DNA of 44,062 nt from Limisphaerales bacterium (GTDB lineage: Bacteria; Verrucomicrobiota; Verrucomicrobiia; Limisphaerales; SXTU01). The notes below the pieces were generated by a model that was given only the letters and a program-made list of their open reading frames with translations, did no database searches and was not told where the DNA came from. This document shows, piece by piece, positions 1 to 44,062 of the stretch. The translations under genes and the position numbers were made by a program. Positions within the stretch are counted from its first letter, which is position 1. Every line of letters begins with the position of its first letter. The stretch lies in contig WRPG01000044.1 in the NCBI GenBank assembly GCA_009773355.1, positions 1 through 44,062 of the forward strand, written 5' to 3'.

Positions 1-2
1 CC

Positions 3-107
3 CCGCCGCCCCCGCCGCCCGGCACCAAGCCCCCGCCCCCGCCGCCGCCCAAGCCCGGCGGTCCCGCCGTCATCAACATCGCCGCGCCGAAGAAGACGCT
101 GGATTGA
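3..107 (+). CDS. C-terminal end of a proline-rich protein (5' truncated)
   Basis: An open frame runs in from the left edge and stops at TGA 105-107. Only 34 residues are visible. They are almost pure proline with a GTK and a PKPGG interruption, then a tail ending VINIAAPKKTLD. Such tails occur on envelope-spanning and secreted proteins, but nothing here identifies a family. No function is assigned. It converges on the minus-strand gene ending at 235, with two short palindromes between them. Confidence 0.6.
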   Translation, partial: PPPPPPGTKPPPPPPPKPGGPAVINIAAPKKTLD

Positions 108-115
108 GTCCGCAG

Positions 116-181
116 CTCGACATTCCAATGTCGAGAACCGGCCGGCTGACGCGCGTCCGCACTCGACATCGGAATGTCGAG
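116..181. repeat. Two copies of a short CTCGACAT palindrome
   Basis: Positions 116-135 read CTCGACATT-CC-AATGTCGAG, a perfect 9-bp inverted repeat. Positions 162-181 carry a near copy, CTCGACAT-CGGA-ATGTCGAG. They are 26 bp apart between two convergent genes. There is no T-run, so a classical intrinsic terminator is unlikely. A dispersed intergenic palindrome or a protein-binding site fits better. Tandem duplication is seen directly; function is inferred. Confidence 0.7.
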
Positions 182-234
182 CCACGCCGTGATCCCGCCA
201 CTCGTTCACGACGTTTGCCAGCGAAGAAGGGGAA

Positions 235-426
235 TCATTGTTCCTTGAAGGGCCGGAGCCGCCCCAGCAGCCAATCAGCGCCCAGGATGAGCACCGGCAT
301 TGTCCGCACATAATTCGTGTAGCCGAAAGTTCCGCCCAGCCCAACCACGACGAACGAGAGCGGAATCGAGACGACGAATGCCAAGGTGAACGCGGCTGCG
401 ATGCGGGTGAATGTCTTCACTGTCAC
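235..426 (-). CDS. Small hydrophobic membrane protein (63 aa)
   Basis: The proposed start is GTG at 426, which overlaps the TGA of the upstream cytochrome gene as GTGA and suggests translational coupling. The product has a Lys/Arg N-terminus (TVKTFTRIA), a strong membrane segment at about residues 8-31, a second weaker hydrophobic stretch at about 43-55 (VLILGADWLLG), and a basic tail RLRPFKEQ. An ATG further upstream at 480 would place 18 extra residues inside the neighbour's coding sequence and looks less likely. No family is recognised. The context suggests an accessory membrane protein of the cytochrome locus, which is inference only. Confidence 0.5.
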   Translation of the reverse strand: MTVKTFTRIAAAFTLAFVVSIPLSFVVVGLGGTFGYTNYVRTMPVLILGADWLLGRLRPFKEQ

Positions 427-3400
427 CGTTTCATCAGCGTCTCGTCCAAGTTCAGCAGCACATTCGCCACCGTGGTCCACGCGGCGAGGTTCGCGGCGTC
501 CGCGCCTTCGGGCAGCGGGCCGAGCGGGTCGGTGGCGAGGGCGGTGGCCTTCGTCTTGTCCTTCGCGAACTCGGCGGCGCTGTCGGCGTGGAGCTTCACG
601 ATCTTGGCAAGTTCGTTGTCCGAGGGCGGGCGTGACAGCACGAGGCGGAAGCCGTGGCGGGCCTTGTCAGCCTCGGTCGCGCCGCCGTCCTTCGCCATGC
701 GGCGGGCGAGAGCCTGCGCGGCCTCCACATAAACGGGGTCGTTCATCGTCACGAGGGCCTGCAGCGGCGTGTTGGTGCGGTTGCGGCGGAGGGAGCAGGA
801 CTCGCGGCTCGGCGCATCGAACGTGGCCATCGAGGGATACGGGCTGGTGCGCCGCCACTCGGTGTAGAGGCCGCGCCGGTAGCGGTCCTCGCCTGCGCTC
901 GTGGTCCAGTCCAGCGCGCTGCCGAACGCGGCGTTGAGGCCCGAGCTGGGACGCGTGGGGCGGACACTGGGGCCGAGCATCTTGGGACTCAACAGGCCGC
1001 TCGCGGCGAGCGACTGGTCGCGCACCATCTCGGCGGTCAGGCGCAGGCGCGGCCCGCGCGAGAGCAGGCGGTTGTCCGGGTCCTTCTCCAGCGCGTCAGG
1101 CGTGACCTTTGAGGACTGCCGGTAGGCCTGCGAGGTGACCAGCAGGCGGAGAAACTTCTTCGTGTCCCACTTCATCGCGACGAGTTCGGTCGCGAGCCAG
1201 TCGAGCAGCTCCGGGTGCGACGGCAACTCGCCCTGCGCGCCAAACTCCTCGCTCGTCCGCACCAGGCCGGTGCCGAAGATGGCCTCCCAGTAGCGGTTCG
1301 CCACCACGCGCGCGGTTAGCGGGTTGTTCTCGTCCACGAGCCACTTCGCCAGTGTCAGGCGGTTGCGCGGCGCGTCCTTGGGCAGCGGATGCCACGCGAC
1401 GGGGACGGCCTCCGTGGTTTCCTCGCCGAGGTTCTGCCAGTTGCCGCGAAGCTGCACCTGCGTCTTGCGCCGCTTGTCGGCCGCCAGCTCGCGGAGGATG
1501 GGCACGGTGCTGGGCTTCAGGTCCGCGAGTGACTTGGTGAGCGAGGCGAGCTGCGTGCGCTCTTGCTTCAACTCAGGCGCGAGCGTGCGGGCGTAGTAGT
1601 CCACCACCTTCGCGCGGTCGCCGGGCGGCAGAGTGTTCAGTGACCAGTTTTCAGTGTTCAGTGAGCGGCTGGACGCCAGTGTGGAAACAATCGCGACGGG
1701 CGTGCGCGCGACCTCGGCGGCCTTGCCGTCCGCCGTCACGCCGATGCGGAAGCTGCCCAGCGTCGCCTTTGCGGTGGCGGACTGCTGCTCCAAGGTCACG
1801 GCCAGCCGCGACCCGGCGGGAATCTCCACCGGCTTCTCCGCGATGAGCGTGAGCGAATGCGCCTTGCCGGTCCCGCCGCCCACCGCCCAGCCGCGCGTGC
1901 GGTCCTTGGCGGGCGCGGTGTCGTTGATGACATTCTCCGCGTCGTAGCTTGCCTGTGTGAAGTCCGCGATGGCCGCCGTGAACTTCACCTCGCGCGCGCC
2001 TTTCATGGCGAACGCCACGTCCTTCTTGGGCGCGTCGTTGCCGGCTTTGTCCCAGACCACGTTGCGCTGCGCGTCCAGCGCCACCACGCGGAAGCCCTTG
2101 AGCCGCTCGCCCGCCTCGGCGCGGTTCCAGACCACGATGCGCTCCAGCACGCGGGCCTCCTTCAAATCCACCTCCCACCACGGATTGTCCTGCGCCTCGG
2201 TGTGCGCCACGGAACCCTTCTCATACTCGCCGTCCGTCTTGCCGTCGTTGGCACGCGCCGCGGCGGCGTTCATGTAAGTGCTGCTCTGCTTGGCCTCGCC
2301 CTTGGGCGCGAGGTTCTCGCCGCCGCTGAAGACCTGGACTTCCGCGAGCTGGAGAAACTGGTTCTTCGCCGGCAGCTCGATGCGGATGAACCGCGCCGCC
2401 GGCCCCTTGCTTTCGGCGGGCGGAAGAATGTTCGCCCGCACGCGCGTCAGGACGAAGTTCCCCGCCGCCAGACCGGGGCCTTTGCCGGGGAGCTTGTCGC
2501 TGGGCAACGCCTCGACGCGCAAAGCCGTCAGCTTCTGCGCGTCGGACAGGGTCAGCTCAACGGTGAAATTGTCCTTCGCCGCTTCGTTCTTCGCCACGAA
2601 CACCGAGCCGTCGTCCTGCGCCGTGAGCGCCGCGCCGGAGGAGGCTTTCGCGGCGGACGGCTTCGGCGCGTTCCAGTCGAGCCTCACCGGAAACGCCTTC
2701 GCCCACTTGTCCGCGCTGGCGACGACGGTGGCGGACGGCGACTTGAACTTCGCCTCGACCGCCGCGAGTTCCGCTGCCCAATCGGCCTTCTGCTTGCGCT
2801 GCGCGTCGGTGTAAAAGCTCAGGAGCGGCGACTCGTCGCGCTTGTCGGCGTCCTCGGTGTTGTTGAGGAAGGCGAAGAGCTGGTAATACTCCTTCTGCGC
2901 GATGGGGTCGTATTTGTGCGTGTGGCACTGCGCGCACGCCATTGAGGTGCCCATCCAGACCGCGAAAGTCGTGTTGACCCGGTCCACGATGGCGGCGATG
3001 CGCCACTCCTCGTCATTCGTGCCGCCTTCGGAGTTGGTCATCGTGTTGCGATGGAACGCCGTGCCCTTGAGCTGCTCCTCGGTCGCATTCTCCAGCAGGT
3101 CGGCGGCGAGCTGCTCGATGGTGAACTGGTCGAACGGCAGGTTGCGGTTGAAGGCGTTGATGACGTAGTCGCGGAAAGCCCAGATGACCCGCGAAGGGTC
3201 GTCCGCGTAACCCGCGCTGTCCGCATAGCGCGCGAGGTCCAGCCACAGCCGCGCCCAATGCTCGCCATAGCTCGGTTTCGCCAACTGCAAGTCCACGAAC
3301 CGCTCGTAAGCCTTCGGCTGCTTGTCCGCGACGAACGCGTCCACCTCGGCCACGCTCGGCGGCAAGCCGGTGAGGTCCAGCGCCACGCGCCGGGCGAGCG

Positions 3401-3965
3401 CGTAACGGTCGGCTTCGGGTTGGGGCGTGAGCTTCTCCTTCGCGAGCCGGTGGTAGATGAAGGCATCAATGGGATTGGCGATTGCCGATTGCCGATTGCC
3501 GATTGCCGGCACCGCCGGCCGCACGGGCTTCTGGTAGGACCAATGCCCCGCAGACTTCGCCCCGCTCTTCACCCACGCGGTGAGCAGCTCCACCTCGCGC
3601 GGCGTGAGCTGCTTGCCCGTCTTGGGCGGCGGCATCACGTCATCGGGATCGCTCGTGATGACGCGCTGGATGAGCGGGCTTTTTTGCGGCTGACCGGGCA
3701 CGACCACGCGCCGGCCATCACCGAGGTCCGCCACGATGCCCTCCGCCGTGTCGAGCCGCAGGCCCACGCCCTTCTTGCCGCCCTTGCGCTCCTTGTCATC
3801 CGGCCCGTGGCAATGGAAGCACTTGTCCGAGAGAATGGGGCGAATCTCCCGCTGGAAATCCGGCGCGGCCACGGCCTTGGGCGCGGGCGCGGCGATGGCC
3901 CACCCGACGGCGGTGCAGAGGAACCCGGCGAAGCCCCAGCGTTTCAAAATGCGTGTCATGTTCAT
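423..3965 (-). CDS. PSCyt1-DUF1549-DUF1553 planctomycete-type cytochrome c protein
   Basis: A secreted multidomain protein of 1180 aa. The start at 3965 (MNMTRILKRWGF) gives a clean signal peptide of about 34 residues; an ATG at 4073 adds 36 residues that spoil it, and an ATG at 3959 is also possible. A heme motif CFHCH at residues 49-53 lies in the PSCyt1 domain. DUF1549 follows from about residue 164 and includes a second CXXCH (CAQCH, near 345). A discoidin-like F5/8 type C region covers about 545-640. DUF1553 runs from about 860 to the usual LDETLMKR-type end. The family is abundant in Planctomycetes and Verrucomicrobia, usually with secreted hydrolases; its biochemical role is not settled, and periplasmic redox or polysaccharide breakdown is generally supposed. 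Two heptamer DNA arrays are embedded at residues 153-164 and 767-778. It follows the DUF1592-type gene ending at 4178. Confidence 0.93.
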   Translation of the reverse strand: MNMTRILKRWGFAGFLCTAVGWAIAAPAPKAVAAPDFQREIRPILSDKCFHCHGPDDKERKGGKKGVGLRLDTAEGIVADLGDGRRVVVPGQPQKSPLIQRVITSDPDDVMPPPKTGKQLTPREVELLTAWVKSGAKSAGHWSYQKPVRPAVPAIGNRQSAIANPIDAFIYHRLAKEKLTPQPEADRYALARRVALDLTGLPPSVAEVDAFVADKQPKAYERFVDLQLAKPSYGEHWARLWLDLARYADSAGYADDPSRVIWAFRDYVINAFNRNLPFDQFTIEQLAADLLENATEEQLKGTAFHRNTMTNSEGGTNDEEWRIAAIVDRVNTTFAVWMGTSMACAQCHTHKYDPIAQKEYYQLFAFLNNTEDADKRDESPLLSFYTDAQRKQKADWAAELAAVEAKFKSPSATVVASADKWAKAFPVRLDWNAPKPSAAKASSGAALTAQDDGSVFVAKNEAAKDNFTVELTLSDAQKLTALRVEALPSDKLPGKGPGLAAGNFVLTRVRANILPPAESKGPAARFIRIELPAKNQFLQLAEVQVFSGGENLAPKGEAKQSSTYMNAAAARANDGKTDGEYEKGSVAHTEAQDNPWWEVDLKEARVLERIVVWNRAEAGERLKGFRVVALDAQRNVVWDKAGNDAPKKDVAFAMKGAREVKFTAAIADFTQASYDAENVINDTAPAKDRTRGWAVGGGTGKAHSLTLIAEKPVEIPAGSRLAVTLEQQSATAKATLGSFRIGVTADGKAAEVARTPVAIVSTLASSRSLNTENWSLNTLPPGDRAKVVDYYARTLAPELKQERTQLASLTKSLADLKPSTVPILRELAADKRRKTQVQLRGNWQNLGEETTEAVPVAWHPLPKDAPRNRLTLAKWLVDENNPLTARVVANRYWEAIFGTGLVRTSEEFGAQGELPSHPELLDWLATELVAMKWDTKKFLRLLVTSQAYRQSSKVTPDALEKDPDNRLLSRGPRLRLTAEMVRDQSLAASGLLSPKMLGPSVRPTRPSSGLNAAFGSALDWTTSAGEDRYRRGLYTEWRRTSPYPSMATFDAPSRESCSLRRNRTNTPLQALVTMNDPVYVEAAQALARRMAKDGGATEADKARHGFRLVLSRPPSDNELAKIVKLHADSAAEFAKDKTKATALATDPLGPLPEGADAANLAAWTTVANVLLNLDETLMKR
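1632..1666. repeat. Heptanucleotide array inside coding sequence (AGTGTTC type)
   Basis: Five consecutive 7-bp units read AGTGTTC, AGTGACC, AGTTTTC, AGTGTTC, AGTGAGC. They lie inside the DUF1549/DUF1553 gene and encode a 7-residue period (SLNTENW then SLNT) in a low-complexity link ahead of the DUF1553 domain. The lower GC content stands out against the surrounding gene. A 35-bp insertion is not a multiple of three, so the frame must have been restored by neighbouring bases. Confidence 0.8.
3473..3507. repeat. Heptanucleotide array inside coding sequence (GATTGCC type)
   Basis: Five 7-bp units are present: GATTGGC once, then GATTGCC four times. They lie inside the DUF1549/DUF1553 gene, in the linker between the N-terminal heme domain and DUF1549, and encode IGNRQSA followed by IAN. 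The array has the same length (35 bp) and copy number as the array at 1632 but an unrelated unit sequence. Confidence 0.85.
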
Positions 3966-4079
3966 GTCAGCTCGCGAGCTTGGACGCGCCAGGCCGGCGG
4001 GCGATTGAGGTTTTGCGGAGAAAGTGTCCGTCAACCCACCGGGCTTGTCCATCGCGGCGACGGCTCTCGCCACGCCGCT

Positions 4080-4171
4080 GTAGGAGACGAAGTGAGGAGC
4101 CTCTGACCAGATCGGAAGGCGGGAGCGGGACTTGGGAATCCTAATTAGAAACTCCTCACGTCGCCTCCTAC
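4080..4171. repeat. 92-bp palindromic repeat element (MITE-like)
   Basis: Left arm 4080-4099 begins GTAGGAG and right arm 4152-4171 ends CTCCTAC. The two 20-bp arms pair with 18 of 20 matches, around a 52-bp centre that contains TAATTAG. The element fills most of the gap between two co-oriented cytochrome genes. The architecture fits a dispersed non-autonomous palindromic element; no transposase is visible. It could also form a strong RNA hairpin that separates expression of the two genes. Confidence 0.75.
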
Positions 4172-4177
4172 GGGGAG

Positions 4178-6511
4178 CTACTCCGCGCCTTCCTGCTGCT
4201 TCACCAGTTGGGTGCCGCGGCGGAGGCGGAAGGGGTCGCTCTTCACGATGGCGGTGATGAGGGCGGAGAACTTGTGGTCGGCCTTCGCCGTCTGCGCGCA
4301 GATCTGGTTGAGCGCGCGGTTGTCGTAGAACTCCAAGCCGCGCCCAATGCCATAGGTGAGGAGCTGCTCGGCGAGGTTGCGCACGACGAGTTCCTGCTTG
4401 CCCTTGAGGATGGCCTTCAGCTCCGCCGGCCCTTGGAAGGACTTGCCGTCGGGCAGCGTGCCGGAGGGGTCAATGGGGCCTTCGTCGGTCTTGCTGCGGA
4501 AGCGGCCGATGGCGTCGAAGTTCTCGAAGGCGAACCCGAGGGCGTCCATTTGCTTGTGGCAGTTGGCGCACGCCGGATTCTCCCGATGCTGCTCCATGCG
4601 CTGGCGCAGGGTGCCGGTGAGCTGCTTCTGCTGCTCCAGCCCGAGGACGTTGGGCGGCGGCGGCGGCGGCGGCGTGCCGAGGATTTGCTCGAGCACCCAC
4701 TTGCCACGCTTCACGGGCGAGGTGCGCGTGGGGTTCGAGGTGACGGTGAGGATGCTGGCGTGGGTGAGCAGGCCGCCGCGCTCCTTGCCGGTGAGGGTGA
4801 CGCGGTTGAAGGAGTTGTCACCGCGACTGCGGTAGCCACCGCGGCCGCGACCCGAAGCATCCCCGCCGCTGTTCAGCCCGTAATGCCGGGCGAGGGTGTC
4901 GTTGACGTAGGTGAAGTCGGCGTCAATGAGGTCGAGCACGCTGCGGTCCTCGCGGACAATCTCGCCGAAGAAGAGTTCCGTCTCGCGGAGCATCGCGCGG
5001 CGGAGGCGCTCGTCGAAGTTCGGGAAGAGCTTGTTGTCGGGCGCGAAGGTTTTCAGCCGCTCCAACTGGAGCCATTGCAGCGCGAAGTTCTGGGTGAGCG
5101 ACTCGGCCTTGGGGTCCTTCAACATGCGGCGGACCTGGTGCTCAAGGGCGGGCGTGAGCTGGTGCTTCGCGGCGAGGGCGAGCAGTTCGTCGTCGGGCAT
5201 CGTGCTCCAGAGGAAGTAGCTCAGGCGCGCGGCGAGCTGATACTCGTCCAGCGGATGCGCGCCAGGATAGCGCGGCAGGGAGTCCAGCTCGACGCGGAAG
5301 AGGAACTTGGGCGAGCAGAGGACGACCTTGAGCAACTGCTGGACGCCGGCCTCCCAGCGGCCCTTCGCGTCGTCGGCGGCGGCCTGGGCGACCTTGAGGT
5401 AGCGGTCGAGTTCCGCCGGCGTGGGCGGGCGGCGGAAGGCGCGGGTGAGGAACCACTGCGTGAACTCGCGGAGCTTGCGGTCGTCGGGCGTGTTGACGAG
5501 GCGCGCGGCGACGCGCTGCTGGAACTCGGGCCGCGTGTCCGCCGGGCCGACGACCTGGAACTGCTGGACGAAGAGCATCCGGTTGGTCACGCCGCTGGTG
5601 ACGGGGTTGAGATACTTGATGCTGAAGGTGTGCTCGCCCACGGGCAGTGGGAGGTTCAACTCGAGGTTCTCCCACTTCTTGATCGGGGCCGTGACGGTGA
5701 AGACCTGCTTCTCCACGTCATCCACCAACAGCGCCAGCCTGACCGGCTCGCCGTCGGGGGCGTTGGTCATGCCGGCCCGGACGCGGAAGACATAGTCCCC
5801 GGCCAGGGTGAGCTTCTGGCGGTTGAGCAGGAAGCCGCGCGTGACCGGCCGGGTGGAGTTCTCGGTGCCATAGCCGCCCGGCTCGAGGAAGATGGAGGCC
5901 GTGGTGCGGGTGGGCGGCTTGGGCGGGTCGAGCACGATGGCGCGCGCGGCGATGCCCTCGGCGGCGGCGAGGTAACGCTCCAGATGGACGGGCGAGATGG
6001 AGAGCACGTCGCCGATGTTGTCAAAGCCGTGGCCGATGTCGTCGGCGGGAAAATTCTCGGCGGGGTTGAAGTCCACGTTCACGAGGTCGCGGACGGTGTG
6101 GTTGTATTCGGTGCGGTTGAGGCGGCGGAGCGTGACGCGGCCAGGGTCGGGCGGGGATTTCTTCTCGGCGAGGGCGAAGGAGTTTTCGATGGCCGAGTTG
6201 AAGCCGGCTAGTTCCTGCGGGGTGGGCTGGGGCTGCTTCTTGGGCGGCATCTCGCTGGAGTTGACCTGCTGGAGGATGCTCTTCCAAAGCTTGTGCTCCT
6301 TGAGGATGTTGGTGTCGTCCTTGAACTTCGTGAGGTCGAGGTCCGCCTTCTTCTGCTTCTCCCCGTGGCAGTCGTAGCAGTGCTTCTTCATGAACGAGAC
6401 AGCGGCGCCCTTGAAGTCCGGCACGGCGGCGGGCAACGAAGCGGCCAGGGCCAGCAACGCCGCCGCGCCCCAGGCCGCGCGGTGGTGGAGGAACGGAAGA
6501 CCAACGAACAT
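4178..6511 (-). CDS. DUF1587/DUF1592/DUF1588/DUF1585 cytochrome c-type protein
   Basis: A secreted protein of 777 aa. A signal peptide (about residues 1-28) is followed by a heme motif CYDCH at 44-48 in a PSCyt1-type domain. The family's usual order then follows: DUF1587 (about 118-185), an insert resembling a CBM60-type carbohydrate-binding module (about 200-315), DUF1595 (about 335-395), DUF1592 (about 405-535), DUF1588 with a second CXXCH (ACANCH, near 650), and DUF1585 to the end (TYGIGRGLEFYD, SDPFRLRR). Length and order match the family. This class is encoded next to secreted polymer-degrading enzymes in planctomycetes and verrucomicrobia; electron transfer is inferred from the two heme motifs. 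It is probably the first gene of the minus-strand set ending at 235, with a palindrome separating it from the next gene. Confidence 0.93.
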   Translation of the reverse strand: MFVGLPFLHHRAAWGAAALLALAASLPAAVPDFKGAAVSFMKKHCYDCHGEKQKKADLDLTKFKDDTNILKEHKLWKSILQQVNSSEMPPKKQPQPTPQELAGFNSAIENSFALAEKKSPPDPGRVTLRRLNRTEYNHTVRDLVNVDFNPAENFPADDIGHGFDNIGDVLSISPVHLERYLAAAEGIAARAIVLDPPKPPTRTTASIFLEPGGYGTENSTRPVTRGFLLNRQKLTLAGDYVFRVRAGMTNAPDGEPVRLALLVDDVEKQVFTVTAPIKKWENLELNLPLPVGEHTFSIKYLNPVTSGVTNRMLFVQQFQVVGPADTRPEFQQRVAARLVNTPDDRKLREFTQWFLTRAFRRPPTPAELDRYLKVAQAAADDAKGRWEAGVQQLLKVVLCSPKFLFRVELDSLPRYPGAHPLDEYQLAARLSYFLWSTMPDDELLALAAKHQLTPALEHQVRRMLKDPKAESLTQNFALQWLQLERLKTFAPDNKLFPNFDERLRRAMLRETELFFGEIVREDRSVLDLIDADFTYVNDTLARHYGLNSGGDASGRGRGGYRSRGDNSFNRVTLTGKERGGLLTHASILTVTSNPTRTSPVKRGKWVLEQILGTPPPPPPPNVLGLEQQKQLTGTLRQRMEQHRENPACANCHKQMDALGFAFENFDAIGRFRSKTDEGPIDPSGTLPDGKSFQGPAELKAILKGKQELVVRNLAEQLLTYGIGRGLEFYDNRALNQICAQTAKADHKFSALITAIVKSDPFRLRRGTQLVKQQEGAE

Positions 6512-6789
6512 GGGAAAGCCGACGGCGACGGAGGGAGGCTATTCAGCGGGAGCTGGAAACCGACGATGAACCACCAACCGGCCCCAATGGGAGGGGAAGG
6601 AACGGCAGCTTGCCTCGCCTTTGGTCATTGGCCGTTTCAAAAGTGCAGGCAAGGCGGGTTGGCGGGGCAAAGCTGTCGCCCGCTGGGAGCACTCCTTGCA
6701 TCGCTGTCTGCCCGGACCCACCAAATAGTGTGTCAAACCAGTTGCAGCACCACGACTAATTGGGGTAGAACCACCCAGAGCGCGCTTCG

Positions 6790-7353
6790 ATGGCATTCTG
6801 GCTGGCAGTCTGTTCGGTGCTGGGCATTTACCTTGCCCGGATGGTGGAACTGCGGGCCAAACGCGAGACCATCCCCGGTCAAGTGCGCGAAACGCGGACG
6901 CTGACGTGGTTCGTCGTGACGGGAACGCTGATGTTGGTGGGCGCGCTGGGGGAATTTCTTTGGCGGAGGCCGGAGTGGAACACGGTGACGTTCGTGCTCG
7001 GCTGGGCGTGCGGGCTGGCGTCGTTCGGCATCCGGCGCAGCGCGATTGCGGCGCTGGGAAAGTTCTGGAGCCTCCATGTGGAAATCCGCGAGACGCATGA
7101 GTTCGTGCGCAGCGGCCCGTTCCGCTGGATGCGGCACCCGACTTACTTCTCGATGACGCTGGAACTGCTCGCGCTGGCGCTGATCTTGCAGGCGGGCTGG
7201 ACGGCGCTGGTGGTCACGCTGCTCTTCATCCCCGCCCTCCACGCGCGGGTGCGGCTGGAAGAAACGGCGCTGGTCGAAAAATTCGGCGACGCCTACCGCG
7301 CGTATCAGCGCAGCACGCCGGCGATCTTCCCGTGGAAAGGGCCGACCCAATGA
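6790..7353 (+). CDS. Isoprenylcysteine carboxyl methyltransferase-like membrane protein
   Basis: A 187-aa membrane protein with hydrophobic segments at about residues 1-15, 43-60, 68-85 and 133-160. It carries the family signature SGPFRWMRHPTYFS (about 108-121) and the C-terminal pattern EETALVEKFGDAYRAY, typical of ICMT/PEMT-type methyltransferases that use S-adenosylmethionine at the membrane. The bacterial substrate is unknown; lipids, quinone-like or polyketide-derived phenols are possible. ATG 6790 is the only ATG start, since a stop codon precedes it at 6766. It ends in a 4-nt ATGA overlap with the ketosynthase gene, so the two are probably translated together. The 278-bp gap upstream separates it from the divergent DUF1592-type gene and must hold both promoters, but no clear promoter was seen there. 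Confidence 0.82.
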   Translation: MAFWLAVCSVLGIYLARMVELRAKRETIPGQVRETRTLTWFVVTGTLMLVGALGEFLWRRPEWNTVTFVLGWACGLASFGIRRSAIAALGKFWSLHVEIRETHEFVRSGPFRWMRHPTYFSMTLELLALALILQAGWTALVVTLLFIPALHARVRLEETALVEKFGDAYRAYQRSTPAIFPWKGPTQ

Positions 7354-8609
7354 GCGTGCGCGAAGACGTCCGCCGCGTCGTCATCACCGGCCTGGGCGTC
7401 GTCGCGCCGAACGGGTGCGACGTGGAGCGGTTCTGGGATTCCATCTGCCGGGGGGAGAGCGCCGCCGCGCCGGTGACGCGGTTCGACACGTCGCCGTTCC
7501 CGACCAAAATCGCGTGCGAGGTGCGCGACCTCGAGGTGGGCAAATACCTCGAAGCCCGCAAGGCCCGGCGTTTCGCGCTGGCGACGCGGTTCGGGCTGTG
7601 CGCGGCGGTGATGGCGATGCGGGACGCGGGGATTGACTTGAAGGACCACAACCCCGACCGGGCCGGCCTCGTGGAAGGCACGTCCATCGAGGGCATGGAC
7701 AGCTCCTACCAGACGCAGTTGACGCTGTTGCAAAAGGGCTACAAGTCCATCAGCCCCTTCGCGCTCATCAACGCCTACTGCGGCGGCGTGAGCGCGGAGA
7801 TCGCGCTGGAGCTGGGCATCAAGGGGCACGTCGTCAACCTCAGCACCGGCAGCGCCTCGGGCAACGACGCCATCGGGCTGGCGCTGGACATGATCGCGCG
7901 GGACGACGCGGACATCATGCTGGCGGGCGGGGCGGAGACGCCGCTGCTGACGCCGCTGTGGGGCGCGTTCTGCCTGACGAAGGTGATGACCACGGCCAAC
8001 GCCGCGCCGGCGCGGGCGATGCGGCCGTTCGACCAGGCGCGCGACGGCTTCGTGCTGGGCGAGGGCGCGGCGTTCCTCGTGCTCGAGGAGCTGGCGCACG
8101 CGCTGGGCCGCGGCGCGCGGATTTACGCGGAGCTGGCGGGGCACGGGCGCAGTTGCGAGGCGCACCACTCGGTCACGCCGCATCCCGAAGGCGTGGGCGT
8201 GCGGCGCGCGATTGAGAAGGCGCTCCGCCGCGCGCGCATGGACGCGACGCAAATCCAGTATGTCAACGCGCACGGCACCGCGACGCCCGCCAACGACGAG
8301 GCGGAGACCGCCGGCATCAAGACCGCGTTTGGCGCGCACGCGCGGCGGCTGGCCGTCAGCTCGACCAAGCCCGTGACCGGCCACCTGCTCGGCGCGTCCG
8401 GCGCGGTTGAGAGCGTCGTCACCACGCTGGCCATCCACCGGCAGGTGATCCCGCCGACGCTGAACCTGGCCACGCCGCTGGCAGATTGCGACCTGGACTA
8501 CGTGCCAGGCGTGGCGCGGCCGTATCCGCTGACGGCGGCGGCGAACTTGAACTCGGGTTTCGGCGGGAAGAACTCGTGCCTCATCTTCCGCGAGTATCGG
8601 CGCGCATGA
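7350..8609 (+). CDS. FabF-like beta-ketoacyl-ACP synthase with Cys-to-Ser active site
   Basis: A 419-aa thiolase-fold condensing enzyme of KAS II (FabF) type. The start at 7350 (MSVREDVRRVVITG) overlaps the previous stop as ATGA. The catalytic frame can be placed exactly against E. coli FabF with a constant offset of five: H308 (AHGTATPANDEAE), K340 and H345 (TKPVTGHLLGASGA) match H303, K335 and H340. The nucleophile position, C163 in FabF, is S168 here (STGSASGNDAIG; codon AGC at 7851-7853). The GFGGKN glycine loop near the C-terminus is kept. Without the Cys, normal condensation is not expected; a decarboxylase, chain-length-factor-like or partner-subunit role is possible. It also overlaps the downstream sensor kinase gene by ATGA. 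No acyl carrier protein or second ketosynthase lies in the window. Confidence 0.9.
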   Translation: MSVREDVRRVVITGLGVVAPNGCDVERFWDSICRGESAAAPVTRFDTSPFPTKIACEVRDLEVGKYLEARKARRFALATRFGLCAAVMAMRDAGIDLKDHNPDRAGLVEGTSIEGMDSSYQTQLTLLQKGYKSISPFALINAYCGGVSAEIALELGIKGHVVNLSTGSASGNDAIGLALDMIARDDADIMLAGGAETPLLTPLWGAFCLTKVMTTANAAPARAMRPFDQARDGFVLGEGAAFLVLEELAHALGRGARIYAELAGHGRSCEAHHSVTPHPEGVGVRRAIEKALRRARMDATQIQYVNAHGTATPANDEAETAGIKTAFGAHARRLAVSSTKPVTGHLLGASGAVESVVTTLAIHRQVIPPTLNLATPLADCDLDYVPGVARPYPLTAAANLNSGFGGKNSCLIFREYRRA

Positions 8610-10786
8610 GCTTCTCCGCCTTCATCCCGCTCACGGCCGCCATCACCAACCTGGCGCTGACGCTGTTCGTGCTGACGCGCGACCTGCGCTCGCAGCTCAA
8701 CCGCGTCTTCCTGCTGTGGGGGCTGTCCATCGTGGTCTGGAACCTCGGCACGTTCTTCATGTTCACGGTCGAGCAGCCGGAGGACGCCCTGTTCTGGTGC
8801 CGCTTCCTGCACTTCGGCGTCATCTTCATCCCGGTGAGCATGTTCCACCTGGCGCTGCTGGTCGCGCAGGTGCCGGTGACGCCGCGCATCCGGTGGCTCT
8901 ACGGGTGGTTCGCGCTGCTCGCCCTGCTGAACCTCACGCCTTACTTCACCGCCGGCGTCCGCAACGCCGGCTACGCCTTCTACTCCGTGGCGGGGCCGGG
9001 CTTCTGGGTCTTCGCGGTGAGCCACACCGTGCTGGTGCTGGCCACCATCGTCATCCTTTACCGCAAGCAGGCGCGGCTCCAGCGGGTTCACCGGGCGCGC
9101 ATCGAGTCCATGTTGCTGGCCAACGGCATCCTGATTCTGTTTGGCTTCAACGACATCCTGCCCATCCTCGGCTACACCACCTACCCGCTCATCAACAAGC
9201 CCATCTTCCCCTTCGGCAGCGCGGCGGCGATTTTCTACGGCATCATCGTCGGCTACAGTGTCCTCCAGCATCACCTGCTGGACATTCACGTCACGCTCGG
9301 CAAGGCCGCCGCGCACGCGGTGCGGCTGCTGTTCCTCTTCCTCGTCGGCCTGCTGCTGCTGCTGCTGCTCAACGTCTTCCGCCCCGGCGAGTTCACCGGC
9401 TTCACCTTCTTCGGCTCGCTGGTGGTGCTGCTGGTCAGCGCGCTCGTGGCCTCGATTTTCTTCCCACGCCTCTTTGGCAAGGGCGATGAATCCCTCGAAC
9501 AGCGCATCCTCAGCGACCGCTACGGCGACCGCTTCGAGTATCACGACAAGGTGCGCTCCTTCCTCCAGGAGGTGCAGTTCTACAACAACGCCGACCTGCT
9601 GCTCAACGACCTCGACGCGCTGTTCGTGAAAACCATCCGCGTGCGCAACTACCAGATCATCCTGCTCGACGAGTCCACGCACGTCTTCACCGTGTTTCGC
9701 GGCCACCCGAAGGCCGCGCAGGCGCAGCTCCCCGAGCTGCGCGCCGACTCGCCCATCTTCCAGCTCTTCCAAAACACCACCGCCACCTACCTCGCCTTCA
9801 ACCTCGCCTACATCATGCCGGGCGAGACCGAGATGGAGCGCGAGGCGCGGCAGCTTTTGAAACGCTTCGAGCCGGAGTTTTGCTTCCCGTTCTTCAGCGG
9901 CGACGAGCCGTTCGGCCTGCTGCTCATCGGCGAGAAAACCAGCGGCACGCCCTACACGCCGAACGACCTGCAACTGCTCACGCGCCTGGTCAAGAACCTC
10001 AGCCTCATCCTCAACCAGATCCGTCTGAAGAAACAGGTGCTGCTCGCGGAGGAGCTGGAGCTGCTGGGCCGCATGTCGCGCGGCATGGCGCATGACTTGA
10101 ACAACCTGCTCACGCCGGTTTCCACCTTCCTGCAAATCACCAAGGAGACCGCCAACGGCAGCACCGAAGGCGCGAACGAGCTGCTCCCCACCTGCCTGCG
10201 CAACGTCGGCACCATCCAGGCCTACGTGAAGGACGCCCTGTTCTTCTCGCAGAACCACACCGTGCAGATTTCGCGCACGCCGATTGACCAGCTCATCCAC
10301 AAGGTCATCGAGCTGGCCGAGCCGAAGCTCAAGCGCCGCCAGGTGCGCGCCGAAGTGCCCGAGCACCCGCCCACGCTGGTCGAGATGGACGCCGTGCTCA
10401 TGCAGCGCTGCCTCGGCAACATCCTGTCCAACGCGATTGACGCCTCGCCGGTCGGCGCGACCGTGCGCATCGAGCTGCAAAACCTCGCCGCCCCCGAGGC
10501 GGGCCGCGAGTGGGTGCGCGTGCGCGTCATTGACCACGGCGAGGGCATCAGCCGCGAGAACCTCCAGCGGCTCACGTCCGCCTATTTCACCACCAAGGAT
10601 TCCGGCGACGAAAACCGCGGCTTCGGCCTCGGCCTGGCGATCTGCCGGAAAATCGTCCACCAGCACGGCGGCAACCTGAACATCGCCAGCGAGGAGAAGA
10701 AGGGCACGACCGTCACGGTGGACCTGCCCGTCCACTTCGCCCCGCCCAGCCCGCCGCCCAACATCCCGCTGGAGGTGGAGGCATGA
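8606..10786 (+). CDS. 7TM-sensing histidine kinase
   Basis: A sensor kinase of 726 aa. The start at 8606 overlaps the ketosynthase stop (ATGA); earlier in-frame starts lie inside that gene. The first 235 or so residues form about seven membrane helices of the HisKA_7TM sensor type, followed by another hydrophobic pair (about 240-290). A GAF-like region follows (about 330-475). The kinase core has its phospho-accepting His at residue 496 (MSRGMAHDLNNLLTPV, NtrB-like). The HATPase domain shows an N box (LGNILSNAIDAS), G1 (DHGEGIS), F box (YFTTKD) and G2 (GFGLGLAIC). The C-terminus ends in a proline-rich tail. Coupling to a lipid-type enzyme pair suggests it senses a membrane or lipid state (inference). 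The likely partner is the REC-containing kinase 104 bp downstream. Confidence 0.9.
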   Translation: MSFSAFIPLTAAITNLALTLFVLTRDLRSQLNRVFLLWGLSIVVWNLGTFFMFTVEQPEDALFWCRFLHFGVIFIPVSMFHLALLVAQVPVTPRIRWLYGWFALLALLNLTPYFTAGVRNAGYAFYSVAGPGFWVFAVSHTVLVLATIVILYRKQARLQRVHRARIESMLLANGILILFGFNDILPILGYTTYPLINKPIFPFGSAAAIFYGIIVGYSVLQHHLLDIHVTLGKAAAHAVRLLFLFLVGLLLLLLLNVFRPGEFTGFTFFGSLVVLLVSALVASIFFPRLFGKGDESLEQRILSDRYGDRFEYHDKVRSFLQEVQFYNNADLLLNDLDALFVKTIRVRNYQIILLDESTHVFTVFRGHPKAAQAQLPELRADSPIFQLFQNTTATYLAFNLAYIMPGETEMEREARQLLKRFEPEFCFPFFSGDEPFGLLLIGEKTSGTPYTPNDLQLLTRLVKNLSLILNQIRLKKQVLLAEELELLGRMSRGMAHDLNNLLTPVSTFLQITKETANGSTEGANELLPTCLRNVGTIQAYVKDALFFSQNHTVQISRTPIDQLIHKVIELAEPKLKRRQVRAEVPEHPPTLVEMDAVLMQRCLGNILSNAIDASPVGATVRIELQNLAAPEAGREWVRVRVIDHGEGISRENLQRLTSAYFTTKDSGDENRGFGLGLAICRKIVHQHGGNLNIASEEKKGTTVTVDLPVHFAPPSPPPNIPLEVEA

Positions 10787-10811
10787 GCGCGCCTGGGTTC
10801 ACCATCCGCTC

Positions 10812-10878
10812 GGAGCGCAGGCGTCCAACCTGCGCGATGATGATAAGTCTGAACGCGCAGGATGGACTCCTGCGCTCC
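10812..10878. repeat. REP/BIME-like bipartite palindrome, GGAG type
   Basis: Arms 10812-10835 and 10855-10878 pair in 22 of 24 positions around a 19-nt centre, with outer ends GGAGCGC/GCGCTCC. Each arm is also its own hairpin (left GCAGG...CCTGC, right GCAGGA...TCCTGC on the complementary strand). The two mismatches between arms change base-pairing partners within an arm. The element lies between two kinase genes and ends 11 bp before the next ATG. GGAG next to a hairpin matches the described REP layout of a conserved tetranucleotide plus palindrome. Confidence 0.8.
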
Positions 10879-10889
10879 GTCCGTTCCAC

Positions 10890-12959
10890 ATGAAAACCCT
10901 CCTCGTCATCGCGCCGCAGCCGGGCCTCGCCGAGGCCGTGCGCTGCGTGCTGGACGCGGGCGCGTTCCGCGTGCTGCACCACGTCGAGGTCTGGGCCGCC
11001 GAGCCGCTGTTCAGTCAAGGCAGCGTTGATGCCGTCATCCTCGACGCCGAACTGACCGACGTGCGGCCCATCCGCGCCCTCGAGCATCTTCGCCGCGCGC
11101 TGCCCGGCTGCCCGGTCATCCTCTACGCCAACGCCAGCCAGTGGGAATGGGAGGAGGAGGCTTACCTGCTCGGCGTGGACTACATCCTGACCAAGCCCGT
11201 CCGCGCCCGCCTGCTGACCTCGCTGCTGGAGCGCAGTTGGCGGAAGGAGCAAACCCCGACGCCGGTGCCGCCGATGGTTTCGCCTCCCGCCGCCGCCGCG
11301 CCCGCGCGCAACCCCGATCCCGCCCTCGGCGCGCTGCGCGACTTCTCCGGCATCCTCACGCACAGCCTGCACACCGACGCGCTGCTTCGCGAGTTCCTCC
11401 AGCTCCTGCGCGAAATCCTCGGCGTCAACCGCGCCGCCATCTTCCTGCGCGACCCGGCGGCTTCGCTTTCCTCCGCGCCTGCGCTCGGTGTCCCGCCTTC
11501 AGGCGGTCCCGGACGCGGCGGACACGCTGAAGCGTGGACACCAAACGCGGCGCTGCCCGCCGCCTGCGCGCTCGGCCTCACGCCCCAGTTCCTCAGCCAC
11601 TTCGCGCTCTCCTTCCGGGGCGGCATCGGCGCGCACCTGCAACGCCACGCGCGCATCCTCCGGCGCGGCACCGCCGAGGCCGCGCACGACCCCGACATCG
11701 CGCGCGAGTTCGAGCTGCTCGGCGCGCAGGTCGCCATCCCCATCTTCGACCGCGAGTCGCTCCTCGGCATCGCCGTGTTCGACGGCCGGCTGACCGGCGA
11801 GCTGTTCACCAACGAGGAACTCGCACTCGTCTTCCACCTGCTCGAGGAACTCGGCCTCGCCATCCGCAACACCTGGCTGCACGACGCCCTCGCCGGCCAG
11901 CACGGCATGATGACCGACACGCTCGACCAGCTTGGCAGCGCGGTCGTCGTGGTCGCGCGCGACCTGAGCATCGTGCAGGCGAACCTCACCGCGCGCGGCT
12001 TGTTCCGGCGCGGCAGCACCAAGCCCGGCGACTCGTTCGCCTTCACCGACCTTCCGCAGTCACTCGGCAGCAAAGTCTTCGAGGCATTGCAGACCGGCTC
12101 CGCCCCGCCGCCCAGCCGTTGCAAGCTGCCCGGCACTGGCGATGCCACCTTCCGCGTCGTGCTCAAACCCTGCCAGCGCCGCAGCGCCACGGCGCCCGAG
12201 GCCGTGCTGCTCCTGCTCGACGACATGACGCAGGCCGACCGCGCGCAGCAGATGGAGGTCGAGGCCGCGAACCTGCGCCTCGTGCGCAAGATGGCCGAGC
12301 AGCTCGCGCACGAGATCGGCAACTCCCTCGTGCCGCTCTCCACCAGCCAGCAGCTCTTGAGCGAGGGCAAGGACGACCCCGCCACCCGCAAGGAAGTCAC
12401 CGGCATCATGGGCGACAGCGTGCGCCGCATCAGCCGGCTCGCCCGCCAGATGCAGTATCTCTCCCGCGATGGTCTGCGCCGCGTGGAAAGCGTGCCGCTG
12501 GCGCAGCTCATCGAGGAGGCGTTCAAGGAGGCCCACGCGGAAAACCCGCGCGCCTCCGCCCGCCTGCAATACGAAAGCGGCGGCCAGCCGCTCTCGCTCA
12601 TCGCCGAGCGCGCCGGCCTCAAGCACGCCCTCGCCGAAGTGCTGCTCAACGCCCTCCAGGCCACCCCCGACGACCAGCCCGTCGAAGTCGTTTCCAGCAC
12701 CGAGACGCAGCCTGACGGCTCGCGCTGGGTGCGGATAGACGTGCGCGACGCGGGCAAGGGCTTCGACGCCGAGAGCGCCGCGCACGCCACCGAGCCGTTT
12801 TACTCGCAGCGCACCGTCGGCCTCGGCCTCGGCCTGACGGTCACGCGGAAGATCGTCGAGCTGCATCGCGGCCGCATGGAGGTTCGCACCTCCGCTCCCG
12901 GCACCGTGAGCATATCCCTGCCCGCCAACGGCTCCGACCTGGAGCAGTTGGCGGAATGA
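10890..12959 (+). CDS. REC-GAF-PAS hybrid histidine kinase
   Basis: A soluble 689-aa kinase with no membrane segments. An N-terminal receiver domain (1-115) has a phospho-acceptor candidate D52 (AVILDAELTD) and K102 (YILTKPV). The acidic pair expected near residues 8-10 is replaced by A-P-Q, so metal binding and phosphorylation may be altered. A GAF domain follows (about 145-340), then a PAS-like region (about 345-440). The histidine is H474 (QLAHEIGNSLVPL) and the HATPase domain ends with G2 motif GLGLGLTVTRKIVE. A palindromic DNA element is translated in-frame at residues 200-218 inside the GAF region. The order suggests the 7TM kinase just upstream signals to this REC domain, though the REP-like element between them could uncouple expression. 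The output regulator is not in the window. Confidence 0.87.
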   Translation: MKTLLVIAPQPGLAEAVRCVLDAGAFRVLHHVEVWAAEPLFSQGSVDAVILDAELTDVRPIRALEHLRRALPGCPVILYANASQWEWEEEAYLLGVDYILTKPVRARLLTSLLERSWRKEQTPTPVPPMVSPPAAAAPARNPDPALGALRDFSGILTHSLHTDALLREFLQLLREILGVNRAAIFLRDPAASLSSAPALGVPPSGGPGRGGHAEAWTPNAALPAACALGLTPQFLSHFALSFRGGIGAHLQRHARILRRGTAEAAHDPDIAREFELLGAQVAIPIFDRESLLGIAVFDGRLTGELFTNEELALVFHLLEELGLAIRNTWLHDALAGQHGMMTDTLDQLGSAVVVVARDLSIVQANLTARGLFRRGSTKPGDSFAFTDLPQSLGSKVFEALQTGSAPPPSRCKLPGTGDATFRVVLKPCQRRSATAPEAVLLLLDDMTQADRAQQMEVEAANLRLVRKMAEQLAHEIGNSLVPLSTSQQLLSEGKDDPATRKEVTGIMGDSVRRISRLARQMQYLSRDGLRRVESVPLAQLIEEAFKEAHAENPRASARLQYESGGQPLSLIAERAGLKHALAEVLLNALQATPDDQPVEVVSSTETQPDGSRWVRIDVRDAGKGFDAESAAHATEPFYSQRTVGLGLGLTVTRKIVELHRGRMEVRTSAPGTVSISLPANGSDLEQLAE
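11487..11542. repeat. Bipartite palindrome inserted in-frame within a kinase gene
   Basis: Arms 11487-11509 and 11520-11542 share outer ends GGTGTC/GACACC and a central TTCA (TGAA) loop. The left arm folds as CCGCC-TTCA-GGCGG and the right as CACGC-TGAA-GCGTG. The stems differ between arms, but each keeps its own pairing. The element is translated as VPPSGGPGRGGHAEAWTPN within the GAF region of the downstream kinase. Its architecture matches the intergenic element at 12976. Confidence 0.8.
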
Positions 12960-12975
12960 TGGCTTGGTGGGGCGA

Positions 12976-13073
12976 GGAGCGCGGCGTTCACGCCGCTTCA
13001 AAGTCCGGAATCCACCGGCCAGACGTTACGCCACTGCCGCTCGAACGCTGAAGCGGACTGAAGTCCGCGCTCC
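12976..13073. repeat. REP/BIME-like bipartite palindrome upstream of lysS
   Basis: Arms 12976-13000 and 13049-13073 begin and end with GGAGCGC/GCGCTCC and match in 21 of 25 positions. All four differences are compensatory inside each arm: left GCGGCG-TTCA-CGCCGC, right (complement) GCGGAC-TTCA-GTCCGC. The spacer also contains TCCACCGG, which pairs with CCGGTGGA just after the right arm. The element fills most of the 226-bp gap between the kinase gene and lysS. Confidence 0.82.
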
Positions 13074-13185
13074 GGTGGACAATGTCAAGATGCGCTCCCT
13101 CATCGCGCTCCCGCACTTTCCGCGTGCAGCGCGCCCTGTCTCCGTGTTTCATCTCCACCCCGTCAGCCCGCTGCCGGACTTCCTT

Positions 13186-14634
13186 ATGGACGACACGAAT
13201 TCGCTCATCGAACAACGCAAGGCCAAGCTCGCCTCCCTGCGCAGCAAGGGCATTGACCCCTTCCAAAACAAGTTCTCGCCCAGCGAGACTTGCGCCGCCG
13301 CCCGCGCCAACTACGCCGAGGGCCGCGTCGTGGCCGTCGCCGGTCGCATCACCGCGCACCGCGACATGGGCAAGTCCATGTTCATTGACGTGAAGGACCA
13401 GAGCGGGCGCATCCAGGCCTACGCGCAGAAGAACGTCCTCGGCGACGAGCAGTTCCACATCTTCCAGCACCTCGATCTCGGCGATTTCATCGGCGTGAAA
13501 GGCACGCTCTTCACCACGCGCACCGGGGAAATCTCCGTGAAGGTCGAGTCCTTCACCATCCTCGCCAAGGCCCTGCGCCCGCCGCCCGCCAAGTGGCACG
13601 GCCTCGAAGACACCGAGATTCGCTACCGCCAGCGCTACCTCGACCTGATGGCCAACGATGACGTGAAGCGCGTCATGCTCCTGCGCAGCCAGGTCCTCCG
13701 CGAGATTCGCAACTTCCTCCACGGGCGCGGCTACGTGGAGGTCGAGACGCCGATGATGCAGGCCATTCCCGGCGGCGCGGCGGCGCGGCCCTTCATCACC
13801 AAGCACGAGTCGCTGGGCTGCAACTTCTACCTGCGCATCGCGCTGGAGCTTTACCTCAAGCGCCTGCTCGTGGGCGGCGTGGACAAGGTCTTCGAGATCG
13901 GCCGCAACTTCCGCAACGAGGGCCTCTCACGGAAGCACAACCCGGAGTTCACCATGCTCGAAGCCTACGAGGCCTTCGGCGACTACGAGACGATGATGGA
14001 CCTCGTGCAAGGGATGGTCTGCCATGTGTCGCAGGAGGTGCTGGATTCGTTGGTAATCGAGCACAAGGACGCCGAGGGCAAGGTGACCAAGACCATCAAC
14101 CTGACGCCGCCGTGGAATCGCATCCGCTACAAGGACATCGTCCGCGAGCGCGCCGGAGCGGACTGGTTTGACATTTCCCCTTCCGAGCGACGCCAGCGCG
14201 CGCACGACCTCGGCGCGGAGATTGGCAAGGAATACGAGGACTTCGAGGTGACGGGCGCGGTCTTCGAGAAGCTCATCGAGCCAACGCTGATTCAGCCCAC
14301 CTTCGTCACGCACCTGCCGAAGCAGCTTGTCCCGCTCGCCAAGCTCTCGCCCGACGACCCGACCACCGTCGAGGTCTTCGAGTGCTGCATCAACGGCCAG
14401 GAAATCGCCCCCGCCTACACCGAGCAGAACGACCCCATCGCCCAGCGCGAGGCACTGGAGCATCAGGCCGGCGGCGAGCAGCAGAAGCTCGACGAGGACT
14501 TCCTCACTGCACTGGAGCACGGCATGCCTCCCGCCGGCGGCATGGGCATGGGCATTGACCGCCTCTGCATGATGCTCCTCGGCCAGGAAAGCATCCGCGA
14601 CGTGATCCTCTTCCCGCAGTTGAAGCCGAAGTGA
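13186..14634 (+). CDS. lysS: Lysyl-tRNA synthetase, class II
   Basis: A 482-aa enzyme that charges tRNA-Lys with lysine using ATP. The start at 13186 (MDDTNSLIEQRKAKLASLRS) aligns with the usual N-terminus; a longer frame to 13090 or 12964 runs into repeat DNA and is not expected. The OB-fold anticodon-binding domain covers about residues 45-145. The class II core has motif 1 (VEVETPMMQAIPGGAAARPF), motif 2 (FEIGRNFRNEG from residue 236, then HNPEFTMLE) and motif 3 (GMGMGIDRLCMMLLG near 452). All residues expected for aminoacylation are present and the length is normal. It stands alone behind the palindromic element at 12976, with a separate promoter probably needed for the genes that follow. 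Confidence 0.97.
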   Translation: MDDTNSLIEQRKAKLASLRSKGIDPFQNKFSPSETCAAARANYAEGRVVAVAGRITAHRDMGKSMFIDVKDQSGRIQAYAQKNVLGDEQFHIFQHLDLGDFIGVKGTLFTTRTGEISVKVESFTILAKALRPPPAKWHGLEDTEIRYRQRYLDLMANDDVKRVMLLRSQVLREIRNFLHGRGYVEVETPMMQAIPGGAAARPFITKHESLGCNFYLRIALELYLKRLLVGGVDKVFEIGRNFRNEGLSRKHNPEFTMLEAYEAFGDYETMMDLVQGMVCHVSQEVLDSLVIEHKDAEGKVTKTINLTPPWNRIRYKDIVRERAGADWFDISPSERRQRAHDLGAEIGKEYEDFEVTGAVFEKLIEPTLIQPTFVTHLPKQLVPLAKLSPDDPTTVEVFECCINGQEIAPAYTEQNDPIAQREALEHQAGGEQQKLDEDFLTALEHGMPPAGGMGMGIDRLCMMLLGQESIRDVILFPQLKPK

Positions 14635-14657
14635 GTTTCGGCCTGCGGTTTTGCCGT

Positions 14658-14687
14658 TTGACCGTCCGCCATCGTAGAGGCTAGAAG
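14658..14687 (+). promoter_or_regulatory. Candidate sigma70-type promoter for the Panacea operon
   Basis: TTGACC (14658-14663) and TAGAAG (14682-14687) are separated by 18 bp and match the vegetative consensus in 5 and 4 of 6 positions. Transcription would start a few bases before the ATG at 14703, giving a very short leader. It lies in the 68-bp gap after lysS. Only the sequence match supports it. Confidence 0.35.
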
Positions 14688-14702
14688 TTCTGTGGTATCG
14701 CC

Positions 14703-15272
14703 ATGAAGCCCATCAAGTTCAACTTCAACGAGCGCAAGGCCGTGCAGGTCGCCGCCCGTCTCCTCGCGCACAACGGCGGCGAGATGAACTACATGGCCTT
14801 GATGAAGCTGCTCTATCTGGTGGACCGCGAGGCGTTGCTCCGGTTTGGCCGGCCCGTCACCGGCGATCAGGTCGTGGCGATGCGGCACGGCCCCGTCCTG
14901 AGCCGCGTGTTCGACCTCGTTTCGCAGAAGAAGCAGCGGCTGCCCAAGAGCCTGTGGCACCGGTTCATCCCCCGGCCCAGCGCCTACGTTTACACCGTCA
15001 GATTCAGCGGGGTTCCCGACGCGTCCGGCCTGTCAGAAGCCGAACTGGCCTTGACGGACGAGGTCTTTGCACGGCACCGCGACAAAACCGAGTGGGAACT
15101 GGTCGAGTTCACGCACGAGCTGCCGGAGTGGAGCGATCCCAAGCGCACGGCGAAGCCCATCCCGTTCGAGGCCATTCTCCGCGCCGGCCACAAGTCGAAG
15201 GCGGACATCGAGTCCATCGCCCGCGAGGCGGCGGCGGACGATTTCTTTGACACGGCGCTGGCGCGTGCCTGA
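14703..15272 (+). CDS. Panacea (DUF4065/SocA-like) domain protein, candidate antitoxin
   Basis: A soluble 189-aa protein. The Panacea signature covers about residues 8-130: a helical start (FNERKAVQVAARLLAHNG), then YMALMKLLYLVDREALLRFGRPVTGDQVVAMRHGPVLSRVFDLV, where MKLLY and the GPV turn are typical; the C-terminal part is less conserved. Panacea proteins include SocA of Caulobacter and a broad group shown to neutralise many unrelated toxins (PanAT systems). A short unknown gene follows after 9 bp, the arrangement expected of antitoxin then toxin. A vegetative-like promoter lies just upstream. Family assignment is firm; the antitoxin role is inferred from family and neighbour. Confidence 0.82.
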   Translation: MKPIKFNFNERKAVQVAARLLAHNGGEMNYMALMKLLYLVDREALLRFGRPVTGDQVVAMRHGPVLSRVFDLVSQKKQRLPKSLWHRFIPRPSAYVYTVRFSGVPDASGLSEAELALTDEVFARHRDKTEWELVEFTHELPEWSDPKRTAKPIPFEAILRAGHKSKADIESIAREAAADDFFDTALARA

Positions 15273-15281
15273 GAGCCGCCT

Positions 15282-15644
15282 GTGACAAGCCTCGGCGACA
15301 CATACCTGGGTGGAGCCGCCGTTCACGGAGAGGACCACCTGTGGATTGTCATCAACGAACCCGCGAAGCACGGGCACGCCGCATTGGTGGTGAACATCAG
15401 CACCCTGCGCGCGGGGGCCGAGACCACCTGTGTGCTGCAACGCGGTGAGCACGTTTTCATCCGGCACGAGAGCTACGTCCGTTACCAGTCCGCGCGCGCC
15501 GTCAAGACCTCCGACTTCGCAAGGCTCCTGCAGGCCGGTTATTTCAAGCCCCACCAACCGGCCAGCGTTGCCCTGCTGGACAAACTCCGGGCCGGCGCGC
15601 TGGCCTCGCCCTTTCTGGCCACGGAACTCAAGGCCTTGCTCTGA
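15282..15644 (+). CDS. Unknown small protein, candidate toxin partner of Panacea gene
   Basis: A soluble 120-aa protein starting at GTG 15282, 9 bp after the Panacea stop. No signal peptide or membrane segment. The N-terminal two thirds read as alternating beta strands (HLWIVINEP, AALVVNIST, TTCVLQRGEHVFI, HESYVRYQSAR) and the end is helical. A strand-rich core of this size with a conserved-looking GEHVFIRHESYV stretch recalls small SH3-barrel RNases such as MazF/PemK, but no diagnostic residue can be matched, so no fold is claimed. Position and size make it the obvious toxin candidate. It could instead be an unrelated conserved protein that travels with the Panacea gene. Confidence 0.75.
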   Translation: MTSLGDTYLGGAAVHGEDHLWIVINEPAKHGHAALVVNISTLRAGAETTCVLQRGEHVFIRHESYVRYQSARAVKTSDFARLLQAGYFKPHQPASVALLDKLRAGALASPFLATELKALL

Positions 15645-15696
15645 ACTCACCTCCATGCCCTCAACTGTGTCGCCCCTCTCCATCCCATCCAACCTG

Positions 15697-16485
15697 ATGA
15701 AACTCCGGCCCATCCTCGCCGCCCTCCTCGCCCTGACGTTGCCTCTGCCCGCCGCCGATGCGCCGAAGCAGCCCGTGCTGCTCTACTGCCGGCACTTCAA
15801 CGCCGTCGGCGAGACGCGCTACCTGCCGGACGGCACGTTCAAGGAAATCCTCACCAAGCTGCGCGGCGAGTTCGAGGTGCGCGTGAACAGCGACCCGCTC
15901 ACGGCGAAGTCGCTGGCCGGCGTCAACGTCCTGCTCATCGCCAATCCGAGCGACAAGGCAGTCGGCCAGAACCCGCCGCCACCCCATGTCTCCGCACAGG
16001 ACGTGGCGACCTTGGGCAAGTTCGTCGAGCAGGGCGGCGGCCTCATCGTGCTCGGCAACCAGGAGAACCACAACCTGGAGTTCACCGACTTGAACCAACT
16101 GCTCGCGCGCTTCGGCCTCCAGTTCGTCGAGAAGTTCACCGACATGAAGGCCGTCGTGGTGCCGAAGAACACGCCGGTGATTGGCGGGTTGAACTGGGCT
16201 TACTACGCCGGCAACCAGGTCGTCCTCACGCCGGGCCACGCAGCGAAGCCGCGCGCACTGGTCAGCAACGACGTGTCTGTCCAGCCGCTCAACGGCGCGC
16301 GCAACGAGCCGGGCTGTCTCCTCGCCGTCGCCGAGCCGGGCCGGGGCCGCGTGGTCGTCGCCACCGACGCCGGCTGGATCACGGACGACGCGCTCTCCGG
16401 CAAGGGCGTGGGCAGGGTGTCCATCAAGCCGCAGGACAACTGGGAGATCATGCGCCGCCTCACCCGCTGGGCGGCGGGACGCTGA
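15697..16485 (+). CDS. Secreted GATase-like/DUF4350-like protein
   Basis: A 262-aa exported protein. The start at 15697 (MKLRPILAALLALTLPLPAADA) gives a typical signal peptide; the frame extends upstream but adds only non-signal sequence. The mature part looks like a Rossmann-type class I glutamine-amidotransferase-like fold of the kind found in ThuA and DUF4350 proteins: VNVLLIANPSD, then a helix (VATLGKFVEQGGGLIVLGNQ) and a late strand with GRGRVVVATDAGWITDDAL. No Cys-His catalytic pair is apparent, so it is probably a binding domain and not an enzyme. Planctomycete/verrucomicrobial proteins of this type are common near sugar-related genes. It stands between the Panacea pair and a convergent membrane protein gene. 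Confidence 0.7.
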   Translation: MKLRPILAALLALTLPLPAADAPKQPVLLYCRHFNAVGETRYLPDGTFKEILTKLRGEFEVRVNSDPLTAKSLAGVNVLLIANPSDKAVGQNPPPPHVSAQDVATLGKFVEQGGGLIVLGNQENHNLEFTDLNQLLARFGLQFVEKFTDMKAVVVPKNTPVIGGLNWAYYAGNQVVLTPGHAAKPRALVSNDVSVQPLNGARNEPGCLLAVAEPGRGRVVVATDAGWITDDALSGKGVGRVSIKPQDNWEIMRRLTRWAAGR

Positions 16486-16509
16486 ACGGCGCCTCGCTTC
16501 CGCAAACGC

Positions 16510-16522
16510 GCCGCTTGGCGGC
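16510..16522. terminator. Hairpin between convergent genes, possible bidirectional terminator
   Basis: GCCGC-TTG-GCGGC forms a 5-bp perfect stem in the 43-bp gap between the plus-strand gene ending at 16485 and the minus-strand gene ending at 16529. There is no clear T-run, so efficiency is uncertain. Confidence 0.35.
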
Positions 16523-16528
16523 AGCCGA

Positions 16529-17203
16529 TTACGCCTCGGCGCGGGGCCACCACTTCTTCAGCGCGAGATGGGTCGGGAAGTAGAGCAGCGCGGGCAGGCC
16601 GGCCATCAGGGTTGCGAGCCAGGCCAGCGGCGGCATCCACGTCTGCGCTGCGTCGTCGCTCATGCCGTGGACGTAGTTGATGTTCACCGGCTCGGCACCC
16701 GCATCCGGCGTCGGCGCGGGCATGAAGCAGTAGCAGAACAGCACGAGCATCCATGCGAGCGCCCACCAGGCGGAGAAGGCGCGCCTGTCATAACCGAGCC
16801 GCCGCACCAGGAAGAGCAGCAGGAAGGGCAGCCAGCCGTGGAAGAGCGACAGCCCGCGCAGGAAGAGCGAGCGGCGCTCATCAAACATGTAAGCCGTCAT
16901 GCCCAGCAGCTTCACCCCACACAGGCCCGCTGCGAAGTCCAGCACCCAGACCAGTTGCGGCAGCACGATGCCCACCGCCGCCATGCTGGCGAGCAGCGCG
17001 CTCTCCGTCCACACGGCGGCCAGCGTGAGGAACAGCGCCACGTCGCAGAAGTAGAGGAAGTTCGTCGGGCCGTAATTGGTCCAATAGACCGGCACGAGCA
17101 CGGCCATGAAGGCGGTGAAGCCGAGCTTCACTGCCAGCGGCAGGCGGCGCGGGGCGGTGGGGGTTTCGAGGTCGGATGCGAGGGGCAGTGACATGTTGTT
17201 CAT
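16529..17203 (-). CDS. Multi-pass membrane protein of unknown function
   Basis: 224 aa with about six to seven hydrophobic segments: VKLGFTAFMAVLVPVYW, FLYFCDVALFLTLAAVW, LLASMAAVGIVLPQLVWVLDF, FHGWLPFLLLFLVRRLG, AWWALAWMLVLFCYCFM and LAWLATLMAGLPALLYF. The start at 17203 (MNNMSLPLAS) is preferred; a frame to 17311 adds 36 non-membrane residues overlapping the gap. The loop DERRSLFLRGLSLFHGWLP and the loop EPVNINYVHGMSDDAAQ look like conserved features of a planctomycete/verrucomicrobial membrane-protein group, but no function is known to me. It lies 112 bp downstream of the lactate permease on the same strand. Confidence 0.75.
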   Translation of the reverse strand: MNNMSLPLASDLETPTAPRRLPLAVKLGFTAFMAVLVPVYWTNYGPTNFLYFCDVALFLTLAAVWTESALLASMAAVGIVLPQLVWVLDFAAGLCGVKLLGMTAYMFDERRSLFLRGLSLFHGWLPFLLLFLVRRLGYDRRAFSAWWALAWMLVLFCYCFMPAPTPDAGAEPVNINYVHGMSDDAAQTWMPPLAWLATLMAGLPALLYFPTHLALKKWWPRAEA

Positions 17204-17315
17204 AGCTAAACAATCAGGTTTTGATTTGCGGGAGCATGGATAGCCGGGGCGGGCGCGCGGGGGGTAATCGAAAAACCCCGATGGACGGATTGAGGAAACG
17301 CGGCGGAGCACCGGC

Positions 17316-19034
17316 TCACTTCACCACCATGCCCGTGAACGGCGGGACGTAGGCTTGCAGGTAGACGAGGATGCCCACCAGCGCCGCGAGCGCGATGGAG
17401 TGGAAGAAGACGTAGCGCAGGATGCTGCCCTCGTGGCCATACCAGTTCGTCGCCGTGCTCGCCACGACGATGCTCTGCGCGTCCACCATCTTGCCCATCA
17501 CGCCGCCGGAGCTGTTGGCCGCGCACATGAGCACGGGCGCGATGCCGGTCTGCTCGGCGGTGATGCGTTGCAGGCTGCCGAAGAGGACGTTGCTTGCCGT
17601 GTCGCTGCCGGTGAGCGCCACGCCCAGCCAGCCCAGCAGCGTGCCGAAGAAGGGATACAGCGCGCCCGTCTGCGCGAGCGCGAGTCCGAGCGTGGCGTCG
17701 GTGCCGGAATACTTGGTCACGTAGCCGACCGCGAGCATCCCGGCGATGGTGATGAGCGAGAAGCGGACGGCCCACAGTGTGCGGCGATAGACACGCGCCA
17801 GCTCCGCGAGCGAGAAGCCCATGTAAAGTCCGGCGAGGATGGCCGCGACGAGGATGCCGGTGCCGGTGGCGGAGAGCCAGTTGAGCTTGAACACGGCTTC
17901 CTCCGGCTTGGTGGGCTTCTCCGGCGTGGGCTTGGGCACGACGGGGAAGGTGCGGACGGTGGCGTTGTGCAGGCGGGGCATTTCAAACTTCGGCGCGGAG
18001 AGCGCGTCGAGCTGCTGCTTCACCTGCGGCACGCCCCAGATGAACACGAGCACGCTCAGGAGAATCCACGGCACCCACGCGCGGCGGATGAGTTCGGGTG
18101 GGTGGGGCGAGCGTCCCCGCGAGCCGTCGGCATCGCTGGGGGACTCCGTGGCAAGGCTCGCGGGGACGCTCGCCCCACCGGCGGCGGCTTGCGCCTCATT
18201 GACGGGCTTCCACCCGTCCGTTGGCTTCCAGACTTTTAGCAGCCCGATGACCGCGGCCATCGAGCAGATGGCCGCGACGATGTCCACCAGCCACGGGCCG
18301 TGGAAGTTCGAGACGAGGAATTGCGGGATGGCAAAACTCACGCCTGCGGTCAGCGCCGCCGGCCACACGCCGAGCATTCCGCGCCAGCCGGCATAAGCCC
18401 ACACGACCCAGAACGGCACCACGAGCGAGAAGAACGGCAGTTGCCGGCCGACCATCGCCGAGAGCGCGTGCAGGTCCAGCCCCGTCACGCCCGCGAGCGC
18501 GATGATGGGCGTGCCCAGCGCGCCGTAGGCGACGGGAGCGGTGTTCGCGATGAGCGAGAGGCCGGCGGCTTGCAGCGGCTTGAAGCCAAGCTGCATCAGG
18601 ATGGCCGCCGTCACCGCCACCGGCGTGCCGAAGCCCGCCGCGCCCTCGAAGAACGCGCCGAAGCTGAACGCGATCAGCACGAGTTGCACGCGCGGGTCGG
18701 GCGCGAGGTTCGCCAGGCTCCCGCGCAGCACGGCGAAGAGGCCTTTGTCCACCGTGAGCTGGTAGAGGAAAATCAGGTTCAGGATGATCCAGCCGATGGG
18801 AAACAAGCCGTAAGCCGCGCCGTAGCCCGCCGTCGCGAGCGCGGCATCCACTGGCATGTGAAACGCGAACAGCGCCACCGCCAGCGCGACGCCGAGACCG
18901 AGCAGGGCCGCGAGGTGAATCTTGATCTCCAGCCACGCGATGGCTCCGAGCAGCACCACCACCGGCAGCGCGGCAACGAGCGTGGAGAGGAAAGTGTTGC
19001 CCAGCGGGTCGTAATTTTGAGGCCAAGGTTGCAT
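17316..19034 (-). CDS. lldP: L-lactate permease (LctP family)
   Basis: A 572-aa inner-membrane permease with at least twelve hydrophobic segments. LctP proteins import lactate, and often glycolate, with protons. The start at 19034 (MQPWPQNYDPLGN) matches the family's usual beginning; an upstream ATG at 19070 adds 12 residues. Family marks include SFGAFFEGAAGFGTPVAV, NTAPVAYGALGTPII and, near the end, GSDTASNVLFGSLQ and CAANSSGGVMGKM. The cytoplasmic loop after about residue 280 contains a translated palindromic element (residues 286-312). A TGTCGGTCAT palindrome lies about 70-105 bp upstream, between this gene and a divergent AraC-type regulator, and may control it. No lactate dehydrogenase gene is adjacent. 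Confidence 0.93.
   Translation of the reverse strand: MQPWPQNYDPLGNTFLSTLVAALPVVVLLGAIAWLEIKIHLAALLGLGVALAVALFAFHMPVDAALATAGYGAAYGLFPIGWIILNLIFLYQLTVDKGLFAVLRGSLANLAPDPRVQLVLIAFSFGAFFEGAAGFGTPVAVTAAILMQLGFKPLQAAGLSLIANTAPVAYGALGTPIIALAGVTGLDLHALSAMVGRQLPFFSLVVPFWVVWAYAGWRGMLGVWPAALTAGVSFAIPQFLVSNFHGPWLVDIVAAICSMAAVIGLLKVWKPTDGWKPVNEAQAAAGGASVPASLATESPSDADGSRGRSPHPPELIRRAWVPWILLSVLVFIWGVPQVKQQLDALSAPKFEMPRLHNATVRTFPVVPKPTPEKPTKPEEAVFKLNWLSATGTGILVAAILAGLYMGFSLAELARVYRRTLWAVRFSLITIAGMLAVGYVTKYSGTDATLGLALAQTGALYPFFGTLLGWLGVALTGSDTASNVLFGSLQRITAEQTGIAPVLMCAANSSGGVMGKMVDAQSIVVASTATNWYGHEGSILRYVFFHSIALAALVGILVYLQAYVPPFTGMVVK
18101..18179. repeat. Perfect 25-bp inverted repeat in-frame within the lactate permease gene
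   Basis: Arm 18101-18125 (starts GGTGGGGCGAGCG) and arm 18155-18179 (ends CGCTCGCCCCACC) are exact reverse complements over 25 bp, with a 29-bp centre. The whole element is translated as an Ala/Ser/Pro-rich loop in a cytoplasmic segment of the permease. It differs in sequence from the GGAG-type elements but is similar in size and layout. Confidence 0.9.
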
Positions 19035-19106
19035 CGGTGTCGCGCCGAGGAGACGGGAGCGCCGCGCCAAAGTCCAGCCCGCAGCCGATGTGGGATGTTG
19101 CGTGCT

Positions 19107-19140
19107 TGTCGGTCATATGACCGACACGCCTGTCGGTCAT
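19107..19140. promoter_or_regulatory. Candidate operator: three TGTCGGTCAT half-sites
   Basis: Positions 19107-19126 are a perfect 20-bp palindrome made of TGTCGGTCAT and its complement; a third half-site follows at 19131-19140 after a 4-bp gap. Two overlapping inverted-repeat dimers are therefore possible. The site lies in the 193-bp divergent region between the permease (start 19034) and the AraC-type gene (start 19228). Length and symmetry suit a dimeric repressor such as a TetR-type protein. A small hairpin, TGAGCT-GAC-AGCTCA, follows at 19190-19204. Confidence 0.6.
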
Positions 19141-19227
19141 AAAACATCTGGGCGGAACCGGAGGCATCGCTGACGCTCAGACCGGATTTTGAGCTGACAG
19201 CTCACCGTTTCCAGCGGGGTTCGAACC

Positions 19228-19614
19228 ATGGCGCGCCAATCACAATCGAAGGACACGACGGCACCGGCCCGTTGGACGAGCCTGGCGGTGGCATCCGGTT
19301 ACGACGTGCAAACGGCGGCCAGCGCCGAGCGGATGTCACGCCGTCAGTTGCACCGGTTGTGCCGGCGCGAGCTGGGGGTGAGTGTGAAAGAGTGGTTCCG
19401 CATGCAACGCGTCGAGGCCGGCCGGCGCTGGCTGCTGGCGACGCGCTCGGTCAAGCGGGCCGCCTGGGAGGCCGGCTTCCGGCAGGTTTCCCATTTCAGC
19501 CGTGAGTTCAAGCGGGTGCAGGGCCTCACGCCCACCGAGTTCATCCTGCGGCACGGCGGCGAGTCCCCGCCAGTGGACCTCAAGCCGCACCCGGACGATG
19601 TCCTCCACAGATAA
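19228..19614 (+). CDS. AraC-type DNA-binding domain protein
   Basis: A 128-aa protein that consists almost entirely of an AraC/XylS DNA-binding domain. The first helix-turn-helix is about residues 15-60 (SLAVASGYDVQTAASAERMSRRQLHRLCRREL); the second is about 75-112 and carries the family signature AAWEAGFRQVSHFSREFKRVQGLTPTEF. No ligand-binding domain precedes it, so it is either a minimal regulator or one that answers to another signal. It is transcribed away from the lactate permease across a shared region with a strong palindrome, and sits 77 bp before a lipoprotein gene. It could regulate either side, and neither is proven. Confidence 0.85.
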   Translation: MARQSQSKDTTAPARWTSLAVASGYDVQTAASAERMSRRQLHRLCRRELGVSVKEWFRMQRVEAGRRWLLATRSVKRAAWEAGFRQVSHFSREFKRVQGLTPTEFILRHGGESPPVDLKPHPDDVLHR

Positions 19615-19691
19615 CACTCTGCCGTTGCCCCGGACGGCAGCGGTGGCTCCAATGTCCGCAGTCTGTCCCTTCACCACCGCCCCTCCCAACC

Positions 19692-20357
19692 ATGAAACGC
19701 ACTTCCCCGCGACCCACTTGGACCCATGCCGCCATCTGGCTGCTGCCCACGTTGGCCATCGGTTTGTTATCCGGCTGCGCCACGCCCTATCAGACCGCAG
19801 GTTTGGTGGTGGGTGGCGTGACTGGCGTGGGCGCACGCGTGCCCACGCCGGAGATGGAGCAGATATACTACCTCGGGGTCTTTGACCCGACTGAGCAGGT
19901 GCCACCCTCGATCTACCGCATCACCGTGCGCGGCCAGGCCAGCATCCTGAACCGGCACAAATTCGCCTCCGGCTGGGTGCCCGCCGGATTGATTGATTCC
20001 CTGGGTGGCGGCCTGAGCATGGACATGGCGGGCGGGAGCGGGGTCCAATACACGGCTGGCGACACAAACTTGCACGCCAAGGATTTCAAGGTTGGGCGGC
20101 GGCTCAAGCTGTTCGGCCCGGAGGGCTTTCGTGAGGCCCCGGCGAACCACCGGCTGGTCATCGTGATGGGTTCCAGCCCAGACGCCTACTTCCAGGCGGT
20201 GGACGAGGCGCTGGGCACCCTGAGCACCCACTCGGTGTCGCAGAGCAACAGCACCGTCCTCACCCGGCTGATCGAGGAGTTCGCCCGCACACGGGAATCC
20301 CGGAACAAGCTCCTGCAACTCCAGCTCGACGCCGCCAGCGCCCTGCAACCCAAGTAA
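19692..20357 (+). CDS. Lipoprotein of unknown function (221 aa)
   Basis: The N-terminus has a basic n-region, a hydrophobic core and lipobox LLSGC with the modified Cys near residue 30, so it should be a lipid-anchored envelope protein. The mature part has a glycine-rich stretch after the lipid anchor (AGLVVGGVTGVGARV), a beta-rich middle and a helical end (LTRLIEEFARTRESRNKLLQLQLD). No family is recognised; TssJ-type and similar secretion lipoproteins were considered without a match. It is the first gene of a tight four-gene cassette; only 9 bp separate it from the next lipoprotein gene. Confidence 0.8.
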   Translation: MKRTSPRPTWTHAAIWLLPTLAIGLLSGCATPYQTAGLVVGGVTGVGARVPTPEMEQIYYLGVFDPTEQVPPSIYRITVRGQASILNRHKFASGWVPAGLIDSLGGGLSMDMAGGSGVQYTAGDTNLHAKDFKVGRRLKLFGPEGFREAPANHRLVIVMGSSPDAYFQAVDEALGTLSTHSVSQSNSTVLTRLIEEFARTRESRNKLLQLQLDAASALQPK

Positions 20358-20366
20358 TTCCCTGCC

Positions 20367-23300
20367 ATGAAAAAACCCGTTCAAATGTTCGTCGCCACCG
20401 CCCTGCTGGCGGGCGTCGCCGGCTGCGCCGTGCTCACCGTGGATGTGGATGTCTACACCGGCCCGTTGGCCAACACGCACGAAGTGCAGGCCGAGCAGGT
20501 CATCAGCCTCGCGATGGGGGCCAAGCCGCTGCTGGTGCAGCTTCGGGACCACTTGGAGGTATCGAGCCGCTCTGCCTATGCGCTGAAGACTGGGCGGGCC
20601 TTCGACATGACCCAGCGAAGCTATGGCTATTACTACGAGTTGAACGAACTGCGAAGCAATGAGTGGTATCGGGCGGGATTTTTCTCTCCCCAGTTCGGAA
20701 CGGATCTCCGGCTAAAGTCTGTTCATGCCATCCGAGTCAACGAAGTGCTGGGGCTTTACAACGACCGGACGCCGGAGATGCTCGCACCGCTCATAGAAGC
20801 GGGCAGGCGGGCACTGGAGAAGTATTCGGCTGCCGCCGGAATTTTTCAGGGGAGCGCGTTTGCAGATGGCCAGGAGGAGAAGTTGTGGCAGGAGGTGCTG
20901 GCCGGAGCCAGCCAGCCAAAGGACCCACGATGGCTGGCCTTGAAGCCTTGGCTGGTGTCAACGAACGCACGGCGGTCGGAAAAGGAATTTGGCGAACTCG
21001 TCGGACGGTTGATTCGCGGCAGCAGCGAGCGCTTCACCACAGACAGGAACATCTCCACCACCTCCTTGTGCGCTTACCTGTTGTCAGCCGGGCGGATTTC
21101 TTCGCTGGACGCGTCACCCATCGAAACGCTCGCGGCCCATCTTGGGTTCCGGTCAGACAAGTCAGGGACGGCGGCAAAAGCGACCTTTGTGAAGCATACG
21201 CAACGGGTGTGCCAGGCCTTCCTGGATGCGCGCGCTGCCCGGCATGATTTGTTCAGGACTGCGTTGATGGGGATCGCTGTCAGTCAGGAACACCATTTCG
21301 TAAGCGACAGGGAACGCGCGTCGGTTCGAGAGGCGGCGGCGGACGTGGCCTCGCGAGCCGTCAGCGCCAGCGTGCTGAAACGAGCGCTTGCCCGGGAGGG
21401 ATCGTTGACCAGCGGGTTGCGAACCCTGCTGGTGGCGTTGGATTCCGACCTTGAAGCCGGACGGAAGCACCTGGCCATCCAGCTTGCCAATGACCCAGCG
21501 CTGCATGCGCAATTGCTTGCACTGGATGCGCGTGACCTGGCTGCCGGCTACGCCTATGGGCTGGGAGGAGGACCGACATCAAACGAGGAGTTGCTCGCCC
21601 CGGCCGACCTTCAGGAAGGAGTGGCCGCCTTCGCGGCGGCGGCGGACAGCGCCTTGGGAGGGGGGCGGCTTCAGCCTGGGCTGGAGCGAACCATCGAGCA
21701 GTATCTTCAGGCAGCCAAAGAACTTCCCGGCAAATCGTTTGCTCAACGCATGGAACTGCCTCAATTCGCCGGGTTGATGGATGCGCTCGTCGCCTTCGGC
21801 CAGAAGGTGGTCACGCTGGGCAACACCTCCACCCTCTTGGACAGTGGCTCCTCCGAATCGGTCAAGAAATATGTCCATGTGCTCCAATACGTCGGCAACA
21901 CCATCCTCGTTCACGTGGATGAGTTGAAGCAGCGCGCCGCCCACCAGGACAAACTCACGCGCCGCACCGGCTGGGCGGCGGACGCCGTGCGCACCGCCGG
22001 CTTCACGAACCAACTGAGGAACAACTGGGTGGGTTCGACCTGGACCAACGGCTTCAACGCCAAGGACGCCATTGAGCAGCTCACCCTCGCGCTCCGCACG
22101 GAGCACGCGCATCTGCTCTACCAAGGCGCGGGGCCGGTCAAGGCCACCGCCATCACCTCGGGCACCGTGCTGTTCTCCCAACCGCCGACGAACCCGGTGG
22201 TCCTCACCAACCTGCTCTCCCTCGGCGTCTCCGCCCTCACCAACACCAGTTCCGCGCGGCTGGGGACGGATGCCGCCACGGCCGCCACCGCGCAGCCCCC
22301 GCCCAAGCCGCCCACCCTCGGCGAATTGGCGGCGGCGGAGATTGACTTGAGCCGTGCCCGCGCCGACGAGCAGCGTGCCGACCTCATCGCCACGGAAAAA
22401 CGCTCCGCCCACGAGGCGGCCCACCAAAAGCTCCAGACCTTTCTCAAGGACACCAAACGCGAACAGGCTGACAAGGACGCCCGGCGCAGGCTGGAGGAGG
22501 CAAAACAAAAGCTGGCCGAATTGCAGACCCATTTCAACGAGTGGCAGACCGCATGGAGGAAGGCCGCTGCCGCGCTCACCAACGCGGAGGGCCAGTTGAG
22601 CGCCGCCACCAAGGCGCTGGCGGAATCCGAGGCCGCGTTCAGGGCGGCCATCGCCCTGTGCACCAACACGGCCACCGCCTATCAGCAGATTGAGAAGAAG
22701 AACAGCCCGGAGGCCAGGCAGGCGGCGGAAGCCATGCACAAGGCCACCGAAGCCGGCAAGGTCGCCAAGGCCCGGCACGCTGCCGCGCAGAGCGCGGAGG
22801 CGAAGGCAAAGACTCAACTGGAGATGGCCGCGAAGCACTTGGCCGCCGCGGTGTCCAAACTGAACACCGCCGCCGCCGCCCGGAACCTTGCCCAGAAGGA
22901 AGCGGTCGAACGACAGACCGCTGCCAATGCGGCCAAACAGGCGCTCGAGACCGCGCGGAAGGACGCCACCGACCTGGCGGAAGCCGCCAAGAACGCGGCG
23001 AAGTCGCTTTCCGCCGCCGAGTCCGAGCAGAAGTTGACGCGAACGCGCCGGGAAACCGCCGAAGCCCGGCTCGCCAAAGCCAAGGCCGCCGCACTGGCCG
23101 CCGTCCAAGCGGGCACTCAGCCAGCGGCGGCCGACACAGCCACCAGTTTTGCCCTGTCCGTCACGAACCAAATCATCGCTCCGGGGCCGCATGAGAAGCT
23201 CAAACAGGCCATCGAGGCCGTCACTGAGATTCGCGAGGACATGATTTACCTCCGGCCCGCCGCCGCCTATCTGCGCAGCAGCTTCCCCGCCTCCACCGCC

Positions 23301-24164
23301 AACCGCAGCACGGTGGGCTGGGAGAACTCGCTGGAGAAGCAGACCTTGCGCGCCATCCCCGTGATCGGCGAGCTGTTTGACGCCGAGGGCCGCGCGCACC
23401 AGAAAATCCTGCGCGAGCTGGACAAGCAGTCCTGGCAGAGCATCAACCGCGTTCGGATCGCCGGCGCGGGCGATGTCAACTACGTCGTCGCCAAGGACGA
23501 CATCGGCAACTGGTATGTGAAGAGCTACTCGGCCGACCCCAGCAACATGGTGCGCTCCGTCAAAAACCTGGCGATGTTCTCCGCCGGCGGCGCGTTCGGC
23601 GGCGGGCGGCTCCCCATCAAGGTGGGCGACAAACAGACCTTCGCGTTCACCAACTTGGTCTTTGACTCGCAGTTGCAGCAGGCGGTGGCCAATTACACGC
23701 GACAAACCACCAATGCGTTCATCCAGCTCACCAACGACGTGACCGGCCTGCCCGGCAAGCTGATCAACGCATGGAAGGGTGCCGGCTTCACCAACGACAG
23801 CTCCCTCACCGCCCTGCAAACGGCGGCGAAGACCAATCAGTTCAACACCGCCTTGAAAACCCCGCTATCCGATGCGAACAAGGCCTTCCAAGATGCGTCG
23901 CAGGATCTGAAAGCCTCTGTGGCTGACGAGCAGACGGTGACACTCCTGCGGGCCGTGGTGGCCTACGGGGCCGCCTTGCAGGGCGACGCTGCCGGGCTAG
24001 CCGAAGGCGACAAGCCGAAGGCGAAAGCGGCCATCTCCTCGACTGTGCTGTCCTTCGTGACCGCCGCCGCCCGGGGTCGGGCGGAGATCATCACCCGCTT
24101 TGAGGAAAGCCTCGGCGTCATCCAGGCCGGAGCGAGGCAGCAAAGCCAGGCGCTCGGCCAGTAG
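20367..24164 (+). CDS. Large lipoprotein with long Ala-rich coiled coil (1265 aa)
   Basis: The lipobox GVAGC places the modified Cys near residue 20. Residues 25-640 form a mostly helical domain without known motifs. About residues 645-925 are a long Ala/Lys/Glu-rich coiled coil (stretches such as KDTKREQADKDARRRLEEAK and AKAAALAAVQAG), comparable in style to TolA or tape-measure rods. About 930-1150 is a more ordered region (KQAIEAVTEIREDMIYLRP, then ENSLEKQTLRAIPVIGELF, then INRVRIAGAGDVNYVVAKDD). The C-terminus is helical. A periplasm-spanning anchor or scaffold is plausible. The first third uses more A/T-ending codons than the rest. It lies 9 bp after one lipoprotein gene and 24 bp before the patatin gene. 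Confidence 0.85.
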   Translation: MKKPVQMFVATALLAGVAGCAVLTVDVDVYTGPLANTHEVQAEQVISLAMGAKPLLVQLRDHLEVSSRSAYALKTGRAFDMTQRSYGYYYELNELRSNEWYRAGFFSPQFGTDLRLKSVHAIRVNEVLGLYNDRTPEMLAPLIEAGRRALEKYSAAAGIFQGSAFADGQEEKLWQEVLAGASQPKDPRWLALKPWLVSTNARRSEKEFGELVGRLIRGSSERFTTDRNISTTSLCAYLLSAGRISSLDASPIETLAAHLGFRSDKSGTAAKATFVKHTQRVCQAFLDARAARHDLFRTALMGIAVSQEHHFVSDRERASVREAAADVASRAVSASVLKRALAREGSLTSGLRTLLVALDSDLEAGRKHLAIQLANDPALHAQLLALDARDLAAGYAYGLGGGPTSNEELLAPADLQEGVAAFAAAADSALGGGRLQPGLERTIEQYLQAAKELPGKSFAQRMELPQFAGLMDALVAFGQKVVTLGNTSTLLDSGSSESVKKYVHVLQYVGNTILVHVDELKQRAAHQDKLTRRTGWAADAVRTAGFTNQLRNNWVGSTWTNGFNAKDAIEQLTLALRTEHAHLLYQGAGPVKATAITSGTVLFSQPPTNPVVLTNLLSLGVSALTNTSSARLGTDAATAATAQPPPKPPTLGELAAAEIDLSRARADEQRADLIATEKRSAHEAAHQKLQTFLKDTKREQADKDARRRLEEAKQKLAELQTHFNEWQTAWRKAAAALTNAEGQLSAATKALAESEAAFRAAIALCTNTATAYQQIEKKNSPEARQAAEAMHKATEAGKVAKARHAAAQSAEAKAKTQLEMAAKHLAAAVSKLNTAAAARNLAQKEAVERQTAANAAKQALETARKDATDLAEAAKNAAKSLSAAESEQKLTRTRRETAEARLAKAKAAALAAVQAGTQPAAADTATSFALSVTNQIIAPGPHEKLKQAIEAVTEIREDMIYLRPAAAYLRSSFPASTANRSTVGWENSLEKQTLRAIPVIGELFDAEGRAHQKILRELDKQSWQSINRVRIAGAGDVNYVVAKDDIGNWYVKSYSADPSNMVRSVKNLAMFSAGGAFGGGRLPIKVGDKQTFAFTNLVFDSQLQQAVANYTRQTTNAFIQLTNDVTGLPGKLINAWKGAGFTNDSSLTALQTAAKTNQFNTALKTPLSDANKAFQDASQDLKASVADEQTVTLLRAVVAYGAALQGDAAGLAEGDKPKAKAAISSTVLSFVTAAARGRAEIITRFEESLGVIQAGARQQSQALGQ

Positions 24165-24188
24165 TTTCCGCTCAACCGCTGCCAAGTT

Positions 24189-27011
24189 ATGGAGCCTGAC
24201 CCGACTTCCACCCAGTCCGATGGTTCCGCCCCGGCCGCATCGCCGCCCGCCGGGCCAGCCAGCCAGCGGAAGGATCCCGCCTATCCAGACGACCTCCGCA
24301 CGCGGGAGGAGGATTTGCTTCATGCGCGACGCACTGCGGCCGGCATTGCGGCCGGCGAAGGCCATTTGGGGCTGGCGCTGTCCGGCGGCGGCATCCGCAG
24401 CGCCACCTTTTGCCTGGGGGTGCTTCAGTCATTTGCGCGCGCAAGGTTGCTTCGGCGTGTGGATTACCTCTCCACAGTTTCTGGCGGAGGCTACATCGGC
24501 GGTTTCCTCGGAGCGCTGTGCGCGCGGAAGCCCCTCAAGGAGGACAAGCAGAAGGACAAAGTCCCGCCGCCCGGCGGCATCCAAGGGGCTGAGGACAGGC
24601 TGGCGAACATGGACTCGGCGGAGATCCGCTGGCTGCGCGAGAACGGCCGGCACCTCGCGCCCAACGGCACGGGAGATGTGTTCACGGCGGTGGCGGTCCA
24701 GATGCGCAATTGGGCGGCGGTCTTCACGGTCATGGCGTTGAGCGCGCTGGCGGTGTTTGCCGGCGCCAATTTTCTGCGCGCCTGGGTGGGAACCGAGTGC
24801 CCCCTGCTGCGGCACTTTCTGGCCGGGCTGGGCGGCTCCCCCGGTGTGGGCGGCTTCTGGTGGCCCAGTCCTTGGTTGTGGGCGGCGCTGCCGCCGGCCC
24901 TCATGACGGTGCTGTTCGGAACCACTTACTGGCTCGTTCCCAGCCGCCGGATGCTGGATCATGTGGATCGCCCCGTCTGGGTTTTTGCCTGTGTTGCCGC
25001 CTGCTGTGCTGGCCTGCTGGTTTGGGCCGGGTTCGGCCTGTCCCCCGTTCCGGCCGCGGCCCCGCCGCTGGCCGGCGGCGTCCTGCTTGGCTTGGGGGCG
25101 ATGGGGTTGATCTGGCTGGCGGCGCGGCACCGCGCCCTAAACCAGCTCGCCGTCGCCGATCAGCCGCTGCCCGGCTCCGCTGCGGAGGCGGCCAGCCAGG
25201 TCAACGGCTGGCTGCGCAATTTCCTCTCGGTCCGCATGAAGGTCTGGCTCGGCTGCACCCTCGCGCTCGTGGTGTTTGGAGTGCTGGATTCTCTGGGCCA
25301 GTCGGCCTATGCGGCGCTCAAGCGCGAGCATTTGTTCGCCTTCGGCGGCGGCAGCGCGTGCGTGGCGGCGGTGCTTTCGTTGGGGGACAAGCTGCTGCCG
25401 CTGCTGGGCCGGAAGCCCTCCGCGAACGGCGGGCTTCCGCTCAAAGTCCTGGCGGGCGGGGCGGGCGTGCTCGGCTTCGGGCTGTTCCTGCTGAATGTCA
25501 ATTTGCTCGGGCACGCCATCCTGTGGGGCGGGGCGTCGCCGGGCGCTCAACTGCCGGAGTGGCATTCGTCCCTGGCGCTGCTCCTCTGCGCCGCCTTGGT
25601 CTCGTGGGTGGGCGGCCACCAGATCGGCTTCCTCAACCACTCCTCGCTCCAGGCGATCTACGGCGCGCGGCTGGTCCGGGCCTATCTCGGGGCGAGCAAT
25701 CCCCGCCGCCAGCAAGGCACCCCGGAGGCCGCCCGGGTCACCACCACGGTGCGGGGCGACGATCTCTGGCTGGCCGACTATGAGCCGCACTGTCACGGCG
25801 GCCCGTTGCACCTCATCAATGTCACCTTCAATGAAACCTGCTCCGGCGTGAGCAACCTTGAGCAGCGTGACCGTCGGGGCCTGCCCTTGACCATCGGGCC
25901 GGCGGGCGTTTCCGTCGGAGTCCGCCATCACGCGACCTGGCCGGAGGGCGGCCCGCAGGCCCAGGCTTGTTGTGAGCGGGGCCGCAAACTGCATCCCATC
26001 ACGGAAGCGGGGGCGGCCGCGGGCGCGTTTCAGATGTTTCCACCGCTGTCTCGGGAGGCGCGCGAGGTGCAGCATCTCACGGTTGGCCACTGGCTGGCCA
26101 TCTCCGGGGCCGCGTTCAGCACCGGCATGGGTGTCAACACCAGCCTGGGCACGAGCCTGCTCACGGGGCTGGCGAACATCCGCCTGGGCTATTGGTGGGA
26201 CAGCGGGGTCAGCCCGGCCGAGCGGAAGCTGGGGTCCGAGCGCTGGCGGGAATGGTTTCAAGCCCAGGACGGTGGCGACCTGATCAGCCGGCATTTTCCC
26301 ATGCAGGCCCACCTCCTGAATGAATGGCTCGCCCGTTTCCACGGCCCGGCGCGGCGGCTCTGGTATCTCTCCGACGGCGGGCACTTCGAAAACACCGCCG
26401 TCTATGAACTGCTCCGCCGCCGCCTCCCCCACATCATCTGCTGCGACTGCGGGGCCGACCCGAACTACGACTTCACGGACCTCGCCAACCTCGTGCGCAA
26501 GGCGCGCATAGACTTCGCCGCGGAGATCAAGTTCGTCGCCGCCGACCAGCTTCAAGCCGTCTTCCGCGCCGGCTGGCCGTGGCCAAAGCCGCCCCGGCCG
26601 CTGGGGGAAACTGCGGAGGGCGGGAAACGCGGCCGCGCCGGGGATTCGGCTCCGGACGGATTCCGCCCCCTCATCGGCACCGAGCACGATTTCACCACGG
26701 GCAAGGCCGACGGCACACAACCTCACGCCCTGCTCGCCGCCGTCCGGTTTGCCGAGGACGACCACGCGCTCATCCTCTTCCTGAAGCCCGCGTTCTCCGG
26801 GGACGAGCCGCTGGATGTCTGGGCGTATGACGTGCAACGGAAGGATTTCCCGCAGGAATCCACGCTCGACCAGTTTTTCGACGAAGCGCAGTGGGAGAGC
26901 TACCGCAAGCTCGGTGAACACACCGCCGACCAGGTGCTGGTCCCGCGCGCCGGGCAGCCCCTCTGGTTCACGCGCCTTGACCCGAAAACTGTCTGGGAAC
27001 AACTGCCATGA
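24189..27011 (+). CDS. Multi-pass membrane patatin-like phospholipase
   Basis: A 940-aa enzyme with a patatin Ser-Asp dyad. The oxyanion loop GGGIRSATF covers residues 66-74; the nucleophile is expected at S98 (DYLSTVSGGGYIGG; the first Gly of GxSxG is Thr), and the catalytic Asp at D729 (YLSDGGHFENTAVYELLRRR). Between them lies a large insert (about 170-480) with seven to eight membrane helices, so the active site is split by a membrane domain. Patatins hydrolyse acyl ester bonds of phospholipids; the real substrate here is unknown. The N-terminus is a disordered Pro/Ala tail without a signal peptide. It overlaps the EEP-type hydrolase by ATGA and follows the large lipoprotein by 24 bp. Confidence 0.9.
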   Translation: MEPDPTSTQSDGSAPAASPPAGPASQRKDPAYPDDLRTREEDLLHARRTAAGIAAGEGHLGLALSGGGIRSATFCLGVLQSFARARLLRRVDYLSTVSGGGYIGGFLGALCARKPLKEDKQKDKVPPPGGIQGAEDRLANMDSAEIRWLRENGRHLAPNGTGDVFTAVAVQMRNWAAVFTVMALSALAVFAGANFLRAWVGTECPLLRHFLAGLGGSPGVGGFWWPSPWLWAALPPALMTVLFGTTYWLVPSRRMLDHVDRPVWVFACVAACCAGLLVWAGFGLSPVPAAAPPLAGGVLLGLGAMGLIWLAARHRALNQLAVADQPLPGSAAEAASQVNGWLRNFLSVRMKVWLGCTLALVVFGVLDSLGQSAYAALKREHLFAFGGGSACVAAVLSLGDKLLPLLGRKPSANGGLPLKVLAGGAGVLGFGLFLLNVNLLGHAILWGGASPGAQLPEWHSSLALLLCAALVSWVGGHQIGFLNHSSLQAIYGARLVRAYLGASNPRRQQGTPEAARVTTTVRGDDLWLADYEPHCHGGPLHLINVTFNETCSGVSNLEQRDRRGLPLTIGPAGVSVGVRHHATWPEGGPQAQACCERGRKLHPITEAGAAAGAFQMFPPLSREAREVQHLTVGHWLAISGAAFSTGMGVNTSLGTSLLTGLANIRLGYWWDSGVSPAERKLGSERWREWFQAQDGGDLISRHFPMQAHLLNEWLARFHGPARRLWYLSDGGHFENTAVYELLRRRLPHIICCDCGADPNYDFTDLANLVRKARIDFAAEIKFVAADQLQAVFRAGWPWPKPPRPLGETAEGGKRGRAGDSAPDGFRPLIGTEHDFTTGKADGTQPHALLAAVRFAEDDHALILFLKPAFSGDEPLDVWAYDVQRKDFPQESTLDQFFDEAQWESYRKLGEHTADQVLVPRAGQPLWFTRLDPKTVWEQLP

Positions 27012-28135
27012 AACTCCGCCTCGCCACCTACAACTGCAACAACCTCTTCCGGCGCGCCGCCGCGCTGCAACTTGAGGGTTTCTCCCCGCAGGCGAAGGCT
27101 GTGTTGCAGGAGGTCGCCGCCTTGAGCGAGCTGCTGGCGCGCGACTCCTACGCCGGCCCTGTCGGCGGGCGCATCCTCAAGCTGCTCGTGAAATACGACC
27201 AGCACCTCGCCAAACGCACGAAGCACAACCGGTGGTTCTCGATCAACATGGTCAAGGGCAAGCTCTTCAAGGTGCCCAAGGGCGGCCAGCTCCCGGTGCT
27301 CGCCGCCGCCGGACGCGGCGACTGGCTCGGCTGGGTGGAACTCACCCGCGAGACCGTGGACGAGACCAGCACCCAGAACACCGCCCGGGTCATCCAGTCG
27401 CTCGACGCGGACGTGCTCTGCGTCGTCGAGGTGGAGGACCGGCTCACGCTGGAGCGCTTCAGCGCGGAGCTGTTGAAGCCGCTGGCCCCCGCCGCCGCCT
27501 ATGCCCACGCGATGCTCATTGATGGCAACGACCCGCGCGGCATTGACGTGGGCGTGTTGAGCCGGTTCCCCGTCGCCTCCGTGCGCCCGCATGTGGACGA
27601 CACGTTCACCGGCCAGGACCAGAAGCCATATCGCGTCTTCAGCCGCGACTGTCCCGAGTATGAGGTCACGCTGCCGGAGGGCCGGACGCTCTGGCTGCTC
27701 GCCAACCACTTCAAAAGCCAGGGCTACGGCAGCCAGGCGTCCAACGACGCCAAGCGCCAGCGCCAGGCGGAGCGCGTGCGCGAAATCCTCCGGCGCTTCG
27801 ATCTCAAGCGCGACCTCGTCGCCGTTGCGGGCGACCTGAACGGCACGCCCGACAGCGCGCCGCTCCAGCCGCTGCTCAGGACGCCGGGTTTGAACGACGT
27901 GTTGAAGTCCCCCATCTTCAACGGACCAGTCTGGACGCACGGCGGCCGGCAGCAGTTGGACTATCTGCTGGTGTCCACGCCGCTGTTCAAGCGGCTCAAG
28001 TCCGTCGGCATCGAGCGGCGTGGCATCTTCCAAAAGCCCCCGGCCGGCCAGCCGCCCGCGCATCTCCCGACCGTGACCAACGGCACCACGCAGGCCTCGG
28101 ACCACGCCGCCGTCTGGGCGGAGTTCGCGCTCTGA
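27008..28135 (+). CDS. Endonuclease/exonuclease/phosphatase (EEP) superfamily hydrolase
   Basis: A 375-aa metal-dependent phosphodiester/phosphomonoester hydrolase. The conserved EEP set is complete: N9 in ATYNCNNLF, E141 in CVVEVEDRL, D276 and N278 in AGDLNGTPDSAPL, and D365-H366 at QASDHAAVWAEF. The superfamily includes DNA repair nucleases, sphingomyelinases and inositol phosphatases, and substrate cannot be told from these residues. No signal peptide or membrane segment is seen, so it is probably cytoplasmic unless exported by another route. It begins inside the stop of the membrane patatin gene (ATGA), so the two are likely made together. A phospholipid head-group phosphodiesterase would fit that pairing, as would a nuclease effector; both are inference. 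Confidence 0.9.
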   Translation: MKLRLATYNCNNLFRRAAALQLEGFSPQAKAVLQEVAALSELLARDSYAGPVGGRILKLLVKYDQHLAKRTKHNRWFSINMVKGKLFKVPKGGQLPVLAAAGRGDWLGWVELTRETVDETSTQNTARVIQSLDADVLCVVEVEDRLTLERFSAELLKPLAPAAAYAHAMLIDGNDPRGIDVGVLSRFPVASVRPHVDDTFTGQDQKPYRVFSRDCPEYEVTLPEGRTLWLLANHFKSQGYGSQASNDAKRQRQAERVREILRRFDLKRDLVAVAGDLNGTPDSAPLQPLLRTPGLNDVLKSPIFNGPVWTHGGRQQLDYLLVSTPLFKRLKSVGIERRGIFQKPPAGQPPAHLPTVTNGTTQASDHAAVWAEFAL

Positions 28136-28254
28136 AGGGTCTGCCGGGTTGAAATCCGGCTATTCACCCGCGCGGGGTTCTGCTACTTGTTGCCGGACGC
28201 CGCCCGCTCCGTCGCCTCGTCGCGCGGAAACGGGCCGCGACCCGACCGCCAACC

Positions 28255-29103
28255 ATGCGCTCTGTCCTGAAGGCGTTGCTTTACGCGCTGCTGCTCGCCG
28301 CGTGCTACTGGTGCGGCTTCAGCGCGTATCGGGATTACGCGCTCCTGATGATGGAGGAGGGCGACGGCCTCACGCGCTCCGTCCGGCTCAAGTCCGCCCG
28401 GTCCACCAACGCCGGGCCGGCCACCGCCACGAACCAGGCGGCCGCCACCCTCACCAACCAACCGCCCGTCAAGCCGTCGGCCGCCGCCGCCGCCATCACA
28501 ACGCCGGGCGAGGACGGCGAGGAGACGGCCACCGTCCGCACGAACCGGCGCGTGGGCCGGAACTATTTCCGGCTGCTCGGCTACACGGTGGGCTTCGCGG
28601 CGGCGATGCTGGTGCTGGGCTTCGTGGCCGCGCAGGATTTCGGCCATCTGCTGAAGTTCCGGCTCGGCCGGGAGGTCTCCTACGTGGACGCGCGGTCCGA
28701 GCGCAACGCGCAGTATGAGCGCGCCGAGCACCTCGCGCTCAAGGGCAGCGCACACGACGCCATCAAGCTGTTGCAGGCGATCATCGCGAAGCATCCGAAC
28801 CATGTGCATTCCGTCCTGCGCATCGCCGAGCTTTACGACAAGGAGCTGCACGACTTCCCGAACGCCGCGCTCCACTACGAGGAGGTGCTCAAGCTCAAGA
28901 TTCCGGACGAGCAATGGGGCTGGGTGGCCATCCGGCTCGCGAACATTTACTCCGGCAAGCTCGGCCAGCCGCAAGTCGCGCTCGACCTCATCCGCCGGCT
29001 CGCCGCCGAAAGGCCAGGGACGCAGGCCGGCGCCAAGGCGCTCAAGCGCCTGGCCAAGATCGCCAGCGCGGGTCTCGACCCGGAGGCGCACGGGGATGTC
29101 TGA
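28255..29103 (+). CDS. Membrane-anchored TPR protein
   Basis: 282 aa. One membrane segment lies at the N-terminus (about residues 3-22, LLYALLLAACYWCGF) and a second at about 102-124 (LGYTVGFAAAMLVLGFVAA), joined by a Thr/Ala/Pro-rich loop. The C-terminal 130 residues are tetratricopeptide-like helical repeats (AEHLALKGSAHDAIKLLQAIIAKHP, then a second pair with NAALHYEEVL and a third with PQVALDLIRRLAAERP). It is probably a scaffold facing the cytoplasm. It follows the EEP gene by a 119-bp gap that contains a weak hairpin (GCCGG...CCGGC, 28143-28160), so it may be a separate transcript. Confidence 0.82.
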   Translation: MRSVLKALLYALLLAACYWCGFSAYRDYALLMMEEGDGLTRSVRLKSARSTNAGPATATNQAAATLTNQPPVKPSAAAAAITTPGEDGEETATVRTNRRVGRNYFRLLGYTVGFAAAMLVLGFVAAQDFGHLLKFRLGREVSYVDARSERNAQYERAEHLALKGSAHDAIKLLQAIIAKHPNHVHSVLRIAELYDKELHDFPNAALHYEEVLKLKIPDEQWGWVAIRLANIYSGKLGQPQVALDLIRRLAAERPGTQAGAKALKRLAKIASAGLDPEAHGDV

Positions 29104-29118
29104 GCGGGGGCAACGGGA

Positions 29119-29982
29119 ATGAAAGCGTTAACCGACCGCAAGCCAACGCGGAAGCTCTGGCTGCTTTCCGCGGTGATTGCGGGCCTGCTCGCATTGACGA
29201 CGTGGGACGTGCTGCGCAACTCCAGCGGAAGCTCACCCGCTGCCCTGCGACGCGCGGCGTTCGAAGGTGATGAGGCCACGGTGCGCCGTCTTATCGCGGC
29301 GCACCCGCAGTGGATCAATAGTGTAGGCTCGACCAACGGGCGCACGAGCGCTCTCACAAGCCACTTCACGAAGATCAAGCGGGAACTTGGGTTGACGACT
29401 TCATCGCGGGCTTCCGGTGATCGGGAGGGACTATTCCGCGAGCTTGAAGGTGCCGGAAGCACTCCGCTGTTCAACGCCATGGCGGCACGGCATGTTGGCC
29501 TGGCCATGACCCTGATCGAATCTGGGGCGGACCCGAGCGTGAAGCTTGCGCGCGGTTGGCCCCTTGTCTTTGCCGCCGCCCAGATTGGTGACACCAATCT
29601 GATGACGGCGATGATGAAGCGAGGAGTGAGACTGGACGTGCTCGAACCGGGTTCGGGGATGACGATCCTCCACAACGCCGCGTTTTCACAGAAGCCAGAG
29701 ATGCTCAGTTTCCTCATTGCGCATGGCCTGTCAGTCAACGCGACGAACTATCGCGGGGTCACGCCGCTGGACATTGCGATAGGCCGCTCAAAGCTTGATC
29801 TGGTGCAGGTGCTCGCGACCAACGGCGCTGATTTGGAACCGAACCCTGCACGTGGGTATGACGCGCTGGAGGCGGCGCGACGCCAAGCATCAAGCAAAAC
29901 CGACCCCAACGCGACCGCAGTCGTGACCTGGCTGGAGGCGTTCATCGCGACCAATCAACCGACTGCCAAACCCGCACCATGA
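29119..29982 (+). CDS. Ankyrin-repeat membrane protein
   Basis: 287 aa with one N-terminal membrane segment (about residues 13-32, LWLLSAVIAGLLALTTW) and at least five ankyrin-type repeats after about residue 45. Diagnostic patches are AALRRAAFEGDEATVRRLIA, STPLFNAMAARHVGLAMTLIESGADPSV, WPLVFAAAQIGDTNLMTAMMKRGV, MTILHNAAFSQKPEMLSFLIAHGLSV and GVTPLDIAIGRSKLDLVQVLATNGADL. Such domains bind other proteins. It lies 15 bp after the TPR protein gene and is probably co-transcribed; both are membrane-anchored interaction proteins. Codon use is slightly less GC-rich than that of its neighbours. Confidence 0.85.
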   Translation: MKALTDRKPTRKLWLLSAVIAGLLALTTWDVLRNSSGSSPAALRRAAFEGDEATVRRLIAAHPQWINSVGSTNGRTSALTSHFTKIKRELGLTTSSRASGDREGLFRELEGAGSTPLFNAMAARHVGLAMTLIESGADPSVKLARGWPLVFAAAQIGDTNLMTAMMKRGVRLDVLEPGSGMTILHNAAFSQKPEMLSFLIAHGLSVNATNYRGVTPLDIAIGRSKLDLVQVLATNGADLEPNPARGYDALEAARRQASSKTDPNATAVVTWLEAFIATNQPTAKPAP

Positions 29983-30038
29983 TGGCCGCCACGTGGTTGA
30001 TGTTGCTGGAAAACTTCCACTACACTTTCCCGTCAGCC

Positions 30039-31031
30039 ATGAAGCGAATCGCTCTTCTCCTCGTCGCCCTGCTCACCGCTGGTTCCGCCCGCTCGCAGAC
30101 GGACGCCAAGACCGACCTGCTCGGCCAGTATTTCAAGGGCGTGGAACTTGCCGGCCCGCCCGCGCTCAGGCGCGTGGATGCGCAGGTCAATTTCGACTGG
30201 CCGGAAGCGCCCGCGCCCGGCCTGCCTGCCGACCAGTTCAGCGTGCGCTGGAGCGGCACGGTGCAGTCGCCCGCCACGGGCAGGTTCACGTTCATCACCG
30301 AGTCCGACGACGGCGTGCGGCTCTGGGTGGACGGTCGGCTGCTCATTGACAACTGGAGCGATCACGCGCCGACGGAGGACAAAAGCCCCGAGTTCATGCT
30401 GGAGGACGGCAAGCGTTACGACCTGGTCTTGGAGTTTTACGAGAACGGCGGCGGCGCGGCGGCGAAGCTGATGTGGAGCGGTCCCTCGACGCTCAAACAA
30501 CTCATTCCCAGCTTCCGGCTCGCGCCGAAGGAACTCGCGCCACCCGGCGAACTGGACGTGGCGAAGCTGCCGCCGGACACGCGTGGCCTCGTGGGCCATT
30601 ACTTCAGGGGCCGCGAGTTTGCCGGCAAGCCCGCGTTGCGGCTCGACAAGGAAATCGCTTTCGACTGGGGCGAGGGCGGCCCCAACTTGCGCGGCGCGGG
30701 GGAGGAGGATTTCTGCGTGCGCTGGACGGGCCAGGTGAAGGCGGAGAAGTCCGGCACTTACACCTTCATCGCCGAGGCGGACGACGGCGTGCGCGTCTGG
30801 GTGAACGGCCAGCGGCTCGTGGATGCCTGGGTGGACCAGGGCGCAACCGAGCACAAAGGCGAACTCAAGCTGGAGGCGGGCAAGAGCTACGATCTCGTGA
30901 TGGAGTATTACGAGAACAGCGGGTTCGCGGTGGCAAAGCTCTCGTGGAGCGTGGATGGCGCGGAGAAGAAAATCGTGCCGTCGTCAGCGCTGACCCCGAA
31001 GGTCATCGCGGACAAGGGGCAGAAAAAGTAG
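30039..31031 (+). CDS. Secreted protein with two PA14 domains
   Basis: A 330-aa exported protein. The start at 30039 (MKRIALLLVALLTAGSARS) gives a good signal peptide; the frame extends to 29979, but that part lacks one. Two PA14 domains follow, at about residues 24-160 and 175-310. Each shows the family core: GQYFKGVEL / GHYFRGREF, FTFITESDDGVRLWVDG / YTFIAEADDGVRVWVNG and LVLEFYENGGGAAAKLMWS / LVMEYYENSGFAVAKLSWS. PA14 domains often bind carbohydrate or act as adhesion modules. No catalytic domain is attached, so a surface-binding or cell-wall-associated role is likely. Confidence 0.9.
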   Translation: MKRIALLLVALLTAGSARSQTDAKTDLLGQYFKGVELAGPPALRRVDAQVNFDWPEAPAPGLPADQFSVRWSGTVQSPATGRFTFITESDDGVRLWVDGRLLIDNWSDHAPTEDKSPEFMLEDGKRYDLVLEFYENGGGAAAKLMWSGPSTLKQLIPSFRLAPKELAPPGELDVAKLPPDTRGLVGHYFRGREFAGKPALRLDKEIAFDWGEGGPNLRGAGEEDFCVRWTGQVKAEKSGTYTFIAEADDGVRVWVNGQRLVDAWVDQGATEHKGELKLEAGKSYDLVMEYYENSGFAVAKLSWSVDGAEKKIVPSSALTPKVIADKGQKK

Positions 31032-31051
31032 GGCGGGCATCCTGCCTGCCC
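31028..31051. terminator. GTAG-type REP hairpin between convergent genes
   Basis: A hairpin GGGCGGGCA-TCC-TGCCTGCCC (9-bp stem with one G-T wobble, 31031-31051) is preceded by GTAG, whose last three bases are the TAG stop codon of the PA14 gene. GTAG plus hairpin is the layout described for REP sequences. It lies in a 35-bp gap facing a minus-strand gene that ends at 31067, so it may stop transcription in both directions. Confidence 0.6.
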
Positions 31052-31066
31052 TGCGTTGGCAACGGC

Positions 31067-32236
31067 TCAGTGAAGGTTCACCAGCGCCTTCTTCGCAAAC
31101 TGCTCGGCGGTGAGCTTGCCCTTGGCGAAGTCCTCGGCGTCAGACTTCTTCGCCCGCACGGTGAGCGTGCCAGCGCGCGAGCTGCCGCCCTCGCGGTTCA
31201 TATAAGTCTCGACCTTGGGCGGGCCGCCGCCGGTGCTGGTGCTGGTCGTGGTGCGCGTCTCGACCGCGACCATCCCCATCGGGCCGAAGCCGCCGCCGTC
31301 ACCGCCCTGCACCACGACGGTCAGATAGTCGTCGGGCTTGAGCGCGCGGATGTTGCTGGCCTGCTTGAGTGCTTCGAGGATGGACTTCTTCAGCTCCTCG
31401 ACCTTTTTGGCGTCGTATTGCTCCGGCGGGGAGATGCGACCACCCCAAGTGTCACCAAACACTCCGCTGCCGCTGTAGCCCATCATGCCGTCACCGCTGC
31501 CGCCGGGGACCTTGTGTTCAAATCTTCCCGCTGGGCTGCCAGACGAACCGCCGCGTTCGCCGCCCGACGGGCCGAACAGCTCGCGGCGCGTGCGCTCCCA
31601 CGGCGAATCCGTCGGCCGCTCGGGCTTCTTCTCGGTGGCGCGGACCGGCGGCGGGATGAGCGGCATCCGCGTGGTGAAGGTGAATACCGCACCATAGCCT
31701 TCAAGCAGCAGGGTGGAACTACGCCCTTCAAACCGAATGGTGATGGGAATGCCAAGCGCGTTGGGCGGGCTGCTGACACCGGTTTCGCGCTCGATCTCCT
31801 TTTCGAGCAGCCGGGCCATGATGCCGAGGTCTTCCTCTGCGGCGGCCCGCTCCTTGGGGTCGAGCGGCTGGCTCCTGACAATGATGGGCGAGGTCCGGCT
31901 CCGCCCGTCCCGCTGCGTGACGAAGGCGCGCGCGTTCGCGCTGTAAGTAATGTCACCTTTGCCGGAGGCGTTGCCGAATTGGTCACGACGCTCGCTGGAG
32001 CTGCCGAACCCACCGCCGCCGCCAGGCGGGCGGTGGTCAGACGGAGGCCGCTGAACATTGCGGTCGCGGTTCTCCTCAGGCCGCGCCTGGGCGAAGAGAA
32101 TGACGCGGTCGCGCGGAGGTTCAGCCGCCAGCTCGAAGAGCAAGTCATCGGTGGGCGGCGGCACCGGCACGGTGTCTTGCGCGTGGGCTGGAGCGAGCGC
32201 GGTGAGCAGGGCGAGGAGGAGGGCGGAGTGTTTCAT
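31067..32236 (-). CDS. Secreted protein, third gene of the sigma operon
   Basis: A 389-aa exported protein of unknown function. A signal peptide ends near residue 19 (MKHSALLLALLTALAPAHA). The mature protein is rich in Gly, Pro, Arg and Ser with disordered segments (RPPGGGGGFGSSSERRDQ; GPSGGERGGSSGSPAGR), broken by short ordered stretches such as NALGIPITIRFEGRSSTLLLEGYGAVFTFTTR and YDAKKVEELKKSILEALKQAS. The C-terminus has a regular beta-rich portion (TLTVRAKKSD). It lies 28 bp downstream of the anti-sigma gene in the same direction, so it is probably made under the same ECF control, as a target or a signal component. Confidence 0.75.
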   Translation of the reverse strand: MKHSALLLALLTALAPAHAQDTVPVPPPTDDLLFELAAEPPRDRVILFAQARPEENRDRNVQRPPSDHRPPGGGGGFGSSSERRDQFGNASGKGDITYSANARAFVTQRDGRSRTSPIIVRSQPLDPKERAAAEEDLGIMARLLEKEIERETGVSSPPNALGIPITIRFEGRSSTLLLEGYGAVFTFTTRMPLIPPPVRATEKKPERPTDSPWERTRRELFGPSGGERGGSSGSPAGRFEHKVPGGSGDGMMGYSGSGVFGDTWGGRISPPEQYDAKKVEELKKSILEALKQASNIRALKPDDYLTVVVQGGDGGGFGPMGMVAVETRTTTSTSTGGGPPKVETYMNREGGSSRAGTLTVRAKKSDAEDFAKGKLTAEQFAKKALVNLH

Positions 32237-32264
32237 GGTGTGAGCGTTGATGGTTGGGCGGGGT

Positions 32265-32810
32265 TCAAGGTTTGGTGGGTTCGGTGAACGAGGCGAGCTG
32301 CACGATTTGCCGCTGGGCGGTCTCCAGGCTGTCCTCGGTGTTGACGGCCAGCGTCTCCACGGCGCGGCGGAGCGAGGCGTAATCCTCGGTGCGCTGAGAT
32401 TGCATGGTCTTGAGGATGTCCGTCACTGCCTGACGGTCTTCGGCGAGCTTCGCGTCCACGGCGGCGGAAATCTTTTGCAGCTCGGGAGCCAGCGCGGCCC
32501 GCAGGGCGGCGGCGTCCGGCGCGGGCACGGAGAGCCGGCCCCCGAGGAAGCCAAAGCCAATCGCGAGGCACGCGGCGACGGCCCATTTGAGGAACGGCGC
32601 GAAGGCGACATTCCCCGGCGCTCGCTCACGCTTGGGCTGCGGCGCGGGCAGCTTCCAAGTGTCCAGCTCCGCCATCGTGCCGCGCCACTCGGTGACGAGC
32701 TTCTGGCACTCGGCGCACTGGCCGAGGTGCGCGGTGAGTTCGGTCTGCCGCTCCGGCGGCAGTTCGCTGTAGAGGTGGGCGACGAGGTCTTCGCGAGTCG
32801 GGTGGTTCAT
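32265..32810 (-). CDS. Zinc-binding anti-sigma factor
   Basis: A 181-aa single-pass membrane protein. The N-terminal cytoplasmic ZAS motif is seen as H28-x3-C32-x2-C35 (HLGQCAEC), the form that holds zinc and binds an ECF sigma factor. One membrane segment follows at about residues 73-91 (FLKWAVAACLAIGFGFLGG), then a helical periplasmic part (about 95-175). It starts 4 bp inside the sigma gene (ATGA overlap at 32807-32810), which would keep the two proteins in step. Release of the sigma factor on an envelope signal is the usual scheme; the signal is unknown here. Confidence 0.9.
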   Translation of the reverse strand: MNHPTREDLVAHLYSELPPERQTELTAHLGQCAECQKLVTEWRGTMAELDTWKLPAPQPKRERAPGNVAFAPFLKWAVAACLAIGFGFLGGRLSVPAPDAAALRAALAPELQKISAAVDAKLAEDRQAVTDILKTMQSQRTEDYASLRRAVETLAVNTEDSLETAQRQIVQLASFTEPTKP

Positions 32811-33469
32811 AAGTGGGCTTTCGTTTGCGGACGTGGCTGCCAGGCGACGGCGGTCGGCGCGGCGCTGGCTGTGGGCGGCGAGTCGTTCAAAGCGGGTTGC
32901 AACAGGCGCGTGAGCTGGCTCAAACCCTCCACCATGCGCGACTTCACGGTGCCTTCCGGCACGCCGAGCACGTCGGCGATCTCGCGGAACTTGAGGCCCT
33001 CATAGTGCCGCAGCACGAGCACGGTGCGGAATGGCTCGGTCACGCGCTGCAACGCCGCGCGCACCTGGTCGGCGCGCTCCCCGGCCTCCAGTTCGTCATG
33101 CGGCGTGGGCTGGAAGACCGTGATGTGCGGCGCGTGCTCGCCGTCCTCGCCGGTTTCCAGCGGCACCTCGCCGTGGCGGGTGCGACGGCGGTTCTCGTCG
33201 TGGCAGAGGTTGATGGCGATGCGCCAGAGATAGGTCGAGAGCTTGGCCGTGGGCTGCCACTCGCGACGGCGCGCATGGAGGCGGGAAAACGTCTCCTGCG
33301 TGAGGTCCTCGGCGCGATGCAGGTCGGCGGTCATGCGGAGGCAAAGGTTGCGAATCGGCCCCTGCCAGCGGTGCATGATCGCTGCGAAGGCCTCCGGGTC
33401 GTCGTGCGACTGCACGCGCCACATGGCCTGCTCGTCCGTCGCGACCGGCGCTGGGGAGAAGAACGACAT
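32807..33469 (-). CDS. ECF-type RNA polymerase sigma factor
   Basis: 220 aa with the two conserved ECF regions. Region 2 is about residues 30-96 (DLHRAEDLTQETFSRLHARR, then LSTYLWRIAINLCHDENRRR) and region 4 about 138-190 (LRHYEGLKFREIADVLGVPEGTVKSRM). A Pro/Ala-rich C-terminal tail of about 30 residues is longer than in minimal ECF factors. It heads a minus-strand operon with the anti-sigma gene and a secreted protein. A candidate autoregulatory promoter lies 60-87 bp upstream. The gene to its right (33652) is divergent. Confidence 0.93.
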   Translation of the reverse strand: MSFFSPAPVATDEQAMWRVQSHDDPEAFAAIMHRWQGPIRNLCLRMTADLHRAEDLTQETFSRLHARRREWQPTAKLSTYLWRIAINLCHDENRRRTRHGEVPLETGEDGEHAPHITVFQPTPHDELEAGERADQVRAALQRVTEPFRTVLVLRHYEGLKFREIADVLGVPEGTVKSRMVEGLSQLTRLLQPALNDSPPTASAAPTAVAWQPRPQTKAHL

Positions 33470-33529
33470 CGTCAGTGGCGCGCGACGGGCGCAGGGCTTT
33501 GGAGTAGGCGGAGCACGGGCTTCAGGTGT

Positions 33530-33556
33530 TCGACTCGCATGGCAGCGGGCCGTTCA
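33530..33556 (-). promoter_or_regulatory. Possible autoregulatory ECF promoter
   Basis: On the minus strand TGAAC (33556-33552) and GTCGA (33534-33530) are 17 bp apart, which resembles the AAC -35 and CGT/GTC -10 pattern of ECF promoters. It is 60 bp before the sigma start at 33469. Short motifs of this type occur by chance, so support is weak. Confidence 0.25.
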
Positions 33557-33588
33557 AGGAGTCAAACGCCGCGCGCGGCAGTTTGGTT

Positions 33589-33613
33589 CGGAGATTCTCC
33601 GGGCCAATCTCCG
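33589..33613. promoter_or_regulatory. Inverted repeat upstream of the gene at 33652
   Basis: CGGAGATT and AATCTCCG form a perfect 8-bp inverted repeat with a 9-bp centre, 38 bp before the ATG at 33652, in a divergent intergenic region. It may be an operator or an RNA hairpin. Confidence 0.4.
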
Positions 33614-33651
33614 GCTTCCCAAGCGGCGAGTTTTCGTGTTAGGCTCTTTTC

Positions 33652-33972
33652 ATGGACCTGACTGTGGACCTGTTCAAGGCCGAGATTGCCGAGGCCTTGC
33701 GCGCTTACGACAAATACATTGTCTGCATCGCCAAGACGCCCGAGGACTGCGAGGGCGCGCTCCAGCGGCTCGTCGAGAAGGCCATCAAGGCCTACTTGCA
33801 GCGCGCCCCCGGCCTGCGCCACGGCATCGCGCTCGACAACCAGGTCACCATCATCCTGAGCCAGCCTCCGGAGGATTCCACGCTGGAGAAGCCGCTCTGC
33901 GGCATCTATTTCAACCTCTCCTCGCCCTATCACAAGAAGCGCGCCCCGCAGTTGGTGAAGGCGGAAAAATAG
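33652..33972 (+). CDS. Small conserved-looking protein of unknown function (106 aa)
   Basis: A soluble alpha/beta protein without signal peptide. It begins with helices (LFKAEIAEALRAYDKYIVCIAKT, then ALQRLVEKAIKAYLQRAP) and ends with strands (NQVTIILSQPP, KPLCGIYFNLSSPYH). The start at 33652 has no clear ribosome binding site but is the only ATG before the domain. I recognise no family. It is divergent from the sigma operon and converges on the gene ending at 33999, so it is probably a single-gene unit. Confidence 0.75.
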   Translation: MDLTVDLFKAEIAEALRAYDKYIVCIAKTPEDCEGALQRLVEKAIKAYLQRAPGLRHGIALDNQVTIILSQPPEDSTLEKPLCGIYFNLSSPYHKKRAPQLVKAEK

Positions 33973-33998
33973 CGGCCACGTGGCGCAGGAGCTTGAGC

Positions 33999-34814
33999 CT
34001 ACGCGCTCAACACGGCCTGCAGCCGGCCGAGAAACTCCAGCTCGCGCTGCTTGCCGGAGATCGCCGAGTTGTCCCGATGCCGCTGGTCGCGCCCGCCGCC
34101 GTGCAGTTCCTGCACGCGCGCGGCGAAGAAGGGTTTCGGGCTGGCGGCGGACAATACCTCGTTCTTCAGCACCTCCTGCCAGTGCGGGATGCGCGCGAGC
34201 AGGTCGGCGGCGTCCTTGGGCTGGTAGGTTTCCATCAGCTTGAGCAGCGCCAGCAGGTCGGCGCGCTGGTAAAAGTCCTCGCTCGTCGCGGCCAGCAGGT
34301 AGCGGAAGAGCACGGCCCGCCGCGGCTCCTTGTTCCACACGATGCGCCGGGCCAGCGCCTTGAGCAGCGCGCGGTCCTCGGCGGGCGGCAGCGAATGCAG
34401 CAGCTTGCCCAGCGGATCGGGGATGACGACATCGAGGTTCAGCCGCGTGACGAAGCGTTCGAGGCTCACCTCGCGCAGCCGTATCGCGTGCGTGGTGCCG
34501 TCCTCGGTGGTCAGCCGCGCGACGGTGGGCCGGTCGCCCAGCTTGCGAATGAGCACGGACCATTCGCTCGTCGGCAGCGTCTGGCGGTCGAGCAGCTCGG
34601 AGAACGCCGCCTGCTCGGGCAGCGTGGGCGTGAACAGCGGTGAGAACAGCAGGTCAATCTCGTAATCCTCCAGCGCGTCGAGCTGGCCGGTGAGGAACGC
34701 GCCCAGCTCGTCGCGGCTCACGGAGTAGTGCGACGCGAGGTGATCCACCACCTGTTCGAGCAGCGCCCGGGGCCGTTCCAGCTCCGCCGCCACCGCGTCC
34801 ACGAAGGGTTGCAT
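33999..34814 (-). CDS. Helical protein of unknown function (271 aa)
   Basis: A soluble, mostly helical protein without signal peptide or membrane segment. The N-terminal 100 residues (MQPFVDAVAAELERPRALLEQVVDHLASHYSVSRDELGAFL) precede a strand-containing middle with VLIRKLGDRPTVARLTTEDG and TRLNLDVVIPD. The second half has paired helices (LLHSLPPAEDRALLKALARRIVW; LLALLKLMETYQPKDAADLLARI) and the end has FFAARVQELHGGGRDQRHRDN. No catalytic motif is evident and no family is recognised. It sits 60 bp downstream of a secreted polysaccharide-lyase-like gene on the same strand, but no functional link is visible. Confidence 0.75.
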   Translation of the reverse strand: MQPFVDAVAAELERPRALLEQVVDHLASHYSVSRDELGAFLTGQLDALEDYEIDLLFSPLFTPTLPEQAAFSELLDRQTLPTSEWSVLIRKLGDRPTVARLTTEDGTTHAIRLREVSLERFVTRLNLDVVIPDPLGKLLHSLPPAEDRALLKALARRIVWNKEPRRAVLFRYLLAATSEDFYQRADLLALLKLMETYQPKDAADLLARIPHWQEVLKNEVLSAASPKPFFAARVQELHGGGRDQRHRDNSAISGKQRELEFLGRLQAVLSA

Positions 34815-34874
34815 GAGGCGAGTATGCGGGCGGTCAAAGGGTTTGCAACCGGGAAGCCCCCCGTCGCGACAGCT

Positions 34875-35723
34875 TCACTGTCCCAGCCGCTTCGGCCCCA
34901 CGGCCAACTCATCAATCCACAGCGTCTGCGCGTGCGGCAGCAGGCCGGGGCCGAAGTAGGGCTTCAGCAGGAACTGGTTGAACTTCATCCTGGGGAAATC
35001 CGTGGAGCGCAGGACCACGTTCGTCCGGTCCACCACCAGCTTGCCGTCGAACCACGCGCGCACGATGCCGTCGGAGTTGGGCTTGTCCGCCTTCAGGTCG
35101 AGCGAGTTGAGCTGGAACATCGCCTCGATGCGATGCCAGCGGTCGTCGGTGAAGAGCCGCTCCGCGCTGTCGAACATCTGGCCGTTGAAGCCGCCGCGCA
35201 GCGGGCCTTGCGTGAGGCCGTGCGGCTGGGCCTGGTTCTGGATGTCCTGCGCGGCCAGGCGCAGCCGGCCATCCCACGGCTCGACATAGACCGTGAGATG
35301 ACTGCCCGCCGGCCCGCGCCACCGGTCGTTCTCCGTGGTCATGAACTGGATCAAGTGCGGATGGTAGCCGCGCCCGGTCCAGCCCCAGTCCTTGGAGAGC
35401 CGCATATGGAAGCGCAGATGAACCGTGTCGGTCGGCTCGAACAGCCGGCGCATTCCGGTCCCGGTGGCCGGTGTCGTCCCTCCGTCCGCCCAGCGGAACT
35501 CAATGCAACCGCTGCCAGCATGAACCTCCCGTGCGGCGATGCTGAACTTGTCCCCGTCATACCAGCCGCGCTGAAGCAGCCGGGCGTCCTCGAAACTCTC
35601 GGCGAAGAAGTGGCCGGCGGACGGTTTGGCCGGTTCAGCCGCCGTCACAGCGAAATGGCTCCCGCCGGGCAGCGAAACCAGTGAGGCAACACACATCAAG
35701 GCGGCGGTCAGCATGGTTTTCAC
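34875..35723 (-). CDS. Secreted polysaccharide-lyase-like beta-sandwich protein
   Basis: About 282 aa with a signal peptide ending near the TAAEPAKPS stretch. The start is uncertain: GTG 35723 (VKTMLTAALMCVASL) supplies a basic residue, ATG 35714 is the alternative, and a frame to 35771 is unlikely. The mature part is beta-rich, with aromatic and charged patches (ESFEDARLLQRGWYDGDKF, MRRLFEPTDTVHLRFHMRLS, WRGPAGSHLTVYVEPWDG, HRIEAMFQLNSLD, GIVRAWFDGKLVVDRTNVVLR, TLWIDELAVG). The layout resembles the PL14/PL20-type jelly-roll lyases that cleave uronate-containing polymers, but no catalytic residue set can be fixed by eye. It may be a binding protein or lyase. Confidence 0.72.
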   Translation of the reverse strand: MKTMLTAALMCVASLVSLPGGSHFAVTAAEPAKPSAGHFFAESFEDARLLQRGWYDGDKFSIAAREVHAGSGCIEFRWADGGTTPATGTGMRRLFEPTDTVHLRFHMRLSKDWGWTGRGYHPHLIQFMTTENDRWRGPAGSHLTVYVEPWDGRLRLAAQDIQNQAQPHGLTQGPLRGGFNGQMFDSAERLFTDDRWHRIEAMFQLNSLDLKADKPNSDGIVRAWFDGKLVVDRTNVVLRSTDFPRMKFNQFLLKPYFGPGLLPHAQTLWIDELAVGPKRLGQ

Positions 35724-35859
35724 AGGACGACAGGCTACGTCCCGGCCGCCGCCGCGCGCAACCCCGCGCATCCGCCGACAAACTTGGTGAGGGCCTTTGG
35801 ACCCGGCCCGAGGCTGCGGTTGAGGCGCGTCAAGCGCGGGCTGGCGCGGGCCAACGCGC

Positions 35860-37107
<1,248 letters not shown>

Positions 37108-37232
37108 GAGTTCAAAGCCAGTTCAAATCAGGGCGGGACTAAAGGCCAAGCGACGCGGGGAGAAAAGCAGAAAGTGCGGCGCGGGGCCGGCCAGCCGCAG
37201 GCATCGCCTCCAATGAGCCAAACGAACGCATG

Positions 37233-37829
37233 TCAGAGCGTCAGCAGCAGCACGACAATGCTGGCGCCCCCGGCACCGATCGTGACGAAGCCCCACCGGC
37301 GCGTCACGGGCAGCTTCCACCAGAGATACAAGCCGGTGGCGATCCAGACCAGCATCGTGACGCAGAACAAGTCCACGAAGAAGGCCCACAGCTTGTTGAG
37401 GAAGCCCGGCTGTCCGTAGCCGACGCGGAAATGCAGCCGGACGAGGACTTCGGGCCACGCGAACTTCTTCTTCTCAGCCCGCAGTTGCTTCTTTTCGAGG
37501 TCAAAGATCAGCCGCTTCGGCTCCCAGAAGTTCATCACCTGAATGTTGAGCCGCTGTCCCTGCCGCTGTGCGCCAAACGCGCCGCTCAGGCCGTTCTCCG
37601 CCATGATTCGACCGGCAGCTTCGCGCAACCCATCGCCGCCGGACGGCACATCGAACGTGTAGTCCTTTTCCCACAGCGGCAGCCATTGCGGCTCCGGGGC
37701 GCGATGATTTTCAAACCAGCCGTGGTGGTTGAACAACACGGCGGACACCGCGTAGACCATCACCCACGGCATCAGCAGCATCCCCAGGTAGAGGTGCGCC
37801 CGGCGAAAGAGAAGGTTCCAGTTGGTCAT
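37233..37829 (-). CDS. PepSY-associated membrane protein, copy 1
   Basis: 198 aa. An N-terminal membrane helix (about residues 12-33, HLYLGMLLMPWVMVYAVSAVLFNHHG) leads into a periplasmic PepSY-like region (about 40-130). Two closely spaced helices follow (about 142-170, FFVDLFCVTMLVWIATGLYLWW; then 178-198). Histidines H12 and H35-H36 in the first helix are in the style of PepSY_TM proteins that may bind heme or metal. The motif LHFRVGYGQP recurs in the next gene (THFRHGYGQP), so the two are paralogues. The genes are 10 bp apart. A role with the sulfatase upstream is suggested by order alone. Confidence 0.82.
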   Translation of the reverse strand: MTNWNLLFRRAHLYLGMLLMPWVMVYAVSAVLFNHHGWFENHRAPEPQWLPLWEKDYTFDVPSGGDGLREAAGRIMAENGLSGAFGAQRQGQRLNIQVMNFWEPKRLIFDLEKKQLRAEKKKFAWPEVLVRLHFRVGYGQPGFLNKLWAFFVDLFCVTMLVWIATGLYLWWKLPVTRRWGFVTIGAGGASIVVLLLTL

Positions 37830-37839
37830 GGGTCGCAGA

Positions 37840-38568
37840 TTAGAGGATGGCCAGCATGATTCCGAAAGCGCCCAGCCCGAGGAGCGCGAAGGCCGCGCCC
37901 CAGACGCGCGCGGGTTTGATTTCCCACCACATCCACAAGCCGGACGCGACCCAGAACACCATTGCGACGATGACCAGGTCCACGATGACGCCCCAGATTT
38001 TGGAGGCCAGGAACGGCTGGCCGTAGCCGTGGCGGAAGTGGGTCCGGTTCACGAACACCGGTGCGGTGAGCGGCTGCTTCTCCACCAGCAGGCGGTGCTC
38101 CTTGCGGAAGTAGGTGATCCGATGCAACGCGAACGGGGCGTTGCGGTTGATGACGAGCTTCGGCGCAGCCGGCCCACCTTGCACATTGAACGAGCCGGAG
38201 AGGCCGAGGTGCTCGAGGATTTGCGCGCCGATCATCCGCACGTCGGCGTCGTCGGAGAAAACGGCGGCGTAGTCGCGCTCCTCGACCTTCTCCAGCTTGT
38301 TGAAGTCCTCGCCGTAGGCGCTGCGGACGGCCTGGAAATGATTCAGCACCAGCCCGCTCAGGGCGTAGATGACCATCCACGGCGTGAGGAACAGCGCCAG
38401 ATACATGTGCGCGCGGCGGATGATTTTGGAAGTGGAATTGCGCGCGACGCCGCGGCGCTCGGCTTGAGCTGCGGCATCCGGTGGCGGTGATTCGACCTTT
38501 GCGTCGGCGACGGCAGTTTCACGCGGGATGGGATCCCGCACTCCTTCGGGTTCATGTGGAGGTGTCAT
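37840..38568 (-). CDS. PepSY-associated membrane protein, copy 2
   Basis: 242 aa. A 45-residue cytoplasmic, charged N-terminal extension precedes the first membrane helix (RRAHMYLALFLTPWMVIYALSGLVLNHF). A PepSY-like region follows, then the shared motif THFRHGYGQP and two helices (VDLVIVAMVFWVASGLWMWW; AFALLGLGAFGIMLAIL). Helix order and motif match the downstream copy at 37233, and the pair probably arose by duplication. The extension here is unique to this copy. It starts 19 bp after the sulfatase stop and is probably co-transcribed with it. Confidence 0.82.
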   Translation of the reverse strand: MTPPHEPEGVRDPIPRETAVADAKVESPPPDAAAQAERRGVARNSTSKIIRRAHMYLALFLTPWMVIYALSGLVLNHFQAVRSAYGEDFNKLEKVEERDYAAVFSDDADVRMIGAQILEHLGLSGSFNVQGGPAAPKLVINRNAPFALHRITYFRKEHRLLVEKQPLTAPVFVNRTHFRHGYGQPFLASKIWGVIVDLVIVAMVFWVASGLWMWWEIKPARVWGAAFALLGLGAFGIMLAIL

Positions 38569-38587
38569 GTGTCGGAGCTGGGGGGAC

Positions 38588-39991
38588 TCATTCGGCGTGC
38601 CGCTTGGCCTTCGAGCGGCCGCCCTTCCAGATGTCGTATTGCGGGTCGGCGTATTGGTTGAAGAACTCTTCGAGCTGCCGGGCGAGGGTGGCGCGGACCG
38701 TTTCGGTGCCGGGCTGGCCGAACAGGTTGAAGCGTTCCTGCGGATCCTTCTTCATGTCGTAAAGCTCGCCGGGGCCGTTCGGGTGGCGCGCCACATATTT
38801 CCATTGCTCGGCCCGGACCGCCCGGACGGTTTCCATCTCGTAAAACACCACGTTCTCCCACGGAATGTTTTTGCCGAGCAGCACCGGTGAAAAGTCGCGG
38901 CCGGGCGACTTCGGCTTCTGCGGCATCTTGTCTCCGAGTCCCAGGTGACCGAGAACCGACGGGAGGAAATCATAGTTGCTCACAATGAAGTCATTCGTGC
39001 GGCCTCCCGGAATCTTCCCCGGCTGCCGGAAGAGCAGCGGAATCTGCATCATCAAGTCATGCGCGCCGATGGGCCGGAAGTGGTCGCCCATGCCCCACAT
39101 GCCGTTCTGGCCGCCCATCCAGCCCTGGTCCGCCGCATAGACCACGAGCGTGTTGTCGTCGAGGCCGTGGCGCTTGAGCGTGGCCATGATCTCACCCACG
39201 CCGTCGTCCACGCCGCTCGTCTCGGCGGCGACGCGCTCCATCGCGTTCTGCTTGTTGTGGAACTGCTTGTTCGCGTGCTGCCACGGGTGCATCGCGTCGC
39301 GCGGGAAGCTGGTGAACGCCTTGCCCTTGTAGAACTCCGCGTGGCGGTTGCGCGGCGGATTCATCATCAACTGCCCGAGCGAGTAAGGCCCGTTGTAGGC
39401 GAGGAAGAGGCAGAACGGACGCGCCTTGTTCTGCTCGATAAACTCAATGCCCTTGCGGGTCCAGAGGTCGGTCGTGTAGCCGGCCTCCTTGCGCAGCTTG
39501 CCGTCCTCAATGACCTGCTGGTCGTAAAACTCGGTGGTGTGGCCGTCGGGCTTCGTGACCCAAAAACTAAAGCCTTCGGATGGCGTGAGATTCGCGCCGA
39601 GATGCCACTTGCCACTGAGACCGCACACGTAGCCGGCGTCGCGCAGCACCTCGCCGAGCGACGTGAACTCGGCGAGCGTGTTGTAAGCCTGCGGCCCCAT
39701 CATGAACTTGGGATCAAGGAACGAATGCACGCCGTGCTGCGACGGGATCAAGCCGGTGAGAAAGGTCGCGCGCGTGGGCGAGCAGACCGGGTTGCTGCTC
39801 AATGCGCGCGTGAAGCGGATGCCCTCGGCGGCGAGCTTGTCAATGTGCGGCGTGCGGATGTCGGGGTTGCCGTAGCAGCCGAGCGTCCACGCGCCTTGGT
39901 TGTCGGTGAGGATGAAGACGAGGTTGGGCTTGGGCGCGGCGAGAGCAACGGCAGCGGTCGCAAGGAGAACGAAGAGGCGGAGGAAGTTCAT
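38588..39991 (-). CDS. Secreted type I sulfatase
   Basis: 467 aa, exported by a signal peptide ending near residue 19. The formylglycine site is C70 in VCSPTRATFLTG, matching C-x-P-x-R, which is converted by a sulfatase-maturating enzyme not present in this window. Metal-site residues start at D30 (ILTDNQG; the second Asp of the usual pair is Asn), and a late block FYEMETVRAVRAEQWKYV precedes a C-terminal domain. These enzymes remove sulfate esters, mostly from polysaccharides, in the periplasm or outside. It heads a set with two PepSY proteins. Repeats in the 164-bp gap upstream separate it from the ThuA-hydrolase gene. Confidence 0.93.
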   Translation of the reverse strand: MNFLRLFVLLATAAVALAAPKPNLVFILTDNQGAWTLGCYGNPDIRTPHIDKLAAEGIRFTRALSSNPVCSPTRATFLTGLIPSQHGVHSFLDPKFMMGPQAYNTLAEFTSLGEVLRDAGYVCGLSGKWHLGANLTPSEGFSFWVTKPDGHTTEFYDQQVIEDGKLRKEAGYTTDLWTRKGIEFIEQNKARPFCLFLAYNGPYSLGQLMMNPPRNRHAEFYKGKAFTSFPRDAMHPWQHANKQFHNKQNAMERVAAETSGVDDGVGEIMATLKRHGLDDNTLVVYAADQGWMGGQNGMWGMGDHFRPIGAHDLMMQIPLLFRQPGKIPGGRTNDFIVSNYDFLPSVLGHLGLGDKMPQKPKSPGRDFSPVLLGKNIPWENVVFYEMETVRAVRAEQWKYVARHPNGPGELYDMKKDPQERFNLFGQPGTETVRATLARQLEEFFNQYADPQYDIWKGGRSKAKRHAE

Positions 39992-40008
39992 GGCAAACGC
40001 GCGTTAAG

Positions 40009-40157
40009 CTCCAAATCCCAAGTTCCAAATTCCAAAGAAGCTCCAAGTTCCAAGCTCCAAACGACACGGCTCCCCCTGAACGAATGATGCAAGCCATGCC
40101 TGACGTTCATTGGGATTTGAGATTTGGAGCTTCTTTGGAGCTTGGAGCTTGGAATTT
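40009..40157. repeat. Facing arrays of TTCCAAR heptamers between genes
   Basis: Positions 40009-40061 hold seven 7-bp units of the form YTCCAAR or similar (CTCCAAA, TCCCAAG, TTCCAAA twice, CTCCAAG, TTCCAAG, CTCCAAA), broken once by GAAG. Positions 40111-40157 hold the complementary form (TTTGGAG, CTTGGAG, CTTGGAA). The two arrays face each other and can pair imperfectly, filling the gap between the ThuA-hydrolase gene and the sulfatase gene. Confidence 0.75.
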
Positions 40158-41835
40158 ACCTCTTCGCCCCTTCCTTCGCGCGGGCGATGGCGAAGTCCAC
40201 CAGCGGCTGCGAGCGGAAGAAGCCCTCGAAGAAGTTGTGGCCCTGGCCTTCGAGGATGATGAGCTTCACGAGGTCGCCCGCGCCTTCGGCCTGATAGCGG
40301 CGGACGAGTTCGGCGGAGTTCTCCTTGAGCGGCACGACCTTGTCCACGTCGCCGTGGATGAGCGCGACAGGCACCTTGGCCTTCGCCAGCACGGCGATGC
40401 GCTCGATGGGGTTGAACTCCGCCGCGCGCGCCCCGAGTTGCTCCGGCGTCAGCTCGTAAGCTCCTGCCGCGCGGGCGAGGCCGGGATAGGTGCGGAAGTC
40501 ATAGACCGGGTAGATGCCGATGAGGCCCGCGACGCGCGACGGGTTCGCGATGGCCCAACTGCTCGTCCACAAGCCGCCCCGGCTGCGCCCGAAGAGACAC
40601 GGCTTCGCGCCGAAGCCGCGCTTCTCGGTCAGCTCGCGATAGAGCGCGTCGAACGCCGCGTGGCTCTTCGGGCTGCCGAAAGCCTCGCCCACGTCCACGC
40701 CCGCGACCGCGATGCCGGCGGCGGTGAACTGTTCGTGCATCCAGCGTTCGGCCTGGTCGGGATACGGCGCGAGCGTGGGCGCGTAGAAAATCCACGGCTG
40801 CGGTGACGTGCGTTTCTCCGGCGGCGGCAGGTAGAGGAACGCGGGCCGGCCCGCCACGGTGAAGTTCTCCGTGTGCGGGAGCGTGAGTCGGCCAACCGGC
40901 GCGGCAGCCTTGGCCTTCACGGGCGGAGCGGACTTCGCATCCGCCGGAAGTTGCGCGGCGAGATAGCGCGTGGCGTTCTCGATCACCCGCAAGTTCTCCG
41001 CCTGCTTGAAGACCGGATGCGTCTCGTGACCGGGCCGGTAGTAAAACACGCCGCCCTTGCCCACTTTCCACAGCGAGCCGCTGCGGAACCACTCGCCCTT
41101 GTCCCAGCGTTCCTCGAAGACCACCGCGTCCGGCGCAGGCACATGGAACGGCTCGGCATACATCTCGGTGGCCGGGATGTCCCACGCGGCGGGCAGGCCC
41201 TTCGCGATGGGATGCGCGGGCAGCAGGGTCTTCACATGGCTGGGCGCGCCGTCGTTGCGCCACGCGGGGAAGATGCAGCCGGGCGGAGTGAGCCGCCACA
41301 CGCCGTCTACTTTCTCCAAGTAGGGCGTCAGCCGCGCGTCGGGCTTCACCATCGCGCGCTTGAGCTGGGCGGAGAAATCAAACTTGGCCGTCTGCAACTC
41401 AGCAGCGGGCACGAGCTTCTGCGCGTCGGTCTTCGCGCGCTCGTGCATGAGCCGCATGAACGGCTGCGCGAAGTGCGCCGAGTGCAGGCCGATGTAAGCG
41501 AGCTTCCCGTCGAGCACGCGTTGCACGAGCGCCTCCACGCGTGGTGTCTCGACGAGCGCGTGCTTCTGGTGGCCCCACCAGATGATGACCTGCGCGGCGC
41601 TCAACTCAGCATCCGAGAGGCCCTGGTTCGGCGAAGCGAGGTTGACGGAAGTGACCTTGAAGCCCGGCTGCTTCGCGAGGTGCGCGGCGATGGCGTCTCC
41701 GAGGAAGCCGCCGTCGTAAGCCTGCTTCTGCGTCGTCTGCTGCTCGTCCCACACGAGCACGCGGATGGGGGCGGCGGCGGAAGAATTGCCGCAAAGAACG
41801 CAGAGGAGCGCAAAGACGGAAAGCAGGCGTTGCAT
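40156..41835 (-). CDS. ThuA-like domain fused to an alpha/beta hydrolase
   Basis: A 559-aa exported protein; the start at 41835 (MQRLLSVFALLCVLCGNSSA) gives a signal peptide, whereas the open frame to 41991 does not. Residues 22-290 are a ThuA-type GATase-like fold (AAPIRVLVWDE, SAAQVIIWWGHQKHALV, KLAYIGLHSAHFAQPFMRLM, GGVFYYRPGHETHPVFKQ). ThuA-type proteins are linked to sugar use. Residues about 325-559 are an alpha/beta hydrolase with nucleophile S418 (LFGRSRGGL), D498 (HGDVDKVVPL) and H533 (GQGHNFFEGF). A fusion of the two in one exported chain suggests a sugar or polysaccharide ester as substrate (inference). It lies upstream of the sulfatase set. Confidence 0.87.
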   Translation of the reverse strand: MQRLLSVFALLCVLCGNSSAAAPIRVLVWDEQQTTQKQAYDGGFLGDAIAAHLAKQPGFKVTSVNLASPNQGLSDAELSAAQVIIWWGHQKHALVETPRVEALVQRVLDGKLAYIGLHSAHFAQPFMRLMHERAKTDAQKLVPAAELQTAKFDFSAQLKRAMVKPDARLTPYLEKVDGVWRLTPPGCIFPAWRNDGAPSHVKTLLPAHPIAKGLPAAWDIPATEMYAEPFHVPAPDAVVFEERWDKGEWFRSGSLWKVGKGGVFYYRPGHETHPVFKQAENLRVIENATRYLAAQLPADAKSAPPVKAKAAAPVGRLTLPHTENFTVAGRPAFLYLPPPEKRTSPQPWIFYAPTLAPYPDQAERWMHEQFTAAGIAVAGVDVGEAFGSPKSHAAFDALYRELTEKRGFGAKPCLFGRSRGGLWTSSWAIANPSRVAGLIGIYPVYDFRTYPGLARAAGAYELTPEQLGARAAEFNPIERIAVLAKAKVPVALIHGDVDKVVPLKENSAELVRRYQAEGAGDLVKLIILEGQGHNFFEGFFRSQPLVDFAIARAKEGAKR

Positions 41836-41897
41836 GATGCGATGCTGCTGACGGCGCGGCGGACTGGCGAGGGGAATTTGTGGTCGTGCCAGCGGAG

Positions 41898-42335
41898 TCA
41901 ACTCGTCATCTCTTTCAAAATCCTGTCCGCCTGCTCGATGCAATGCTTGTCGCCGAGTCGAACGGCATCGGCGCGGCCTTCGGCCAGGCACGCCTCAGCT
42001 TGCTCTGTCTGGCCCAGCCAGTTCAGCCGTTCGGCCATGCAAAGGAGGATGCTGTGCGTTTGGTCGGGCAGCCGTCTGGCCTCGTCGAGCGCGCGGCGGT
42101 AGTAAACGAGCGCGGCTGCGGCGTCGTGCGTGAAATCGCCAACCGACTCCGTGAAGGATGGATGCCAGTGACCGGCGGCAACCTGCTCCTCGTAGAAGCT
42201 CACCAGGTTCTGGTAGGCGACTGCGCCGAGCACTTCGTCATCCATCGCCGAGGCGTTGCAAATCTCAGCTCCAAGGTGCTGTAGCCGGGGATTGATTACC
42301 TCCGCGTAGTGCTGGTGGCGCTGGTCGGGAGTCAT
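41898..42335 (-). CDS. Small TPR-like protein of unknown function
   Basis: 145 aa, soluble and helical, no signal peptide. The second half looks like degenerate tetratricopeptide repeats (AAAALVYYRRALDEARRLPDQTHSILLCMAERLNWLGQTEQAEACLAEGRADAVRLGD). The N-terminal half has an unusual His/Trp patch (AAGHWHPSFTESVGDFTHD). I recognise no family. The start at 42335 is the first ATG of the frame. It lies between the second sulfatase gene and the ThuA-hydrolase gene, all on the minus strand, but no functional link is evident. Confidence 0.7.
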   Translation of the reverse strand: MTPDQRHQHYAEVINPRLQHLGAEICNASAMDDEVLGAVAYQNLVSFYEEQVAAGHWHPSFTESVGDFTHDAAAALVYYRRALDEARRLPDQTHSILLCMAERLNWLGQTEQAEACLAEGRADAVRLGDKHCIEQADRILKEMTS

Positions 42336-42366
42336 GGCGGCTGATTGCGGTTGCTGGTGGACGGAC

Positions 42367-42383
42367 GGCGGCTGGAAGCCGCC
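42367..42383. terminator. GC-rich hairpin after the second sulfatase gene
   Basis: GGCGGCT-GGA-AGCCGCC forms a perfect 7-bp stem in the 57-bp gap between the sulfatase stop (42393, minus strand) and the small TPR-like gene. No T-run follows. It may end or weaken transcription, or be a repeat of the REP class. Confidence 0.45.
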
Positions 42384-42392
42384 GGCACGGCG

Positions 42393-43844
42393 CTACTTGT
42401 CCTTCGCCTTCGCCTTCGCCTTCGCCTTCGCCTTCTTCTTCCCTTCACCGCCGCCGGTGCTGGGCCGCTCGGCGATGTTGTCCTTGGGCAGCAGGCTGGC
42501 GAGCGCCGCTTTTTGTGAGTCGTAGGCGGAGTCCTTCGCGAGGTTGGTCCACTCGTAGGGATCCTTGTTGTGGTCGTAAAATTCCTCGCCGCCGTCGGCG
42601 TAGTGGATGTAGCGGAACTGCTCGGTGCGGACGCCGTGGTTGTTCAGGTGGAACGTGGTGATGCCGGGCAGGTCCCACTTCGCCGCCGGGTTCGCGAGCA
42701 GCGGGCGCAGGCTCGGACCCTTCGCGTGCGCGGGCGTGGGCAGGCCAGCGAGGTCGCAGAGCGTGGGGAAGATGCTCATGAAATCCACGGTGCGCTCGCT
42801 GCGGCCGCCGGGCTTCGTAACGCCGGGCGCGACCCAGATGAACGGCGCGCGCGTGGCTTCCTCCCACAGCGCGAACTTGCGCCAGTGCTGCTTCTCGCCG
42901 AGGTGCCAGCCGTGGTCGCCCCAGAAGCAGATGATGGTGTTGTCGCGATGGGCGGACTTCTCCAAGCCATCGAGGAGCCGGCCAAGTTGCGCGTCCATGA
43001 ACGCGATGCTCGCGAGGTAGGCTTGCACGGCTTCCTTCCAGCGGCCGGACGCGAGGATGGCCGCGTGGTCGCCGTCGGGCTTGGCCATCTTGATGCCGGC
43101 GGAGGGCACGTCGTTGAGGTCGTCCACGCGATGCGGCGGGAGCTGGATGGTGTCGAGCGGGAACTGGTCGAAGTATTTCTTCGGCACGCTGAAGGGCATG
43201 TGCGGCTTCACGAAACCAATTGCGAGGAAGAAGGGCTTGTCGTGCGGTTTGCCGAGCTGCTGGATGCCGTAGCTGGCGACCTTGAAGTCCGGCATGTCCT
43301 CATCGGGGTTCGCCAGCGGGCCGAACTTGATGCCGGCCACGCCGTCGTCCTTCGCGCTGGGATGCAGCTTCAACCCGCCGCCGCCCCCGCCGCCGCCCGT
43401 GAAGTAGTCCGTCCACTCGCCGTCGCGATGGTCGCTGGAGTGGTAAATCTTCCCCGCGCCGAAGACATGGTAGCCGCCCTTGAGGAACTGCGTGGTGAGC
43501 GTCTGCTCCTTCGGGATGGCGGTTTTCCAATCCTGGCCGTTGTCATAGACGCCGGTCTCGCCGGGGCGGCGGCCCGACATGAGCGCGGCGCGCGAGGGGT
43601 TGCAGACCGGCGCGGCGCAATAGGCGCGGGTGAAGGTCACGCCCAGCTTCGCGAGCCGGTCAATGTTCGGCGTCTTGGTTTGCGGGTTGCGCCCGAGATG
43701 GCCGACCCAGTGGTTCAGGTCATCCACGGCGATGAAGAGGACGTTGGGCCGCTTCGCTTCGGCGGCGCGGAGGCCGGGCGCGAGGGCGAGCAGGCTGGTG
43801 AGCAGCAGTGGGAGCAGGCGGGTCGGGGTCATAGGTGGACGCAT
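42393..43844 (-). CDS. Secreted iduronate-2-sulfatase-like sulfatase with Lys-Ala tail
   Basis: 483 aa from ATG 43844 (ATG 43832 is equally possible), with a signal peptide ending near AEAKRP. The formylglycine site is C81 in VCNPSRAALMSG (C-x-P-S-R), and the metal site starts at FIAVDDLN. The stretch NGQDWKTAIPKEQTLTTQFLKGGYHVFGAGKIYH is typical of iduronate-2-sulfatase-like enzymes, which cleave sulfate from uronates of sulfated glycans. It ends in an unusual tail KKKAKAKAKAKAKDK made by a DNA hexamer repeat. A Gly-rich insert (TGGGGGGGGLK) occurs near residue 150. It is downstream of no other gene in the window and may begin its own operon. Confidence 0.92.
   Translation of the reverse strand: MRPPMTPTRLLPLLLTSLLALAPGLRAAEAKRPNVLFIAVDDLNHWVGHLGRNPQTKTPNIDRLAKLGVTFTRAYCAAPVCNPSRAALMSGRRPGETGVYDNGQDWKTAIPKEQTLTTQFLKGGYHVFGAGKIYHSSDHRDGEWTDYFTGGGGGGGGLKLHPSAKDDGVAGIKFGPLANPDEDMPDFKVASYGIQQLGKPHDKPFFLAIGFVKPHMPFSVPKKYFDQFPLDTIQLPPHRVDDLNDVPSAGIKMAKPDGDHAAILASGRWKEAVQAYLASIAFMDAQLGRLLDGLEKSAHRDNTIICFWGDHGWHLGEKQHWRKFALWEEATRAPFIWVAPGVTKPGGRSERTVDFMSIFPTLCDLAGLPTPAHAKGPSLRPLLANPAAKWDLPGITTFHLNNHGVRTEQFRYIHYADGGEEFYDHNKDPYEWTNLAKDSAYDSQKAALASLLPKDNIAERPSTGGGEGKKKAKAKAKAKAKDK
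42402..42431. repeat. CTTCGC hexamer microsatellite coding for an (Ala-Lys)n tail
   Basis: Five perfect CTTCGC units (30 bp), followed by a CTTCTT variant, lie at the 3' end of the minus-strand sulfatase gene. Read on the minus strand each unit encodes Ala-Lys. Being a multiple of three, it can change length without frameshift, so tail length may vary between strains. Confidence 0.85.
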
Positions 43845-43973
43845 GGTGCGGAGAGAAGGACGCGCGGGGAAGGCGTTTGGTTAGGGAAGCGCCCAAAAAA
43901 GGTTTGAACCGCGAATGCCTGCGGATGAACGCCAATGAAAGCAAGGCATCAGGCCGGGGAATTCGTGTCGCGT

Positions 43974-44034
43974 TGCGAGCAAAGGTGAACAGTGTGCGAG
44001 CAAACCCGGACAAGCGTGCGAGCAAAGGCGAACA
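43974..44034. repeat. Three 18-bp direct repeats, candidate IS21-like terminal repeats
   Basis: Three copies start at 43974, 43995 and 44017 (spacing 21 and 22 bp), each TGCGAGCAAA followed by GGTGAACA, CCCGGACA or GGCGAACA. Just before them, TGTCG at 43966 could be an element tip. A hairpin CCCGC-CCTA-GCGGG (44037-44050) follows. IS21-family elements carry several internal repeats at their ends, and this spacing fits. The element body, if any, lies beyond the right edge. Confidence 0.45.
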
Positions 44035-44062
44035 CTCCCGCCCTAGCGGGCCTGGAGGAGGC

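Follow-up and report, generated by a model that had tools for sequence, protein, structure and literature searches.

Three palindromes in and around a kinase gene

The window, the whole stretch of 44,062 nucleotides that we analysed, is an entire contig (C125) of a Verrucomicrobia-like genome of 6.16 Mb, whose assembly is 95% complete. Three short palindromes lie in and around its histidine-kinase-like gene (10890-12959), exactly where the first-pass annotation had placed them. Elements 1 and 3 are intergenic, the latter separating the kinase gene from a lysyl-tRNA-synthetase-like gene; element 2, which lies in frame within a variable linker of the kinase, and a further copy at C27:333412 look intragenic. 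Every element is an inverted pair of units, each unit consisting of a 4-6 nt tag and then a 5-7 bp hairpin with a short loop:

10783-10889, no strand: 107-nt stretch containing element 1, missing in seven congeners; CATGA at both ends
10812-10878, no strand: element 1, 67 nt (the modal dimer length), ends GGAGCGC...GCGCTCC; head-to-head REPIN of the GGAG/GTCCA-loop family, which flanks the RAYT1 gene on contig C27
10812-10834, plus strand: left unit of element 1; GGAG, stem CGCAGGC/ACCTGCG with one C:A mismatch beside the loop, loop GTCCA
10856-10878, minus strand: right unit of element 1; GGAG, stem CGCAGGA/TCCTGCG, loop GTCCA
11487-11542, no strand: element 2, 56 nt, ends GGTGTC...GACACC; a head-to-head pair from the GG[A/T]GTC/TTCA-loop family, which has 40 arms genome-wide (control 0)
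11487-11506, plus strand: left unit of element 2; GGTGTC CCGCC TTCA GGCGG
11523-11542, minus strand: right unit of element 2; GGTGTC CACGC TTCA GCGTG
12976-13073, no strand: element 3, 98 nt, ends GGAGCGC...GCGCTCC; a head-to-head REPIN from the GGAGC/TTCA-loop family, which has 74 arms genome-wide (control 3)
12976-12996, plus strand: left unit of element 3; GGAGC GCGGCG TTCA CGCCGC
13053-13073, minus strand: right unit of element 3; GGAGC GCGGAC TTCA GTCCGC

Folded as single-stranded DNA, each element has its two arms paired with each other in the best structure, with z-scores of -8.0, -2.6 and -1.0 for elements 1, 2 and 3; the unit that recurs elsewhere in the genome is each arm's own hairpin. 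Since a z-score of -1.0 proves no structure, that of element 3 rests on covariation. The first-pass annotation had also read a separate hairpin in each arm, TTCA loops (in elements 2 and 3) and compensatory differences between arms; these readings stand, and the covariation extends to copies elsewhere in the genome. Its grouping of the three elements as one family does not hold: loop, tag and RAYT association differ, which rules out copies of a single element and leaves only the layout in common.

Other repeats lie in the same window. A unit of CGTGC + CGGCGGCTTCCAGCCGCCG near 42389 (minus strand) belongs to a family for which we found no linked RAYT and whose tag is GTGC in 38 of 38 sampled copies. 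Positions 18101-18179 hold a perfect inverted repeat of 25 bp, GGTGGGGCGAGCGTCCCCGCGAGCC, whose arms stand 29 nt apart; the 400 kb of C27 that we checked contained no further copy. At 40006-40157 there are inverted low-complexity repeats from CCAAGTTCCAA / AAGCTCCAA, one piece of which occurs five times in the sampled sequence.

Units recur across the genome with covarying stems

Arms were counted by an exact-pattern search of the whole genome, with the backward pattern as control. The GGAGC/GTCCA family of element 1 has 181 arms (92+89; control 0), and the arms of the element 3 and element 2 families divide as 44+30 and 18+22; all three families are dispersed and of high copy number, as REPs are. 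Full-length relatives of element 3 are found on other contigs.

For covariation, copies were picked by tag and loop alone, leaving the 3' arm free. Perfectly complementary arms followed in 44/52 GTCCA, 40/58 TTCA and 15/18 GG[A/T]GTC copies, against 0/36 and 0/12 for control tag/loop combinations, and shuffling partners among copies never attained the observed counts. The TTCA family uses GCGGCG/CGCCGC, GCGGCC/GGCCGC, GCGGCA/TGCCGC and GCGGAC/GTCCGC stems; the GTCCA family uses GCAGGT/ACCTGC, GCCGGT/ACCGGC and GCAGGA/TCCTGC; the GG[A/T]GTC family uses CCGCC/GGCGG, CCGGC/GCCGG, CACCC/GGGTG and CACGC/GCGTG. This is the variable but complementary palindrome 3' of a tag by which REPs are recognised. 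The expectation in the first-pass annotation that the two-hairpin layout would recur genome-wide with covarying stems is borne out; the elements are neither single-copy nor do their arms lose pairing in further copies.

A head-to-head partner was present within 160 nt for 23/32 plus-strand GTCCA arms (modal length 67), 17/25 TTCA arms and 10/10 GGWGTC arms, which matches the REPIN hallmark of a pair of inverted REPs with fixed spacing. Dimers of the element 3 family mostly measure 97-107 nt and those of the element 2 family 50-56 nt; the doublet spacers have a preferred length and unrelated sequences, as is likewise described for Pseudomonas REPINs (PMC3116915). BIMEs of the E. coli type are mosaic arrays in which REPs alternate, with linking motifs and IHF or gyrase sites; our analysis of unit arrangement covered doublets.

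These counts bear on whether the elements could be MITEs that derive from a conventional (DDE) insertion sequence, or palindromes that arose by chance in a GC-rich genome. They are indeed inverted, dispersed and free of genes, unrelated inverted repeats are present in the window, and a short CATGA repeat flanks the element 1 stretch. That repeat, however, was seen at one site only; the copies number in the hundreds against near-zero controls, spacers fixed in length and unrelated in sequence are unlike MITE interiors, and in many genomes RAYT genes are flanked on both sides by such repeats. We regard this explanation as highly improbable.

The tag is not that of described REPs

Within 820 kb of this genome, 118 of 516 GGAGCGC sites (23%) run into a perfect hairpin, against ~3% for most other tags tested, and an unbiased scan for perfect hairpins found GTAG (60 versus 6.0 expected), GTGC, GAGC and GGAG enriched as 5' tags. 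When copies were picked by hairpin alone, 44/46 GTCCA copies and 40/54 TTCA copies carried the tag GGAG-C; GGAGC also tags most copies of four further stem/loop sets picked in this way.

Published REPs are defined by a GT[A/G]G tag at the hairpin foot (PMC3686654, PMC6006769), and CGTC is the other published REP tag (PMC3733652). The tags here, GGAG-C in elements 1 and 3 and GG[A/T]GTC in element 2, are neither, so the statement in the first-pass annotation that GGAG matches described REPs is incorrect. GGAG is the unusual part of these repeats, not the confirming part; in the literature outside subscription papers, no GGAG guide is described in the GTAG/CGTC and RAYT surveys. Since the canonical REP tag is lacking, we file the elements as a GGAG/GGAN-tagged REP variant, REPIN-like and with RAYTs.

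One RAYT gene lies among element 1 repeats

The window itself contains no RAYT gene, as the first-pass annotation had observed, and the genome-wide search that it suggested found RAYT genes elsewhere, one of them flanked by the element 1 repeat. This gene, RAYT1 (C27:165347-165628), scores 89.1 bits against NF047646 (cut-off 80) and has the motifs of a RAYT or TnpA-REP, NHVH (HUH) and YIENNP (Y---NP); among solved structures, the nearest in sequence is that of E. coli TnpA-REP (4er8; E 1e-7, over the catalytic core). RAYT1 is located between GTCCA-loop dimers, with ten GTCCA arms within 3.5 kb.

Two other Y1 genes accompany different repeats: RAYT2 (C27:210111) accompanies GTAG-CTCGACATTCCAATGTCGAG repeats and C63:33496 accompanies GTAG-GAGACGACGTGAGGAGTCTC repeats, while C114:8379 scores as IS200. 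A GGAGTC pair (C63:35110-35209) lies near the C63 gene, which we considered as a source of element 2 and rejected, its close flanks being the GTAG-GAGACGACGTGAGGAGTCTC repeats. Both of these other families reach into the window. Positions 115-185 hold a dimer of the GTAG/GTGG + CTCGACATTCCAATGTCGAG family, which flanks RAYT2 and is represented by 44 distinct copies in the sequence sampled, and CGACGTGAGGAG at 4152 (minus strand) is a piece of the GTAG-GAGxCGACGTGAGGAGxCTC repeat flanking the C63:33496 RAYT.

Repeat tags follow RAYT clades

Repeats flanking RAYTs of the same order carry GGAGC, GGAGT, GTAG or GTGG; we assigned these tags by hand, reading the hairpins next to each gene. In a tree of 62 RAYTs, the split between GG and GT tags takes 3 changes over 36 labelled rows, compared with at least 5 (mean 12.1) when labels are shuffled. 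A subclade of four RAYTs (L151, L152, L153 and L163; support 100/99) is associated with TTCA or TTTA loops; L153 is the RAYT of congener G010, and its repeats are TTCA-loop GGAGC units that include GCGGCGTTCACGCCGC, an arm identical to that of element 3. The RAYTs L190 and L191, from more distant relatives, are flanked by GAGTC or GAGTT before CNNNC-TTYA, resembling element 2. A RAYT gene flanked by the same repeat was thus found for element 1 in this genome (RAYT1) and for element 3 in a congener (L153), and for element 2 only related tags and loops were found, at L190/L191. Within this 95% complete assembly we found no RAYT of the L151/L152/L153/L163 subclade or of the L190/L191 type. Elsewhere in the order, the hairpin GGAGC-GCCGAGCATTGCTCGGC, of which the sampled sequence of our genome has six copies, flanks the L159 RAYT of G046, from a different family; another genome, G023, has 24 RAYT matches, many near-identical in score.

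The best named matches to the RAYT1 clade are Limisphaerales and other Verrucomicrobia bins. We assembled a wider set of 80 named RAYT loci of this clade, mostly from metagenome bins with a few isolates (for example Vineibacter terrae); the loci are attributed to Verrucomicrobia, Chloroflexi, Planctomycetota, Acidobacteria, Proteobacteria, Bacteroidetes/Chlorobi and others, a list that is provisional because bins can be mixed. At the tag position of the hairpins that flank them, GGAG was counted 99 times versus 2.0 expected (45 loci), followed by GGAC (28; 13 loci) and GGAA (26; 16 loci). The next base is C in 88/100 GGAG, 24/24 GGAC and 22/26 GGAA units. Most loci have one tag only, GGAC and GGAA being mostly locus-specific. 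Conserved downstream dinucleotides of GGAG, GGAC and GGAA units gave no clear signal of cleavage sites.

Pseudomonas REPs read GT[A/G]GGAGC + hairpin (PMC2817692, PMC3686654) and hold GGAGC beside the stem, so that the tag might not be new at all, being the inner part of such a REP whose outer GTA or GTG has decayed. Yet no GTA or GTG lies just upstream of GGAGC in this genome, and decayed GTAGGAGC would not yield the excess of GGAG in the 80 loci or their GGAC and GGAA tags; we consider decay unlikely, and prefer to read GGAG as a tag in its own right.

H101 is listed among the guide-contacting residues of E. coli TnpA-REP (PMC8266576, PMC6006769). The corresponding position is R, T or C in 19/19 GGAG-tag RAYTs examined and H in 12/17 GT-tag RAYTs, a strong raw association; because it comprises only 2-3 phylogenetically independent contrasts, we do not assign this residue a role in reading the guide.

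Elements 1 and 2 are missing in congeners

Elements 1 and 2 are missing in all seven congeners that have the element 1 locus. In these seven, the stop of the preceding gene overlaps or abuts the kinase start (e.g. GGCATGAAAACCC in G002); here the two are separated by the 107-nt stretch, of which 39 nt fall outside the REPIN. The seven kinases have the linker without element 2, and the protein of our genome is a net 11 amino acids longer there; because the linker is variable, this site does not represent a clean insertion. The GTCCA copies at C27:114552 and C27:333412 likewise have no counterpart at the corresponding sites in the congeners that we compared. The second, a GTCCA REPIN at C27:333412-333478 (L080, L296), seemingly falls in a variable protein linker, and congeners have unrelated low-complexity inserts at that point.

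Against the 181 GTCCA arms of this genome, each of ten congeners has 0-4, and RAYT1 was not seen among the RAYT matches listed for congeners. The GTCCA family offers a natural example of a REPIN bloom linked with a single RAYT; the congener absences and the amplification in the RAYT1-bearing genome are indirect pointers to mobilisation by a RAYT. The TTCA family is common to the genus, with 3-50 arms per congener, and its copy number does not follow RAYT presence.

Could the elements instead be RNA structures, such as terminators, attenuators or mRNA stabilisers, spread only via duplication or gene conversion? Their placement would suit this, element 3 lying just past a stop codon and element 1 being flanked by genes of the same direction, and in the literature such roles are a secondary function of REPs (PMC3733652). 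However, both element 2 and the copy at C27:333412 look to be inside coding sequence, the conserved tags stand outside the hairpin and vary with RAYT clade, the repeats cluster round RAYT genes in many phyla, and 181 copies here versus 0-4 in congeners would be left unexplained. We therefore find an RNA origin quite improbable.

A model for mobilisation and its relation to known systems

We think it very probable that each element is a REPIN-like, non-autonomous mobile element copied or inserted by a RAYT of the matching clade. Such a RAYT (an HUH/Y1 transposase of the TnpA-REP class) would recognise the tag and hairpin as single-stranded DNA and copy or insert the unit pair elsewhere; recognition of the single strand, cleavage and transposition are proposed by analogy with E. 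coli and other RAYTs (PMC8266576). Stem bases would be free to change as long as pairing holds, with tag and loop kept, and the spacer would be kept in length and not in sequence. RAYT1 would serve the element 1 family in this genome, and the subclade of L151, L152, L153 and L163, as seen in congener G010, would serve the element 3 family, which here is probably an older orphan family because that subclade was not found in the assembly. By tag and loop, the element 2 family would belong to the L190/L191 type.

More tentatively, GGAN-C-tagged REPs and one RAYT clade may constitute an unrecognised REP superfamily in many phyla, in which guide base 2 is G rather than T and base 4 (G, C or A) is mostly locus-specific; we put this forward as a possibility that we would not yet favour. 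If it is true, the dinucleotide that is cut would vary between lineages, being CT, GT or TT under the published guide-pairing model. Because the REP searches in the work cited here were built on GT[A/G]G, families tagged GGAG, GGAC or GGAA would go undetected, and some RAYTs could be recorded as having no REPs. RAYT clades with different guides (GT versus GG; GGAG, GGAC, GGAA) and loops (TTCA, GTCCA and others) would offer a ready-made set for working out how RAYTs read tag, stem and loop.

In comparison with GT[A/G]G REPs that have RAYTs, two of the three families here are without a matching RAYT in the assembly, and the tag is either GG[A/T]GTC or GGAG, the latter broadening to GGAN-C across the wider RAYT clade. 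The GTAG and CGTC super-families, which include those of Opitutus terrae (Verrucomicrobia), share with our families short stems (6-9 bp), 2-4 nt loops, alternative complementary stem residues, head-to-head dimers and several families per genome; unlike ours they are defined by GTAG or CGTC, with GGAG absent among them, and most O. terrae GTAG-20 copies carry GTGG (PMC3733652). RAYT1 keeps W94, Q95, R104, HUH and Y---NP of E. coli TnpA-REP (4er8; PMC8266576, PMC6006769) and differs from it in having D for E100, and H101 differs in GGAG-tag RAYTs. The closest likeness in organisation is to the REPINs and GT[A/G]G REPs of Pseudomonas, Stenotrophomonas and E. coli (PMC3116915, PMC2817692, PMC3686654, PMC6006769), which are likewise built of tag + hairpin units in head-to-head doublets, set in length but divergent in spacer sequence, occur in high copy number, have RAYTs lying between their own repeats, comprise several families per genome, each with its own RAYT, and include occasional in-frame copies within genes.
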